Below, in pieces: positions 1 through 64,000 of a stretch of 64,000 bases of DNA. The DNA comes from Acidithiobacillus caldus ATCC 51756. GTDB lineage: Bacteria; Pseudomonadota; Gammaproteobacteria; Acidithiobacillales; Acidithiobacillaceae. The stretch covers positions 1,684,714 to 1,748,713 of the forward strand of contig NZ_CP005986.1 of the NCBI RefSeq assembly GCF_000175575.2. Direction: 5' to 3'. The notes beneath the pieces are model-generated. The model worked only from the letters and a program-made list of their open reading frames with translations, did no database searches and was not told the DNA's origin. A program made the translations under genes and the position numbers. Position 1 is the first letter of the stretch. Each line of letters starts with the position of its first letter.

Positions 1-570
1 TTCCCGGCCAAGCGCTGGACGCGCTTGCCTGCCCCCTTTAGAGCGGTCCCCCGGGCACTGCGCGCCCGGCGGCAACCCGCTCACTCGGTGCCGCTGAACG
101 CGCACCGGCTTCGTCGCCTGCGGCTCCTCGGGTTCCGCCGCTGCGCGCCTCCACCTGAGCAAGTTGCCCCCGGCCTTCGGCCCGGGGGACGGGGCTCCGC
201 CCCCCGACTCAAAACCGGCACCTGGGGGTGCCTGGCCACACGGCTCCCGCGCTGAACGCGCGTCGCTTCGTTCGGCCTTTTGATCGGCGCCCCCCGGCCT
301 CTGTCCGTTCCGCGCTGCACGCGCGAACCGTTCAGAGGGGTTCCGCAGGTCGGCTGCGCCGCCCGCTGCACCCCGCGCTTCCTTCCTTGTGTCGGTGGCG
401 CGGCTCCCGCCATGCGCGCCAGGGCGTCTTCCCGGCCCTGGAATCCCTGTTTGGCCTCTGGGTGCCCCCCCCCTTCCCCCTAGCCATTCGGCCAGATGGG
501 CGCCTGGGCAATCTGGCGGCCTTTCGGGCACACCCATGGGGTGCCCTTCTGCAAGCGTTTTGTGCGCAGG
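1..570. other. GC-rich stretch without a convincing gene
   Basis: All reading frames here give only Arg/Pro/Ala-rich overlapping ORFs with no recognisable domain. A short word of the type CGCTG(A/G/C)ACGCGC recurs near positions 14, 92, 249 and 313. The stretch lies beyond the 3' end of a frameshifted integrase, so it probably belongs to the inside of the island inserted at tRNA-Ser. I see no RNA gene or promoter that I can support. Confidence 0.5.
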
Positions 571-574
571 GTGT

Positions 575-2243
575 TTAGACCGAGGCACTTCCCGTAAATG
601 CCAGCGGTCGGGGAATATCCAGTGGAAGCGTGATCTTCGCCATTTGCTCGAGCTTGATCTCCAGCGCATAGCCATCGCCATACTCGTCTCCCACGTTGCT
701 GGCCTCGCCAGGATTGGAGTGGCCGGTCAGGGCGTGGTGCAGATCCCGGGGGATCAAGGCATTGCGACAGAGATCCTTGAAGCTATGGCGGAGTGAATGG
801 AAAACCACTGTTTCAGGCATCGTCAATTTGCCATGAATAAACCAACTAAACCATTTGCCCAGCAGCTCACTGTCTTCGTTGATCTTTCCCCGGCTACGCA
901 GGAAGGGCCAAAGGGTGGTATGTCCGGCATGACGGATGGCCTCGACATAGTCCAGGAAACCCAGCTCGATCAACTTGGGATTGAATTGGCACATCTCGGA
1001 TGCTTGACTGATTTTTCGCGTGCAGAATACGGAAATGGGGTACGGGATCAAGCACAAGATGGGATAGGGTGAGTTGGCCGATTTCGTTCAGTCTGGCACC
1101 GGAATACAGGCCCACCAAGGGCATCCAGACGCGGGCGTGGTAGCCTCCCCCACCCTTTCCTTTGGTGACACCCAAAAGCCCTTCCGGGGAGAAAATTCGG
1201 GCCAATTCCTCCATCGAAAAGGGACGCCGCTCTTCCTCAGGGGCGATCCCTGCTTTGGCGGCAAAGCGGCGATAATCGAAGCCAGAGAAGGGGTTCTTGA
1301 GCAGCAGTTCGTCTTTGACGGCGACGGAGAAGAGCGCCCCTACCAGGGTGCCTTTCTTTTCGAGTGTTTTCGCACTATTGCCGCGCTGGTCCCGTTCGTT
1401 GCGCAGCCATTCGGTGACCTGGGCGCGGGTCAGGGTGCTGGGGGTGGCTTTGGGAAGGAAAGTGGAAAGAGAATGCACCAGTCTTTGGATTTCGTGGTCG
1501 GTGCGCGGCTTACGTTCGCAATCCTCGCGCCAGTGTTCCAGCAAGGCTTCCCAGTTCGGGCCAGTGGCGGCTGGGGCTGGGGTGGGCTCCCAGACGGCGG
1601 GTAATGGGATGTTTTCCGTAGGGGAAAGTACGGGCTGGACCAGCCGCCCGGCCTGGCGCTGGGCCAGGATGTCATAGCCTTCCTGCAGGGCGGGCAAGAC
1701 GTCCAGGACGAGGCGACATTCTTCCTCGGGGGATACGGCCAGTTGGTAGCCTTTGCCCACCAGCAGGGTGCGCACGACGGGCAGGAAGGGCTCGGGTTTG
1801 CCCCGCGCCAGGGCTTGGGCGATCTTTGCCTGGACCTGAGTGATGTTCTCCTGCAGCTCTTCGTATTCGTCGTCGTCAATCCCTTCGCGGCGCCAGGCGA
1901 GATCGGCATCGAGGCTGGAAAGCCACAGGGCACGCAGTCCGGAGACGAGTTCCGGGGTGACCTGAACGATGGGCTTCAGGCGTTGTTCTGGTGGACGAGC
2001 GACGTAGCGCAGAAAGGCTTCATCATAGTCCACTTGCCGGGCGGTCTGTTGCCGCAGGGTGTTGAATTGCTGGTCGGTCTGCAGCGATAGAAGGCGGGCC
2101 TGGCTGACGGCTTGGTGGTAGTCTCTACCGAGCGATTTCTTAATCTCGCGTTTGCCGATGGCTGGGCGCAGAGATTCCGGCACGACAATGCGGAAGATAA
2201 ATCCATGGGGGGTCTTGTAGCAATTGCTGGGCAGGGCGGGCAT
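575..2243 (-). pseudogene. Tyrosine recombinase (phage-type integrase), frameshifted
   Basis: This is a site-specific tyrosine recombinase of the kind that inserts islands at tRNA genes. The start at 2243 has GAGGAG just upstream and gives a DUF6538-like N-terminus (MPALPSNCYKTPHGFIFRI). The catalytic domain has box I (YSGARLNEIGQL), then H-x-x-R (HSLRHSF), a second His (LTGHSN) and a candidate Tyr nucleophile (EYGDGYALE). Box I is in one frame and the rest in another. The frames change near 981-984. Removing one T/A base there restores VPIHPKLIELGF, so a single-base insertion or a sequencing error explains the break. The gene begins about 100 bp from the 3' end of tRNA-Ser, the usual place for an integrase next to its att site. 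Confidence 0.85.
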
Positions 2244-2346
2244 TGATTTCTCCTCGTCCCCCTGACTCCGTTTTGTACCGGCTTTTTGTACCACTGAGCC
2301 TCCTGAATGCCTTGATACTATTGTCATTCAGTATATTAGTACAAAT

Positions 2347-2437
<91 letters not shown>

Positions 2438-2575
2438 AAGGCCGCTGAGTGTATCCCAGCGGGAAGTGGCTGGCAATGGCCGGAAAAGCCACGAGAACGG
2501 CGGAGATACGCACGCGCTTCCGGCGCCAATGACGCACGTCCCACCAACACGAAGGCTTAGCCCAGGATATGGCCG

Positions 2576-3058
2576 TCAACGTCGCTCTTTGCGGTTCAGA
2601 ACCCAGGTCGCAGCGTTCAGATAGAGCGCAATCAGGAGCCAGAAACCGTAAGGCAGAAGCAGCAGAGCGGCGGGGGTTGCGATCGCGGCGAAGACCAGGA
2701 TGCAGGCCAGCACCAAGAGCCAGAGCAGGATGAGATCCCACAGGGCCCAGAGTGGCCTGTGCAATTTGAAAAACAGCCAGGACCACAGAGCGTTGGCGAT
2801 GAGCTGCAGGGCGTAGAGTGTCAGTGCCCAGGGACGCAGGGGAGCGTCGTAGTGGACAAAGATTTCGGCCGCAGCCAGGGCCATGAGGACGTACAACACG
2901 GTCCAGACCACGGGGAAAACCCAACCCGGAGGCATCAGCCTTGGCTTGCGCAAGCGTTCGTACCAGGCATCGGGCCGAAACAGGGAGTCGGAGCTCGCCA
3001 CGGCCAGGGTCAAGGCAAGGCTGATGGTTGCCACCAAGGGAAAGGGAAGTACGATCAC
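2576..3058 (-). CDS. TspO/MBR family membrane protein
   Basis: This 160-residue protein has five predicted membrane helices and the TspO/MBR signature. It carries YERLRKPRLMPPGWVFPVVW near residues 33-52, then NALWSWLFF, ALWDLILLW and the closing LPYGFWLLIALYLNAATW. Family members bind porphyrins and cholesterol-like ligands in the membrane and are linked to tetrapyrrole handling and stress. The start is GTG. It stands alone between tRNA-Ser and tRNA-Cys, so its local context gives no further hint. Confidence 0.9.
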   Translation of the reverse strand: MIVLPFPLVATISLALTLAVASSDSLFRPDAWYERLRKPRLMPPGWVFPVVWTVLYVLMALAAAEIFVHYDAPLRPWALTLYALQLIANALWSWLFFKLHRPLWALWDLILLWLLVLACILVFAAIATPAALLLLPYGFWLLIALYLNAATWVLNRKERR

Positions 3059-3126
3059 CGATATCCCCAGACAGGCAGCCCGCCGAGCGAGGCGCTCTCA
3101 GATCGCGCCGGAGGATGGTCGAGGTG

Positions 3127-3200
3127 TGGAGGCTGGGCCCGGAATCGAACCGAGGTACGCGGCTTTGCAGGCCGCTGCATAACCACTCTGCCACCCAGCC
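3127..3200 (-). tRNA. tRNA-Cys (GCA)
   Basis: The minus strand gives a cloverleaf with acceptor GGCTGGG/CCCAGCC, discriminator T, an encoded CCA and anticodon GCA in the loop CTGCAAA. It lies 39 bp downstream of tRNA-Gly and may share a transcript with it. Confidence 0.95.
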
Positions 3201-3239
3201 GTAAAGGAAAAGGGGAAAGACGCGCTTTCCCCATGAAAC

Positions 3240-3314
3240 TGGAGCGGGAAACGAGGCTCGAACTCGCGACCCCAACCTTGGCAAGGTTGTGCTCTACCAC
3301 TGAGCTATTCCCGC
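3240..3314 (-). tRNA. tRNA-Gly (GCC)
   Basis: The minus strand gives a cloverleaf with acceptor GCGGGAA/TTCCCGC, discriminator T, an encoded CCA and anticodon GCC in the loop TTGCCAA. It sits between pgsA and tRNA-Cys. Confidence 0.95.
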
Positions 3315-3337
3315 GATGGAATGTAAAAGTACGGATT

Positions 3338-3925
3338 TTAGCTCTCCTTGTCAAGATGGCTGGCTTGCCCCAACAGACTCGGCCAGGCTGCCTGCAGGTA
3401 ACCAACCATGCTCCAGAGGGTGAGCGCTGCTGCCACCACCAGCAGGACCATGCCCACGAGACGGGTGGAAATGGGCCCGAGCGGCTCGCGGTAGACTAGA
3501 AAGAGGATGGCCAACATCTGCAGGGTGGCCTTGAGTTTGCCCAGCCACGATACGGCCACTCGGTGACGTTGCCCCACTTCCGCCATCCACTCCCGCAGGG
3601 CCGAGACGGTGATCTCACGGCCCACAATGATGCTGGTAAGAATGCCCGCCAGTACCACCGGCATCTCCTGCGTCGCGCAAATGAGAATGAGCGCCGTCGC
3701 CACCATGATCTTATCGGCGACGGGGTCGAGAAAGGTGCCGAAGGGAGAAACGCCCCGATAGCGACGGGCAAGGTAACCATCGGCCCAGTCGGTTATGGCG
3801 GCAATGGCAAAGACCGCGGTGGCGCCATAGGTCCGGGAGGTACCGCCCAGAAAGAAAAGCGCCACGAAGACCGGCACCAGTAGGATACGCAACATGGTGA
3901 GGAGATTGGGTATTCGCGCCATCAT
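3338..3925 (-). CDS. pgsA: CDP-diacylglycerol--glycerol-3-phosphate 3-phosphatidyltransferase
   Basis: PgsA is an inner-membrane enzyme. It transfers the phosphatidyl group from CDP-diacylglycerol to glycerol-3-phosphate, the committed step to phosphatidylglycerol and cardiolipin. The 195-residue product has the CDP-alcohol phosphotransferase motif D-G-x2-A-R-x8-G-x3-D-x3-D near residues 48-70 (DGYLARRYRG...FGTFLDPVAD) and several hydrophobic helices. Length is normal. Its start overlaps the uvrC stop by 4 bp (ATGA), the conserved uvrC-pgsA pairing of many Proteobacteria, followed by tRNA genes. Confidence 0.96.
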   Translation of the reverse strand: MMARIPNLLTMLRILLVPVFVALFFLGGTSRTYGATAVFAIAAITDWADGYLARRYRGVSPFGTFLDPVADKIMVATALILICATQEMPVVLAGILTSIIVGREITVSALREWMAEVGQRHRVAVSWLGKLKATLQMLAILFLVYREPLGPISTRLVGMVLLVVAAALTLWSMVGYLQAAWPSLLGQASHLDKES

Positions 3926-5796
3926 GCGCCTTTGCCTCGCGCGTGAAAATGCGCATAGATCCGTTGCGCAAGCTCAGCGTGGATGCCTTCTACCCGCTGC
4001 AAATCCTCGACGCCAGCATCGCGGATGCCGCGCAGCCCGCCAAAGGCACGCAACAGCGCCACCCGCCGCTTCGGACCGATGCCACCGATGCTGTCCAATT
4101 CCGACTCCTGCCTCGCCTTGGAGCGGCGCGCCCGATGCCCGGTGATGGCAAAGCGGTGCGCCTCGTCGCGAATCTCCTGGATCACCAGCAGCGCCGGATC
4201 ACCGCTGGAAAGCTGCCGCGGCTGAGTCCACAGCGTCGTGTGCAGCCATTCGAGACCCGGCCGACGGCTCGTGCCCTTTGCCACCCCGCACAGCAGGATC
4301 TCGCGAATGCCCAGATCGTCCAAGGCGGCCTGTGCCCGTGCCACCTGCGCTGGACCCCCGTCGATGAAAACGATGTCGGGTAGGCTCAGACCCTCTTGCA
4401 GCAAACGTCCGTACCGTCTGCTCACGGCCTGCTCCATGGCCGCGTAGTCGTCTCCTGGCGTAATATCGCGTAGATTGAAGCGGCGATATTCCGCCTTGAG
4501 CGCGCCATCCTCGCCAAACACGACACAGGAAGCCGTTGCTGCCTCACCGCGCGTGTGGCTGATGTCGAAGCACTCCACTCGCTCCGGCAAGCGGTCGAGG
4601 GAAAAAAGCTCCTGCAAAAGTCGCATGCGCCGCCGACCGCCATCGGCACGCTGCGCCCGCTGGCGCAGGGCCTCGTTGGCGTTGGCAACGGCCATGGCGA
4701 GCCAACGCCTGCGTGGACCGCGTTGCGGCTGCTCCAGAAGCACCTTGCGTCCCGCATTCTGGCCAAGGGCGGACGCAAGACTCGCCGCTGCCCTCGGCAG
4801 GACATTCACGAGCACATTGCCGGGAATCTCGCGATCGGCGTAATACTGCATGAGAAAGGCCGCCATGACCTCACTGCCGCGGGCCGTGTCCGGATGCTGC
4901 GGAAAGATGGCCCGCCCCCCCAGCTGGCGTCCGTGGCGGATGAAGGTAACGAAGACCACCCACTGACCGTCCGCCTCCACCGCCGCCAATACGTCAAAAT
5001 CCCCGCCACCGGCCTGGGCAACGTACTGTCGCTCCTGGATCTTGGACAAGGCCGCGATCTGGTCACGGCGCCGGGCCGCCTCCTCAAAATCCAGTCGCTC
5101 CGCCGCTGCCAGCATCCGTTGCTGCAGCGTGCGAATGGCCTCATCGCTCTTACCTTGCAAAAATCGTAGGGCGTCCTGCAGATCCCTGTGGTAGCTCTTC
5201 TCATCGATGTGTCCCACGCAGGGGCCGCTGCAGCGCCGGATCTGATAATGTAGGCAGGCACGACTGCGATTGTGAAAGACGCTGTCCTCGCAGGTGCGCA
5301 GACGAAAGGCTTTCTGCAAAAGCACCATGCTCTCACGCAGGGCCGAGACGGCCGGATAGGGACCGAAATAGTGGCCCTTTCCGCGCTGAGTACCGCGGTG
5401 CAGGCTCATGCGCGGGAAAGCGCTACTGGTGTCGATGTAGAGATAGGGATAGCTTTTATCGTCGCGCAGCAGGATGTTGTAGTGCGGCCGGTGCTTTTTG
5501 ATGAGCTGCGCTTCCAGCACCAAGGCCTCGGTCTCGGTGTGGGTGACCAGCACCTCCACCCGCGCTACCTGAGCGAGCATGGCGAGGGTCTTGGGGCTGT
5601 GTCGAGTTTTCTGAAAGTAGGAACTCACCCGCCGCTTGAGGTTGCGGGCCTTACCCACGTAGAGGATGTGACCGTCCGCTGCCAGCATTTGGTAGACCCC
5701 GGGCTGACTCCCCAGGCTGCGCAGAAAGAGCTTGAGATCGAAGGGTTCGTCCTGGATCTCGGGACGCTCGGATCGGGCCTGCACCGGTTCGCTCAT
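3922..5796 (-). CDS. uvrC: Excinuclease ABC subunit C
   Basis: UvrC makes both incisions around a bulky DNA lesion after loading by UvrA/UvrB. The 624-residue protein shows the N-terminal GIY-YIG nuclease (GVYQMLAADGHILYVGKARN, residues ~33-52), a central UVR motif (DFEEAARRRDQIAAL), the RNase H-like half (ECFDISHTRGE, FIDGGPAQ) and a C-terminal helix-hairpin-helix pair (IGGIGPKRRVALLRAFGG). Length is normal. It is translationally coupled to pgsA downstream. Confidence 0.97.
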   Translation of the reverse strand: MSEPVQARSERPEIQDEPFDLKLFLRSLGSQPGVYQMLAADGHILYVGKARNLKRRVSSYFQKTRHSPKTLAMLAQVARVEVLVTHTETEALVLEAQLIKKHRPHYNILLRDDKSYPYLYIDTSSAFPRMSLHRGTQRGKGHYFGPYPAVSALRESMVLLQKAFRLRTCEDSVFHNRSRACLHYQIRRCSGPCVGHIDEKSYHRDLQDALRFLQGKSDEAIRTLQQRMLAAAERLDFEEAARRRDQIAALSKIQERQYVAQAGGGDFDVLAAVEADGQWVVFVTFIRHGRQLGGRAIFPQHPDTARGSEVMAAFLMQYYADREIPGNVLVNVLPRAAASLASALGQNAGRKVLLEQPQRGPRRRWLAMAVANANEALRQRAQRADGGRRRMRLLQELFSLDRLPERVECFDISHTRGEAATASCVVFGEDGALKAEYRRFNLRDITPGDDYAAMEQAVSRRYGRLLQEGLSLPDIVFIDGGPAQVARAQAALDDLGIREILLCGVAKGTSRRPGLEWLHTTLWTQPRQLSSGDPALLVIQEIRDEAHRFAITGHRARRSKARQESELDSIGGIGPKRRVALLRAFGGLRGIRDAGVEDLQRVEGIHAELAQRIYAHFHARGKGA

Positions 5797-5817
5797 GCTC
5801 CCTCGCCAGCCACGCCC

Positions 5818-6132
5818 TCAGGCCGACTCCGCGCGGTCGGCCAGCAGGCGCAGATATTCCCAGGTGTAGATGCCGGTACTGTGCCCGTCACTGAAGAAGA
5901 GCTGAACCGCATAGTTGCCCACGGCCTGGATATCCGTCAGATTCACCTCCTCCTTGCCGGTGATGATCTGGGCCTGCTCCGGCGTGTGTCCCTTGCACTC
6001 GGCGCAGGGGCACTCCACCCGCAGGGTCTCGAAGGACACGCGACTGGTACTGCCATCGGCCCAATCGATCTCCAAGACCCGACTGATGGTGAGGGGGCGC
6101 AGCTCGGTGGGTTGTGTGCGGGCATCGGACAT
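5818..6132 (-). CDS. DUF971 (GBBH-like N-terminal) domain protein
   Basis: This small soluble protein of about 104 residues matches the DUF971/gamma-butyrobetaine-hydroxylase-like N-terminal fold. It has ISRVLEIDWADGS, a Cys-rich CPCAECKGH segment, AVGNYAVQLFFSDGHSTGIY and a closing TWEYLRLL. Stand-alone members are common beside housekeeping genes and their role is not settled. The CxxC-like cluster may bind zinc. I chose the ATG at 6132, which has GGAGG about 11 bases upstream; a GTG at 6150 is possible. It lies just upstream of uvrC on the same strand. Confidence 0.85.
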   Translation of the reverse strand: MSDARTQPTELRPLTISRVLEIDWADGSTSRVSFETLRVECPCAECKGHTPEQAQIITGKEEVNLTDIQAVGNYAVQLFFSDGHSTGIYTWEYLRLLADRAESA

Positions 6133-6218
6133 GGCGGATATCGCCTCCACTGGTCATGGTTCAATCCCCTAGGGTACAATCCGACGCTCGCAAAGGGAAT
6201 GCTTCGCAAGGATCACAC

Positions 6219-6779
6219 ATGAAAATCTCTGCTTTCGACATCCGTCCTGGCAATATCCTGGAATACGAAAAAGGCCTGTGGCGTGTGCTCAAGACAGATT
6301 TCGTCAAGCCCGGCAAAGGTGGAGCCTTCATGCAGGTGGAGATGAAGAATATCGAAACCGGCACCAAGACCAACCAGCGATTCCGTTCCGAAGAGAAAAT
6401 GGAAAAGGCTGTGGTGGAGCCGCGGACCATGCAGTTTCTGTACGCCGACACCAGCGGCTATGTCTTCATGGACAACCAGAGTTTCGAGCAGATGACCCTG
6501 AGTGAGGATCTCCTGGAAGGTCAGACCGGTTACCTGCTGCCCAACACGGAAATCCAGGTCAATTTGCACAACGATCGGCCCATCGGCGTGGAACTTCCGC
6601 CGGTGGTGGTCCTAGAAGTGGTGGAGGCAGAGCCCTCCATCAAGGGGCAAACGGCCACCAGTTCGTACAAGCCCGCGCGCGTGGAAACGGGCATCACGGT
6701 CATGGTGCCGCCCTTCGTCAATGCCGGTGAGAAAATCCGCGTCAATACCTCGGACGGCAGCTACGTCGACCGCGCTTGA
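6219..6779 (+). CDS. efp: Elongation factor P
   Basis: EF-P relieves ribosome stalling at consecutive prolines. The 186-residue protein has the three expected beta-barrel domains. The KOW-like N-terminal loop is VKPGKGGAF, with Lys33 at the position modified in many bacteria. The C-terminal OB fold ends in NTSDGSYVDRA. The ATG at 6219 gives the canonical MKISAFDIRPGNILEYEKG; longer upstream versions have no support. No epmA/epmB or rhamnosyl-modification gene is visible nearby. It is divergent from the DUF971 gene. Confidence 0.97.
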   Translation: MKISAFDIRPGNILEYEKGLWRVLKTDFVKPGKGGAFMQVEMKNIETGTKTNQRFRSEEKMEKAVVEPRTMQFLYADTSGYVFMDNQSFEQMTLSEDLLEGQTGYLLPNTEIQVNLHNDRPIGVELPPVVVLEVVEAEPSIKGQTATSSYKPARVETGITVMVPPFVNAGEKIRVNTSDGSYVDRA

Positions 6780-7174
6780 GGGTCAACTCGGTGCTTCGAT
6801 TCCTAGCAAATCTGCTCTGGTTCCTGCTGGGGGGCGTGTTGATGGGCCTTGGCTGGTGGTTCGCCGCGCTCCTGGCAGCCATCACCATCATCGGCATTCC
6901 CTACGCCATCGCCGCCTTTCGCATCGGCAGCTTTTCCTTTTGGCCTTTTGGCCGCGCCATCGTCGATCGACCGGGCTCCGAACTGGGACGGGGCATCGGA
7001 CTCATCGGCAATGTGATCTGGGCGATTTTCCTGGGGTGGTGGCTAGCCTTAGGACATTTGGTCAGTGCCCTACTCTGCGCTATCACCGTTATCGGTCTTC
7101 CCTTTGCCTGGCAGCATTTGCGTCTTGCGGCCCTGTCCCTCGCCCCCTACAGTAAGCAAATCGTCACTACCTGA
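6776..7174 (+). CDS. YccF-family inner membrane protein
   Basis: This protein of about 130 residues has two repeated hydrophobic blocks containing the YccF-type motifs TIIGIPYAIAAFRIGSFSFW and TVIGLPFAWQHLRLAALSL. It is a small multi-pass membrane protein of unknown function. The TTG at 6776 overlaps the efp stop; GTG at 6791 is an equally plausible start. Tight spacing suggests co-transcription with efp. It converges on ftsB. Confidence 0.85.
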   Translation: MRVNSVLRFLANLLWFLLGGVLMGLGWWFAALLAAITIIGIPYAIAAFRIGSFSFWPFGRAIVDRPGSELGRGIGLIGNVIWAIFLGWWLALGHLVSALLCAITVIGLPFAWQHLRLAALSLAPYSKQIVTT

Positions 7175-7180
7175 AAGGCC

Positions 7181-7552
7181 TCAGGATGGCTTCTGAGCCG
7201 GCGACGGTGCGTCGTGGGGGATGACCCACACGAATATTTCGTTCTTTCCAATCAAACCGAGATGCCGACGCGCCAGATCGGCAATGGCGCCCTCGCTGTG
7301 CTCCAGGCTCTGCACTTGTGCCGCGAGCTTGGCGTTACGCTGCTCCAATTTCTGCAGATGGGCCTCGCGTTGGTGTAGCTCGCTCTGCAATGTCGCCACG
7401 TGCCACCAGCTTCCCGCCCCAAACCACAGGGGATATTGGAGCAACAAGAGAACGAGAAACAGAACCATGTCCACGCGGCTGAAACCAAAGGCTCGCCAAC
7501 GCGCGACGATGCGGTGGGTCTCCAATTTTCGGGAAGATATTGCGATGGCCAC
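7181..7552 (-). CDS. ftsB: Cell division protein FtsB
   Basis: FtsB is a bitopic divisome protein acting with FtsL and FtsQ. The sequence has one membrane helix (MVLFLVLLLLQYPLWFGAGS) and then a leucine-zipper coiled coil (LQSELHQREAHLQKLEQRN). It ends with the family's ARRHLGLIGKNEIFVWVIP segment. The eno-ftsB order is conserved in Proteobacteria. The GTG at 7552 adds about 28 cytoplasmic residues compared with usual FtsB; the ATG at 7468 would give the common 95-residue form. Confidence 0.9.
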   Translation of the reverse strand: MAIAISSRKLETHRIVARWRAFGFSRVDMVLFLVLLLLQYPLWFGAGSWWHVATLQSELHQREAHLQKLEQRNAKLAAQVQSLEHSEGAIADLARRHLGLIGKNEIFVWVIPHDAPSPAQKPS

Positions 7553-7596
7553 GGATTACCTTGCCTCACTGCACGCACGCCTTGGTTATACGCTTT

Positions 7597-11434
<3,838 letters not shown>

Positions 11435-11467
11435 CTAGCGCTGCGAGTGAAACCCGAACCAACGGCG

Positions 11468-13498
11468 TCAATCCGCCACCAGGTCCACCTCCACATCCAA
11501 CCCAAGGATTTCCGCCTCCAGGATCCGGATCTGGTCGCGAAGGGCAGCGGCCTGCTCGAATTCCAGATTGCGCGCGTGGCGATGCATGGTCTCTTCCAGC
11601 TCACGGATGCGTTTGGCCAGGGCCCGCGGATCCTTTACGTCGGCATAGGTCGGAGTGGGCTCCGCCGCCTTGGTGCGTGCGCCACTGCCATTGCGGCGGT
11701 AGACGCCTTCCAGGATATCCGCCACCGGTTTGACAATGCCCTTGGGCGTGATGCCATGCTCGGCATTGAATCGAATCTGCTTGTTGCGACGCCGCTCCGT
11801 CTCTTCCATGGCGCGAGCCATGGAACCGGTGATGGTGTCGGCGTAGAGGATGGCGCGCCCGTGGAGGTTGCGGGCAGCGCGCCCGATGGTCTGGATGAGG
11901 GAACGTTCGGAACGCAGGAAGCCCTCCTTATCGGCGTCCAGAATGGCTACCAGAGCCACCTCCGGCATGTCCAGGCCCTCGCGCAGGAGGTTGATGCCAA
12001 TGAGCACGTCGAAGACCCCCGCACGCAGGTCGCGAATGATCTCCACCCGCTCCACCGTTTCGATGTCGGAGTGTAGGTAGCGGCACTGGATGCCCAGCTC
12101 GTGTAGATAATCGCTGAGATCCTCCGCCATACGCTTGGTCAAGGTGGTCACCAGTACCCGCCAGCCGCTGGCGATGACCGCGTGGATCTCGCTCACCAGA
12201 TCGTCCACCTGCCCTTTGGCTGGACGCACCTCCACCTCCGGATCCACCAGGCCCGTGGGCCGCACCACCTGCTCGACGACACGCCCGGAACGGGACAGCT
12301 CGTAGGGTCCGGGGGTGGCCGAGATGAAGATCGTCTGGGGCATGAGGGCTTCAAATTCCGGAAACATCAAGGGCCGGTTGTCCAGTGCCGAAGGCAGGCG
12401 GAAGCCATATTCCACCAGAGTTTCCTTGCGCGAGCGATCGCCTTTGTACATGCCGCCAATCTGTGGCACGGTCACGTGGGACTCGTCGATGAACAGCAAG
12501 GCATTGGCCGGCAGATAATCCATCAGCGTCGGCGGCGGCTCGCCGGGCGCCCGTCCCGACAGGTAGCGGGAGTAGTTCTCGATACCGGAGCAATAGCCCA
12601 GTTCCGCCATCATCTCCAGATCAAAACGGGTCCGCTGCTCCAGCCGCTGCGCCTCAACCAGCTTGTTTTCACGACGCAGCACGTCCAGACGCTCGCGCAG
12701 TTCGTCCTTGATCTGCTCGATAGCGGCCAGAATCTGCTCCCGTGGCGTGACATAGTGGCTCTTGGGGTAGACCGTATAGCGCGGCAAGCGAGTGATGGTC
12801 TTGCCCGTAAGGGGATCGAACAGGGAGATGCGCTCGATCTCGTCGCCAAAGAGCTCCACCCGTACCGCCTCGTCCTCGCTCTCGGCCGGCCAGATATCGA
12901 TGACATCCCCGTTCACCCGAAAGGTACTGCGCTTGAGTTCCATGGGATTGCGGCTGTACTGCATGTCCGCCAGACGGCGGAGGATGGCCCTTTGGTCCAT
13001 GGCGTCCCCCTCCCGCAGATGCAGAATCATGTTGTGGTAGGCAGCGGGATCACCGAGGCCGTAGATGGCCGATACCGTGGCCACGATAACGACATCGGGA
13101 CGCTCCAAGAGGGCCTTGGTCGCCGACAGCCGCATCTGCTCGATGTGATCGTTGATGGAGGCGTCCTTCTCGATGAAGGTATCGGACGAAGGCACATAGG
13201 CCTCGGGCTGGTAGTAGTCGTAGTAACTGACGAAATACTCCACCGCATTGTGCGGAAAGAAGGCCCGTAACTCGGCATACAGCTGCGCCGCCAGGGTCTT
13301 GTTGGGCGCCATGACGATGGCCGGGCGCTGGGTGCGGGCGATGACATTGGCCATGGTAAAGGTCTTGCCCGAGCCCGTGACCCCCAGCAAGGTCTGAAAG
13401 GACTCCCCCGACGCCAAACCATCCACCAGTTCGGCAATGGCCACGGGCTGATCCCCACAGGGCGGAAAAACACTCTCCAGACTCAGGGCTTTTTCCAT
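11468..13498 (-). CDS. uvrB: Excinuclease ABC subunit B
   Basis: UvrB is the damage-verifying helicase of nucleotide excision repair. The 676-residue protein has Walker [16 protein letters not shown], the beta-hairpin region ([17 protein letters not shown]), DESH ([16 protein letters not shown]) and helicase motifs V and VI ([26 protein letters not shown]). A C-terminal UVR motif ([19 protein letters not shown]) binds UvrC. No clear LexA box was seen upstream. Confidence 0.98.
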
Positions 13499-13597
13499 AC
13501 CTCCCTCCTATGGTTCAACCGACTCAGGATACACAGCCCCCACGCGCACCGAAAGGCTTTTGCTCCTCCGCTCGTTCGATCATAGAATGGTGTCCGG

Positions 13598-13674
13598 GCG
13601 CCCATAGCTCAACCGGATAGAGCAACGGCCTTCTAAGCCGTAGGTTGCAGGTTCGATTCCTGCTGGGCGCGCCA
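13598..13674 (+). tRNA. tRNA-Arg (TCT)
   Basis: The plus strand gives a full cloverleaf with acceptor GCGCCCA/TGGGCGC, an encoded CCA and the anticodon loop CTTCTAA, hence anticodon TCT. Its last 45 bases are duplicated exactly at 23627-23671, which makes it the integration site of the element that follows. Confidence 0.96.
13630..13674 (+). repeat. attL: 45-bp direct repeat in the 3' half of tRNA-Arg
   Basis: The repeat runs from the anticodon stem (CTTCTAAGCC) through the CCA end and is identical to 23627-23671. The copy at this end is part of the complete tRNA gene, so integration preserved the tRNA. Confidence 0.95.
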
Positions 13675-14002
13675 ATCAAAACAGGTGGTTGCATGTTTTC
13701 AGACCGTCCCAGTCTTCGCTTATCCGAGATCTTGTCCCCGTTATGTCCCCTTTGGGCGCGAAGTTGACGATCTAGGGATCAGCCGAAACACCACGCCACC
13801 GACAGCGCACCCCCACCACGGTTTGCGCCTGCACCAGCGAACCGATCCCGCGAGGGTGCCGAACGGCAGGAACGCCCGCGAAGGCCCTATGATCGATTTG
13901 CGCGGGTGAGTGGTAGGGTAGCCTATCCCGCGTCCTGATCGTCGCTCCTAGGCCAAAAGAAAGCCCCCAGGACGGGGGCTCGTGCGGGTCGGTGGGCAGA
14001 CG
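13675..14002. other. Left end of the element, no gene seen
   Basis: About 330 bases between attL and the first gene. The open frame on the plus strand has no protein-like features. The only recognisable element is the terminator at 13955-13980 on the minus strand. Confidence 0.5.
13955..13980 (-). terminator. Rho-independent terminator closing the minus-strand gene series
   Basis: Read on the minus strand, AGCCCCC and GGGGGCT form a 7-bp stem around a 5-base loop, followed by TTTCTTTT. It lies just after the stop of the 14003-14311 gene. Confidence 0.8.
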
Positions 14003-14311
14003 CTAGGCGGCAGGCTTTACCGCCTCTGGGTTCTGGAGCTTGGCGCGTATGTCCTCGATGCCGCGCGCAAGGTCCGACACCATAGCCAGATGCTCACCAG
14101 CGGTGAACAGGTTTGACTCCTGCCAGGCGTCGCGGCTTTCGTTGGTGTAGAACATGATTTGCCCGAAGACTCCAACAAAATCCCAGAGGGCATCCACCAG
14201 CGCGCGCAGGTTCGTGTCCATATTCTCCATCTCGGCCTTGGTGTAGCGTTCCGGGTGCTCGGTCATGTCCTTGGCCTTGTAGATGTCCTCGTACAGATGC
14301 GAAAACTTCAT
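14003..14311 (-). CDS. Small protein of unknown function, paralogue of the upstream gene
   Basis: The 102-residue product is acidic and probably helical, with no recognised domain. It aligns along its whole length with the product of 14308-14619: DIYKAKDM matches DIYKFRQM, LWDFVGVFGQIMFY matches LWSFVSALGEIMAY, SRDAWQESNLFTAGEHLAMV matches NRHAWTDGNIHHIGEGLAAV, and LARGIEDIRAKL matches IAIGIEETKSQL. The ATG overlaps the upstream stop by 4 bp (ATGA), so the two are probably translationally coupled. I do not recognise a function. Confidence 0.75.
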   Translation of the reverse strand: MKFSHLYEDIYKAKDMTEHPERYTKAEMENMDTNLRALVDALWDFVGVFGQIMFYTNESRDAWQESNLFTAGEHLAMVSDLARGIEDIRAKLQNPEAVKPAA

Positions 14312-14619
14312 GCTGCACCTCCTTGAACGGCGCGGGAGTGCAAGAGTTGGCTCTTGGTTTCCTCGATGCCGATAGCGATGTCGGCGACGGCGGCAAGGCC
14401 CTCTCCGATGTGGTGGATGTTGCCATCCGTCCAGGCGTGCCGATTGTCGCTGGCGTAGGCCATGATTTCGCCCAGGGCACTGACGAAGGACCACAAGCCC
14501 AGTTGGGTGCTGTCGAGTTGGTCCATTGCGCTGAGGATGTCGTCGCGCGTGTGCTGCTCCCGGTTCTCGGCCATCTGCCGAAACTTGTAGATGTCGCTGC
14601 TAAGTGTGGTGTACGCCAT
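14308..14619 (-). CDS. Small protein of unknown function, first of a tandem pair
   Basis: The 103-residue product (MAYTTLSSDIYKFRQMAE...) is the paralogue of the next gene, sharing the D-I-Y-K, G-x-I-M-x-Y and A-W motifs. It contains no signal peptide or membrane segment. The ATG at 14619 is preferred over one 21 bases upstream. Location at the end of the element, away from replication genes, is where satellites often carry accessory cargo such as anti-phage or packaging-interference genes. That is inference only. Confidence 0.75.
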   Translation of the reverse strand: MAYTTLSSDIYKFRQMAENREQHTRDDILSAMDQLDSTQLGLWSFVSALGEIMAYASDNRHAWTDGNIHHIGEGLAAVADIAIGIEETKSQLLHSRAVQGGAA

Positions 14620-14865
14620 GATATAGCCCTCTAGCTTCAATGCCCGCCAACGGCGACGGGCGGCCAGGGGCTGAAAAGTGCTACAGGGACACCGGGTTTA
14701 TTTCCCGAAGGTATTGTATTCGCCCACCCCCGGCCATCGAGGACACGCCAGCGCAGGACGCTGGGCATAAAAAATCCCGCAAGTCTGACGGGGCGGATTA
14801 CCGCCTGTAGGTGTTTTCAGCACCATACTCGCGAGATTAGGACGGGTTGGTCGTGGCGTCAACCA

Positions 14866-16578
14866 TCAATGCGCCGCCATGTGGATCTGTGCGCCCACGG
14901 AACTCGCTGGTGTGCCGCTGTTGGTTTCGCGATGGGCGTCGATGAGGGCCCGCTTGATGACCTGGTACAGCTCCTGCGGGCTGCGCTGCATGGGTTGCTC
15001 TCCGATGCGCAGGGCCTCGACGATCTTGGCGAGCGTGGAAGGATTGCTTAGGCTCAGATGCGCCGTTGGGCTGCTGATTCCGGCTGCTTTCGCCATCTCG
15101 TCCAGCTTGCGCGTGGTTTGGGCGGATCCGGTGTAGCGTTGCGCAATGGCCGCCAGCGTGTGCAGACCGTATCCCTGGACCGATTGCGCTGCCTTCCGGT
15201 ATGCCTGCGCATTGCTGGCAAACCGCGCATACCGGATGCCGTTGCCTGGGTTCAGATAGCTGGCGTCTCCCTTGTAGGACTCGATGTCCATGGGGTTGTG
15301 TATGCGCTCGTACCAGGGGCCAGAAGCAGCCTTCACCGAGGCCATGTACCGCTTCTCCGCCTCAGTTTCCATCTGGTAGGACTTCTGCGCCCGGCGATAG
15401 AGCCAACTGCCCTTCGGGAGCAGGTCCATCATCTGCTTGTCCATCCAGGCCTGACTTTTTGCTGCCTGAGCGTTCCCGTAGGACCACAGCTTGCCATGGC
15501 GTGCCGCGTTGTAGACCTTGCCGGCCGCTCCCATCTCCGGGCCTTTTCCCGTCGCCACACCCTTGAGCGCGGCATTGATGCGGTTGGCGGCCCAATCCAC
15601 GGAGTTGACGAGCTTGTTGAGCGCGGTGTTCATCAGCGGCGCGCCCTTCGCCAGCGTGCGGCTCAGGTCCGTGCTGAGTTCCACTTCCTTCTGCGAGATC
15701 GTGATCGCCAGCTTCGTCATGTCGCGGCCCGTCTTGGCCGAGAAGTTCATGGCAGCGGCCTGCTTGTGCGCGTTGGCGATGTCGGCGTTGAGGGTGGCCC
15801 AGCTCGTGCGCTTGAGGATGGAAAAATCTTCGGGGCTGAAAATGTGTCGCATCCCCTTCATGTTAATATAGGTATGGTACAAATAACTGGGCACGGTGTC
15901 GGCGATTTTCTTGGCGTTCAGAAGCATCTTGTCGAACCGCTGCATCTGCGTCATGTGCTGCCAGCCTTGGCCGACTGCACGCGAAAACACAGAAATCGCT
16001 GACGTCTGAAACTGCTCCTGCCGCATCTGGGCAAGGGATGCTGCCGGGTTCACCAAAATGCCCCGGAACTGCGTGTCCACAGCTGACACTTGGCCCGGCG
16101 TCATATTCATGATCTTGGCCGTCTTGTAGCGGTCCAGTATGGTGTTGCTCTGGTGCCGGTACAGCTCGACTGCAGCCAACCCTGCCCCAGCTGCAGCACC
16201 ACCGATCAACGGAATGGCCGAGAACAAATCCTTGCCCGCTTGGGCGATGATGCCGAAGGTCTTGCGGCCCGTCTCGCCCAACTGGGACAGTTCCTTGCGT
16301 CCCTGGCTCACGCGCGCCGTGAGTGTTGCCATACGCTGGCCAGCATGGTGCAGTTCGACGGTGAAGTCCTTGGTCGCCCCCGCGCTCTCGCGCATGTGCC
16401 GCTTGAGATGGCCTCCCAGTTTGCTGAAGTGGTCGCGGGCCGCCTCTATGCGCCGGTCCATCTTCTTGAACGGCTCGGGGATGTCCTTGGCGTCCTTGGC
16501 GAACTTCTCGAACCGGGTCAGGAACTCGGAGAACTTCTCGTCCTGAATGTCGATGTCGATGATGCTCCTAAATGCCAT
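14866..16578 (-). CDS. Phage-like virion protein, tape-measure type
   Basis: The 570-residue protein starts with a charged helical region (residues ~10-110) and a short hydrophobic stretch (IPLIGGAAAGAGLAAVEL, ~122-140). A long Ala/Lys/Gln-rich middle follows. Near residues 450-540 a C-terminal block has NPGNGIRYARFAS, YGLHTLAAIAQRYTG, AGISSPTAHLSLSNPSTLAKIVEAL. That block resembles the small domain of phage structural proteins such as PRD1 P5-type and virion muramidase-linked proteins, which read NPGN-R-F-x-S and then a helical repeat. A tape-measure or injection-associated role is inferred. No other tail gene is nearby. Its start overlaps a ribbon-helix-helix gene by 11 bp. Confidence 0.6.
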   Translation of the reverse strand: MAFRSIIDIDIQDEKFSEFLTRFEKFAKDAKDIPEPFKKMDRRIEAARDHFSKLGGHLKRHMRESAGATKDFTVELHHAGQRMATLTARVSQGRKELSQLGETGRKTFGIIAQAGKDLFSAIPLIGGAAAGAGLAAVELYRHQSNTILDRYKTAKIMNMTPGQVSAVDTQFRGILVNPAASLAQMRQEQFQTSAISVFSRAVGQGWQHMTQMQRFDKMLLNAKKIADTVPSYLYHTYINMKGMRHIFSPEDFSILKRTSWATLNADIANAHKQAAAMNFSAKTGRDMTKLAITISQKEVELSTDLSRTLAKGAPLMNTALNKLVNSVDWAANRINAALKGVATGKGPEMGAAGKVYNAARHGKLWSYGNAQAAKSQAWMDKQMMDLLPKGSWLYRRAQKSYQMETEAEKRYMASVKAASGPWYERIHNPMDIESYKGDASYLNPGNGIRYARFASNAQAYRKAAQSVQGYGLHTLAAIAQRYTGSAQTTRKLDEMAKAAGISSPTAHLSLSNPSTLAKIVEALRIGEQPMQRSPQELYQVIKRALIDAHRETNSGTPASSVGAQIHMAAH

Positions 16579-16750
16579 GGCTGGCCTCCCGAATCAGGTT
16601 TTCGATGATGTGGCGCTGGGGCTTCCCCAGGGCTTTGGATAGGGCCTGCAGCCGCTGGCGGGTGGCAGGGGTGACCTCCAAGGAGAGCCACGCCATGCGG
16701 TTCTCCTGCAGGAGCTTTTGACGTCGTTGGTGCTGGTAATGGGCTTGCAC
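16568..16750 (-). CDS. Ribbon-helix-helix (CopG/Arc-like) protein
   Basis: The 60-residue product starts at GTG with GGGAGG eight to nine bases upstream. Its core, WLSLEVTPATRQRLQALSKALGKPQRHIIENLIREA, has the beta strand followed by two helices typical of CopG/Arc DNA-binding proteins. It overlaps the virion-like gene and is divergent from the MuF-like gene 99 bp away, so it could regulate either direction. Confidence 0.7.
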   Translation of the reverse strand: MQAHYQHQRRQKLLQENRMAWLSLEVTPATRQRLQALSKALGKPQRHIIENLIREASHGI

Positions 16751-16848
16751 GGTTGTCCTCCCTTCTTACACTGTAATTTTATTCAGTATTGGCATCGAAG
16801 TCCATTTCTGGTCAGGCTATTACTGTTCGCCACAGCCAGACAGAGATC

Positions 16849-17820
16849 ATGCCGAGAAACCTATCGCCTCGAACCCAAGCCATTCAGGCTGCCAAGGCAA
16901 AAATTGGGGAGATCCTGACCGGCTATGCCAAGTCCAAGGATCCGTCGCAGGCGCCCACAACAAAGGAGCAGGTGCTTCAAGTCATGGCGGGTGTGCTGAT
17001 GACGCCAGAAGCGGCAACTGCCAAGTATCGTCAGCGTTGCGAGAGCTATCTGGAGAGGGTCATCGCCGTACGGGGGATACCTTTTGTCGCGGTGGTGGGG
17101 TCCGGTGAAGGCCAGCCAGTGCATTCGTGCAGCGGAGAATGGGTGGCGGACAATTTTGACCTTTTGTTGCCCGAGATCAGGCAACAGCTAGATGCCTCTG
17201 TTGGCCGATTTTTCTCGTATGCAGAAACGGTTTTTGCTCACTATGAAGCCGACTTCCTTTCCCTACTGGATGATTTCCTGAGCGACCCTCCACGCTTGGC
17301 CAAAGAAATTGGTCCCAGGGTCACACCAGTGAAACGCGAGCTTGGCTACTATACAAAATGGGACCGGCTTTTAGGAGTTCTGACCAGCTTCGCCTTCTTG
17401 AATGAGGTGGAGTACATATTTCATCGGAGAGAAGGGAGATACATCGCTGTTGAGTGGCGATACAGCGAGGCAGATAAACAGATGGATTTTGCCTCCGAAT
17501 CGGACCACCCAACGCGAGATGGCGCGATCTATGCGGTCAGGGATAATTGGGCCATTCAAAAGGGCATGATCGTTCCCGGTAGTGTTGGGTATATTGACGA
17601 CACCGATATCCCTGGTAGGCAACTGGGCTGTATGTGCGACTTGAGATGGATATCATCCCTGGATGAGTTGCCAGAAGACATGCTGACTGACGCCGGCCGA
17701 GAAGCTGTCAGGATATCCAAGGAGCAGTTCCGGCAGTTCATGACCGGCGGGTGGGAGAAGCAAAGCCAATCATGGATTGCGCGCATGGTCGCCAAGATCT
17801 TCGGTAAAAAGCCCGATTAG
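16849..17820 (+). CDS. Putative MuF-like (phage head morphogenesis) protein
   Basis: The only plus-strand gene in the element, 323 residues from the ATG at 16849. The first 230 residues are helical and carry no motif I can name. The C-terminal part reads WRYSEADKQMDFASESDHP, then TRDGAIYAVRDNW, then IPGRQLGCMCDLRW near residues 255-265. This order, with an HPTRDG-like turn and a terminal C-x-C, matches the layout of phage Mu gpF-like minor head domains, which also occur fused to toxins. The assignment is by motif order only. A host-derived or toxin role cannot be excluded. Confidence 0.45.
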   Translation: MPRNLSPRTQAIQAAKAKIGEILTGYAKSKDPSQAPTTKEQVLQVMAGVLMTPEAATAKYRQRCESYLERVIAVRGIPFVAVVGSGEGQPVHSCSGEWVADNFDLLLPEIRQQLDASVGRFFSYAETVFAHYEADFLSLLDDFLSDPPRLAKEIGPRVTPVKRELGYYTKWDRLLGVLTSFAFLNEVEYIFHRREGRYIAVEWRYSEADKQMDFASESDHPTRDGAIYAVRDNWAIQKGMIVPGSVGYIDDTDIPGRQLGCMCDLRWISSLDELPEDMLTDAGREAVRISKEQFRQFMTGGWEKQSQSWIARMVAKIFGKKPD

Positions 17821-17919
17821 GGAGCCTGATTTAGCCCTCTGATGCAATGGGTTGACTGACCAAGCTATGCAAGAGTGGCTTCGTGAGCGGTTTTCCTGTA
17901 ATCGCCTGTAGTTTGCAGG

Positions 17920-18189
17920 TCATTGCCGCCCCCCCGGTCGATACCCGCCGTTCTGTTCTGGCGTCGCTGGTGGGTAGCCCTTGAGCAAGGGATCGTTGGG
18001 GTCCAGCTCGACGGGGCCATCCTTCGTGTAGCGCAGATAGCCTTGTGTCGAGCCGTCAGGACGGATGATCTGCAAGACTATCGTCATCGGTTCCTGCACC
18101 CCCGCTAGCAACATATCCATCTCGGCGCGCTCGTCCGGCGTCAAGAATTGCAGCAATTCGGGCACGTCGTTCTTCGTCTGTGAGTTCAT
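17920..18189 (-). CDS. Small phage protein, terminase-like N-terminal segment
   Basis: The 89-residue product begins at an ATG with GGAG seven bases upstream, inside the preceding gene. Its LLQFLTPDERAEMDMLLAG segment resembles the helical start of some phage large terminase subunits, but no ATPase motif follows, and the rest (LQIIRPDGSTQGYLRYTKDG) looks like a small beta domain. It overlaps the 18056-18433 gene by 134 bp in another frame. Both have good starts, so I keep both. Confidence 0.55.
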   Translation of the reverse strand: MNSQTKNDVPELLQFLTPDERAEMDMLLAGVQEPMTIVLQIIRPDGSTQGYLRYTKDGPVELDPNDPLLKGYPPATPEQNGGYRPGGRQ

Positions 18190-18433
18190 TCGTGATCTCC
18201 ATCTTGGTGGCGGTTTCCGTGGGTATCAGCCGCGACAACAGGCTGGCGAAGGTCTTGGGCTCATCCTTCATGAGCGCCAACAGCCAATCGACACCGCCGC
18301 CACGGTCAAAGGCTTCGAGCAAGGCTTCCTTGAGCGCTGCCGTGGTGCGGTTCACCGCTCCGGGCGGCCTGCCCTTGCCTGCGTTCGGCGGCAGGCGCTT
18401 CCCTGTAACCGGCTGTAATTTACTGCTGCTCAT
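18056..18433 (-). CDS. DUF5681-like small phage protein (small terminase-like)
   Basis: The 125-residue product has the KGRPPGAVNRTTAALKEAL motif followed by a predicted helical segment (GGGVDWLLALMKDEPKTFAS, LLSRLIPTE). This arrangement is typical of DUF5681 proteins and of small terminase subunits in prophages. It lies directly upstream of, and overlapping, the terminase-like 89-residue gene. A DNA-packaging role in the satellite would fit but is not shown. Confidence 0.6.
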   Translation of the reverse strand: MSSSKLQPVTGKRLPPNAGKGRPPGAVNRTTAALKEALLEAFDRGGGVDWLLALMKDEPKTFASLLSRLIPTETATKMEITNELTDEERRARIAAILDAGRARRDGYVASGGAGTDDDSLADHPS

Positions 18434-18445
18434 GCGTCACCTCCT

Positions 18446-18709
18446 TCAGTCGTGCCATCGTTCGCAAATCGGGACCCACTTGGCGCCGTCCTTTACCTCG
18501 GCCAGCATCCTGAAAACTGTCAGCCGCCCTCGCACGCGATGGCCGCGCCAGGTGATTACCGGATGCACGGTACGCGGGTGTTCTCGAAACGCTCGATCTA
18601 TGGCCGTCATCAGATCGCGCCGCAGGGCAGGGCTGAAGCGAAGCAGGGAATCGACGCTAAGGGCCTTTTCTTGGGCTCTGACGGGTTTTTGCATTGCCGG
18701 TGGTGTCAT
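18446..18709 (-). CDS. Hypothetical protein in element
   Basis: The 87-residue basic product (MTPPAMQKPVRAQEKALSVD...) has no recognised domain. Its ATG overlaps the stop of the upstream gene by 4 bp, which supports translation as part of the replication operon. The longer frame to 18775 is less likely. Confidence 0.55.
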   Translation of the reverse strand: MTPPAMQKPVRAQEKALSVDSLLRFSPALRRDLMTAIDRAFREHPRTVHPVITWRGHRVRGRLTVFRMLAEVKDGAKWVPICERWHD

Positions 18710-18927
18710 CGTCCACCCCCAAGTGCAGAACGGCCTAGAACGCCGCGCATGACGGGTGTGCCGCGCCGCTGGCAATCGATCTCATGATCTATGGTCTCAT
18801 CATGCTCGTTCGTCAAAGCATTGGTGCATAGCAAATGCAACGTCTTATAGACGTTTGCATCATTTGCTACCCTAGCACTGGCTGCAAAAGCAGCATTTGC
18901 TACATTTGCTATTTGCTTATTCGACAT
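18706..18927 (-). CDS. Small hypothetical protein in element
   Basis: The 73-residue product starts at the ATG at 18927 with GGAGGGG upstream. It begins MSNKQIANVANAAFAASARV and has no known motif. The local DNA is repetitive (CATTTGCTA-type words between about 18860 and 18915). It overlaps the helicase gene upstream by 11 bp and the next gene by 4 bp. Confidence 0.5.
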   Translation of the reverse strand: MSNKQIANVANAAFAASARVANDANVYKTLHLLCTNALTNEHDETIDHEIDCQRRGTPVMRGVLGRSALGGGR

Positions 18928-20029
18928 CGTCTGCCCCTCCATCAGACAGGGTCACAAAGAATCCGTTTTCTCTCACAAGGCCGCGCTCCATGAGCGAGTT
19001 CATGGCGCGGGTGAAGCTCTGGCCTTTCAAGTCGCTTTCTGCACACGCTGCCCGCCAATCCTTTGCGGATACCTTCGCTTCGTTCGGATCGCGGCCACCT
19101 TCGGCAAGGTTTGCGCGGTGTTCGGCCGTCAGCTTTTGCAGGATCAACAGCGCGGTCTTTTGGTTCTGCTTTAACCCTTTCAGCGCAGAGGCAGGCGGGG
19201 GAGCATCGGCAGGGGCCAGCACGCTCACGGTGAATTGATGGCCGTCAAAATCATCCGGCCACCATTCCGGGGGCATCTCGACGCGCTCAAAAGCAAAGGC
19301 AATCCTCGGCGGCAGGTCGCCTGATCTCTGCTTGGTGCAGGCGACTGTAATGCCCTTGGCGTTCGCCTCGACCAACATGACGGAATCGACAGCGCCACGG
19401 ATCGCCCCGCTACCGCGCAGTTCTTCGGGATTGCTTTTGCTCGGGTGGTGCAGCACCAGGACAGCACAGCCGAGTCTTTCGCGCAGGGTATCAATGGCCT
19501 GTACATAGGCGGTCGCGTCTGCCGTCGAGTTTTCATCTCCGGTCTGCGTCCTGTTCAGGGTATCCAGCACCATCAGATCGGGCCGGTGGTCAGATCGCTC
19601 GATCTCGTCTATCAGGCCGCCCAGATCATCGGGGAGCCTGATTGCGCCATTGCTGATGCGTAGGTTATCGGACTCGCGCAGAGCGTGTTTGTGCCGGATG
19701 TCCCAAGCAAGTGCACGCCGCAGCAGGGCACTCCTGCCCTCACCGGCGACGTACCACACACAGCCTCGGCGTGCTTGGTGCCGGTGCCACTTCGTGCCGG
19801 TGGCGATTGCGGCAGCCAGAGATAGCGCCGCGAAGGTTTTGCCCGATCCAGGCAGCCCCACCATCGCCGCAAAAGTGCCAGCTTCGATCCAGTCGGATAC
19901 TAGCCAGCGCAGCGGCTCCGGTGTCTGGAACAGATCGGCAACCGGCCTGAATCGTGGTTCTGGTGGCGGGACAACTTCATCGGCCTTGATCGGCTCGGGT
20001 CTGGTCAGAGTCTTGATGTCGAACGTCAT
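18917..20029 (-). CDS. RepA-like replicative helicase (RecA-fold AAA ATPase)
   Basis: The 370-residue protein has Walker A (MVGLPGSGKTFAALSLAAA, residues ~55-74), a Walker B-like strand (DLMVLDTLNR), and ELRGSGAIRGAVDSVMLVEA. This matches the AAA_25/RepA-type hexameric helicases of plasmids, prophages and satellites. The C-terminal 90 residues look like a winged-helix segment (LLILQKLTAEHRANLAEGG...). It follows the primase-like gene with a 4-bp overlap, so the two probably form the replication module of the element. Confidence 0.85.
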   Translation of the reverse strand: MTFDIKTLTRPEPIKADEVVPPPEPRFRPVADLFQTPEPLRWLVSDWIEAGTFAAMVGLPGSGKTFAALSLAAAIATGTKWHRHQARRGCVWYVAGEGRSALLRRALAWDIRHKHALRESDNLRISNGAIRLPDDLGGLIDEIERSDHRPDLMVLDTLNRTQTGDENSTADATAYVQAIDTLRERLGCAVLVLHHPSKSNPEELRGSGAIRGAVDSVMLVEANAKGITVACTKQRSGDLPPRIAFAFERVEMPPEWWPDDFDGHQFTVSVLAPADAPPPASALKGLKQNQKTALLILQKLTAEHRANLAEGGRDPNEAKVSAKDWRAACAESDLKGQSFTRAMNSLMERGLVRENGFFVTLSDGGADDVE

Positions 20030-20997
20030 GCCGCCACCTCCCGCCGCAGAGCGGCAACAGCCTTGCGCCGGTCGCCGCCGTGCCAGAGTCGAGCGAACAC
20101 CTCGAAAGCATCAACGCCGTGGGGGTCGTAGAGCGGGTCTGATGTGTGGTGACAGAACACGCGGCCACCCTCGAACTGCACAATGCCAGGAATCCCAGAA
20201 TGTGAGCTTGGGCTTAACCACTTCTTCCCGCGCCGCCGGTAGCCAGCCTGCTCAAGTAGCTGGGCAATATCCGCCTGCTCGTTGAACGACTGGATAACGC
20301 TGTTGCCGTTATACTCGCGCGGATTTACTCGCTGGCGCTTGGCCTCAGCCTGCCGCCGTTCGTCGTCCTCGATGGCCTGTACTGCCTCGGCTAGTCGATC
20401 AGCGCGTAGCCATTCGCCGTAGACGTTGGCGTGCATGGTGTATTCACCCTCGCGCCCAGGTGAAACGCATGGCAGGAAGAACAATCGCGCAGCGTGAAAA
20501 CAGGACGTATCGACTACCCCTGCAAATGTCTCCAGAGAAGCCGTTAACAGCCCGTAGGCGCGCTTTACGTTGTGCGGTGGTAGTACCCCATCCAAAGGGA
20601 ACAGAACGCGGTATCGTGGCGTTTTAGGCCGGTTGCTGAACGTGCTCCATAAAGCAAAGCTCAAGCCGGTTTCTGCCAAGTATTCGTCGGCATCATCAAC
20701 CGGCATCGGTTGGGGTCCGTCGCCGTGCTGCTCGATGTCCAACACCATCGCCGTGAGCCCTGTTACATGCTCGTTCTTAGCGTAAGCCGTCGAGAATGTC
20801 GCCGGAACGATGGCCCGTGACTGCTTCTTGTCGGCTACGATAACTGGCGCTTGGAGCTTCGAGACAAACTCCGGCCACGGCATCGAGTATTCCTTGATGC
20901 GGTGGGCGAGGGCATTGCGGCAGACACCGAACCGAAAAGGTTTTGCCCATGCCTGGCTATCTTCTGGAGTGTCGGGATCGGGGATGATTTCAATCAT
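20026..20997 (-). CDS. Primase-like replication protein
   Basis: The 323-residue product from the ATG at 20997 contains TAMVLDIEQHGDGPQPMPVD (a D-x-E pair) and TFSNRPKTPRYRVLFPLDG, followed by SCFHAARLFFLPC. This order (D-x-E, then an R-x-x-F/L-P strand, then a His-containing motif) is that of archaeo-eukaryotic primase-polymerase proteins of mobile elements. The C-terminal 100 residues carry a zinc-poor, DNA-binding-like segment (WLSPSSHSGIPGIVQFEGGR, VFCHHTSDPL). It overlaps the helicase gene by 4 bp. Confidence 0.7.
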   Translation of the reverse strand: MIEIIPDPDTPEDSQAWAKPFRFGVCRNALAHRIKEYSMPWPEFVSKLQAPVIVADKKQSRAIVPATFSTAYAKNEHVTGLTAMVLDIEQHGDGPQPMPVDDADEYLAETGLSFALWSTFSNRPKTPRYRVLFPLDGVLPPHNVKRAYGLLTASLETFAGVVDTSCFHAARLFFLPCVSPGREGEYTMHANVYGEWLRADRLAEAVQAIEDDERRQAEAKRQRVNPREYNGNSVIQSFNEQADIAQLLEQAGYRRRGKKWLSPSSHSGIPGIVQFEGGRVFCHHTSDPLYDPHGVDAFEVFARLWHGGDRRKAVAALRREVAA

Positions 20998-21076
20998 GGC
21001 CGTGCACCTCGCTTCATGCGCCGCATCGTCAATAGCATGCGTGCTAGGTTGCGCTGAATCTGCCGGACCGTGGCGT

Positions 21077-21301
21077 TCAGATCTGGGGCCATTCGACACC
21101 TCCCAATCTTTCAAGGTCAGACGCTATCCGCGCCAGCAATAGGCCAGCAGCCTTGCGGCCATCGAGGGGCAAATCAGCTAGATCGTGCAGATGTTTCGAT
21201 GCGTGCAGCAGATGGTGCAAGGCTTTGAATCCTTGCGGGAATATGCGATTATTTAGCTGTTCGTTACGGTCGTTGCTCTCGCGGGTGGCGGCCTTTTTCA
21301 T
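21077..21301 (-). CDS. Small hypothetical protein
   Basis: The 74-residue product is rich in His and Leu (ALHHLLHASKHLHDLADL) and has no known domain. Its ATG overlaps the alpA-like stop by 4 bp, which argues that it is a translated member of the early operon. Confidence 0.5.
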   Translation of the reverse strand: MKKAATRESNDRNEQLNNRIFPQGFKALHHLLHASKHLHDLADLPLDGRKAAGLLLARIASDLERLGGVEWPQI

Positions 21302-21492
21302 GACTGTCCCTCCGCGATCACGTTCTCGTCAATCCACTTCTGCACATCGGCAGTTTTCCAGACGGTGCGGCTGGTGCCCTTGATTCGATAAGGCTGAGGG
21401 AATCTCCCCATTTTGGCGAGGGCGTAAATGGAACTGCGTGACAAGGTTGTCAGGCGCTTTACTTCTGCAAGATCAATAATGGTTGGTTGCAT
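21298..21492 (-). CDS. AlpA-family excisionase/transcriptional regulator
   Basis: The 64-residue protein is a small winged-helix MerR-like DNA-binding protein. It reads LAEVKRLTTLSRSSIYALAK, then GRFPQPYRIKGTSRTVWKTA, then DVQKWIDENV. AlpA-like proteins act as excisionase or integrase activators in P4-like elements. It heads the gene series leading to the replication module, with a 116-bp gap upstream that could hold the promoter. Confidence 0.88.
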   Translation of the reverse strand: MQPTIIDLAEVKRLTTLSRSSIYALAKMGRFPQPYRIKGTSRTVWKTADVQKWIDENVIAEGQS

Positions 21493-21608
21493 CGTAGGGA
21501 CTCCGTTGCTAGTGAACGGTCCCTATTAAATGCCTACAGAGTCCCTACTCCTTGGCGAGTTTTAGGCGCTTTCTTCTAAAACTTGACAACTGGCAAGTTA
21601 TAAACGAT

Positions 21609-22166
21609 TTAGCCGGAAACTTGCCACCCAATCCGAAAAGATTTCAGCAGCTCGGCATCTTCGCTTCCAGGATTTTGTCCAGTAACGATAATGACGATCT
21701 CGCGCAACCGTTGGATGCCAGGACGCTCAAGCCCAGCGCGTCGCCAGTGCCGCCCAAGGAATGTCAGGAAGTGGCGGTTATTGCGCTCGGTGAAGTCAAT
21801 GTTGTGGGGACGCTCTAGCCAGTCGGCATGATCTCTTATGACGCTGAACACGGCATCCAGCACCACGCCGGAACCGACAGGGCTCTCGTCTGGTAGCAGC
21901 CAGGGTGCAAGTGTGAGTGATTTTCCTGTCATCGGATCGTGGATGGCTAGCCCGCCAAGATTATGTTCCAGCACTTCGCGCGTTCTGGGGTCGGACAATA
22001 CCCTCAGAGCGTTGCAGAGCACCGCCGCATCTTGCTCGTTCTTGCTTTGCGTCTTTTGCTGTCCCTTGTGCAGATAGTCGATGTACGCACCCAGAACAGC
22101 GTTACTCTCCCGCACCCCCAGAGCCAGCCATCGAGGATCCTGTTTGATATCCTCCAGCGGCCTCAC
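21609..22166 (-). CDS. Hypothetical protein coupled to integrase
   Basis: The 185-residue product starts within the last bases of the integrase gene (4-bp overlap). It is soluble, with no signal peptide. Segments such as IDFTERNNRHFLTFLGRHWR and QRLREIVIIVTG are conserved-looking, but I do not recognise a family. It could be an integrase partner or a cargo gene. Confidence 0.65.
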   Translation of the reverse strand: MRPLEDIKQDPRWLALGVRESNAVLGAYIDYLHKGQQKTQSKNEQDAAVLCNALRVLSDPRTREVLEHNLGGLAIHDPMTGKSLTLAPWLLPDESPVGSGVVLDAVFSVIRDHADWLERPHNIDFTERNNRHFLTFLGRHWRRAGLERPGIQRLREIVIIVTGQNPGSEDAELLKSFRIGWQVSG

Positions 22167-23482
22167 GATGCCGCCCCGTGCAGGGATACCACGTTCCCGG
22201 CTTGCAGCCCGTCGAGATACGCTTTCCAGGTCATCAACGCTTGGCGCTTCTCGTCGAGGTAATGGTGCCGGTCGTAGTGACGGGCCTGAACACCACCAAG
22301 CTCATGGCTCAAGATTTGGGCCCGGATGTCTTTCGCTACTCCCAGGCGAGCAAGCTCCGTCTCGCAGGTCCGGCGAACGTCGCGCAGTTGGTACTTCCCG
22401 CCGCTGATCTCATGGATCGTCTTGCTCAAGGTGGTCACGTGGGGGATGGTCTTGCCGTCGCTGGAGAATACGCTTGGCGCGTTTGCGTTGATCTCCAGCA
22501 ACTCGGTCACGATCCCGGTCACCGGTTCCAACGGCAGGACGTGCAGACGGGGATGCTGCCGCCGTCCCTTGCCATCGCGCAGGGTGATCGTGCCGCGCTC
22601 GATATCCACGTCCTCGGCCCTTACCCGCACCAATTGCGTGGGGCGTTGCCCTCCGAGATAGATCCCCACAAGCAATGCCCTGGCGGCCATGCTATCGCTT
22701 TCGTGAAGATGCTCCAGCAGGTGCCGAAGCTCTGCCGGGGTAAGGACGCGATCGCCCGGCTTGCTCAACGCCGAGTAGGTCGGGAGCACGGCCACCGGGT
22801 TGGTGCTCACTTTGAACAGTCGAAAGGCTGGCGGGATGGTGCTATCGAACTCGCTCTTGGCCGCCAAGTTGTAGGCGCTGTGCAGGGCTGCTCGCGTCTT
22901 GCCGAGGGCGCGGGTGTAGCCCTTGTCCTGTAGCCGGTCGAAGATTGCCCGCAGGTCTTTGGGGGTGATCTCGTTGGCGCGAGTCTGCGCCAGATCGGGA
23001 TAGGGCTCGACGATGTGCAGACGGAAAATGCTCGCCACGTCTTTCCAGGATGGCTTGCTACGGTCACGGAGATAATCGGCATAGATAGACAGCAGCGCAG
23101 CCAACGAACCAGCCTCCTGGCGCTCCTGTTCCTCTGCCTGCCGCCGAAGTTCTGCCGCCGCTGCTCTCTGTTCGGCCTCCAGGTGCAGGCGAATGTCCTT
23201 GACGCCGGAGCGGTAGATCAAGGATAGCTGCTCTGCTCGGTCTCTGGCCTGCTCTAGCGTCATGCCGCCTTCACCCGTGGGAGAGTAGGCCCCCAGGGCA
23301 AGATCGTCGCGCTTGCCGTCGCTGTCGGTGTAGCGAAAAAAGAACCTGATCGTGCCAGATACCTGAGCGCGGATGCGTAGCAGGCCAGCACCGCGACGCC
23401 CCTCGGTGGCGTAGATCGCGTCCTTGCCCTCTTTGGCCGCCTTGCGCGGGAGTGCTTCAAGCTGCTTGACCGTGAGTTTCAT
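22163..23482 (-). CDS. Tyrosine integrase of the tRNA-Arg element
   Basis: The 439-residue integrase should recombine the 45-bp att sites at the ends of the element. It starts MKLTVKQLEALPRKAAKEGK and has an N-terminal arm-binding region. A SAM-like core-binding domain spans residues ~120-210. In the catalytic domain the first Arg is in YLGGQRPTQL, the box II Arg is in QLRDVRRTCETEL (the usual H-x-x-R His is not evident), and ILSHELGG and the Tyr in ARHYDRHHYLDE follow. It is 145 bp from attR, the standard arrangement. Confidence 0.93.
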   Translation of the reverse strand: MKLTVKQLEALPRKAAKEGKDAIYATEGRRGAGLLRIRAQVSGTIRFFFRYTDSDGKRDDLALGAYSPTGEGGMTLEQARDRAEQLSLIYRSGVKDIRLHLEAEQRAAAAELRRQAEEQERQEAGSLAALLSIYADYLRDRSKPSWKDVASIFRLHIVEPYPDLAQTRANEITPKDLRAIFDRLQDKGYTRALGKTRAALHSAYNLAAKSEFDSTIPPAFRLFKVSTNPVAVLPTYSALSKPGDRVLTPAELRHLLEHLHESDSMAARALLVGIYLGGQRPTQLVRVRAEDVDIERGTITLRDGKGRRQHPRLHVLPLEPVTGIVTELLEINANAPSVFSSDGKTIPHVTTLSKTIHEISGGKYQLRDVRRTCETELARLGVAKDIRAQILSHELGGVQARHYDRHHYLDEKRQALMTWKAYLDGLQAGNVVSLHGAAS

Positions 23483-23626
23483 ATCCTGTCCCCGTTCTGT
23501 CCCCATTTATCGGCGGCTGGCGATGGAATCCTTCGGACATCTTAGGACAGAGTATATGCGGTAGATCATCATGTTACAAGACTTTCGGGGATGGCAACGG
23601 ATTTTCTCGGACGTGAAAGTATCAGA

Positions 23627-23671
23627 CTTCTAAGCCGTAGGTTGCAGGTTCGATTCCTGCTGGGCGCGCCA
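23627..23671 (+). repeat. attR: 45-bp duplicate of the tRNA-Arg 3' end
   Basis: Identical over 45 bases to 13630-13674. The bases to its left (ATCAGA) differ from the tRNA anticodon-stem sequence, so only the 3' part of the tRNA was duplicated. It marks the right boundary of the element. Confidence 0.95.
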
Positions 23672-23778
23672 GTAAAATCAAGGCGATAGGCGATTGCCTG
23701 GGGCGTTTTTCTTTGCTGGATTGATTTTCCGCGACACCGGCGCGACCCTGCGCGCAGAGCGATCCGCTCTTTAGAACG

Positions 23779-24094
23779 CGCGTCTGGCAGACGGATAAGG
23801 AAGCGGGGTTACCCCCAGCCGGTCCAAACCTTTCGCACCAAGGCTGAAGCCAAGGCATGGGCCCGTTCCGTCGAGGGCGGGAGTTCGGGACTACCTGCGA
23901 GGCGACCCACCTGTCTTTTGCGAGGGCCTGCATGAGGGGAGGCAGTATGGGACCTGCGCTTTCATGACCTGCGCCACGGGGCAATGAGCAGCTTGTTCGA
24001 GTGTGGCCTAAATCCCATGCAGGTGGCCGCCATCATGGGACACAAGACCTTGCCGATGTTGAATCGCTATACTCATCTTGGAGCCGCAGCTTAG
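23779..24094 (+). pseudogene. Remnant of a second tyrosine integrase
   Basis: Two separated parts can be translated on the plus strand. The first gives GYPQPVQTF then RTKAEAKAWARSVEGG, typical of the N-terminal arm domain of phage integrases. The second gives [13 protein letters not shown] then [13 protein letters not shown] and [11 protein letters not shown] before a stop, the box II to Tyr end of the catalytic domain. The middle is deleted. The fragment begins about 110 bp beyond attR, so a different element probably used the same tRNA-Arg earlier. Confidence 0.8.
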
Positions 24095-24329
24095 GGGAAA
24101 AGACTAGGGTGCCGATCGTCGGCCCTACTCTGAATGGCGTGACGGTTACGATCGGCTCAATGATTCTTGTTCTGGCAGCCTTGAAGAGGCAATGCACGAG
24201 CACGTTGAGGCAAGGAGATGTCCGATGGAAGAAGAGCAAAAGTATTGGTTTCCAGCTAAACGCTATGGGTGGGGATGGGGCTTGCCGATCACTTGGCAAG
24301 GGTGGCTGACCCTCGTAGTCTTCATTCTA

Positions 24330-25436
24330 TTAACCAGGCCCCTAAATATCTAACATCGCGTAGCGTGCTGCGGGATGGTGGAAATAGCGCGCGACTTTCT
24401 CGGGCAGTTGGCGTAGCCCGTTCATGAAAGTGGTTGCCTTCTCCAGCAAGCTTTGGGTATCTGTGCTCATGGGGCCCGTACGCAGAGCGGTTTTGAAATC
24501 GCGATTGAGATACTCGTCGGGGTTGGACTCTGGCGCATAGGGCGGCAGAAATACGAGCTCAATGCGGTCCTGTTTGTCGGCCAGCCACGCGCTTACCACC
24601 TTGGCGTGATGTACCCGCAGGTTGTCCACTACCAGGAAGACCTTCTGCGGCGCGCCGGTGATCAGCTTTTCCAGAAAGGCGATAAAACGCTCCGCATGGA
24701 TGCTGCCCTCCACGATCTCGAAGGCGATCTCTCCGCGCGGGGAAATTGCCGAAATCATCGACAGGGTGGTCCAGCGTGCCGGATGCTCGAGGATGGGGGT
24801 CTGCCCCTTGGGGGCATATCCCCGGACCCAGTGGGCATCCTCTTTGACGGCGGTTTCGTCGCCCCAGTAAATGACCGCACCTTCCTGCAGGGCACGCGCC
24901 CGAAGCCTGGGGTACTCCACCTCCAGCCACTGCCGTACAGCTTCCGGGTTCTGTTCCAGCGCCCGTTTGACCGGACGTTGGGGAGTAAACCCCCAGCGCT
25001 TGAGATATTTGCCCACCAATCGCACCTGCAAATCGATCCCGAAACGCTCCCGAATCAGTTGCCGGATGGCAGGCCGCGTCCAGAGCGCAAAAGGCATCTG
25101 CAACTGCCGTGGATCCTTTTGCACGATCTGGTCCCGAATCCAAGCCTCTGCCGCCAGAGTCAATTTACGGCAAGCCCCAACCGGCCGCCCCCGCGGGCGT
25201 TCCTCAAGGCTCTCGGTTCCTTCTCGTTTGGCTCGCGCCAACCAACCGCGAATCGTCGAGGGATGGGCACCAGACACCTTGGCCAAGTCCTCTACTCGCA
25301 TGCCCGACTGTTGGCGCAACCGCACCACCATCTGCCGCAGTATGTTGCGCCCATCCACCGTCAATTTACGCACATCTACCCGCTTCATGACCCTCAGCAT
25401 AGCAAACTACTATCGGATATTTAAGGGCCTGGTTAA
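24330..25436 (-). mobile_element. IS630-family insertion sequence, complete
   Basis: The 1107-bp element has near-perfect terminal inverted repeats (TTAACCAGGCCC(C/T)TAAATATC, one mismatch) and is flanked by TA on both sides. TA is the target duplication of IS630/mariner elements. It carries one transposase gene and splits a small membrane protein gene. Confidence 0.95.
24342..25388 (-). CDS. IS630-family transposase
   Basis: The 348-residue protein has an N-terminal helix-turn-helix (MRVEDLAKVSGAHPSTIRGW, residues ~30-50). The winged-helix linker contains the RPRGRPVG motif. The DDE domain includes YWGDETAVKEDAHWVRGY, VFLVVDNLRVHHAKVV and FLPPYAPESNPDEYLNRDFK. All three acidic positions (D, D, E) are present, so the enzyme looks functional. 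The ATG at 25388 is preferred over 25400. Confidence 0.95.
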   Translation of the reverse strand: MKRVDVRKLTVDGRNILRQMVVRLRQQSGMRVEDLAKVSGAHPSTIRGWLARAKREGTESLEERPRGRPVGACRKLTLAAEAWIRDQIVQKDPRQLQMPFALWTRPAIRQLIRERFGIDLQVRLVGKYLKRWGFTPQRPVKRALEQNPEAVRQWLEVEYPRLRARALQEGAVIYWGDETAVKEDAHWVRGYAPKGQTPILEHPARWTTLSMISAISPRGEIAFEIVEGSIHAERFIAFLEKLITGAPQKVFLVVDNLRVHHAKVVSAWLADKQDRIELVFLPPYAPESNPDEYLNRDFKTALRTGPMSTDTQSLLEKATTFMNGLRQLPEKVARYFHHPAARYAMLDI

Positions 25437-25835
25437 TAATGACGGTGATATCGATCTATCTGATACGTTCACATATCTTTGCAGGGGACATCCTCTTGAT
25501 TCTGTCTCTTGCCGTATTCCTCTGGATCGTCGCGTGGAAGGGGGAGCCCCCAACCTGGCGCTGGGGCGGAAAATAGCTAACCCCGTATGTGCGGGCCTTC
25601 GCGTCTCCCCGCAAGCGCCCGGGAGAGTATATCGTTTCAGGCATTACCTACTGTCGCGGCCTTTTCTGGTTCGCGCGACTGCCTTTCCCGCTAGGACATC
25701 GCTAAAAAATATTGAAAAGTTGCTCTAGATCGGGATATTCGGCCACAACATCCCGGGAAACAAGCGCGGGTACAGCTGTTTTGGCTTTACTCCCAGCTTT
25801 TTGCAGCTCTCGGACGAATTCGGGGCACACGAATT

Positions 25836-26175
25836 CCATCAAGCCACCCTCCGTCGCACCATCCGCACCAGGTTGTAGGCGGTGGCCGCCAGGGAGAAGT
25901 GCAGACTCACCCGATCCAATCCACGGAATCGCGTCTTGCGCATTCCTCCCACGGTTTTCATCCCGCCGAAGATGGACTCGATCCGCCGGCGTACGTGAAT
26001 ACTCCTGGCATAACCGTCGAGCAACTTCATCGGGCGCCTTTGTACAGAGCCGGGCATCGGGGTCGGTCACCGCGGCGTGGGTCGCATTACTGCGCGACTG
26101 GCCGCAGAAATCGGAGCCTTCGACCTCACGGTCCTCAAGATCTTCCAGCGGGAAGGATTTCTGCGAGGCCCAGGC
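25836..26175 (-). pseudogene. IS5-family transposase remnant
   Basis: Two frames together give the C-terminal half of an IS5-type transposase. One reads SDFCGQSRSNATHAAVTDPD then ARLCTKAPDE. The other reads RRRIESIFGGMKTVGGMRKT then RFRGLDRV and AATAYNLVRM. The E in R-x-x-I-E-S is the third DDE residue. The 5' half and both ends are lost. A related remnant on the opposite strand lies at 32445-32707. Confidence 0.75.
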
Positions 26176-27081
26176 TTCCATATGCCCCACCGCCTTTATC
26201 AGCGTCGTCCTAGACTGGCCGCCCACACTCACCACAGAACTTATCGTCTGGAGAAAGGCTTGCACCACAACCGCGGCAAAAAGCGGGATGCGCCATACTG
26301 CCCTCCCCGTTATTTGGTTCGGCCTGTTCTGGAGGCCTCGGCGTCTCGGTGCGTTTTGCTGCCGCCCGTCGGGATGCTTCGCGAGCAGCTTGGCGCGCCT
26401 GCTCTGCAGCTTGACGGGTGCGCTCTGCCACCTGCGAGACCCGGCTCATGACACCATCGACGAAAACCGATCCATCGTCGGAATCCACGAGCTTTGTATT
26501 GACGTCATAGAGATAGGCCAATCCGAGCATGAGGACATTGTTGGGAATGGCGATTACCAGGACAACAGAACAGGCGACGGTCAGTAATGCACTAACGGGG
26601 TAGAGATGATCGTTGAGGGTAACGTGGTATGGATAGGCGAATGCGCCACCCATGGCAGCGACGGCAAAAGGATTGACAAGGCTTTGCATGAACTCCGTAA
26701 TGACGCCGAGCAATTGTGAACCAAGAAGACCAACGTATCCCGCCATCAAGGTCAGAACGTAGGCCGCGACGGCAAAAACGAACAATCCAATGAGAGCGGC
26801 AAGTGCGGCCAGGCTGAAGAGCAGGAATATCACAGGCCCCGGCCGTCGCCGGGCAACAGCCACCACATGACGAAAAGCACCGGAAATGGTTTCGCCGAAC
26901 CAAAGGGCTGGGCCGGTAAGATTGAACATGACAAAAAATAACATGACGAAAACGATATTCGCGAGGAATATACCCGGAAAGACTGCCAGAGAAAGTATCC
27001 CACCCAGTACTGGGATTCGACAAAACTCGACCAGAATGACCTCGACGATGATCACCGCCAGGATCGACAGATATTCTAAAA

Positions 27082-28058
27082 CATGCCTGTTAACCTTTCT
27101 CAGCAACAAGCCGGACCGGGATATGTTCCATACAGGCATTGAGCAACCTCAGGGGCAGTTCTGGCTCCCAGAAACGGCGATTGAAGCGATAGACAAACTC
27201 GTTCAGATATTCCTGCAGATATTTGCCGGATACCCCATGGAATGTGCCCAAAAGAAAGGCCTTGAGGTTACCAATGGCGATGTGTACCCACGGCAACCAC
27301 TCGTCCACCTGATGCGGTTTGGTCACGCGCCCCTCATGCTCTTGGCTCTCTCCGAGAACTCGCAGCGCTATTAAGCCGTCGGTGCGGGTAGGTTGCTTGG
27401 GGCGCAAGCGTCGCCGCGCGAATTCGCGAATCCGGTCGGCAGAGACCGAAGGCGTCGTCTCGATGGCAATAAAGCCCGCCTTCTTGCCCCGGTTTTCCAC
27501 GGCAACCAAGATCGGTGTTTTGCCTTCGGCCCCTCGACCGCTCTTCCCCCCAGACCGGCGTCCACCGACAAAGGCATCGTCCAACTCTACCAGCCCTTCC
27601 AAGCGATACAGACTGTCGCGATCGCCCATGGCGCGGCGCATGCGGCGCAACATCCGGTGAGCCGTGATCCAGGAGACCCCAATCTGCTTCGACAGCCGCA
27701 GGGCGGACAATCCGCCCTTGTCGCTCGCCATCAAATAGATGGCCAGGAACCATTGCACCAGGGGCACATTGGACGAATGAAAAATTGTGCCGGCCGTCAC
27801 CGAGGTCTGATGGCGACAGTGCCCGCACTGAAAGAGTTTTCGTCCGGCGATCCAGTATCCGCGGTCATGGCCGCATTTCGGACATCGAAACCCCTCGGGC
27901 CAGCGCTTTTGTTTCAGCGCCTCCAAGCAGGCCTCTTCCGTGCCAAACCGCGCTTGCCACTGCAAGAGGTTCGTCGCTTCAGCTTTCATCTCAGACCTCC
28001 TTTCTCTATGCCTCACAGAGAGTTAGAGCTTGATTGCTGAGAATGATTCAGAGGCATG
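27082..28058 (-). mobile_element. IS1595-family insertion sequence, copy 1
   Basis: The 977-bp element has imperfect terminal repeats starting CATGCCT and sharing TCTCAGCAA further in. Both flanks carry the 8-bp duplication TTCTAAAA (27074-27081 and 28059-28066). It has the same length and encodes the same protein as 30646-31622 and lies in the same orientation. Confidence 0.95.
27090..27989 (-). CDS. IS1595-family transposase, copy 1
   Basis: The 299-residue protein begins MKAEATNLLQWQARFGTEEA after a GGAGGT site. It has the IS1595-type N-terminal zinc ribbon (CPKCGHDRGYW...CGHCRHQ), HTH-like SKQIGVSWITAHRMLRRMR and a DDE core starting LVELDDAFVGGRR. The later catalytic region includes VHIAIGNLKAFLLGTFHGVS (D/N position) and the EYLNEFVYRFNRR motif. 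It appears intact. Confidence 0.93.
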   Translation of the reverse strand: MKAEATNLLQWQARFGTEEACLEALKQKRWPEGFRCPKCGHDRGYWIAGRKLFQCGHCRHQTSVTAGTIFHSSNVPLVQWFLAIYLMASDKGGLSALRLSKQIGVSWITAHRMLRRMRRAMGDRDSLYRLEGLVELDDAFVGGRRSGGKSGRGAEGKTPILVAVENRGKKAGFIAIETTPSVSADRIREFARRRLRPKQPTRTDGLIALRVLGESQEHEGRVTKPHQVDEWLPWVHIAIGNLKAFLLGTFHGVSGKYLQEYLNEFVYRFNRRFWEPELPLRLLNACMEHIPVRLVAEKG

Positions 28059-28412
28059 TTCTAAAATGATAAGCCCGATGAAGCGCGGTAGCGTGAAGAG
28101 TCCAAAACTGAGGCTCTGGACCAGTGTCGGCGGATTACGATCCTGTGCGACGGCGCTGAGAAAGTGTCCGGCGCCAAGATAACCTGCACCGAAGAGGGCC
28201 ACTAGCAGCAAGGCCCCGACGAGTTCCGCAAAAATGCTGTGTGTCGCTGAAAGTAGACCAAAAAAAATCAGGCCGATAAGATAAGCAGCACCAAAGATGG
28301 CAATGGGTTGCCAGAGCGTAAGCCCCTGCAGCGATTTAGTAATGATACCAAAATCCAAGCTCGCGACATCCGTTTTCACGACGATGGCTCCTTTGACTGT
28401 TTGATGAGTACT

Positions 28413-29243
28413 TTAGGTCAAGCGCTGGCCGCAATGACCACAGAACGCATCACCTGCGCTGATGGGTTGCTGGCAATTAGGGCAGAGCTCAGCCTTGGAC
28501 GGGGCTCCTGTCGGCTGGTCTGTGGATACGGAACCTGCATCCCGTTCCGGTGCGGAAGCCGCTACTGTTCCAGCGTTGGCCGTGAAGATCCGGGTGTTTC
28601 GCTCGACCTGTACCAGAATGGGAACAATGATCGCCAATACAAAAATCATCAGTGCTGAAAATGCCATGAAAAGATCTACGGCGTGCTGAATGCGCTGCCC
28701 ACTTTTGCCACGCTCGGCGTTGTCGACGGCGTTGGAGTAAGCACTGAAATACTGTTGAGTGAGCATGTCCGCCGTGGCAGGTTGCTGGTTGAAAAGCCCG
28801 TTACTTGTGGCTACGGCCTGAAATATTCCGGCCTTCTTGGCATAAGCGATGCCGTTCTCGAGATAATCTTTCCAACCAGAGACAAACGCAGCGCGGTAGG
28901 CCCTTGGCAACTCTGCCAATTGCTTGATCACTTGCTGCTCGTTGACGGTGGAAACGTTATACTTGGAAATGATCGAGATGACATTGCTGCCATATTCCTG
29001 ACTCAACTTCAGGTTCATCTTTTGCTGGGCAACGCTTGCCTTATTGCTGGGTAGATTCCCCAGCAGTACCATGCGCGCGGCTGAATCGAAACGGGGTACC
29101 TGGAAACTTCTCTGACTCGTGAAAGAACTTAGTGCGAAAATACCCGCGGCTATCAATGCGAGGATGGCAATGGCTAGGGAAATCCATTTAGCCAAAGAAA
29201 AGAGTCCCGCACTCAGGGAAAGAGATCGGACGGTTTGCGACAT
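28413..29243 (-). CDS. Membrane protein with periplasmic domain and C-terminal zinc ribbon
   Basis: The 276-residue product has a membrane helix at residues ~19-42 (WISLAIAILALIAAGIFAL) and a periplasmic region of ~140 residues. A second helix near 192-213 (LFMAFSALMIFVLAIIVPIL) follows. The cytoplasmic tail ends in a zinc ribbon, CPNCQQPISAGDAFCGHCG. It is not broken. It sits between the lipoprotein and the polytopic zinc-ribbon gene with short gaps. No family assignment beyond the zinc ribbon is possible. Confidence 0.8.
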   Translation of the reverse strand: MSQTVRSLSLSAGLFSLAKWISLAIAILALIAAGIFALSSFTSQRSFQVPRFDSAARMVLLGNLPSNKASVAQQKMNLKLSQEYGSNVISIISKYNVSTVNEQQVIKQLAELPRAYRAAFVSGWKDYLENGIAYAKKAGIFQAVATSNGLFNQQPATADMLTQQYFSAYSNAVDNAERGKSGQRIQHAVDLFMAFSALMIFVLAIIVPILVQVERNTRIFTANAGTVAASAPERDAGSVSTDQPTGAPSKAELCPNCQQPISAGDAFCGHCGQRLT

Positions 29244-29285
29244 GGGCGGAATTCCTTATGTGCGTGAGCGATCGTCGCGTGCGAT

Positions 29286-29945
29286 CTACTGATTGGAAGC
29301 GTTGATTGCCGGGCGATTGGCAGCCGGGGGCACCATGTTCGGGTTCTGTAGCTGCTCGAGATTATCGTTCACGGCGTTGTTTTCGTAGCGCAAGGAATTG
29401 CCTTGACTAGGAACCACGCTTGCGTGCATGAGGTAGTCGTCGACGGCCTTGCGTTCGGCATTCATACGCATGCGCAAGTCGTTATTGTGCAAACAACTCT
29501 GGGTGCTGATACTGCAGTCGCTGGCGTAGCTTCCGCTCAGGTGGAAAAAGTTCACGGCCGCCTGTTGGGCAAGGCTGAAACTTCGCTCTTGTGCTGGAGT
29601 CAGGCCGCCGACGGTCATGCCCGCGAATTGATCGGCGTAGTTTGTGGCCTGGGTTTGCATCCGCTGCCAACAGTGTTGCTGGCTGCCGTAGCCCGAACCG
29701 GCGGCAAGAGAGCACTGCTCCAGAGAATTTTTCATGTTGCTCTTGGCTGCCTCCCACGCCGTTACAAACTGACGCGAGACGTTGATTCCCGCCTGGCTGA
29801 TGTTGGCTTGTGCCTGTGCCTGACCCATGGATATGGGCATTGACGGTACCTGTGTGCCGTACTTGGCCGAGCATCCTGCGAGCAAACCCACGGTCAGAGC
29901 GATGAGCATGCCGGCGCGGTGAGAGGATCGAAAGATACGTTGCAT
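29286..29945 (-). CDS. Lipoprotein of unknown function
   Basis: The 219-residue product has a type II signal with lipobox LLAGCS, so it should be anchored in the outer or inner membrane facing the periplasm. The mature part is Gln/Ala/Asn-rich and contains four Cys (QCSLAAGS, QHCWQR, DCSISTQSCLH) that could form disulfides. It is the second gene of the zinc-ribbon operon, 25 bp after the first. I do not recognise the family. Confidence 0.8.
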   Translation of the reverse strand: MQRIFRSSHRAGMLIALTVGLLAGCSAKYGTQVPSMPISMGQAQAQANISQAGINVSRQFVTAWEAAKSNMKNSLEQCSLAAGSGYGSQQHCWQRMQTQATNYADQFAGMTVGGLTPAQERSFSLAQQAAVNFFHLSGSYASDCSISTQSCLHNNDLRMRMNAERKAVDDYLMHASVVPSQGNSLRYENNAVNDNLEQLQNPNMVPPAANRPAINASNQ

Positions 29946-30645
29946 ACAACCTCCGATGTGTCGTCAAGGATTAATCATTGCCACCGACTGGCGAAAGCAA
30001 TTTTTTCATTTGTTCCGCAGTCATCCCCTGCTGTTTGGGGATAGTGGTTGCTTCGTGGACCGGGTATCGCTGCCTTGAGGTTGACTGCGGCAGTGCGATC
30101 GCGGCAGCGTGGCGAGGTTCCCGAGACGCTACGACTGGCGCCTTGACCAATGGCGTTTTTGTGACGGGCGTCTCGCTGACGAGTTTGGCCGTGGATGAGC
30201 TTGGGACGTTGGCGATGGGTGCCGACGGAGACTGGACCGTCGCGGTTGCCACCCCGACGGACGCGCTACTGGCCGTAGATTTGGCTGGTGCGGCAGCTAC
30301 GGTGCGGTTTGTCGGGGCTTTAACGGCCGGCGTAGCAGAGCGTGGTTGAAGAACGAAATAGTACACGGCAAAGGCGGCGGCGAGGGCAAGTATCGACGCG
30401 AGTGTGATCCAGATGTAAGTGCGTAACCTTCCCTGCGGAGGTGGATTCCGACCAATGGCTTCATTGTCTGCGCTGCCGGGTAAAATTCCCTTACCACACT
30501 GACGACAAAACGCACCGTTGCCATATACGGCACCACAGATCTTGCAGAACTTTTCCGCTTCTGGGCCCAATTCAGGGCCGTTTTCCGGGGTTTCGTGTTC
30601 CTCGTCGCTTACCGGAGAGTTCTTGGGAGGAGATACTTCAATATT

Positions 30646-31622
30646 CATGCCTGTTAACCTTTCTCAGCAACAAGCCGGACCGGGATATGTTCCATACAGG
30701 CATTGAGCAACCTCAGGGGCAGTTCTGGCTCCCAGAAACGGCGATTGAAGCGATAGACAAACTCGTTCAGATATTCCTGCAGATATTTGCCGGATACCCC
30801 ATGGAATGTGCCCAAAAGAAAGGCCTTGAGGTTACCAATGGCGATGTGTACCCACGGCAACCACTCGTCCACCTGATGCGGTTTGGTCACGCGCCCCTCA
30901 TGCTCTTGGCTCTCTCCGAGAACTCGCAGCGCTATTAAGCCGTCGGTGCGGGTAGGTTGCTTGGGGCGCAAGCGTCGCCGCGCGAATTCGCGAATCCGGT
31001 CGGCAGAGACCGAAGGCGTCGTCTCGATGGCAATAAAGCCCGCCTTCTTGCCCCGGTTTTCCACGGCAACCAAGATCGGTGTTTTGCCTTCGGCCCCTCG
31101 ACCGCTCTTCCCCCCAGACCGGCGTCCACCGACAAAGGCATCGTCCAACTCTACCAGCCCTTCCAAGCGATACAGACTGTCGCGATCGCCCATGGCGCGG
31201 CGCATGCGGCGCAACATCCGGTGAGCCGTGATCCAGGAGACCCCAATCTGCTTCGACAGCCGCAGGGCGGACAATCCGCCCTTGTCGCTCGCCATCAAAT
31301 AGATGGCCAGGAACCATTGCACCAGGGGCACATTGGACGAATGAAAAATTGTGCCGGCCGTCACCGAGGTCTGATGGCGACAGTGCCCGCACTGAAAGAG
31401 TTTTCGTCCGGCGATCCAGTATCCGCGGTCATGGCCGCATTTCGGACATCGAAACCCCTCGGGCCAGCGCTTTTGTTTCAGCGCCTCCAAGCAGGCCTCT
31501 TCCGTGCCAAACCGCGCTTGCCACTGCAAGAGGTTCGTCGCTTCAGCTTTCATCTCAGACCTCCTTTCTCTATGCCTCACAGAGAGTTAGAGCTTGATTG
31601 CTGAGAATGATTCAGAGGCATG
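30646..31622 (-). mobile_element. IS1595-family insertion sequence, copy 2
   Basis: A 977-bp copy with the same ends as 27082-28058 and the same encoded protein, flanked by the 8-bp duplication TCAATATT (30638-30645 and 31623-31630). Different duplications at the two copies show independent insertions. Confidence 0.95.
30654..31553 (-). CDS. IS1595-family transposase, copy 2
   Basis: The 299-residue product is identical in sequence to that of copy 1, with the zinc ribbon CPKCG...CGHCR, the LELDD-type catalytic start (LVELDDAFVGG) and the NEFVYRFNRR end. The identity points to a recent insertion or ongoing activity. Confidence 0.93.
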   Translation of the reverse strand: MKAEATNLLQWQARFGTEEACLEALKQKRWPEGFRCPKCGHDRGYWIAGRKLFQCGHCRHQTSVTAGTIFHSSNVPLVQWFLAIYLMASDKGGLSALRLSKQIGVSWITAHRMLRRMRRAMGDRDSLYRLEGLVELDDAFVGGRRSGGKSGRGAEGKTPILVAVENRGKKAGFIAIETTPSVSADRIREFARRRLRPKQPTRTDGLIALRVLGESQEHEGRVTKPHQVDEWLPWVHIAIGNLKAFLLGTFHGVSGKYLQEYLNEFVYRFNRRFWEPELPLRLLNACMEHIPVRLVAEKG

Positions 31623-32444
31623 TCAATATTAGACGGTGAAGCTGGCTGATTCGGGATGACCGGAGCTTCCGATCCGGTAGGAGCTGTATTTTCTGACTGC
31701 CTAGGCTCAACCTGTGTAGTAGCGGTGTCTGCCTTGTGTGTCGGTGTGTACTCCTCTTCCGTATCGGTTTCGTCTGCTGCCGAAGCGGGTGTGCTCTCGG
31801 ATTGCTCGTCGGTTATGATCGAGGTGGGCTTTGGTGCCGGGTGCTCGCTGGCCTCAGAATCGGGAATAGCAGCGATATTTTCCAGGGTAGATTCTGTGCG
31901 TTCCGGAGCCGGGATGGAAGTACCTGGAGACCAATTTGGGGCCGGCTGTACCGCTTCCGGTTGCGGCGCGGGGGGTCGTTCTTCCGTAGACTTATGGGAT
32001 ATGTCTTTGCGGTTTTCGACTCCACACTGCGGGCAAAAACGCTTGCCATTCAGTGTAGCGCCGCAGGAGCGGCAGAATTGGGGAGGACCCGGGTCGTGCG
32101 CGGGGACTTGCAATGGCGCCCCACAGTGAGCACAGAACTTCTTTCCGGGCAAGTTGTCCTGCCAGCAAGCGGCGCAACGCATTTCTTCTCCTTTGATGTG
32201 GCTCGAACAGCGTGAACTTCCGAGCTTCAAAATTTGCTGTGAATTTTATCCCGGCAATCCCGAGTCGATCAAGGCTCAGCGGATAGGATCGTATTCCATG
32301 GGTTGCGCGCCCTCCCAAACAAAACCGGACAAGTTCATCTAGAGCTTCCAGAGTGCGCAAATCACGTTGGCGCCGAGAAGGATCCGTATCGTCCCATCCA
32401 CCCGCCAGCGATTCACTGAGTTGTCCCCCCTCCGCCGCCGGTTT

Positions 32445-32707
32445 GGACAGCCTGTGAGTGCGATGGCTCCGATTTCCGCCGCCAGTCGCGCCGTAATGCG
32501 ACCCACGCCGCGGTGGCCGACCCCGATGCCCGGCTCTCCGTAAAGGCGCGCGGCGAAGCTGCTCGCTTGGCTTCTCTCGGGCATGTACCCTTGGACAATC
32601 GCCACGGGCTCATTGCCGGAGAGCAGGTCACCACCGCCGACGATACGGCGGACGTCGATGCCGCCGCCCAACGCGTGGACGATCTGGGTGGAACCAGCGC
32701 ATCACCC
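32445..32707 (+). pseudogene. IS5-family transposase remnant, opposite orientation
   Basis: The plus strand reads CDGSDFRRQSRRNATHAAV, then ADPDARLSVKARGEAARLAS, LGHVPLDNRHGLIAGEQVTT and ADDTADVDAAAQRV. This is the middle of an IS5-type transposase (DPDAR, GH-x-L-x-(E/D)-NR-H/N-GL, then the A-x-T region). Start, catalytic ends and repeats are missing. It is similar to the remnant at 25836-26175 but on the other strand. Confidence 0.75.
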
Positions 32708-32709
32708 TG

Positions 32710-33148
32710 AGTGCCGACCAGGGCTGCGACCGCTGAGCGGCTTTGTTTAGGCTCTGCGGGATCGGGATGTAACCCCCCCTCCCCCCGCACGTTGCCCGCA
32801 AGCGCAAAGGTTCTGCTGAGGTACGCACAGCGCGGTGGCGCGCATGCAAACTTCTCCTTCTAAGGATCCTTGGGGGTGTCCTGGTGCGATAGGTCTTATT
32901 GGCTGTGCGCAGCAGTTACGGCGTCCCGATGTCATCGAACACTGCGCGGAGCGTGTCTACAAACATTGGAGCGGGCTGCGCCCCGGGTCTTTGGGTAGTG
33001 GACGCGCTCAGAATTAGGATCGTGGCAGGATACTCTGTTACACTGCCGTGGTCGCGATTCAGTCTTCGCGGTGTGTTGCCCGACTTTCTTGAGATCTGCC
33101 GTGGACTGGCGCCGACAAGGCGCGGCCGATCCTGCCACGGAGATTCCC
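32710..33148. other. Intergenic stretch before rhlE
   Basis: About 440 bases with no convincing gene. Overlapping short frames lack motifs. The stretch TACTCTGTTACACTGC near 33030-33045 may be part of a promoter for rhlE, but I cannot place the boxes with confidence. Confidence 0.4.
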
Positions 33149-34390
33149 TTGACATTGTTTACCGAATTGGGGCTGGACCCGGCCCTCTGTGCTGCTGCCG
33201 TTGCCCGCGGTTATGAGCAGGCCACACCCATACAGGCACGCGCCATCCCCGAGATCCTGAAGGGTCACGACATCCTCGCCGCTGCCCAGACTGGTACGGG
33301 CAAGACCGCTGCTTTCGCTCTACCCATTCTCCATCGTCTGGCCCGGGATCCTGTGAGCTCCGGTCCGCGTCCCGTGCGCGCGCTGATTCTCGTGCCCACA
33401 CGAGAATTGGCGGCGCAGGTAGAAGACAACATCCGGCTCTACAGAGGGCAAATGCCCGTACGTTCCCTGATGCTCATAGGTGGCGTCAAGATTGGCCCGC
33501 AGATGGAGCAGCTACGCAACGGTGCCGATATCGTCGTGGCGACCCCCGGACGACTGCTGGATCACCTGCAACAGCGCAGCCTGCGTCTGGATCGCGTCGA
33601 GACCTTGGTTCTGGACGAGGCCGATCGCATGCTGGATATGGGCTTCATCCGCGATATTCGTCGAATTATCGGGATGTTGCCGGCAAAACGGCAAAATCTA
33701 CTCTTCTCGGCCACCTTTTCGCCAGAGATTCGGCAATTGGCCGAAGGACTGTTGCACCAGCCCATCGCCGTTGAAGTGACACCCGCCAACGCCACCGTCG
33801 ACAGTATTACCCAGCGGGTGATTCGCGTAGACCAGGAGCGCAAACGCGATCTACTGCTGCACCTGATGGATGCACACCAATGGCATCAGGTGCTGATCTT
33901 TACCCGCACCAAGCACGGTGCGGATCGACTAGCGCGTCAGATGGAGCGGGAGGGTTTTTCGGCCATGGCCATCCACGGCAACAAAAGCCAAGGAGCCCGA
34001 ACCCGCGCGCTGGCCGAATTCAAGTCGGGAAGCCTGCGCGCGCTGGTCGCCACCGATATCGCCGCGCGCGGCATCGATATTCAGCGGTTGCCGCGGGTGG
34101 TCAACTTCGAGCTACCGCAGGTTGCCGAGGACTACGTCCATCGTATCGGCCGCACGGGTCGGGCCGGCGAAGATGGCGAGGCCGTCTCCCTGGTCAGTGG
34201 CGAGGAGCGTAGCCAGCTCCAGGCGGTCGAGCGGCTGCTGCGTCGCCGCTTTGACCTGGAACAGGTGCCTGGATTCGAGGCAAAAGGGCACGGCCCGGAC
34301 CGTGGTGTCGGCAAGCCCGTCCCGGCGCGTGGTCACAGTCTGGCTGCCCAGGGCTCCAGACGGCCAAGACGACAAGCCGGCGCTAACTGA
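33149..34390 (+). CDS. rhlE: DEAD-box RNA helicase, RhlE type
   Basis: An ATP-dependent RNA helicase for ribosome assembly and RNA decay. Motifs appear in order: Q motif ([14 protein letters not shown]), [77 protein letters not shown] and [10 protein letters not shown]. The short basic C-terminal tail fits RhlE. The TTG at 33149 has GGAG eight bases upstream and gives [13 protein letters not shown], the usual RhlE start. GTG at 33071 would add 26 non-homologous residues. Confidence 0.93.
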
Positions 34391-34486
34391 GAGCGATGCG
34401 GCAGAACCTGTGACGGGACATCCCGGCACTAGAGGTCTATACTAAACTTGGTAGTAGACCAATGACTCATGTGGAGGTTATCGTCC

Positions 34487-34789
34487 ATGGCAGAACACGA
34501 TTCTCGCAATACGCAGAAGATCACTCGTCGACACTGGCTGCGCAGCACCGCGCTCATGGTGGCGGCGGGAGCCGCAGCTCCCCTTGTGTTTGTCGGGAAC
34601 GCCGAGGCCGCGAGCAAGATGGCCAAGACGGCGGTGGATTATCAGGATCACCCCAAGGGCAAGGAGATGTGCAGCAATTGTCGCCTCTACATTCCCGGCT
34701 CCAATCCCAAAGGACCGGGCGCCTGCAAGGCGGTGGCCGGCGCTATCAGCCCCGATGGCTGGTGCAATATTTACATCCCCAAGGCCTGA
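34487..34789 (+). CDS. High-potential iron-sulfur protein (HiPIP)
   Basis: A small periplasmic [4Fe-4S] electron carrier. The 100-residue precursor has a Tat signal (ITRRHWLRSTALMVAAG) ending at NAEAAS. The mature part has the four HiPIP cysteines in KEMCSNCRLY, GACKAV and DGWCNIYI. HiPIPs of acidophiles (Iro-like) carry electrons between cytochrome complexes and terminal oxidases during sulfur or iron oxidation. The ATG at 34487 has GGAGG upstream. A strong terminator follows. Confidence 0.93.
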   Translation: MAEHDSRNTQKITRRHWLRSTALMVAAGAAAPLVFVGNAEAASKMAKTAVDYQDHPKGKEMCSNCRLYIPGSNPKGPGACKAVAGAISPDGWCNIYIPKA

Positions 34790-34836
34790 TCGCCGAACAT
34801 CCAAAGGCGGTGTGGGCACTTGGACCGCCTCTGGAG

Positions 34837-34863
34837 CCGCAGTCTCATGGCTGCGGTTTTTTT
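34837..34863 (+). terminator. Rho-independent terminator of the HiPIP gene
   Basis: CCGCAG and CTGCGG form a 6-bp GC-rich stem with an 8-base loop, followed directly by seven T residues. Confidence 0.85.
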
Positions 34864-35258
34864 ATGGCCACGGTTGATCCGATCCTTGCCGAACCGTCCG
34901 TTTGTGGTCATTCCACAACGCTCATGAACTAAAGGCAATTTCCGTTCCGCACGGACATACTTTACATCTACCGCGCCATTCAGGACGCGTCCACCCCCTG
35001 AAGATATTTACCATAAACGGTCATGAACGATTCCTGCACATGACCTACCACGCCTTCTGAGAGTACGCACAATTCTTATACGCTTCACTATGGTTTATGC
35101 GATACAGGGTTTTTACAACAGAGTTTTCATTAACTGCTTATGGAATTTACATTATTTGACATAGGCAAAACAGATTTGTTAGGGTTTGGTCAGCATATTC
35201 AATTATGCGCTTGAAGTTTTCGCAACGCTTATATCGCAAAATGGTCAAGGAGATATTA
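34864..35258. other. AT-richer intergenic stretch, possible promoter
   Basis: The composition is clearly less GC-rich than its surroundings and no gene is seen. A TTGACA box lies at 35156-35161, but the matching -10 (TTAGGG or TAGGGT) is poor. It is the probable control region of the 35259 gene. Confidence 0.35.
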
Positions 35259-35813
35259 ATGCCATCCTCTTTACGTGGTGCACTCATCGGATTCGTTCTT
35301 TTCGGCGCCGGCAGTAGTCTTGCCTTCGCCAGCATGACACCAGCCATGAATGGCAATGGCGCTGAGTCGCGTTCTGGAGGAATGATGGGTCCGAGTCAAC
35401 AAAACGACAATGGGGCAATGGGAGGCAGTATGGGACAGGGCTCCACGACCATGGGTGGGGGCCCAGCTGGCGGCACCAGCATGCAGGGCAATGGGGAAGG
35501 AGGCACGCAAAACGGAATGCCCATGACCGCGCCCAGTAGCGGCCCACACGTCAGTCATCAGAAACTGCAGAATTTTGCTGCTGCCATCAAGGATATACAG
35601 CCCATTGACGAAAAGGCCCATCGAGTGCTTGCCGACAAATCGCTTTCGAACAGCGCGCGCAAGGCGAAGCTGACCAGCTACGACAAAGAGATCGTGACGA
35701 TATTGCATCGCCATCACCTCTCGCCCGTGGACTACGAGATGCTTTTGCGCAAGGCACAGACGGATCCGAACTTTGCCAAACGCACGGAAGCGGCATTGCG
35801 CGCCATGCATTAG
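35259..35813 (+). CDS. Secreted Met/Gly-rich protein with DUF4168-like C-terminus
   Basis: The 184-residue product starts at an ATG preceded by AAGGAG and has a signal peptide (GALIGFVLFGAGSSLAFASM). A low-complexity Gly/Met/Asn/Gln segment (residues ~25-90, many GGMMG/GGSMG-like words) leads to a helical C-terminal domain. That domain reads HQKLQNFAAAIKDIQPIDEK and ends KAQTDPNFAKRTEAALRAM, similar to DUF4168. Met-rich segments can bind Cu(I), but no metal role is shown. Confidence 0.75.
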   Translation: MPSSLRGALIGFVLFGAGSSLAFASMTPAMNGNGAESRSGGMMGPSQQNDNGAMGGSMGQGSTTMGGGPAGGTSMQGNGEGGTQNGMPMTAPSSGPHVSHQKLQNFAAAIKDIQPIDEKAHRVLADKSLSNSARKAKLTSYDKEIVTILHRHHLSPVDYEMLLRKAQTDPNFAKRTEAALRAMH

Positions 35814-35848
35814 GTCGTCTTGCCGTATTGACACCTTGAGCATATCCC

Positions 35849-35880
35849 GACCCTCGCTGCCAAGCCGGGGGTCATTTTTT
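35849..35880 (+). terminator. Probable rho-independent terminator
   Basis: GACCC and GGGTC pair around a GC-rich loop, followed by ATTTTTT, shortly after the stop of the secreted protein gene. Confidence 0.6.
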
Positions 35881-36000
35881 GGGAGGGGACTGACCAGCAG
35901 CGCGCCAGTGGACAGGAAATGGGTGTGCCCTTCGGTCTACTGTCGGTCCGCCAGACAAAAAAAGAGCTGCACCGGATTCGGAGCAACTCTGTGCTTTGTT

Positions 36001-36045
36001 TGGCTCCCCGGGACGGGCTCGAACCGCCGACCTAGTGATTAACAG
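36001..36045 (-). other. 3' fragment of tRNA-Asn (attachment-site scar)
   Basis: The minus strand reads CTGTTAATCACTAGGTCGG, then CGGTTCGAGCC and CGTCCCGGGGAGCCA. This is the anticodon loop (GTT), variable loop, T arm and CCA end of tRNA-Asn. The 5' half is missing and the next bases (ATGTC on that strand) do not continue the tRNA. It is not a functional gene. Integrative elements leave such copies as att sites. No full tRNA-Asn is in this window. Confidence 0.85.
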
Positions 36046-36341
36046 ACATGAACCCATATATTTTCATGATACTTCATATGCTGTTACATACAACTATAAC
36101 TAATTGTTTATCTGAGTGATACCACCCGATCTTGTTGATAAGCAATGTATTTATTAGAGTCTGTTCGTTTGGCAGAACTAGAGCCAGACTAGAGCCAGCA
36201 AGAAGAGCCGGTATCGGTGATCTTTTATCACCGACATCCATGGAGGAGAAATGAAGGTAAGTGATCGCCAGACGGCGTTCTTTCCCTTGGCCTGGCCTTT
36301 CGCCAGGATATTGACCACGACTTTTTTCTTGGAGACAGATC
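36046..36341. other. AT-rich stretch with an inverted repeat, no gene seen
   Basis: The segment is AT-rich compared with the window. It contains a direct repeat of ACTAGAGCCAG (near 36178 and 36189) and a hairpin, TCGGTGAT-CTTTT-ATCACCGA, near 36214-36234. No reading frame has recognisable content. Confidence 0.4.
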
Positions 36342-36590
36342 ATGGATCAGGGAAAGGGAGTGCACCGGCGCAGAGTAAACCACGGGCAGGCGACGGTGGA
36401 CGCGCTGGGAAACAGCGGGTTGTCGGCTCGCCGTTTCTGCGCCGAGCGAGGATTGTCCCATTCGCAATTCTACTACTGGCGTCAGCGCCTACGTGCGGTG
36501 GGGATAGAAAATCATCCGAGCGAGGTGGATACCTGGGTGCCCAACACGGTGTGTGTGCACGATTCCCAGCTAGTGTCACCGAAGACCTGA
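36342..36590 (+). pseudogene. IS66-type accessory gene (TnpA-like), isolated remnant
   Basis: The 82-residue frame contains LGNSGLSARRFCAERGLSHS followed by QFYYWRQRLR. This is the helix-turn-helix of IS66 TnpA proteins, which read SGLSQ-x-x-F-C-x-x-x-GLS and then F-x-x-W. TnpB, the TnpC transposase and the inverted repeats are not found downstream, so only this piece of an IS66 element remains. Confidence 0.7.
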
Positions 36591-36768
36591 ACCCTTATGG
36601 TGCACCATGGATCTTTATGGTGACCGGCTACTCCTCACGATCCGGCGGATTTCTGGCGGGAATGTGCCACGCTGGAAGCAATATGTTGGGACTTTCTTGG
36701 GTCAGCTTCGGCCGGCTGAATCCAGCATGAGGTGATGGCCTGAGTTGGCCCGACTGCCTGGCTCTCCA

Positions 36769-36938
36769 GAGCTATGGTCAAGATTGGTGTATGAGCATTT
36801 GCTGACACGATTCAGGCGGCGTCGTGTGAGGATCCCGCCGGATTTCGTTGGCAGGCATCCCGTCGACAAATATCACCCCAGCAGAGAGCTCGCACAGTCT
36901 TTCCGGATGCTGAATTCCCCGCCAGTGTTTGCTCGGCC
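36769..36938 (-). mobile_element. IS256-type terminal fragment
   Basis: These 170 bases match the left end of the complete IS256 at 49244 with scattered differences, beginning with the terminal repeat GAGCTATGGTCAAGATTGG. They contain the degenerate 3' end of the transposase gene. The similarity ends near 36938 and the rest of the element is absent. Confidence 0.85.
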
Positions 36939-37033
36939 AGGAATCGATACATGGCGTTTCCGCGATTTGTTAACATCTAAGAGCCTCTTCGCCCAGAAAA
37001 ATCCCTGCTGGAGTCGATCGCGCCCGCGATCGG

Positions 37034-37378
37034 TCAGGCTTCAGCGTCCGAGTCAATCGTTCTTACGACGATAGGAGCCCGTACCATGGGGCTTATCCAC
37101 AACTTTCCATCCCCTTCAATGCCGGTTCGGGCATGCGTCAAGACCACAGCAATCGCCTGGGGCACCAGCTTCTGCGGCATCACGACATCCAGCCGGACCT
37201 TCGGATGACTCTTCGACTGGTACCAAACCCCACTGGGCAGTGTCGAGAATCCCTGCTGCCGGCCGACTCCCTCGACATCGCTCAGGGTGATCCCGCTTAC
37301 CCCCAATTCCACCAGGGCATCGCAGAGGGGGTCCAGCCGATACATCCGAAGCACGACGGTCAGTTGCTGGTATGCCAT
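37034..37378 (-). CDS. Divergent P-II family protein
   Basis: The 114-residue product has the P-II fold pattern: a beta strand opening (QQLTVVLRMYRLDPLCDALV), GVSGITLSDVEGVGRQQG, a short T-loop, PKVRLDVVMPQKLVP and ARTGIEGDGKLWISP. In GlnB/GlnK the T-loop carries uridylylated Tyr51 in YRGAEY. Here the loop reads STLPSGVWYQSKSH, lacking that segment, and the C-terminal RTG motif is lost. It overlaps the upstream amidotransferase gene by 19 bp. Control of that enzyme or of Amt is a reasonable guess. Confidence 0.8.
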   Translation of the reverse strand: MAYQQLTVVLRMYRLDPLCDALVELGVSGITLSDVEGVGRQQGFSTLPSGVWYQSKSHPKVRLDVVMPQKLVPQAIAVVLTHARTGIEGDGKLWISPMVRAPIVVRTIDSDAEA

Positions 37379-38115
37379 GGCGATGCCTCCGGTGTATCGC
37401 AACGCATCCGCACAGAACGCAACCACGGCCCGAAAAGCTGCTGCCGCACCTGCGGCAAAGCAGCCAGAGGGGTTGCCGATAGACGAGATATTTCTTCGGG
37501 CGTTTGGATCTTTCCGGAATCTGCTGGCGGTGTCCCCATAAGAAGCAGCCAGCGCTCGAGAAGCTCAGGGGTCAGTTCGGCGTGTGCCTGTATCGCAAGC
37601 ACATGCTCGCCCACGGCAAAGGCTTGGCAGTCCGTATGCGCACTGGTGAGCAAGGGCGTCGCGGTGAAGGGGCAGGCGCATTGATCCTCGTGCCAGTGGA
37701 ACAGGAAAAACTCCGGAGGAAGCTGTGTCACGGCCGGGTGCTGCCTTCCCGATGGACGGACACGCACCGGCCACCAGCCGATTTCAGGACCATTGGGATG
37801 CCGGTGTACCGGCGCGCCGCAGACCTGCGCGATCAATTGTGCGCCGAGGCAGATGCCCAGGGTTGGCAACCCCGCATCGATGGCTTCCGCGAGGCAACGC
37901 CGCTCCAGGTTCAACCACGGGTAGTTCCCCTCATCGTGCACACTCATCGGTCCACCGAGGCTGATGACACCGCCAAAGCCGCGCAGCGAAGAAGGCAGGG
38001 GTTCCTCGAGATCCAAACGGCGCACCTGTACCGGGATACGTTCGGCAATGAGCATCTCCCGAAGGGCACCGAGGTCCTCGTCTGGATGGTGTTGTACGAC
38101 CAGTAGGGGTTTCAT
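37360..38115 (-). CDS. Class I glutamine amidotransferase
   Basis: The 251-residue stand-alone GATase1 protein has the nucleophile elbow LGICLGAQLIAQVCG (Cys near residue 90), GGPMSVHDE (oxyanion region) and the catalytic His-Glu in AIQAHAELTPELL. It resembles the GMP-synthase-like amidotransferases of unknown acceptor (often called GuaA-like). It would release ammonia from glutamine. Position at the end of a glnK-amt operon fits a role in nitrogen handling, but the acceptor substrate is unknown. Confidence 0.85.
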   Translation of the reverse strand: MKPLLVVQHHPDEDLGALREMLIAERIPVQVRRLDLEEPLPSSLRGFGGVISLGGPMSVHDEGNYPWLNLERRCLAEAIDAGLPTLGICLGAQLIAQVCGAPVHRHPNGPEIGWWPVRVRPSGRQHPAVTQLPPEFFLFHWHEDQCACPFTATPLLTSAHTDCQAFAVGEHVLAIQAHAELTPELLERWLLLMGTPPADSGKIQTPEEISRLSATPLAALPQVRQQLFGPWLRSVRMRCDTPEASPWHTSN

Positions 38116-38152
38116 CGATCATGCCCGTAATGCGGTGGCGGTTTTTGCGCGT

Positions 38153-38689
38153 TCAAGAAGGCGACCACGACCGATAGGCGGTCGCACGGCGCAACCATCG
38201 GCAGTAGACTCGAGCCGCGCCGTGCTGCGCCGTAAAATCGGGGACGATATTCCGAGCCCAGTCGTACGCAAGGCATTCAAATTGGGGGGCATATCGTCGC
38301 AGAGCGAGTACCTGCCAGAGAGCACCCCAAAAACACCCCGTTGCCAGTCCCGCATCCAAGAGGCGAGCGCACCCACCCCACTGGGCATACAGCAGAACCA
38401 TATCCAGCGCCGCGCTCAGGGAAAAACCCAAGACCGCCCATCGCCAGCGCCGACTACGCTCGCGAATACTTGCAAAACCGAGGCTCACGGCGACCAGAAC
38501 CGGTACGAGTTCCGGCCGATCGCGCAGCAACACGGGCGATACCAGCACGCGATTGGTAACGGGCTCGTGCACAGCTCCCTGACTGTCCGCAAGACTACTG
38601 ACGCGAACGGTAGCTCTACTTTTGGTTATCGAGGCGACCGTCTTTTCCAGAACCGAATCGCGCCGATAAAGGTCTTTCCACTGTGCCAC
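38153..38689 (-). CDS. Small membrane-associated protein of unknown function
   Basis: The 178-residue product starts at GTG with AAGGAG eight bases upstream, a strong initiation site. Two or three hydrophobic stretches appear (VLVSPVLL, LVPVLVAVSLGFAS, LGFSLSAALDMVLLYAQW, ATGCFWGALWQVLAL). No family is recognised. Tight placement between amt and the amidotransferase suggests the same transcript. Confidence 0.6.
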   Translation of the reverse strand: MAQWKDLYRRDSVLEKTVASITKSRATVRVSSLADSQGAVHEPVTNRVLVSPVLLRDRPELVPVLVAVSLGFASIRERSRRWRWAVLGFSLSAALDMVLLYAQWGGCARLLDAGLATGCFWGALWQVLALRRYAPQFECLAYDWARNIVPDFTAQHGAARVYCRWLRRATAYRSWSPS

Positions 38690-38786
38690 GACTGCAACTC
38701 CTTGGGGGCCAATGCCCCCTCCGCTTCGTCAATTCAATTCGTCATAGGGTCTGTGCGTACCGATCCCCCGTGGGGACCGGAACGCA

Positions 38787-40094
38787 TCAGTCTCCCAGCA
38801 CCGGTTGCCGTTCACCCTCACCGAAGAAGGCATAGGCTTCTTCTCCGTGAACCGCATCGTCGCCGATGAGCAGGGTTTCTTCGTCCATACGCAAGGGCAC
38901 AACGAGACTGATCACCTTGAGAATCACGTAGGTCATGACGAGGTTCAGGGCAATGATGAACGCGGCACCGATCAATTGGAGCCATACCTGGTGCCAGTTT
39001 CCGTCGATAGCCCCACCCGGATTGCTCAGACCGTAGGCTACACACCCCGCCTTGGTGGCCAGAACACCAGTCAATATACCACCCAGAAATCCGGCCACCG
39101 CGTGGGTATGAAAGACGCCCAAGGTGTCGTCCACCTTACGAAAGAACGACAGCCGTTTGCCCAGGATGTTCATGGTGAACCAGGGGATGATGCCCGTGGC
39201 GAGGCCGATGGCGATGGCGCCGAAGCCGTCGACGACGCCAGCCGCCGGGGTGATCCCCACCAAACCCGTGATCATGCCCTGGACCGCTCCGATGACCGAG
39301 GGTTTCTTGAAGTAGAAGATATCCATGGCGGTCCAGGTCAGCACACTCATGGCGGTGGTGATATTGGTGTTGAGCACGGCGGCACCGGCATCGCGACTGG
39401 CCGCATAGGGATCCCCGCCATTGAAGCCGTTCCAACCAAGCCACAGGATACCGGCACCAACCAGCATGAGGAGAACGTTGTTGGGCTGAAAATTCTCCCG
39501 ATCGCGAGCCAATCGCGGCCCAACCACTGCAGCGGCCACAAAAGCCGCGATACCGGCTGACAAGTGGATGACGTAGCCGCCGGAGTAGTCGATGACCCCC
39601 ATCGTGGACAAAAATCCACCGCCCCAAAGGCTAAAGGCGCCGACGGTGTAGGAAAAGGTCAACCACAACGGCACAAAAAGCATCCACGCCTTGAAGTTCA
39701 TCCGTCCCAACACGCCACCAGCGATGAGCACCAAAGTGATGGCCGCAAAAACGAACTGGAAGTAGACCATGGTCGCCATGGGGAAGTTGGCCGTGGTCTT
39801 GGACGTCGGTAACAGGGCCTGCGTCAATTCGTTCTGCATGCTGATGATGGGACCGGGGTGCCCCAGAAACGGAAACCATTGATTCCCAAAACCCATGTTA
39901 TAGGCCCACAGGACCCAGGCAATGAGCACGGCGGCAAACGCATAAAAAGCCATGAACGCCGAATTGATCGCCCACTTCTTCTTGACGATACCGGCATAGA
40001 GGACAACCAGGCCGGGAACACTCTGCAGACCGACAATAGTGGCTGCGGTCAGCTGCCACGCATTATCGCCGGTGTTAAGCCAGGCTACAGACAT
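38787..40094 (-). CDS. amt: Ammonium transporter
   Basis: A polytopic Amt/Mep channel moving ammonium into the cell. The 435-residue protein has eleven predicted helices and the family signatures [20 protein letters not shown] and [18 protein letters not shown] with the twin pore His residues. It also has [14 protein letters not shown] and the gating region FLSTMGV. The cytoplasmic tail ([20 protein letters not shown]) is typical of P-II-regulated Amt proteins. It follows glnK, its P-II partner. Confidence 0.97.
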
Positions 40095-40145
40095 GGGGAA
40101 ACTCCTTTAGTGGTGGGATGAGAACAGGGCTTGAGAGAACAGAGC

Positions 40146-41730
<1,585 letters not shown>

Positions 41731-41766
41731 AGGTTTCTCTCCTGGACAAAATGCGAGAAACCTACA

Positions 41767-41781
41767 GCAAAGCCGATGCCA
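41767..41781 (-). promoter_or_regulatory. Sigma-54 promoter for the porin-glnK-amt operon
   Basis: The minus strand reads TGGCATC-GGCT-TTGC, matching the -24/-12 consensus TGGCACG-N4-TTGC at nine of eleven fixed positions with exact spacing. It lies 37 bp upstream of the porin ATG and is the mirror image of the glnA promoter. Confidence 0.75.
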
Positions 41782-41843
41782 GTTTTAAAAAAGACCAACT
41801 ACTACCAGTAGTTACGTTGATTTTGGGGTAGCTTTACCCATAT

Positions 41844-41883
41844 TCGCATTGCCAATATGCGACCAGTTTTGGTGCAACTGGTC
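41844..41883. promoter_or_regulatory. Two adjacent inverted repeats in the divergent control region
   Basis: TCGCAT-N7-ATGCGA (41844-41862) and GACCAGTT-N7-AACTGGTC (41861-41883) are perfect 6- and 8-bp inverted repeats. They lie between the porin and glnA promoters. They look like binding sites for dimeric regulators but do not match the NtrC consensus. Confidence 0.5.
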
Positions 41884-41890
41884 CATATCC

Positions 41891-41916
41891 GTGCATTGTT
41901 GCACTAGCCTGGTGCG
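41891..41916. promoter_or_regulatory. NtrC-type enhancer sites
   Basis: TGCACTAGCCTGGTGCG (41900-41916) fits the NtrC consensus TGCAC-(C/T)A-N3-T(A/G)-GTGC. An overlapping GTGCA-N4-TGCAC palindrome lies at 41891-41904. The distance to both sigma-54 promoters (about 45 and 120 bp) suits activation of both divergent units. Confidence 0.6.
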
Positions 41917-41958
41917 CAACATCCGGGAAAGGACTCGCATATTCACGGATCCATCACG

Positions 41959-41973
41959 TGGAACGCGATTTGC
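41959..41973 (+). promoter_or_regulatory. Sigma-54 promoter for glnA
   Basis: TGGAACG-CGAT-TTGC matches TGGCACG-N4-TTGC with one mismatch. It lies 65 bp upstream of the glnA ATG. Confidence 0.8.
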
Positions 41974-42038
41974 CTAGAGACGGAGGTGCCCCGCAATCAA
42001 CGGGGTAAGATACGCGCGAGGATTCTACGAGGAGCCCC

Positions 42039-43454
42039 ATGACCTATACCGCTGCAGACGTCATCAAGCTGATTGAAGAAAAGGATGTGAAGTTCATCGA
42101 TTTCCGTTTTGTGGACACCAAGGGCAAGGAGCAGCACGTGTCCGTGCCGGCCCACACCATCGACGAGAAAACCTTCGCCGAGGGCAAGATGTTCGACGGC
42201 TCCTCCATCACCGGCTGGAAGGGCATCGATGCCTCCGACATGATCCTCCTGCCCGATGCCGATACCGCCGTCCTCGATCCCTTCACCGATGAGACCACCC
42301 TCAACCTGCGTTGCGATGTGGTGGAGCCCGCCACGGGTCAGGGCTACGAGCGCTGTCCACGCTCCCTGGCCAAGCGCGCCGAGGCCTACCTCGCCAGCAC
42401 CGGCATCGCCGACAGCGCCCTGTTCGGCCCCGAGAACGAGTTCTTCGTCTTCGACTCCGTCACCTGGAAGATCGACATGAGCGGCTGCTCCTACCGGGTC
42501 GATGCCGAAGAGGCCGCCTGGAACTCGGGCAAGGAGTACGAGTCGGGCAACATGGGGCACCGCCCCGGCGTCAAGGGTGGCTACTTCCCCGTACCGCCCG
42601 TGGACTCCGCCCAGGATCTGCGCTCGGCCATGTGCCTGGCGCTGGAAGAGATGGGGCTCACCGTCGAAGTCCACCACCACGAAGTGGCTACCGCCGGCCA
42701 GCACGAGATCGGTGTGGGTGCCAATACCCTCACCAAGAAGGCCGATGCCGTCTTGATCTTGAAATACGTCGTGCAGAACGTTGCCGCGGCACACGGAAAA
42801 ACCGCTACCTTCATGCCCAAGCCCGTCGTCGGCGACAACGGCAGCGGCATGCACGTCCACCAGTCCCTGAGCAAGGATGGCAAGAACCTCTTTGCCGGCG
42901 ATCTCTACGGTGGATTGTCGGAGACGGCGCTCTACTACATCGGCGGCATCATCAAGCACGCCAAGGCCCTGAACGCCCTGACCAACCCCAGCACCAACAG
43001 CTACAAGCGTCTGGTGCCCCACTTCGAGGCCCCGGTGCTCTTGGCCTACTCGGCCCGCAACCGTTCGGCCTCCATCCGCATCCCCTACGTCACCAACCCC
43101 AAGGGTCGGCGCATCGAGGTGCGCTTCCCCGACTCCACGGCCAATCCTTACCTCGCCTTTGCCGCCATGCTCATGGCCGGGCTCGATGGCATCCAGAACA
43201 AGATCCACCCCGGTGAGGCCATGGACAAGAATCTCTACGACCTGCCGCCGGAAGAGGAAAAGCAGATTCCCCACGTGGCCTCTTCCCTGGAGGAAGCCCT
43301 GCGCGCCCTGGAAGCCGATCACGAGTTCCTGATGAGGGGCAACGTCTTCAGCCAGAGCTGGCTCGAGGGTTACCTGGATGTGAAGTGGGCAGAGGTCCAG
43401 GCCATGCGCATGACCACCCATCCGCTGGAATTCCAGATGTATTACAGCCTCTGA
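42039..43454 (+). CDS. glnA: Glutamine synthetase, type I
   Basis: Ligates ammonia to glutamate with ATP, the entry point for ammonium assimilation. The 471-residue protein has the usual length and motifs: [26 protein letters not shown]-like [43 protein letters not shown] (ATP site), NRSASIRIP, and [10 protein letters not shown] with the adenylylated Tyr. A sigma-54 promoter and NtrC-like sites lie upstream and a strong terminator downstream. Confidence 0.98.
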
Positions 43455-43477
43455 CAGACCATCGTCCCTCGCCCTTG

Positions 43478-43505
43478 GACCCGCACCTCACGCGGGTCTT
43501 TTTTT
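43478..43505 (+). terminator. Rho-independent terminator of glnA
   Basis: GACCCGC and GCGGGTC form a perfect 7-bp stem with a 7-base loop, followed by seven T residues. The convergent minus-strand gene also ends here. Confidence 0.9.
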
Positions 43506-43837
43506 GCGGGTATGCCGAAGGCTGCGGATGGCGGCGAGGTTGACCACCTGCTGGCCGTGGAGGCTCTGCCACTCCCGCCATAAGATGCCTTGTGATGTCG
43601 AGTCCAGTGCGAATAGGCGGGTGTGGGGTGACAGGCGACGCAGGAATCGTTGGCCCAGGGCGTCCCCTCGCCAACGCCCGTGCCCATCCCAAACCTCGCC
43701 GCAGAGACAGTAGGTCGGTCTGTCTTCATCGCGCTTTCGGGAATGTCGACAAAGGCGGCTTCGCAACGGCTGGCATCCCACAACACGCGATAGACATCGG
43801 TTCCCGACGCTGGGTCATGCCAAGACAATATCTGCAC
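43488..43837 (-). pseudogene. Small protein of unknown function, apparently frameshifted
   Basis: A GTG start at 43837 with GGAGGT six bases upstream opens MQILSWHDPASGTDVYRVLW and RCEAAFVDIPESAMKTDRP. Near 43720 the protein-like content moves to another frame, which gives TYCLCGEVWDGHGRW, RFLRRLSPHTRLFALDST and LHGQQVVNLAAIRSLRH and stops at 43488 by the glnA terminator. The high third-position GC also follows the second frame. An intact protein would be about 115 residues. An alternative is that only the first frame is real. Confidence 0.45.
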
Positions 43838-43840
43838 CGA

Positions 43841-44375
43841 TCAACCTCCCGACGGCTGCCAAAGGACTATCCGGGGTTCCTTGAGCAGTTGCGTCGACCA
43901 GTAGCTCAGGGTCTGTTCGCCCACCGCTGCTGCCGCATTGGGACGAAAGGTTTCCAGCGTCTCGCAGCGACGCCCGTGACACCGCAAAAAATGAAAATAC
44001 TCCTCGCCGATCCACAGCTGCACGGTGTTGCCGGCGCACACGTCGGGGCCTGGGGGCGCTTGAATATATTTTTGACCACGAGAGGTTTTCATCCAACACC
44101 CCGGAGGAAGCTTTGGACTGTGCTGCAGCATACCGGCGCGTGCCAGATCTTCGGGTACGTGGTGGTCATTGGGATCGTTTGGGGGGGATAGCGATGATTT
44201 TGCGGGTATGCGTGGTCGGCAGTGTCACGGGTGAGCCTGCGGCCCACGCGCCTGGGATACCGATTCCCACGAACGCCAGGGCGACGAAGATCGAAAGCGC
44301 AATCATCGGTAAAACGGGGTCACTACGCACGCTACCATTCCTCCAAGGGAGACTCGCCTTAGACTCGAGAAACAC
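43841..44375 (-). pseudogene. Secreted protein frameshifted in a C7 tract
   Basis: From 44375 the frame gives a signal-like segment (MIALSIFVALAFVGIGIPGAWAA) and then TLPTTHTRKIIAIP before an early stop. At 44181-44187 there is a run of seven G (C on the coding strand). With six, the frame continues PPNDPNDHHVPEDLARAG, then CAGNTVQLWIGEEYFHFLRC and STQLLKEPRIVLWQPSGG to 43841. The intact product would be about 177 residues with paired cysteines. The homopolymer suggests either sequencing error or slippage-based switching. It lies 32 bp downstream of ntrC. Confidence 0.55.
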
Positions 44376-44407
44376 GCTCGCGCTCCCGAGAGACTACCGC
44401 TATGGTT

Positions 44408-45853
44408 CTATAGGGTATCGTCTGCCTCTACGTCGATCCCCAATTCCCGCAGTTTGCGGGTGATGGTGTTGCGTCCCCAGCCCAATTTTTGGGCCGCGCG
44501 CTGTTTGTGTCCCCGGGTAAAGCGGAGCGCCGTTTCCAGGCAACAGCGCTCAAATTGCGCGCCGAGTTCGTCGAGGATCTGGTCGTCGCCTCGACGCAGT
44601 CGGCGCTCGAGCTCCTCGCGCAATTCCTTCAGCCACCCGTCGATCCTACCCATCGGGCCGTCCGATGTATCGTGGACAGAATCTCCCGGCCGATGCCGCA
44701 ATTCTGGCGGCAGATCGGCCACCTCCACCTGCGGTGCCGGCGCCATGACCGTGAGCCAGCGGCAGACGTTTTCCAGCTGCCGCACGTTCCCGGGCCAGTG
44801 CCATGCCTCCATCCAGACCTCGGCCTCTGGGGCGAGGCGCTTGGCTTCGGTACCCAGCTCGGTCGCAGCGCGTCGCAGAAAATAGCGAGCCAGCAGCGGA
44901 ATATCCTCCCGTCGCTCCCGCAAGGGTGGGATCTGAAGGCGAACCACGTGGAGGCGATGGTACAGATCCTCCCGAAAACTCCCGTCCCTGACCTTGCTTT
45001 CGAGATCCTGGTGGGTGGCCGCCAGCAGACGTACGTTAGCCTGCAGCACCTGTTGGCCACCGACTCGGTAATAACTGCCGTCGGATAAGACACGTAATAG
45101 GCGCGTCTGCAGGGCTGCCGGCATATCGCCGATCTCATCGAGGAACAAGGTACCACCAGCGGCCTGTTCGAAGCGGCCCTTACGACTTTGTACCGCGCCG
45201 GTAAATGCACCCCGCTCGTGACCGAAAAGCTCCGACTCGAGCAATTCAGCGGGGATCGCCGCCGTATTGATGGCAATGAACGGCCCACTGGAACGTGGGC
45301 TGTGCCGATGCAGTGCGCGCGCAATCAACTCCTTGCCCGAACCCGACTCACCCAAGATCAGAACGGGAATTTCCGAACGCGACAGGCGGCCAATGGCTCG
45401 GTACACAACCTGCATGGCCGGGGCCTGACCAATGATCTCGGCGTCGGGTTCTGCGTCATCGGCCTCCTTCGATTCCGCCATGTTGCCCAGTCGTCGACGC
45501 AATGCGCGCTGCACCAACTCCACGGCGTCGGCCAGGTCAAAGGGTTTCGCCAGATACTCAAAGGCCCCTCCAGAAAAAGCCGTGACCGCATTCTCGAGAT
45601 CCGAGTGGGCGGTCATGACGATAACCGGGAGTTCGGGATGGCGCTTTTGTAGCGTCTCCAAGAACGCAAATCCCTGGGTCCCTGGCATGCGCAGATCCGT
45701 CAGCACGACGTCCGGCAATTCGGTCCGATTCCGTTGCAGCGCCGCGTCGGCGTCGGCAAAGCTCACCGTCTGCAAATCAGCCTTCTGCAGGGCCTTCTCC
45801 AGCACCCAGCGTATGGAGGGGTCATCGTCGACGATCCAGACGCATCCCTTCAT
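44408..45853 (-). CDS. ntrC: Nitrogen response regulator NtrC
   Basis: Sigma-54-dependent activator phosphorylated by NtrB. The 481-residue protein has a receiver domain ([11 protein letters not shown], phospho-Asp in [11 protein letters not shown]), an AAA+ domain with [15 protein letters not shown], the sigma-54 contact loop [17 protein letters not shown] and a Fis-type HTH at the C-terminus ([20 protein letters not shown]). The ATG at 45853 overlaps the ntrB stop by 4 bp. It should act on the sigma-54 promoters at 41767 and 41959. Confidence 0.96.
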
Positions 45854-46938
45854 GGTCTGCGCTCCAGCGGAAACCATACCGAGAATACCGTCTCACCCGG
45901 GCGAGATCGGCAGTGCACGGCGCCACCGTGCGCCCGAACGATGCCTTGCACGATGGCCAGACCCATGCCCATACCCTCGGGCCGAGTCGTGATCAGCGGT
46001 AGAAAGATGCGCGGCAAGAAATCGGCGGGGATTCCGGGCCCGTCGTCCACCACATCGACGCGCACAGCCAGAGAATGGATGCGCTGCATCCAGGGGACCT
46101 GGCGCTCGATTCGGGTGCGCAGAAGCACCTGTCCACGCCCCTGCACGGCCTGCTCGGCGTTGCGCAGGAGATTGAGAAATACCTGCACCAATTGTCCCGG
46201 ATCGGCCTGGATCTCCGGGAGTGATGGATCGTAATCGAAACGCAAGACCATCCCCTCCGGCAAATCGGTCTGCAATAAGCGACGACAGTGCTCCAACACG
46301 GCATGGATGTTTACCGACTGCAGCACCGGGGCACCCGCCGGCCCGCGCAACCGATCGACCAGACCACGCAAGCGATCCACTTCGTGCAGAATAATGCGCG
46401 TATACTCGCGCAGGTCCGCGCGCGGTAACTCGGCGTCCAGAAGCTGCGCGGCTCCGCGCAGACCGCCAAGTGGGTTCTTGATTTCGTGTGCGAGCCCCCG
46501 CAGCATCTCTTGGGCCGACAGGTAAACACGCTCCTGCAAAGCCTCTTCTGTCTGCCGGAGGGAAAGCTCCACCGAGCGCAGCTCGATCAACCAGCCGGAT
46601 CCCTCCAGTGCGCTGATCACCATGTCCAGGACTACGAGATCCCCATCCACCCGGTGCAGGGGCAAGGCGCGCCGATACTGTATCCGACCCGACGCCACCG
46701 CGGCATCGAGCATCGTATCCAGGCCCTCCGGTCCCTCTGGAACACACAGCTCTGCATAGGCGCGCCCCCGCGCCTGCGACAGACTGACCTTCAGTAAATG
46801 CTCCGCGGCCGGATTGAGGTAGAGAATCCGTCGATCTTCGTCCAGATGTACTACCCCCGAATCCAGCGCTTCGATCAGCCCCGCTCCGGTAAGTGTCGAG
46901 CCCGATCGTGGTGATGTAAGGATGGCGCGGTAGTCCAT
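45850..46938 (-). CDS. ntrB: Nitrogen sensor histidine kinase NtrB
   Basis: Soluble histidine kinase/phosphatase for NtrC, itself controlled by P-II. The 362-residue protein has an N-terminal PAS domain (DSGVVHLDEDRRILYLNPAA), the H-box in GLAHEIKNPLGGLRGAAQLL, an N-box (FLNLLRNAEQAV) and G-boxes (DDGPGIP, GMGMGLAIVQGIV). No membrane helix is present. It is co-transcribed with ntrC (ATGA overlap). Confidence 0.95.
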   Translation of the reverse strand: MDYRAILTSPRSGSTLTGAGLIEALDSGVVHLDEDRRILYLNPAAEHLLKVSLSQARGRAYAELCVPEGPEGLDTMLDAAVASGRIQYRRALPLHRVDGDLVVLDMVISALEGSGWLIELRSVELSLRQTEEALQERVYLSAQEMLRGLAHEIKNPLGGLRGAAQLLDAELPRADLREYTRIILHEVDRLRGLVDRLRGPAGAPVLQSVNIHAVLEHCRRLLQTDLPEGMVLRFDYDPSLPEIQADPGQLVQVFLNLLRNAEQAVQGRGQVLLRTRIERQVPWMQRIHSLAVRVDVVDDGPGIPADFLPRIFLPLITTRPEGMGMGLAIVQGIVRAHGGAVHCRSRPGETVFSVWFPLERRP

Positions 46939-47130
46939 GGCTTCTCCTACAGGTCCTGCAATCCGATAAGCAATTCACGCGCCAGAGGCATGCCGGCGAG
47001 TCCGGGGCGACTCGCACCATGACGGTGCAATGATACCGCCCAAGTCCGATGGCGCCCAGCCCGTTGCCTCCTTCCCAAGCGGGGGGAACTGCGACATCAT
47101 TCCGGGACATCCTCAGCAACCCACACCGTG

Positions 47131-47895
47131 ATGACCTATTGCCTGGCTATACGGGTCGATACTGGGCTCGTCTTCTGCTCCGATTCCCGAACGCATGGGG
47201 GTATCGACAACGTCGGCACCTACTCCAAAATGCACCGATTTGGTTGGTCGGCTCAGCGCCATTTCTGCCTCTTGTCCGCAGGGAACCTCGCTACCACCCA
47301 AAGCGTGCTCCACCGCCTGCGTCAGGACATACAACGGGACCAGAGGATTTCCTTGCGCACCGTCCCCAGCCTGGATCTTGCCGCCGATTATGTGGGCAGC
47401 ATCCGCGCCGAAGTACAGCAGAGGCATGCCCGCCGACACTCGGAACCCACCGATTTTACAGCAAGCTTCCTTCTGGGCGGACAAATCGGATCGGCACCCC
47501 CGGGGCTGCGATTGATCTACCCGCAAGGCAATGCCATTCACGAATCGTCCGAACACCCCTTTCTGCAGATGGGTGAGGTTCAGTACGGCAAACCCCTACT
47601 CGACATGGTGACAAGCCAATGGTCCCTCGAGGCGGCAGCCCGCTGCGCGCTCGTATCCATGGACACCACGCTGCAGAGCAATCTCTCCGTGGGACCACCC
47701 GTGGAATTACTCATCCTGACAGGAGATCGTCTCGACGGGGGCCGGCATCTGCGCTGGGGAAGCGAGCACCTTTTCTTGCGCGAACTGCGCAGCCAGTGGC
47801 ACCAGGGGTTGGCCGCAGCCATCGGCAGATTACCGCCGTTTCCTTGGGAAGAATCCTCCCTGAACCGCGAGAAAACCTATAAAAACGCTCGCTAG
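47131..47895 (+). CDS. Anbu-type proteasome-like peptidase
   Basis: An Ntn-hydrolase-fold protein of the Anbu (ancestral beta subunit) family, related to HslV and the 20S proteasome. The 254-residue product begins MTYCLAIRVDTGLVFCSDSRT, then NVGTYSKMHRF, FCLLSAGNLATTQSV and a C-terminal HLFLRELRSQWHQGLAAAI, all typical of Anbu. The usual operon partners (ATP-grasp, alpha-E and transglutaminase-like proteins) are not visible here. A broken second copy lies at 50763. Confidence 0.88.
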   Translation: MTYCLAIRVDTGLVFCSDSRTHGGIDNVGTYSKMHRFGWSAQRHFCLLSAGNLATTQSVLHRLRQDIQRDQRISLRTVPSLDLAADYVGSIRAEVQQRHARRHSEPTDFTASFLLGGQIGSAPPGLRLIYPQGNAIHESSEHPFLQMGEVQYGKPLLDMVTSQWSLEAAARCALVSMDTTLQSNLSVGPPVELLILTGDRLDGGRHLRWGSEHLFLRELRSQWHQGLAAAIGRLPPFPWEESSLNREKTYKNAR

Positions 47896-47977
47896 CCGTT
47901 TTTCCCCGGGGATCGCCCTCTCCAGCAAGGTGCATCGCGCACGGTTATGAGGATTTCTGCACGAGTTTGATGCATGA

Positions 47978-48169
47978 TCGATCGAGCTATATCCCAAGCT
48001 CGGCGGCTTCCTGGCCACCAGCGAACCGCGCATAGCCGATTGGGTGCGCCCCAGAGGTCTCGTCCGGCCCCTGCACCTTTGGGAAACCCTGCACGGGGAT
48101 CTGCAAAAGAAAATGGGCGGGATACCCGCCCAAAACTACCTGAGGAGGAGTGACCACCATGACCCGTAG
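47978..48169 (+). pseudogene. Start-less protein-like fragment
   Basis: A frame with no start codon gives ELYPKLGGFLATSEPRIAD, WVRPRGLVRPLHLWETLHG and DLQKKMGGIPAQNYLRRSD before TAG. The composition and third-position GC look like real coding sequence, but I do not recognise the family. The 5' part is missing, so it is probably a gene remnant. Confidence 0.4.
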
Positions 48170-48282
48170 TCACGGTAGACTACGCAATCGTCGTGCCACC
48201 CGTTACCGCTTCTGTTTGAAAAATACGGCATAGGTCTTGCTTACTTCCACGCTGCACGACCTTCCCCCGAGAGGCACGCCAG

Positions 48283-49224
48283 ATGAACCGTTTCGAGCAC
48301 TTCCGGGAACTGCGCAGCGATATACTGCGATTGATCGCGGGCCCACTGGAATCCATCGCCCAACCCACACTGTTTTCCTGCGATGCAGAAACCCAGCGTA
48401 GTATCCTCCGCCCGCTCCTCGATCGGCATCCCTTTATCGAGCTCGTGTATTTGCTCGATCCTGAGGGTAGGCAGATAGGCGATAACCTTGCCAGTTACCG
48501 GCGTCGAGGGACCCAAGGTGGAGCCGGTGCCGATCGCAGCCATCGACCCTATTATCGTCTCGCCATGGCAGCCGATGACGCCGTGCTCACCGATCCGTAT
48601 CTCTCCTCGGCCAATAACCGGGTATGCGTTACCGTTGCCATCGCGGTGCGGGACGCCCAAGGAGCCGTGTTGGGGATTGTCGTTGCCGACAGCGAACTGG
48701 ATCGTGCCCTGGCACTGTTGGAGGAGGACGATACCCGACGCCTCGCCGAACCCTACTTCAAGATGGTTTATGCCCTCTTTTCCCTCGGATTGCTGATCGT
48801 GAGCCTCTCACTGGGCCTGCATGCCGGCCTTTCCCTCGAGCGCATTTGGTCACTGCACGCGCAACTACCACATTTCAGTGCGCCGTTTCAGGCCACGATC
48901 CTGTTTACCCTGGCCCTCGCCGTCTTCGATCTGGCCAAAACGATCTTTGAAGAGGAGGTACTGCTGCGAAAAGATATTCGCCGCCACAGCAGCACCCGCC
49001 GCACCTTGACACGCTTCATCGCTGCCATACTGATTGCCGTCTCCATCGAAGGGCTCATGCTGGTGTTCAAATTTGCCCTGGACGATCCCCCCGATCTGTG
49101 GCTCGCGGTAGCCTTGCTCGCAGCGGCCGCCCTACTCCTGCTATCGCTCGGTGGCTACGTCTATCTCGGTGCTCGCGCAGAGACTCTGTTGCTTGCACAG
49201 CGGGCACGGACACAACGGTCGTGA
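48283..49224 (+). CDS. Membrane protein with PDC/Cache-like sensor domain
   Basis: The 313-residue product has an N-terminal ligand-sensor-like region without a signal peptide. It reads TLFSCDAETQRSILRPLLDR, FIELVYLLDPEGRQIGDN, SHRPYYRLAMAADD and VCVTVAIAVRDAQGAVLGIV, the pattern of PDC sensor (dCache) domains. Four membrane helices and a short tail follow. No kinase, GGDEF or methyl-accepting domain is attached, so the output is unknown. IS256 is inserted 19 bp after its stop. Confidence 0.75.
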   Translation: MNRFEHFRELRSDILRLIAGPLESIAQPTLFSCDAETQRSILRPLLDRHPFIELVYLLDPEGRQIGDNLASYRRRGTQGGAGADRSHRPYYRLAMAADDAVLTDPYLSSANNRVCVTVAIAVRDAQGAVLGIVVADSELDRALALLEEDDTRRLAEPYFKMVYALFSLGLLIVSLSLGLHAGLSLERIWSLHAQLPHFSAPFQATILFTLALAVFDLAKTIFEEEVLLRKDIRRHSSTRRTLTRFIAAILIAVSIEGLMLVFKFALDDPPDLWLAVALLAAAALLLLSLGGYVYLGARAETLLLAQRARTQRS

Positions 49225-49243
49225 GATTTTTCCCCGTGATTGC

Positions 49244-50662
49244 GAGCTATGGTCAAGATTGGTGTATGAGCATTTGCTAACACGATTCAGGCGGCGTCCT
49301 GTTGAGGATCCAGCCGGGTTTCGTTGGCAGGCATCCCATCGACAAATGTCACCCCGGCAAAGAGCTCGCGCAGTCTTTCCGGATGCTGAATCCCGCGCCA
49401 GTGTCTCTCTGCCTGCTGGATGAGCTTGTAGCTCAGGCCAAGGAAAGTGGCTCGAGAGACACAGTTTTTAGTGCGGCTGCTGCGTTGCCGTACGGTGGCG
49501 AAGGTCGATTCGATGGCGTTGCTGCTGCGGATATGCCGCCAGTGCTCTGCCGGGAAGTCGAAGAAGGTCAGCAGCACGTCCCGGTCCTTCTCGAGCTTTG
49601 CGACCGCTCTGGGATATTTGGCCTGGTAGTCCCGCACGAAGGCTTGCCAGGCTTTCTCCGCAGCTTCACGGGTGTCGGCCATCCAGATCGCCTGCAGGGC
49701 GGCCTTGGCTTTCCCCTGAAGGCGCTTCGGTAGCTCGTTGAGGATGTTGGCCGTCTTGTGCACCCAACAGCGCTGATGACGGGTTTGTGGGTAAATCTCG
49801 TCCAGGGCGGCCCAGAAACCCATCGCCCCATCTCCTATGGCCAGTAGTGGCGCCTCCTGCAGCCCGCGGTCGCGCAAGTCCCGCAGGATCTCTAGCCAGG
49901 AGGCTTTGGACTCCCGTAAACCGTCGGTGACCGCCACGACCTCCTTCTTGCCCTCGGCCGTCACGCCAATAATGACCAAGAGACACATCCGGGGATCGTC
50001 CTCCGCCCGCAGCTGGGTATAGACCCCGTCGGCCCACCAATAGGCGTAGCGTTTTCCCTGTAGAGACCGGCGCTGCCATTGGGCATGCTCTTGCGCCCAT
50101 TCGACTTTCAAGCGTCCCAGCACGGCCGGAGAAAGCCCCTTGGCCTCCTCGCCCAGGAGAACAGACAGCGCCTCGTGCATCCGTCCCGACGATACCCCGT
50201 GCAGGTACAACCAGGGGAGCGCTGCGGCCACGGTCCGCGACTTGCGCACGTAGGGCGGTACCAGGGAAGAACGGAAGACCACGCCCGAACCGGAGCGGTC
50301 TCGCACCTTGGGGACCTGTACAGGCACGGGGCCGACCGCTGTCAGGATCTCCCGCTCCGGCAGATATCCATTCCGCACGACGGCCCGGCGACCATCGACC
50401 ATGCGTACCGCGGCATACTCCTCCAGCAGCACCTGCACCTCGCCCTCGATGGCCTGTTGGATCAGCTGGCGCGCGGACCGCCGCAATAAGCCCTCGATGT
50501 TCAGGCCCAACTCTCCCATTCCTCCGTCGAAACCAGTACTCTCTTGCATGGCGCACTCCTCATTCGTTGCGAATCGGATCCAGAAACCCTTTTCTAGCAA
50601 CAGTGCGCCACCCTCCTCAAGCTAGTTGTAGACCTCCCGTACACCAGATTCGAGCATAGCTC
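49244..50662 (-). mobile_element. IS256-family insertion sequence, complete
   Basis: A 1419-bp element with imperfect inverted ends (GAGCTATG(G/C)TC, then GGTGTA(T/C)G) and an 8-bp target duplication, GTGATTGC, at 49236-49243 and 50663-50670. It lies between the sensor gene and the Anbu remnant. Confidence 0.94.
49287..50549 (-). CDS. IS256-family transposase
   Basis: The 420-residue protein has the family order. The N-terminal helical region is RSARQLIQQAIEGEVQVLLE. The DDE domain includes YWWADGVYTQLRAEDDPRMC (first Asp), LLAIGDGAMGFWAALDEIYP (second Asp, then the W-H-K region CWVHKTANIL) and SNAIESTFATVRQR (catalytic Glu). All catalytic residues are present, so it looks active. The ATG at 50549 is preferred over 50600. 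Confidence 0.95.
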   Translation of the reverse strand: MQESTGFDGGMGELGLNIEGLLRRSARQLIQQAIEGEVQVLLEEYAAVRMVDGRRAVVRNGYLPEREILTAVGPVPVQVPKVRDRSGSGVVFRSSLVPPYVRKSRTVAAALPWLYLHGVSSGRMHEALSVLLGEEAKGLSPAVLGRLKVEWAQEHAQWQRRSLQGKRYAYWWADGVYTQLRAEDDPRMCLLVIIGVTAEGKKEVVAVTDGLRESKASWLEILRDLRDRGLQEAPLLAIGDGAMGFWAALDEIYPQTRHQRCWVHKTANILNELPKRLQGKAKAALQAIWMADTREAAEKAWQAFVRDYQAKYPRAVAKLEKDRDVLLTFFDFPAEHWRHIRSSNAIESTFATVRQRSSRTKNCVSRATFLGLSYKLIQQAERHWRGIQHPERLRELFAGVTFVDGMPANETRLDPQQDAA

Positions 50663-50762
50663 GTGATTGCTGGATCCGCCCACAGCGCAGGGTCTCTTCG
50701 AAGGTCGTTTTTTGAGTACACCGTGTCCGGATTCTCTCTCCCTTCAACATAGGAAATACGCG

Positions 50763-50893
50763 ATGACTTACTGTTGTGCCATACGTCTGGATGCAGGGTT
50801 GGTGCTGTGTACCGACTCCCGCACGAATGCCGGGACGGACCAGGTCAACACCTATTCCAAGATGCACCGTTTCGTCTGGCCAGGGAACCGGGT
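50763..50893 (+). pseudogene. N-terminal remnant of a second Anbu-type gene
   Basis: The frame opens MTYCCAIRLDAGLVLCTDSRTNAGTDQVNTYSKMHRF-like sequence, about 70% identical over 40 residues to the start of the Anbu gene at 47131. It then loses the homology near 50893. An out-of-frame SSGNS echo of the LSAGN motif follows at once, which suggests frameshift and decay. The remaining 170 bases to 51063 hold no gene that I recognise. Confidence 0.75.
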
Positions 50894-51063
50894 GCTTCCT
50901 CGGGGAATTCGGAGAGCAGCCCCTAACCCTGGGAAGAACGCAGTAAACCGGGGAGTTACCTTGCACATAAGCCCTCCCAGCCGCTGACGTTACGATCAGC
51001 GCTCCGGACATCCCGTCGTCGTACACTTCTGGTATAGGCGATGCATGTTCTGCTCCACCTGCT

Positions 51064-51933
51064 CTAAATTACTGAAAAAGCGAGAAAGTGATACGGTCTT
51101 GCGGCCACCGAACGGTAGCGATACACGCAATTCCACTTCACCACGCCGGGAAAATCTCTGCTCCCGTAACCCGCATGGGGCCAGCCGACCTGGGGCAATC
51201 CGGGAGTGTAGATACCCATGGCGTAGCGATGGTCCGCTGTGCTCCGGATGACCGGATAGGGCTGCTCGCTGCGGCGACCCTGAACGGCTATCCAGCGCAG
51301 GGATCGCGGGTGAAAGGCGAAGACCTCGGAGAACGCGGGCGGCATGTAGCCCGTCAACACCTCGAAAGTGGCGCTCTGGTAGGGGGCCGGCACGTCGAAG
51401 GTGAGCGATTCGCGTAGCACGTTGGGGAAGCCAGGGAGGCCCACCGTCAGGTGTTTGTGCAGAATCACCCGGGAAAGCGCCGCCCGATTCACGGCACGAT
51501 GCAGATCGGTGAGCCTGCCACAGACATTGGGGTAGGACGACTGTCCCGGTTGCAGCCAGAAAGCCAACTGCGTAACGGACCACAGCTGGTTACCGCGCAC
51601 CCGGATGGCGCGCAGCACGCTGCTGCTGCGATCCCCCGCACCGTTCGCCTGAGAACCGGCCTCCGTCGGGTTGTAGCAGACGCCATAATGGTCGAAGACC
51701 ACGTCGCTCTGGAGTTCACGGCCGTGATCTCGACTATCGATAAAAGACTGCCCGTTCCAGGTTATGGAACTGATGGCCCCCGCAAAGCGATTACGCGTCT
51801 GCACGGTGAGGGTGGAGCCCAGCATGGGCACAGAGATCGTCCGATTTCCATCGGCGCCCTCGGCTATCGGTGAAAAAAGGAGTCCTGCCGTAGACAGGAG
51901 GAATGGAAACCAGAGGATGAGAAATCCGCGCAT
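51064..51933 (-). CDS. Secreted protein of unknown function
   Basis: The 289-residue product has a signal peptide (LILWFPFLLSTAGLLFSPIAEGA) and a beta-rich body. Conserved-looking segments are NRFAGAISSITWNGQSFIDS, DHGRELQSDVVFDHYGVCYN and PTEAGSQANGAGD. Proteins with this FDHYG-x-C-(Y/F)-NPTEAG type motif occur in several Proteobacteria without a known function. It is the last gene of the ECF sigma operon, 9 bp after the preceding lipoprotein gene. Confidence 0.75.
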   Translation of the reverse strand: MRGFLILWFPFLLSTAGLLFSPIAEGADGNRTISVPMLGSTLTVQTRNRFAGAISSITWNGQSFIDSRDHGRELQSDVVFDHYGVCYNPTEAGSQANGAGDRSSSVLRAIRVRGNQLWSVTQLAFWLQPGQSSYPNVCGRLTDLHRAVNRAALSRVILHKHLTVGLPGFPNVLRESLTFDVPAPYQSATFEVLTGYMPPAFSEVFAFHPRSLRWIAVQGRRSEQPYPVIRSTADHRYAMGIYTPGLPQVGWPHAGYGSRDFPGVVKWNCVYRYRSVAARPYHFLAFSVI

Positions 51934-51942
51934 GGGATTGCC

Positions 51943-52158
51943 TCACCGATACCAGTAACCGCGATGCCAGCCCCACGGCCCCCACCAGCCAGGATGCCAA
52001 TACCCGTAGGGACGCACCACCGCATAGGGGCGAACGACCACCGGTCCGGGCTGCACGACAGCGACCGGCCCGCGCGGGGGAACGACGTAGCAGCCGGAAA
52101 GCGTGAGCATCACGCCGATAAGGATGCCCAAACGTGCACTACTGGGGACGGTTTGCAT
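51943..52158 (-). CDS. Small lipoprotein
   Basis: The 71-residue product has a lipobox (MLTLSGCYVVP) and a mature part rich in Pro, Tyr, Trp and Gly (YGYWHPGWWGPWGWHRGYWY). Such short aromatic tails are seen in outer-membrane-associated lipoproteins. The ATG at 52158 overlaps the upstream gene by 20 bp. Function unknown. Confidence 0.7.
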   Translation of the reverse strand: MQTVPSSARLGILIGVMLTLSGCYVVPPRGPVAVVQPGPVVVRPYAVVRPYGYWHPGWWGPWGWHRGYWYR

Positions 52159-52414
52159 ACGCTTTGGCCTCCTGGAGTTGCTGGTCCGCGGCCGCCAACC
52201 AGCGCAATGCGGCCGCTTTATGCCCGCCAAAGTCGCTGGCGGCGCGATCTCGGAGGATCGCCGCAGCGCTTTGGATGTGCGCTTGCGCCGCAGCGATGGC
52301 CGGATGCGGGTAGGCCGCGGGCGGGGGTGGGCCAGGGGGTGCGGCAACGCAGCCCGTCAGGGTCATCAGGGCGATCCCCACCGCCATTGCCCGCCAATGC
52401 CGGTCAGCGGACAT
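52139..52414 (-). CDS. Lipoprotein, paralogue of the upstream small protein
   Basis: The 91-residue product has a type II signal with lipobox LMTLTGCVA and a helical mature part, SAAAILRDRAASDFGGHKAA then ALRWLAAADQQLQEAKAY. The DFGGH-(K/R)-x-x-A-(L/I)-R motif is shared with the 52404-52646 gene, so the two arose by duplication. Function unknown. Confidence 0.75.
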   Translation of the reverse strand: MSADRHWRAMAVGIALMTLTGCVAAPPGPPPPAAYPHPAIAAAQAHIQSAAAILRDRAASDFGGHKAAALRWLAAADQQLQEAKAYANRPQ

Positions 52415-52646
52415 CGGCGCGCTCGGCAAGGATCAGCTGCTGGCGGGCGTGTTGCAGTTGACGGATAGCAACGACGCGGTGGCCTCCGAAATCGTGGGCC
52501 GCCCTATGCTGCAAAATAAACAATGCCTGATCGATCTGCTGAATGGCCGCCTGGATGGCCGGACGGGGCTCGGCCTGGGCCGTGCCAACGCCAGCGAGTA
52601 CCAGTGCGGAGGTGAACACCAGTGTGCGTACGAAGGATCGTGTCAC
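52404..52646 (-). CDS. Small exported helical protein
   Basis: The 80-residue product starts at GTG with GGAG upstream and has a Sec signal (LVFTSALVLAGVGTAQAE). The mature part has ALFILQHRAAHDFGGHRVVA then IRQLQHARQQLILAE, a paralogue of the next gene's product. It is within the ECF operon. Confidence 0.7.
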   Translation of the reverse strand: MTRSFVRTLVFTSALVLAGVGTAQAEPRPAIQAAIQQIDQALFILQHRAAHDFGGHRVVAIRQLQHARQQLILAERADVR

Positions 52647-52657
52647 GATACGGCTCC

Positions 52658-52969
52658 TTAGGGATGTTCGGGGTGGGACTGCCGATATTCCTGCCACAGG
52701 CGCTCCTGTGCCCGCGGCGGGAGTTTTTGAAACCGTTCGGCGCGCCGCAGTATCTGGGCACGACGCTCGGGGGAATACTGTCGCCAGCGCTGTTCTTCCC
52801 GTTGCCAGCGTGGCGGTGGTGGGGGTCGTCTCCAGGCGGGTTCGACTCGGGCAACGGACAGCACTTGCGGATCCAAAGCACGGGGATGGTCGGTTGCCGC
52901 AAACGCCGTGCCGGACAAAGTCCAACCAACCAAGGCCAAAATCACCCCGATCGTTCTCCTAGAAACCAT
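52658..52969 (-). CDS. DUF3106-like exported protein
   Basis: The 103-residue product has a signal peptide (MVSRRTIGVILALVGWTLSG) and a basic, Trp/Arg/Glu-rich helical segment. It carries EEQRWRQYSPERRAQILRRA followed by FQKLPPRAQERL and EYRQSHPEHP, a DUF3106-type pattern (W-x-x-L-P-x-x-x-R). It overlaps the anti-sigma gene by 11 bp. Confidence 0.75.
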   Translation of the reverse strand: MVSRRTIGVILALVGWTLSGTAFAATDHPRALDPQVLSVARVEPAWRRPPPPPRWQREEQRWRQYSPERRAQILRRAERFQKLPPRAQERLWQEYRQSHPEHP

Positions 52970-53411
52970 GTTCCACCTGCTGCATCCGCTCCGGATGGTC
53001 GGCGAGCCACTCATAGAAACCCAGGTGCCCGACCACCTCCCGCTGCGGTGGCCCCTGGATTGCGGAGAGCGCTTCGCTGCCTCCGCCGGGTCTGAAGATG
53101 GATAGCTGAGCGCCAATGAGTACGGCGGCGACGACCAAACCCGCGAGAACGGCACGAAACCACGCAGCCGTATACAGACGCCGATCCCTGCGGGAAGGAC
53201 GAACCCGTATCGCTGGCTCGAATCCCGCCCAGGCCAGCACGAGCTGGGGCGCAAAGGCAGCACTCCGGCGACATTGTGAGCAACCGTCCACGTGCACGCG
53301 GACCGCTTGCGCCACGGTTTCGGAAAGTAGTCCCGCGCGCCAGCGATCCAGAGTCTCGATGTCTGGATGCTCCTCGAACCAGCGATACGGTGGCACCCTA
53401 GCCTCCTTCAT
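52959..53411 (-). CDS. Zinc-finger anti-sigma factor
   Basis: The 150-residue protein has an N-terminal H-x3-C-x2-C anti-sigma zinc motif (VRVHVDGCSQCRRS, residues ~38-50) and a single membrane helix near residues 87-105 (AVLAGLVVAAVLIGAQLSIF). A short periplasmic tail follows. It should hold the upstream sigma factor at the membrane until an envelope signal releases it. Start overlaps the sigma gene stop by 4 bp. Confidence 0.85.
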   Translation of the reverse strand: MKEARVPPYRWFEEHPDIETLDRWRAGLLSETVAQAVRVHVDGCSQCRRSAAFAPQLVLAWAGFEPAIRVRPSRRDRRLYTAAWFRAVLAGLVVAAVLIGAQLSIFRPGGGSEALSAIQGPPQREVVGHLGFYEWLADHPERMQQVEHGF

Positions 53412-53986
53412 AAGCCCTCCTCAAATCTATCCGCCAGCAAGCTGCGCAGCTTACGCAAGGCACGGAAATGATGGACCTTGACACTCCCTGGACTGCAGGC
53501 CATGGCCAGAGCCGTTTCCTCCACGCTGAGCTGTTCCCACTCTCGGAGCAGGAAAGCCTCTCGTTGACGCACCGGGAGTTGTGCCAAAGCCCACTCGATG
53601 TGTGCACCCAATTCTTGACCGGACGCCCGCGCCTCCGGACCGGCCGACGGGTCTACGGCTCCTTCCAGGTCGCTCTCCATGCCTTCGGCCTGATCGCGCC
53701 ACGGGCCGAGAAACTTTTCCAAGCGAAAGCGCCGTTGTTGATCGCGTATGCGGTTGCGCAGAATGCTATAAAAGAGCGGTACCAACTCGGCAACGGGGTG
53801 CTGCGCGTAGTGACGAAGCAGAGCTTCACTCGTCTCCTGCACCACGTCCCAGGCAAGCGCTGAATCGCGCAAATCGAGCAGCGCCATCCGATAACCCCGC
53901 GTGTGCAGGTCACGAAATAACACCCTCTGCGCCTCAATGTCCACGAGCGAGGTCGTACCGAACCGCAGTGTACCAGCAGGAATCAT
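53408..53986 (-). CDS. ECF-type RNA polymerase sigma factor
   Basis: The 192-residue protein has region 2 (LRDSALAWDVVQETSEALLR and LFYSILRNRIRDQQRR) and region 4 (LPVRQREAFLLREWEQLSVE then CSPGSVKVHHFRALRKLR). It is an extracytoplasmic-function sigma of the RpoE-like class. It heads a seven-gene operon with its anti-sigma factor and small exported proteins. The ATG at 53986 is preferred over the longer frame to 54022. Confidence 0.9.
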   Translation of the reverse strand: MIPAGTLRFGTTSLVDIEAQRVLFRDLHTRGYRMALLDLRDSALAWDVVQETSEALLRHYAQHPVAELVPLFYSILRNRIRDQQRRFRLEKFLGPWRDQAEGMESDLEGAVDPSAGPEARASGQELGAHIEWALAQLPVRQREAFLLREWEQLSVEETALAMACSPGSVKVHHFRALRKLRSLLADRFEEGL

Positions 53987-54012
53987 GTGCCAACCTACTT
54001 CCTTGCGATGAA

Positions 54013-54213
54013 ATGGCGCCAACAGACACTATAACGATTCAGCCGTGGAAAAGGTTGACAGCGCAGGCAGGCCGGACCACGCGCCAGTACTTCGCCGCAC
54101 GGATGGAGCGCAACCAGCTCAGCCTGAGGCAGGCCACTCAGGCGATCGGCATGACCCGGCGCATGATTACCTACTACAAAAGTCGCGCCCGACCCATACC
54201 GAAGACGGTTTGA
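54013..54213 (+). CDS. Small helix-turn-helix protein, probably truncated
   Basis: The 66-residue product has ARMERNQLSLRQATQAIGMT then RRMITYYKSRARPIPKTV, a Cro/XRE-like HTH of the kind that pairs with DUF2442 proteins. A TGA follows KTV, and the frame past it continues LACIAHGALQHRA. Family members read K-x-V-x-LAC-x-G-x-E-A there, so a nonsense mutation may have shortened it. No partner gene is seen. Confidence 0.6.
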   Translation: MAPTDTITIQPWKRLTAQAGRTTRQYFAARMERNQLSLRQATQAIGMTRRMITYYKSRARPIPKTV

Positions 54214-54331
54214 CTGGCCTGCATCGCCCACGGAGCCTTGCAGCACAGGGCCGCATGATCCAACGCGGAATGGGCGGTGATGCAGCGGAAGCTGCCGTTC
54301 ATGAGATCCACATTATCGACTCAGGAGTACG

Positions 54332-54559
54332 CTATTTCTCAGGATTGTCCAACATAGAATACCACTTCCGAAAGGCCACCAGACTCCAGATGGATTCCAC
54401 GATGCCAAAGGGCCACGTTCCGGCGAGAAACCCGTAGATCGCAGAACCGATGCAGCTTATACCAAATGCTAGAGTAAACCACGATGATTTTTGCTCCAGA
54501 GCATAAAAAATCATCATCAGAGTGACCACCGATGCGCCGTATATCGTCAGGAGAGTCAC
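54332..54559 (-). CDS. Small membrane protein of unknown function
   Basis: The 75-residue product has two or three helices (YGASVVTLMMIFYALEQKSS, LAFGISCIGSAIYGFLAG) and a conserved-looking end, WPFGIVESIWSLVAFRKWY. Similar small proteins are found beside diverse metabolic genes; function unknown. It lies 21 bp downstream of the metal exporter gene on the same strand. Confidence 0.65.
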   Translation of the reverse strand: MTLLTIYGASVVTLMMIFYALEQKSSWFTLAFGISCIGSAIYGFLAGTWPFGIVESIWSLVAFRKWYSMLDNPEK

Positions 54560-54580
54560 ATTTTTCTCCCGTTCTGCGTA

Positions 54581-55261
54581 TCAAAGCCCTACCACTAAGA
54601 CGAGCCCTAGAATCATGAGAATGAGCGGGCTCAATCGTTCGCCATTACGATCCAGCCAAGCCCACCGCCAGCGCAATCCCAACCACGTAGCGAGCCAGAC
54701 CAAGAGTAGGATAAGGACCAGCGTCGCCAGGGAATAGGTCAGCAGCACCGCCGTAATGGCCAGCGTTCCCAGCGGTAGTGCTGCGATGAGCACCGGGACA
54801 AAAGCCCCATCCGGAGAGGCCGCAACCCCAGCGACCATCAAGGTCCACCAAGAGCGTCCCAACGATACATGCCCTGTGTGGTCATGCCCATGATGGTCGT
54901 GGTCGTGGTCGTGGTCGTGAAGGTGAGGGTGAGGGTGAGGGGCGCCACGTATCATCTGCCAAAGCAGAAGCCCAGCACCGGTTATGAGTAAGATGCCTCC
55001 CAGGATCTCGTCCTGATACCGAGCAAAATGCGCAAAGTTTCTCTCAAGGCCGTATCCCAGCGCCAAAAGAATGACCCCAAGGATGAGAGAACCCGCGATG
55101 TGACCGAAACCGGCCCACGCCGCAACCCGCAGAGCTCGTCGCATGGGCCATCTTTGGGTGCGTGCGAGCATCGCAATGGGCATCCAGTGATCGGGAAGGA
55201 TCGCGTGAAAGAGGGCTACCAAAAAAGCGGCCAGCAGGAGCAACAGCAGCGTAGAAGACAT
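54581..55261 (-). CDS. Ni/Co-type metal exporter (RcnA/UreH-like)
   Basis: A 226-residue polytopic membrane protein with six helices and a His/Asp-rich cytoplasmic loop (HPHPHLHDHDHDHDHHGHDH), typical of RcnA and related NicO-superfamily exporters. Conserved pieces are HAILPDHWMPIAMLART, AWAGFGHIAGSLI and GVAASPDGAFVPVLIAALPL. The substrate is probably nickel or cobalt, but copper or iron cannot be excluded. It is 15 bp after the repressor gene, so the two form an operon. Confidence 0.8.
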   Translation of the reverse strand: MSSTLLLLLLAAFLVALFHAILPDHWMPIAMLARTQRWPMRRALRVAAWAGFGHIAGSLILGVILLALGYGLERNFAHFARYQDEILGGILLITGAGLLLWQMIRGAPHPHPHLHDHDHDHDHHGHDHTGHVSLGRSWWTLMVAGVAASPDGAFVPVLIAALPLGTLAITAVLLTYSLATLVLILLLVWLATWLGLRWRWAWLDRNGERLSPLILMILGLVLVVGL

Positions 55262-55276
55262 GAAGAGCTCCCGTGA

Positions 55277-55546
55277 TCAGGGCAAGAAATAACGGGCGAA
55301 GGCCGCTTTGATACTCGCTATCGGTTCGTCTGCATCCCCGTCCCGGATAACATCTACCAAGCAGTGATCCAGGTGATCTTCAAAAACCATCCGGGCGACC
55401 TTATCCAAAGCGGCGCGCGCTGCGGCCATCTGATTCAGGACTTCTGGGCAATCGCGGTCTTCCTCCAGCATTTGCCGGATACCGCGGACCTGGCCTTCCA
55501 GACGGGCCATGCGCTGCAGGATGGCCCGTCGATCGTGTGCCGACAT
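55277..55546 (-). CDS. CsoR/RcnR-family metal-sensing repressor
   Basis: The 89-residue all-helical repressor has RRAILQRMARLEGQVRGIRQ, a conserved Cys in DRDCPEVLNQMAAARAALDK and the second site EDHLDHCLVDV. Adding the N-terminal His (MSAHDRR), the ligand set is H-C-H-C. That differs from Cu(I) CsoR (x-C-H-C) and is like the nickel sensor InrS. It would release the operator when metal binds. An operator-like palindrome lies just upstream. Confidence 0.85.
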   Translation of the reverse strand: MSAHDRRAILQRMARLEGQVRGIRQMLEEDRDCPEVLNQMAAARAALDKVARMVFEDHLDHCLVDVIRDGDADEPIASIKAAFARYFLP

Positions 55547-55548
55547 AC

Positions 55549-55574
55549 CTATACCCCCTATGTGTATAAGGGGC
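55549..55574. promoter_or_regulatory. Probable operator of the CsoR/RcnR-family repressor
   Basis: The sequence TATACCCCCTA followed by TGTGTATAAGGGG contains C5 and G4 tracts flanked by AT-rich steps, the general design of CsoR/RcnR operators. It lies directly upstream of the repressor ATG. Confidence 0.5.
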
Positions 55575-55704
55575 CAATTGTATGTCTGCCCACAAGAGCC
55601 CGTCAAGACACCCCATCAGCAGCTGCTTTGCCCCAGACCGAAGTGGTACGGGGAGAAACACCAACGATAGGCATCCCAAGACCTTTGGGGATGCCGTCAT
55701 ACGC

Positions 55705-56238
55705 TTATCCCATCATGCCCCGCATCATGGCCGGCATTCCATCCTGGACGAAGCGGGTAATTTCTCGGGCATGCGCGTGGATCACCCGCACCATCTCCGG
55801 ATCACTGGAGGTTTCGGTGACCGCCACCCCATCCTTCAACAGCGTAAGCTTGCGCTGATACAGCGTGGGATGAGCAAACATCACCGGCACGCTACGACTC
55901 ATCGGGTAGGGAAAGGGACGATCCTCTGCCAGCCGGGCATACATCTGCTCTACATGGGCTTGCAGCAGTATTGCCGTCTCGGGTACATAGGAGATGGTCA
56001 CGGCATGGATGCCATCGGGCAAAAAGGTCACCTTGCGATGCACCTGCGCATGCCGCTCAAAGAGCTCCATACCCGTGCGCATCGGCCCTCGATTCTCTGG
56101 AGACATCATCGCCCGCATCCCCTCCTCGTCTGGGCCATTCCCCATCATGCCTCCCATCATCCCACCCATGCCCGAGGCACTGGCGACATCCAGGCGAACA
56201 TAGCCCAGCAGGGCCAGGGCCGAAAAAATAGACTTCAT
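55705..56238 (-). CDS. Met-rich periplasmic protein linked to copper efflux
   Basis: The 177-residue product has a signal peptide and a Met/Gly cluster (SGMGGMMGGMMGNGPDEEGM, residues ~21-40). A middle region with HAQVHRKVTFLPDGIHAVTI follows, and it ends MPAMMRGMMG. Met-rich motifs bind Cu(I) in periplasmic copper proteins. It lies 23 bp downstream of the cusA-type gene and is probably part of the same system. The family is not named by me. Confidence 0.7.
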   Translation of the reverse strand: MKSIFSALALLGYVRLDVASASGMGGMMGGMMGNGPDEEGMRAMMSPENRGPMRTGMELFERHAQVHRKVTFLPDGIHAVTISYVPETAILLQAHVEQMYARLAEDRPFPYPMSRSVPVMFAHPTLYQRKLTLLKDGVAVTETSSDPEMVRVIHAHAREITRFVQDGMPAMMRGMMG

Positions 56239-56261
56239 CACTTGTCTACGCTTCAATGAAA

Positions 56262-59200
56262 TTACATCAGTTTCCAGCGTCGCCGCTGCCATAATGCATA
56301 CAGCGCCGGAATTACCAGTAGCGCCAATAACGCTGCACTGAACATCCCGCCGACAACCGGGGCCGCAATGCGGCGCATCATGTCTGCTCCCGTCCCATGG
56401 CTGAACATGATTGGCAGCAAACCGACAACCACCAAAGTAAGGGTCATGACCAAAGGCCGCAGTCGCAGCATGCTGCCTTCTACCACCGCCAGTTGCAGGT
56501 CATGCCAATTCTCCAGGGCGTTGCGCGCGCGTCGGCGATACACCGCTGCATCGAGATATAAGAGCATGACCACGCCAAATTCTGCCGCCACGCCGGCGAG
56601 CGCAATGAATCCAACGACCACGGCTACCGATAACTTGTAGTGCAGCAGGAAGACCAACCACAGCCCCCCAAGGAGAGAAAAAGGCAGGGTCACCAATACG
56701 ATCCCCACTTCCACTACGTTACCGAAATTGAAATAGAGCAGCACCGTAATCAACAACAGGACCGCGGGTACCACTAACAGGAGGCGATGATCGGCACGTT
56801 CCATACTTTTGTACTCGCCGACCCAACCGATGGTATACCCAGGAGGTAAATGCACATGTTGAGCCAGCGCCCGTTTGGCAGTCGCAACATAACCACCAAT
56901 GCTGGTACCAGGCTTGAGGTCAATGGTTACCCAGGAGTTCAGCTGACTGTTGTCGCTCGTCAGCATCGCTGGACCTTTCTCATAGCGAATACGTGCCACC
57001 TGCGCGAGCGGAATCTGGGCGCCATCGGGCGCGGTAACATAGGCGTTCTGCAAGGCCGCAAGGGACTGGCGCTCAGCGCGCGGATAACGAAGATCGACTG
57101 GAAAACGCTGCACTCCCTCCACAGCGGTGGTCAGGACCTTGCCGCCAATCGCCGTTTCCACAAGCTTGTTCACATCTGCGACCGAAATGCCATAGCGCGC
57201 TGCGGCCCGTCGTCTGGTGTGGATGACGATATAGCGTCCACCCAAAGCATGTGCAGCGTACACCGACTGGGTACCAGGGACAGACGCCAGGACTTGCTGT
57301 ATTTGCTGACCGAGTCGATTCAAGGTAGCCAAATTCGCCCCGGTGACCTTGATCCCTAAAGGGGTCTGCAAACCCGTCGTCAGCATGTCTACGCGCCCCT
57401 TGATAGGCTGCGTCCAGTCGTTGCTCAACCCAGGAATTTGCAGCGCTCGATTGAGCTGGTCTCGTAGCCGATCGAGGGTCATCCCCGCTGGCCAGTGGAT
57501 TCTGTTGCGTAGGGTCACAACCGTATCGAACATGGAAATCGGCGACTGATCCGTTGCGGTTTGTGCCCGCCCGGCTTCGCCGAACACCGTTTTGACTTCG
57601 GGAAAGCTTTTGAGGATGCGATCGGTCAACTGCAGCAAGCTTCCCGCCTCGCCATAGGAGATGGCCGGGTTCTGGGCGACGGGCATATACAGCAGGGTGC
57701 CCTCGTCAAGGGGCGGCATGAGCTGGGTGCCGAGCCGCTGCCAAGGATAGATCATGGTCAACGAGAGCAACCCGGCCAACAGCAGAATCAGCCATGGTGC
57801 CCGCAATACCGCATGGATAATGGGACGGTACAGCGACGCCAAGACACGATTGATCGGATTCTTGCGCTCGGCGGGAATCCGTCCCCGGATGAACCAGGCC
57901 ATGAGGAGCGGCACCAAGGTGATCGACAGCAGAGCCGCTGCCCCAATGGCAAAGGTTTTGGTAAAGGCGAGTGGCGCAAAAAGTTTGCCTTCCTGACCAC
58001 CAAGGGCAAAAATCGGAAGAAAGGATACCGTAATGATCAACAGCGAAAAGAACAATGCCGGTCCGACTTCGAGTGCCGCCTCGCGCGCTGCGATCCAGGG
58101 GTTTTGCTCCCTGCCCTCCTCCATCCGCTTGTGCATGTTCTCGATCATGACGACAGGGGCGTCCACCATGACCCCCACGGCGATGGCGATTCCGCCAAGA
58201 GACATGATGTTGGCCGAGATTCCCAAGCCATACATGATCGCAAAAGCGGCCAGAATGCCGACCGGCAGGGTGATCAGCACCACCAGAGCGGAACGAGCGC
58301 GCAGCAAAAACAGGAAAGTAATCAGGAGGACGGCAACACACTCTTCCAGCAGCTTGCCACTGAGCGTGGCAATACTGCGTTGGATGAGGGGACGCTGGCT
58401 GTACGTGGTGACGATCCGCACCCCTGCGGGGAAGGAGGATTGTAGGCCATGCAGCTTTTGCGCCACCTTCCGAATCAGTGCGTTGGCATTACCGCTCTGA
58501 TTCATCATGACGATCCCTCCCACTACCTGCCCTTGTCCGTTCAGCTCGGCGATGCCACTCGGCAGTACGGGGCCTAGCTGCACCCGAGCAATTTGCGCCA
58601 AGGTGATCGGTACGCCATCCCGAACGGCCACGGGGACTTGCCGAAGATCCTGCAGCGAATGGATGTAGCCCGAAGTGCGCACGATATAGCGGGACTCCCC
58701 CAGGTCAATGACAGAGCCGCTGGTTTCACCGTTCGCCGCACGAACGGCCGCCTCCACCTGCGGCAAGGTGATTTTGTCGGCAATCATGCGCTGCGGATGG
58801 ACGACGACTTGATACTCTTGCTCCATTCCCCCCACCGTGGCTACCTGCGCCACCCCCGGTATTCCCTGCAGAGCGAATTTTAGAAACCAGTTTTGCAGCG
58901 TGGTCAATTGCGCAAGATTCAAGGTCCCTTTGGGGTCGGTCAGGGCATATTCATAGATCCAGTCGACGCCCGAACTATTTGGGCCCAGTGCCGGTGTCAC
59001 GCCGCTCGGCAGTTCGCCCTGCGCTTGCTCGAGATACTGTAAAACCAGATTGCGTGCCTGAAAGATGGAAGTACCGTCCTTGAACAAGACGTAGACATAG
59101 GAATCCCCGAACATCGAGTAGCCGCGCACCGCCTGGGCACCCGGAACCTCCTGCAAGGTCGTCTCGAGGGGATAGGTGACCTGGTCCTGTACGACCTGGG

Positions 59201-59372
59201 GTGCTTGCCCCGGGTAGCTGGTCTTGACGATGACCTGAGTGGGAGAAATGTCGGGGATGGCTTCCAAGGGAATGGCGCGCACCGCGAGAATACCGGCCAC
59301 GGTCACGATCAGGGTAGCCAGAACGACGAGAAGCGGATTATCGAGGGAGGCGCGAACGATGGCCTTAATCAT
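56262..59372 (-). CDS. cusA: Heavy-metal RND efflux transporter (CusA/CzcA type)
   Basis: The inner-membrane pump of a tripartite system. The 1036-residue protein has twelve helices in the RND duplicate layout, with the N-terminal IKAIVRASLDNPLLVVLATL, GVMVDAPVVMIENMHKRMEE (helix 4, HME-RND signature), ELNGQGQVVGGIVMMNQSGN and LIVIPALYALWQRRRWKLM at the end. The signature GVMVD resembles CusA, and copper genes nearby support Cu(I)/Ag(I). Zinc or cobalt cannot be excluded. Start at 59372 overlaps cusB by 8 bp. Confidence 0.92.
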   Translation of the reverse strand: MIKAIVRASLDNPLLVVLATLIVTVAGILAVRAIPLEAIPDISPTQVIVKTSYPGQAPQVVQDQVTYPLETTLQEVPGAQAVRGYSMFGDSYVYVLFKDGTSIFQARNLVLQYLEQAQGELPSGVTPALGPNSSGVDWIYEYALTDPKGTLNLAQLTTLQNWFLKFALQGIPGVAQVATVGGMEQEYQVVVHPQRMIADKITLPQVEAAVRAANGETSGSVIDLGESRYIVRTSGYIHSLQDLRQVPVAVRDGVPITLAQIARVQLGPVLPSGIAELNGQGQVVGGIVMMNQSGNANALIRKVAQKLHGLQSSFPAGVRIVTTYSQRPLIQRSIATLSGKLLEECVAVLLITFLFLLRARSALVVLITLPVGILAAFAIMYGLGISANIMSLGGIAIAVGVMVDAPVVMIENMHKRMEEGREQNPWIAAREAALEVGPALFFSLLIITVSFLPIFALGGQEGKLFAPLAFTKTFAIGAAALLSITLVPLLMAWFIRGRIPAERKNPINRVLASLYRPIIHAVLRAPWLILLLAGLLSLTMIYPWQRLGTQLMPPLDEGTLLYMPVAQNPAISYGEAGSLLQLTDRILKSFPEVKTVFGEAGRAQTATDQSPISMFDTVVTLRNRIHWPAGMTLDRLRDQLNRALQIPGLSNDWTQPIKGRVDMLTTGLQTPLGIKVTGANLATLNRLGQQIQQVLASVPGTQSVYAAHALGGRYIVIHTRRRAAARYGISVADVNKLVETAIGGKVLTTAVEGVQRFPVDLRYPRAERQSLAALQNAYVTAPDGAQIPLAQVARIRYEKGPAMLTSDNSQLNSWVTIDLKPGTSIGGYVATAKRALAQHVHLPPGYTIGWVGEYKSMERADHRLLLVVPAVLLLITVLLYFNFGNVVEVGIVLVTLPFSLLGGLWLVFLLHYKLSVAVVVGFIALAGVAAEFGVVMLLYLDAAVYRRRARNALENWHDLQLAVVEGSMLRLRPLVMTLTLVVVGLLPIMFSHGTGADMMRRIAAPVVGGMFSAALLALLVIPALYALWQRRRWKLM

Positions 59373-60750
59373 GTCCGCCGCCTCCCATGTGCATGCCCGC
59401 CATCGATCCCGATGCCGACGAGTTTTTTGAGGTCGGGGCGGTAGGAGAGGCATGTTCCGCCGTAGTGCGTGCAGTGTGCTTGGAGCCTAAATTTCCACCC
59501 AACATGCGCGCTCGCACGGACTGAAACTGGGACTCAGAGTAGAGTAGGAACTGGGTGTTATCCACGACCTTCTCGCCGGCATGCAGGCCCCGTGAAATTG
59601 CGGTCCAACCGTCGGCTGTGGGTCCGACTTCTACCTGCACAGGCAGGAAATGCCCGGCGGCTTGTTGCAGCATCACAAAATTCCCCTGCTCGGTTCGGAG
59701 AATGGCACTGTCGGGTACGGCGAGGACTCGGTGTGCCTGAGTCCATACCTGAGCCGTCACGTACATGCCTGGGCGCAGCACGCCATCCGGATTGGCAAAC
59801 GACAACCGTGCCGTGACCGTACGACTCTGGGGATTTTGCGTCGGATACAGAAAGCTGAGTCGGCCCTGCCAAAGCTTCCCCGGGAACTCCTCGGAGCGCA
59901 GTTCCACGCGATCACCGATGCGCACCCAAGGGAGTTGGTAGCCATAGAGTGCGACCTGTACCCAAACCCGATCGAGATTCGCGATCTCCATCAGGCTACT
60001 TTGTGCGGAGAGGTATCCGCCCTGGTGAAACGCTAACTGCTGTACTACGCCAGAGGCGGGGGCATAAATGGTTACCTGCCGCTGTGCTACCCCGCTGCGA
60101 CGCAAGGCGGCGATCTCCGCCGACGACAGTCCGAGCAGTCGCAAGCGCTCTGTTGCCGCCGCAGTTAGTCCCATGCCCCCAGTGTTTTCTGCCGAGCCAC
60201 TCCTCTGGGCGAGCAGATATTCCTGCTCGGCATTGTAGACCTCTGGCGAATACACCCGTGCCAACACGCTTCCGGCAGCAACCGGATCCCCCACTGCACG
60301 AACCGCCAGGTTGGTGATCCAACCGGAAAATCGCGGAGTGACGGAGTACACGCGGTTTTCGTCCACGGCCACCGTGCCCACGGTGGTGAGGACACGGCCA
60401 ATCCGTCGACGCCGTACCGTAACTACGCGAACACCAAGTTGCTGTACCATCCGCGCATCCACCGAGAGTCCCGCTGGAGAAACCGCGGGTGCGTGGGCAT
60501 ACACGGGGATATAGGCCATGCCCATATTGTCTTTCATGGGATGCGACGCGTGGATGGCCGGGTTCATGGGATTGGCCCAGTAGAGAATCCGCGGTTTGGC
60601 GTTTTTGTGGTGGACCGTCTCCGGATACTCCTTCGCAGGAGGCGATTTGCTCACGGGCGATTGGACGGGTAACCACAGCACCAGCGCGACCCCGATTCCG
60701 GTACCGACTAACAACGAAATGAGTGAAAACCCCCAAACACGCTTATTCAT
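59365..60750 (-). CDS. cusB: RND efflux periplasmic adaptor (CusB type)
   Basis: The membrane-fusion protein that links the pump to the outer-membrane channel. The 461-residue product has a signal anchor (MNKRVWGFSLISLLVGTGIG) and a heavy-metal-binding motif (ILYWANPMNPAIHASHPMKD) typical of CusB. HlyD-type barrel-sandwich sequence follows (RVYSVTPRFSGWITNLAVRA and ASGVVQQLAFHQGGYLSAQ). The Met/His-rich end (SGSMAGMHMGGGGHD) also fits copper. Start overlaps the cusC stop by 4 bp. Confidence 0.92.
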   Translation of the reverse strand: MNKRVWGFSLISLLVGTGIGVALVLWLPVQSPVSKSPPAKEYPETVHHKNAKPRILYWANPMNPAIHASHPMKDNMGMAYIPVYAHAPAVSPAGLSVDARMVQQLGVRVVTVRRRRIGRVLTTVGTVAVDENRVYSVTPRFSGWITNLAVRAVGDPVAAGSVLARVYSPEVYNAEQEYLLAQRSGSAENTGGMGLTAAATERLRLLGLSSAEIAALRRSGVAQRQVTIYAPASGVVQQLAFHQGGYLSAQSSLMEIANLDRVWVQVALYGYQLPWVRIGDRVELRSEEFPGKLWQGRLSFLYPTQNPQSRTVTARLSFANPDGVLRPGMYVTAQVWTQAHRVLAVPDSAILRTEQGNFVMLQQAAGHFLPVQVEVGPTADGWTAISRGLHAGEKVVDNTQFLLYSESQFQSVRARMLGGNLGSKHTARTTAEHASPTAPTSKNSSASGSMAGMHMGGGGHD

Positions 60751-62042
60751 GGTTGCACCCCGCGATATTGCGTTGTCAAATAGTCCAACTGCGCGATCGC
60801 CAGCGCCCGATCTCGGCGGGCAGTGAGGGTTTCCAGTGCGGTGGTGAGTACGGTATTTTGCGCGCGCAATACCGATTGGAATCGGCCCCGGCCGCCGCGA
60901 AAGTCGTTGAGTTCGGCAGAGTAAGTTTGGGTCGCCAAGAGGGTCAAATCCTGCTGGCCTCGCTTGTACTCAGCGTCTGCGGCCTGATATTGGGCGTAGG
61001 CGCTGCGCAGCTCTCGCGCAATACGCAGGCGCTGTTCGTCATAGTCATCGACGGCAGCCATCTCCTGTTCTTGCGCGGCAGCAATGGTCTGGTCCTGCCG
61101 GTCACCGGGAAAAATCGGCAGGCTGAGATTGACGCCCACCGAGAGCCAGTTCGGGCTGCCCGGCATGAAGTCCTGTCCGTAGGACGTGCTGACCGTAATC
61201 GAAGGGAGCAGACTGCGGTGGGCCACCTGCACGCTCACCCGCGCGGCACCCTCGTTCGCCGCCGCTGCCTGCAGTGTCGGTTGGCCAGGAATCCGGGCGA
61301 TCAAAAGCGACAAGGCCGGTGGTGGGGCGGCATGCGGCCATCGCCAGACCAATTGCGGTGGAGCGGAAAGCCCGAGGAGTTCGGTAATGCGCGCAAGAGC
61401 AACAGTCTGCTCGGAGCGGATCTGGTCTTTTTCGTTTTCGAGAGCGACGCGGGCCAGACGGCTGCGCAATACGTCCGCTTCGTCGGCGCGCCCGGCGCGG
61501 TAAGCAGCTGTCGCCGCTTGCTCCGTCAAACGCGCCAATTGCTCCTGACGAACGAGGATCCGCATCTCGTCGTGCCCTACCAAGGCCTGTATCCAGCTTT
61601 GCTGCAAAAGCCAGCGGAGCTCTGCTGCTCGCTCGGCTTTACTGGCTGACGCCGCACGCGCCTCCATCCGTAACTGGCGGCCGCGTAATGTGAGTTGGCC
61701 AAAGGGAGGAAATGTCTGGCTCAGGCCGACGCTCAGCATGCTCATTTGCTGCTGATTCATGGAAAAGTTGTTGGTGGGAAGATCGACTGCACCAAGGCTG
61801 AGATGCGGATCCGGCAGCTGCGCTGCGGCAATGGCCTGATGACGCAGGGCAAGAATCTTTTGCCGATAAGCGGCCAAGCTGGGATTTTTGGAAATCCGGT
61901 GTTCTGCGTCGGCCAGGGTAAGGGTTGTGGTCGCTTCCGCAGTAGCTGAGGCCAACACGCTCAGGATGGAAGCAAGTGCTACGGGCACGAGGCCGCGTAG
62001 CTGCGAACGCAGGCGGGTGCACACTGGATGGTTCGATTTCAT
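60747..62042 (-). CDS. cusC: Outer-membrane efflux channel (CusC/TolC type)
   Basis: The 431-residue product has a signal peptide (VALASILSVLASATAEA) and the two tandem TolC repeats of long helices, with LGAVDLPTNNFSMNQQQMSM and VGVNLSLPIFPGDRQDQ as the strand regions. It should form the trimeric exit duct for CusAB. It leads the cusCBA operon. Confidence 0.9.
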   Translation of the reverse strand: MKSNHPVCTRLRSQLRGLVPVALASILSVLASATAEATTTLTLADAEHRISKNPSLAAYRQKILALRHQAIAAAQLPDPHLSLGAVDLPTNNFSMNQQQMSMLSVGLSQTFPPFGQLTLRGRQLRMEARAASASKAERAAELRWLLQQSWIQALVGHDEMRILVRQEQLARLTEQAATAAYRAGRADEADVLRSRLARVALENEKDQIRSEQTVALARITELLGLSAPPQLVWRWPHAAPPPALSLLIARIPGQPTLQAAAANEGAARVSVQVAHRSLLPSITVSTSYGQDFMPGSPNWLSVGVNLSLPIFPGDRQDQTIAAAQEQEMAAVDDYDEQRLRIARELRSAYAQYQAADAEYKRGQQDLTLLATQTYSAELNDFRGGRGRFQSVLRAQNTVLTTALETLTARRDRALAIAQLDYLTTQYRGVQP

Positions 62043-62110
62043 GGAATGCTCCTGAAAATAACGCGAGGAAGCCCGTCCAGCGGACGGGAGGCGCTAGTTT
62101 TCAGAGCAAC

Positions 62111-62596
62111 TCAAATCAGAAGACGGACCCGCGAAAGTGGTGGAGGGTGTGCCCAAACCACCAGTAGATTCCAACAAGGCACACAGACAAAGCCCTGCAG
62201 TAGCAGGGCGAACCAAGCCAGTACCAAGGTGAGGATGGCTGGCAAGAACAACTGCCCGAAAGTAGTACCCTTGGGAGCGTGCGCCAAGGCGCAAAGCGCC
62301 GAACAAGAATGGGCGCTCATACCGGCCATCGGGCAGTGGCTACCCATACCCATCATAGAGCACCCATCTCGCATCATCCCACTCATCGAGCGCATAGGCA
62401 TTCCTGCCATCATGGGGCAGCGGCACCAATCGGGGAAAATCGCATTGGAGAGGAGCAGGAACACCAGGAGTCCACTCACGAACAGGCGTAGCGAACCACG
62501 AAGCCCACGAGCCAACGGGACACGTTTGCGTGGCAATATCGCGATTTCCCTGGCGGCATCCGGGAACACGGCGAGGATGGGCCTCCTATTCGGCAA
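62111..62596 (-). CDS. Met/Cys-rich membrane protein
   Basis: The 161-residue frame has a membrane helix (SLRLFVSGLLVFLLLSNAI), a Met/Cys/His-rich loop (CRCPMMAGMPMRSMSGMMRD then CSMMGMGSHCPMAGMSAHSC) and a second hydrophobic part (LPAILTLVLAWFALLLQGFV). This composition suggests Cu(I) binding at the membrane. Position directly upstream of cusCBA agrees. The exact start is uncertain. I know no named family with certainty. Confidence 0.6.
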   Translation of the reverse strand: MPNRRPILAVFPDAAREIAILPRKRVPLARGLRGSLRLFVSGLLVFLLLSNAIFPDWCRCPMMAGMPMRSMSGMMRDGCSMMGMGSHCPMAGMSAHSCSALCALAHAPKGTTFGQLFLPAILTLVLAWFALLLQGFVCVPCWNLLVVWAHPPPLSRVRLLI

Positions 62597-62664
62597 CCTT
62601 TAGCGAAAGCTAATATACTGCCAGTTTAGCACTGCAGTTGGTTTTAATGTCAAGCAACAGACTC

Positions 62665-62905
62665 TTAACCGTCAAGGACAGCATCGAGTCGCGATTTCTG
62701 GTCGGCAAAGGTGCCATACAGCACGTTGCCGTCGATCACGGTGATCGCGCGCAACGCGCACGCCGTAGTGGGACTTGGCTTCCTCGGCCACACCTGGGGC
62801 CGTGACATCGCGTTCTTCATAGGCGATGCCGCGGGTCTGAAGATACTGCTTGACCGCCGCACAATCTGGACATCCAGGGCTGGTATACAGCAATACCTTT
62901 GCCAT
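62665..62905 (-). pseudogene. Glutaredoxin-family protein, frameshifted
   Basis: The frame from 62905 reads MAKVLLYTSPGCPDCAAVKQ and ends in the CPDC redox motif and the GIAYEERDVTAPGVAEEAKS region. Near 62755 the C-terminal sequence moves to another frame, giving AITVIDGNVLYGTFADQKSR to a stop at 62665. The split falls in the TVIDG/VG-x-x-V motif and is consistent with a one-base indel or a sequencing error. It lies between the CopZ-like gene and the Met-rich gene. Confidence 0.8.
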
Positions 62906-62908
62906 GCT

Positions 62909-63115
62909 TCAGCCCTGCACCTTGGCGTCGTATCCTTCTTCGTTGAGCGCGGCGATCAGTTCGTCAGCATGAACCTGACCATACACCACCGCCATACCCG
63001 ATTCCAGGTCCACCTCTGCTTTGTCCACTCCCGGGATGCGCTCCAGGGCCGTGGTGACGGCGCGGACACAATGTTGGCAGGTCATTCCGGTAACTTCGAG
63101 CTTGATTTCACGCAC
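62909..63115 (-). CDS. copZ: Copper chaperone, CopZ-like heavy-metal-associated domain
   Basis: The 68-residue cytosolic protein has the HMA fold with GMTCQHC (MxCxxC Cu(I) site) at residues ~9-15, then AVTTALERIPGVDKAEVDLE. GTG at 63115 with GGAG upstream is the start I use; the longer frame adds a non-homologous leader. It probably hands copper to the ATPase at 63598. Its stop is 3 bp from the glutaredoxin start. Confidence 0.88.
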   Translation of the reverse strand: MREIKLEVTGMTCQHCVRAVTTALERIPGVDKAEVDLESGMAVVYGQVHADELIAALNEEGYDAKVQG

Positions 63116-63170
63116 CTTCGATCTCCTGAAAAAAGGTTGTTTGGAATAGCGCTCTCCCGCAGGAGAGCCA

Positions 63171-63566
63171 TCACTTCCCCACCATCCTGGCCACACGATG
63201 CAGCTTTTCAGCTACTTCCCGTCCGACCTGCTCCACCCTGGGATCAGCAATCAGTCCGAGAACCGATTCGGGATCCATGAACACTACGCTGACACGGCCG
63301 TCTTCCTCCTCCCGAACCACCACGTTACAGGGCAGTAGGGCGCCGATGTCCGATACCGCTTGCAGAGCCTGATGGGCATAATGCGGATTGCAGGCACCAA
63401 GGATGATGTATGGCTTATGCTCCACCCCGAGCTTGGCTTTGAGCGTGGCTGCGACGTCAATGGTGGTCAGAACGCCGAAACCCTCGTGTTTGAGCGCTTC
63501 GGTTACAAGCTTGACGGTGGTGGGATAGTCGCTTGGGCTCGTGACGGAAAAGACGATTTGACTCAT
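63171..63566 (-). CDS. DUF302 protein
   Basis: The 131-residue protein has the DUF302 pattern LVTEALKHEGFGVLTTIDV, HKPYIILGACNPHYAHQALQ, IGALLPCNVVVRE and VVFMDPESVLG. DUF302 proteins are often found with copper or sulfur genes and are proposed to be small redox or metal-binding proteins; the role is not established. It lies between the ATPase and CopZ-like genes. Confidence 0.85.
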   Translation of the reverse strand: MSQIVFSVTSPSDYPTTVKLVTEALKHEGFGVLTTIDVAATLKAKLGVEHKPYIILGACNPHYAHQALQAVSDIGALLPCNVVVREEEDGRVSVVFMDPESVLGLIADPRVEQVGREVAEKLHRVARMVGK

Positions 63567-63597
63567 GGTAATTGCTCCTTTTCGTTGGGATGGATAC

Positions 63598-64000
63598 TCA
63601 GGCGGCAGTGGGCTGCCAGGCGTGGAGATGCTTCAGGCGCAAGCTATTCCCCAGCACGAAAATTGACGATAGGCCCATAGCGACACCTGCCAGCATGGGG
63701 TTGAGATGGATGCCGAGCGGCGCGGCCACGCCGGCGGCGATCGGGATCAGCAGAATGTTGTAGAAGAACGCCCAGAACAGGTTGCCGTGGATGTTGCCCA
63801 GCGTCTTGCGCGCCGCCGTCAATGCGGTGACCACCTCGCCGAGCTGGCCACGGGTCAGGGTCACGTCGGCTGCTTCAATGGCGATGTCGGTGCCGCTGGC
63901 CAGCGCGATGCCCACATCAGCCTGCGCCAGCGCCGGGGCGTCGTTGATGCCGTCGCCGACGAAAGCCACGCGCCGCCCCGCCTGCTGCAGTTCGGTGACC
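63598..64000 (-). CDS. copA: Copper P-type ATPase, C-terminal part (runs off the window)
   Basis: The sequence begins outside the window. The visible C-terminal 130 residues read [20 protein letters not shown] (the P-domain hinge GDGINDAP), [20 protein letters not shown] and then the last two helices, [19 protein letters not shown] and [20 protein letters not shown]. The MAGVAM-like and SS motifs are typical of Cu(I)-transporting P1B-ATPases. It is upstream of the DUF302, CopZ and glutaredoxin genes in one transcription unit. Confidence 0.9.

Follow-up and report, generated by a model that had tools for sequence, protein, structure and literature searches.

A paralogous gene pair behind a putative antisense-attenuator leader in an integrated element of Acidithiobacillus caldus

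In the satellite phage P4, termination is brought about by the CI RNA, which pairs with the leader segments seqA and seqC (PMC4825925). The c4 RNA of phages P1 and P7, ~77 nt long and structured, is processed by RNase P; it prevents superinfection and controls an antirepressor, and its variable loops set its specificity (PMC5320573; PMC12197685). The authors of the work on IsrK compared the IsrK leader to P4 seqA and CI (PMC4825925). A further RNA, sRNA-Xcc1 (Rfam: RF02221), was mapped as a discrete RNA of ~88 nt in Xanthomonas (PMC2996969) and has been tied to virulence and predicted host targets (PMC2996969; PMC12189769; PMC8780938); 15 RF02221 copies were reported for one Aeromonas salmonicida genome (PMC8780938). 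Xcc1 has also been described upstream of symE in Xanthomonas integron cassettes, where a divergent regulatory mechanism was suggested (PMC12444791); this is the only report found that has symE together with Xcc1. For Xylella De Donno, c4, IsrK and Xcc1 were listed near one another, with no common mechanism given in the accessible part of the paper (PMC12189769). PMC11932112 names sRNA-Xcc1, and in the accessible part of PMC8876359 it occurs in the reference list only. All these papers were available in part, and statements on them refer to those parts. In the literature covered, with most subscription papers outside that coverage, no link of sRNA-Xcc1 to P4 CI- or c4-type immunity was found.

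The integrated element and its terminal gene pair

The window, the whole stretch of 64,000 nt from A. caldus ATCC 51756 that was analysed, carries an element of ~10 kb integrated in a tRNA-Arg gene and bounded by a 63-nt direct repeat, the two copies of which are 89% identical. An integrase and att repeats at a tRNA, by which an integrated satellite-like element is recognised, are both present. The main features are:

13598-13674, plus strand: tRNA-Arg(TCT), the integration target
13621-13683: att direct repeat, tRNA side, covering the 3' part of tRNA-Arg(TCT)
13884-14862: exchangeable cassette, 96.8% identity over 980 nt to locus L010 in a genome of another genus (G021)
13961-13981, minus strand: intrinsic terminator after the pair
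14003-14311, minus strand: second gene of the pair (P0001, 102 aa), an ORF; predicted three-helix protein (pLDDT 87, pTM 0.75)
14308-14619, minus strand: first gene of the pair (P0002, 103 aa), an ORF; predicted three-helix protein (pLDDT 81, pTM 0.66)
18917-21114, minus strand: replication genes, namely an AAA_25 ATPase (18917-20029) and a primase-like gene (20026-21114)
22163-23506, minus strand: integrase of the element (phrog_1, E=4e-40)
23618-23680: att direct repeat, integrase side

The pair forms the last genes of the element at its att end, with the integrase at the opposite end. An earlier note on this DNA had placed two tandem paralogous small genes at the far end of the element, where cargo is carried, and this position holds, as the pair adjoins the att repeat at tRNA-Arg(TCT). 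Both genes lie on the minus strand and overlap by 4 nt (ATGA). BLASTP aligned the first and second protein over 102 residues without gaps, with 36% identity and 61% positives (E=1e-24), which puts the paralogy of these coupled genes of 102 and 103 aa far beyond chance. The two copies have diverged far from each other, and a tree of seven members does not decide whether the first genes are one clade and the second genes another, nor when the duplication took place.

The same note had recognised no family for the two proteins, and none emerged here: searches with the pair against Pfam, PHROGs, NCBIfam and PADLOC profiles and against PDB sequences gave nothing useful. The top scores of the second gene were Pfam DUF1287 (E=0.19) and phrog_26642 (E=0.24), neither of them useful, and that of the first gene was NCBIfam AmpD (E=0.037) with 13.4 bits against a cut-off of 143. 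No SymE match in Pfam was found for either protein. A tblastn search of phage and plasmid collections with the second gene and a search of viral contigs with both genes also returned nothing useful. Prediction of the monomer structures, which had been proposed as a check, yielded three-helix models but no informative structural match. Foldseek at E<=0.001 gave no hit for either model in the viral library and none for the first gene in the PDB, and the rows of VIA-align, up to Z 9.5, were mixed helical bundles of a size class that its own note calls uninformative. Nothing in the predicted proteins thus far points to an activity.

Of the 29 family genomes searched, four matched the pair genes, namely that of the window (G000), G021, G018 and G017. 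A profile search of the order returned the same four among 31 genomes, and in a class sample of 369 genomes only the two that belong to the window's own genus matched. A scan of genome contigs, which detects close relatives only, returned one locus, in Acidithiobacillus sp. KMB_Bin03, with the match at the position of that of G018. Both genes occur together in G000, in G021 and twice in G017, i.e. at four of five loci and in three of four genomes; G018 has a single gene of the pair. The expectation that the pair travels together in other elements is therefore borne out as a rule, not as an absolute, since G018 carries one gene.

Comparison of the elements pointed to a smaller unit of exchange. 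The L010 element of G021 sits at a tRNA-Lys with a 47-nt repeat (L010 positions 2939-2985 and 11400-11446). Apart from the cassette, the sole nucleotide match between window positions 13500-24500 and L010 is 24327-24500, outside the window's element, and among the 13 proteins of the window's element only the ATPase, besides the pair, matches L010, at 38-42%. Likewise, the two 18-kb stretches around the G017 loci L012 and L013 have 1145 nt in common at 92.7% identity and nothing else. The common parts are the leader upstream of the pair and the pair itself, to which G017 adds a third small ORF. On these alignments, leader and pair make up a mobile cassette of ~1 kb that is exchanged between otherwise different elements. 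In the tRNA-Pro element of G017, the tRNA end recurs as a perfect 52-nt copy ~15 kb away, in stretch L079; other ORFs separate the pair from the tRNA there, over a distance of nearly 3 kb. No direct repeats were found inside L012 alone, and a second copy of the tRNA-Ser end was not found in 58 kb around and to the left of that G017 locus.

Several side observations concern these elements. In L010 the ATPase gene of G021 was matched in two parts ~1.1 kb apart (~7750-8845), and it adjoins sequence resembling window 24327-24500; the interruption is probably an insertion sequence. The 570-aa protein encoded at 14866-16578 in the window, between the pair and the integrase, gave a weak phage match, to phrog_7694 of unknown function, over its first residues (E=9e-8). 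Tail-like genes were seen in cassette-bearing elements: a tape measure gene in L012 (14970-16874, E=1e-48), a tape-measure-like gene in L013 (2102-6298, E=2e-20) and a baseplate hub gene in L011 (894-1985, E=2e-19). Cassette-bearing elements thus often have a phage tail-like gene, and are perhaps satellites that bring their own tail part. Two 308-aa ORFs of the window, at 27090-28016 and 30654-31580, look identical and transposase-like by eye.

The position of the pair at the att end, the movement of the cassette between elements and the retention of two paralogs at four of five loci would all suit a module directed against phages or helpers, in which a hetero-oligomer of the paralogs blocks a phage function and the leader keeps the module off until infection. 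The absence of any informative fold and the single gene in G018 speak against such a module, as do the PADLOC defence families, which gave zero matches for the five members of the pair family tested; the pair as a known anti-phage system was rejected on the latter result. The role in anti-phage defence or packaging interference that had been suggested earlier has gained no support so far, from PADLOC or from the generic helical bundles, and we regard it as unlikely.

The leader ahead of the pair

The ~220 nt upstream of the pair form a leader that, among the five leaders compared, is better conserved than the pair proteins. It is also the more interesting part of the cassette. The window leader is 87.2% identical to that of L011 (G018) over 226 nt and ~82% identical to those of L012 and L013. 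Its parts follow in the order promoter-like site, seqA, antiterminator/terminator, RNA with seqB, and gene:

14834-14862, minus strand: promoter-like TTGACG-N17-TAATCT, read from the sequence, 8 of 12 consensus letters
14804-14821, minus strand: seqA, consisting of GCTGAAAA (14814-14821, hairpin loop) and CTACAGG (14804-14810, linker), complementary to seqB
14769-14804, minus strand: putative attenuator, with a GCGG-loop-CCGC antiterminator (14793-14804) overlapping a CCGC...GCGG-T6 terminator (14769-14796)
14654-14735, minus strand: sRNA-Xcc1-like RNA, an RF02221 homolog (cmscan 51.8 bits, E=4e-7)
14670-14687, minus strand: seqB, consisting of CCTGTAG (14681-14687) and TTTTCAGC (14670-14677), in the 3' half of the RNA
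14627-14635, minus strand: candidate seqC at the ribosome-binding site (GCTAGAGGG), 8/9 match to the complement of seqB

A promoter scan of the window leader found none, TTGACG-N17-TAATCT lying below its cut-offs. The RNA scored 1.2 bits under the RF02221 gathering score of 53, which is exceeded by those in L012 (61.5 bits) and L013 (57.3 bits); it is an RF02221 homolog just under the threshold, and curated membership is not claimed. Upstream of this homolog lie three elements, GGTGctgaaaaCACC, GGCGGtaatCCGCC and CCCGtcagacttgCGGG, with T6 shortly after.

The leader shows two features of a P4 CI-type control, an upstream seqA complementary to seqB in the leader RNA and, judged by its letters, a terminator-like sequence (14769-14796) between promoter and gene. 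None of 500 shuffles reached the score of the seqA/seqB match. The candidate seqC is not significant, 146/500 shuffles reaching its score, and none of the five loci with pair genes gave a significant seqC pairing. The switch would therefore act mainly by termination at these loci. Folding of the leader was modestly better than that of shuffles only (z -1.8 and -1.3).

Between the two G017 loci, seqA and seqB differ by a matching double change, CTCAAAA/TTTTGAG in L012 and CTGAAAA/TTTTCAG in L013. In G018, seqA fits its own seqB poorly (46/500 shuffles reach the score), and a decayed copy of the leader thus exists. The G018 seqB (L025 / L011) fits the seqA of the window (11.0) better than its own (8.0). 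Decay of this kind, together with the single gene in G018, is what would be expected if the pair were a decaying or neutral remnant. However, both frames are open in the window, in G021 and in the two G017 copies (G017a, G017b), and the seqA/seqB match has been kept despite divergence, so that we give the remnant very little credence. Blastn of the leader against phage and plasmid collections and a strict 32-base leader pattern run on viral contigs both gave no match.

The earlier reading of the pair was thus sound as regards cargo position at the att end and co-occurrence, but missed the main feature of the locus, its putative RF02221-type antisense attenuator leader.

RF02221 leaders across genomes

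Complementarity was then compared over all 45 RF02221 matches at E<=0.001, many of them under the gathering score, from searches of the order (31 genomes, 6 with a match) and the class (369 genomes, 26 with a match). Sufficient flank was available for 44 of the 45 loci, and 37 were non-redundant (<90% alike); the window leader was tested separately because the G018 leader stood for it in this thinning. At every locus, the reverse complement of the 3' part of each RNA was aligned locally to 130 nt upstream and 60 nt downstream. Among the 37 loci, cognate upstream scores averaged 11.00 vs 6.55 +/- 1.31 and were strictly best at 25, and downstream scores averaged 7.64 vs 5.73 +/- 1.16 and were strictly best at 11; in both cases 0/10000 permutations, which ignore kinship, reached the mean. 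By duplex energy, the cognate was best at only 10/37 loci upstream and 8/37 downstream, the mean again being reached by 0/10000 permutations. When dinucleotide shuffles were used, with at most 2/200 reaching the score, 33 of 44 loci stood out upstream and 11 of 44 downstream.

A second set consisted of 30 loci, the best match of each of 30 genomes from a phylum sample in which 58 of 398 genomes, and none of 14 control genomes, had an RF02221 match. All 30 were <90% alike among themselves and against the first set, and the settings were left unchanged; as best-scoring matches they are no random draw. The upstream mean was 11.78 vs 6.78 +/- 1.51 (strictly best 16/30) and the downstream mean 7.82 vs 5.65 +/- 1.09 (strictly best 11/30), each with 0/10000 permutations and kinship ignored. 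At most 2/200 shuffles reached the score at 22 of these loci upstream and at 8 downstream. Individually, seqA is hence non-significant at 11/44 and 8/30 loci, and seqC, while significant on family average, is individually significant at only 11/44 and 8/30.

Specificity also holds within genomes: when loci of one genome were compared, the cognate seqA/seqB combination was strictly best in 19/24 cases. Four loci of one genome (G170) have TTGACAA, GTGAAAA, CTAGAAA or TTCAAAA as the variable block of seqA; each block has its match in seqB and turns up again just ahead of the start codon. These results bear on the published view of the RNA as a regulator of host genes in trans, by which the neighbouring genes would be incidental. 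The title of Chen et al. 2011 calls sRNA-Xcc1 trans-acting, and host targets have been predicted by computer (PMC2996969; PMC12189769; both as available in part). However, seqB is specific to its own leader in both sets of loci and also when loci of a single genome are compared, and purely trans action appears quite improbable to us.

A strict attenuator pattern (a 4-mer, its complement, the 4-mer again and a T-run) was present in 25/44 leaders vs 0.24 +/- 0.45 in shuffled ones (maximum 2) and in 11/30 new leaders vs 0.19 +/- 0.42; the exact pattern is absent from 19/44 and 19/30. The 4-mer is GCGG in 24 of the 25 leaders of the first set with the pattern. The first GCGG copy stands directly behind seqA and can pair with CCGC as antiterminator, and the second copy can serve in the terminator. 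The seqB-seqA pairing extends into the first GCGG in several alignments, so that CCGC would be freed for the terminator. A looser promoter-like pattern was found in 21/44 leaders vs 1.1 +/- 1.0 shuffled and in 7/30 vs 0.50 +/- 0.66. A tRNA gene lies within the stretch (up to ~3 kb) at only 8/45 RF02221 loci, four of them in the window's family, and a position at the att end is therefore not general for this RNA.

The first downstream ORF, present at 39/45 loci, occupies what we refer to as the slot. Twenty-nine slot proteins were scanned, namely the pair and 27 chosen others, among them the second ORF at L039, with near-duplicates and some doubtful ORFs left out. Pfam assigned SymE to three, Bro-N to one and KilA-N to one. 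Five of the 30 new loci had no first ORF; the 25 first ORFs of the others gave, each in a different protein, Bro-N (3), Rha (2), P22_AR_N (1), KilA-N (1) and SymE (2), i.e. 7/25 of antirepressor type and 2/25 SymE, one of the three Bro-N matches having 22.5 bits, under the Pfam cut-off of 25.6. An RNA core pattern, not scored with the model, was found in eight viral contigs (six distinct loci by eye), and Bro-N or Rha follows at five of the six. Most slot proteins have no family, and many are short. PADLOC returned two families for the 29 slot proteins, PDC-S22, which is the KilA-N protein, and TmtA (E=0.001), the latter for one protein outside the five pair-family members. When profiles of the pair were compared with two groups of small proteins encoded after other RF02221 leaders, no relation emerged, and a single superfamily of slot proteins is therefore not claimed.

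Two further observations concern slot products. Downstream of the RF02221 match at L047 (G078) lies another tandem paralog pair, with 43% identity over 100 residues, which by eye looks unrelated to that of the window. Proteins of ~115-190 aa without a Pfam match, whose kinship was judged by eye, recur behind RF02221 leaders at L088, L097, L104, L105, L114 and L115 in several genomes of the phylum sample.

SymE is a type I toxin family, and the same kind of leader precedes it in other genomes, just as Xcc1 stands upstream of symE in Xanthomonas integron cassettes (PMC12444791, as available in part). This could suggest a type I toxin-antitoxin addiction module, in which the pair would act as toxin and the Xcc1-like RNA as antitoxin, so that the element is stabilised by the cassette. 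No SymE match was found for the pair itself, however, and the RNA is encoded in one transcript with its putative target gene, an arrangement that would fit superinfection immunity better than killing on loss. We consider an addiction module improbable.

Proposed switch and comparison with known systems

The reading that we prefer, and hold to be fairly probable, is that the cassette is silenced by its own antisense RNA and that the pair is expressed on entry into naive cells. Antisense-attenuator control of the pair, as the leader alignments suggest it, is well supported at the sequence level. In this reading, a self-contained ~1-kb cassette occupies the att end of the integrated element and has the pair as its protein products. 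Transcription would start ahead of seqA. As long as the GCGG/CCGC antiterminator forms, the polymerase would read through, an RNA of the sRNA-Xcc1 type would be made within the leader, and both genes would be expressed. Once the RNA has accumulated, seqB would pair with the seqA of later transcripts and occupy the antiterminator arm; the CCGC...GCGG-T6 terminator would then form and expression would stop. In part of the relatives, seqB may also cover the ribosome-binding site (seqC). With later transcripts terminated by the RNA, the pair would be silent in a resident element and briefly expressed on entry into a cell without the RNA. The sequences themselves show that the two genes are paralogs, that the cassette is exchanged, that seqA and seqB match and that the leader has the attenuator pattern; we infer the dynamics of this switch, the processing of the RNA and the role of the proteins. 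The three-helix products stand where some relatives have antirepressors or SymE, and their likeliest role would be that of a factor of establishment or take-over that acts transiently.

A wider reading is a real possibility that we put forward tentatively. RF02221 would stand alongside P4 CI and P1 c4 as an additional class of phage-type immunity RNA and would work as a barcode system, with a seqA/seqB code for each element or cassette. Resident copies would silence an incoming cassette of the same code, other codes in the same cell would be independent, and the pair would join antirepressors and SymE in the slot as a novel class of entry-burst effector. RF02221, which occurs in the 58 genomes of the phylum sample and is linked in print to virulence, would gain a concrete cis mechanism, and copies counted as virulence RNAs, such as the 15 of A. 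salmonicida (PMC8780938, as available in part), may instead mark switches of mobile elements. To find genes that an element may switch on when it enters a cell, a simple rule would be to search directly behind the leader. The pair is one candidate family of such genes, so far only in the window's own family.

As in P4 CI, a single leader has seqA upstream, a terminator that would act prematurely and an RNA that contains seqB, and part of the RF02221 relatives have a downstream seqC as well. In contrast to P4 CI, the genes under control here would not be replication genes but a small pair of paralogs, and the window seqC is not significant. Brief expression on entry followed by silence is proposed by analogy with P4 CI and P1 c4.

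The likeness to c4 of P1 and P7 (RF01695) would consist in a short structured RNA within a longer transcript, variable antisense loops and an antirepressor clientele, whereas many RF02221 leaders differ by an explicit antiterminator/terminator. Membership in c4 was rejected, as the model gave no match at E<=1 in the window stretch or at ten RF02221 loci, and the IsrK family was absent from the Rfam matches of the same sequences. The IsrK / STnc1160 leader of Gifsy-1 is comparable as a prophage leader RNA ahead of orf45 and anrP, the latter an antirepressor gene; unlike the RF02221 leader, IsrK is reported as both messenger and sRNA.

To sRNA-Xcc1 (RF02221) itself the RNA is homologous, with the leaders of L012 and L013 over the gathering score. 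Whereas the published sRNA-Xcc1 is associated with virulence and host targets in trans, the RNA reads here as a cis-operon antisense RNA of mobile elements. By analogy, RF02221 leaders share the logic of c4 and P4 CI and part of their clientele, a likeness in the way of working only.
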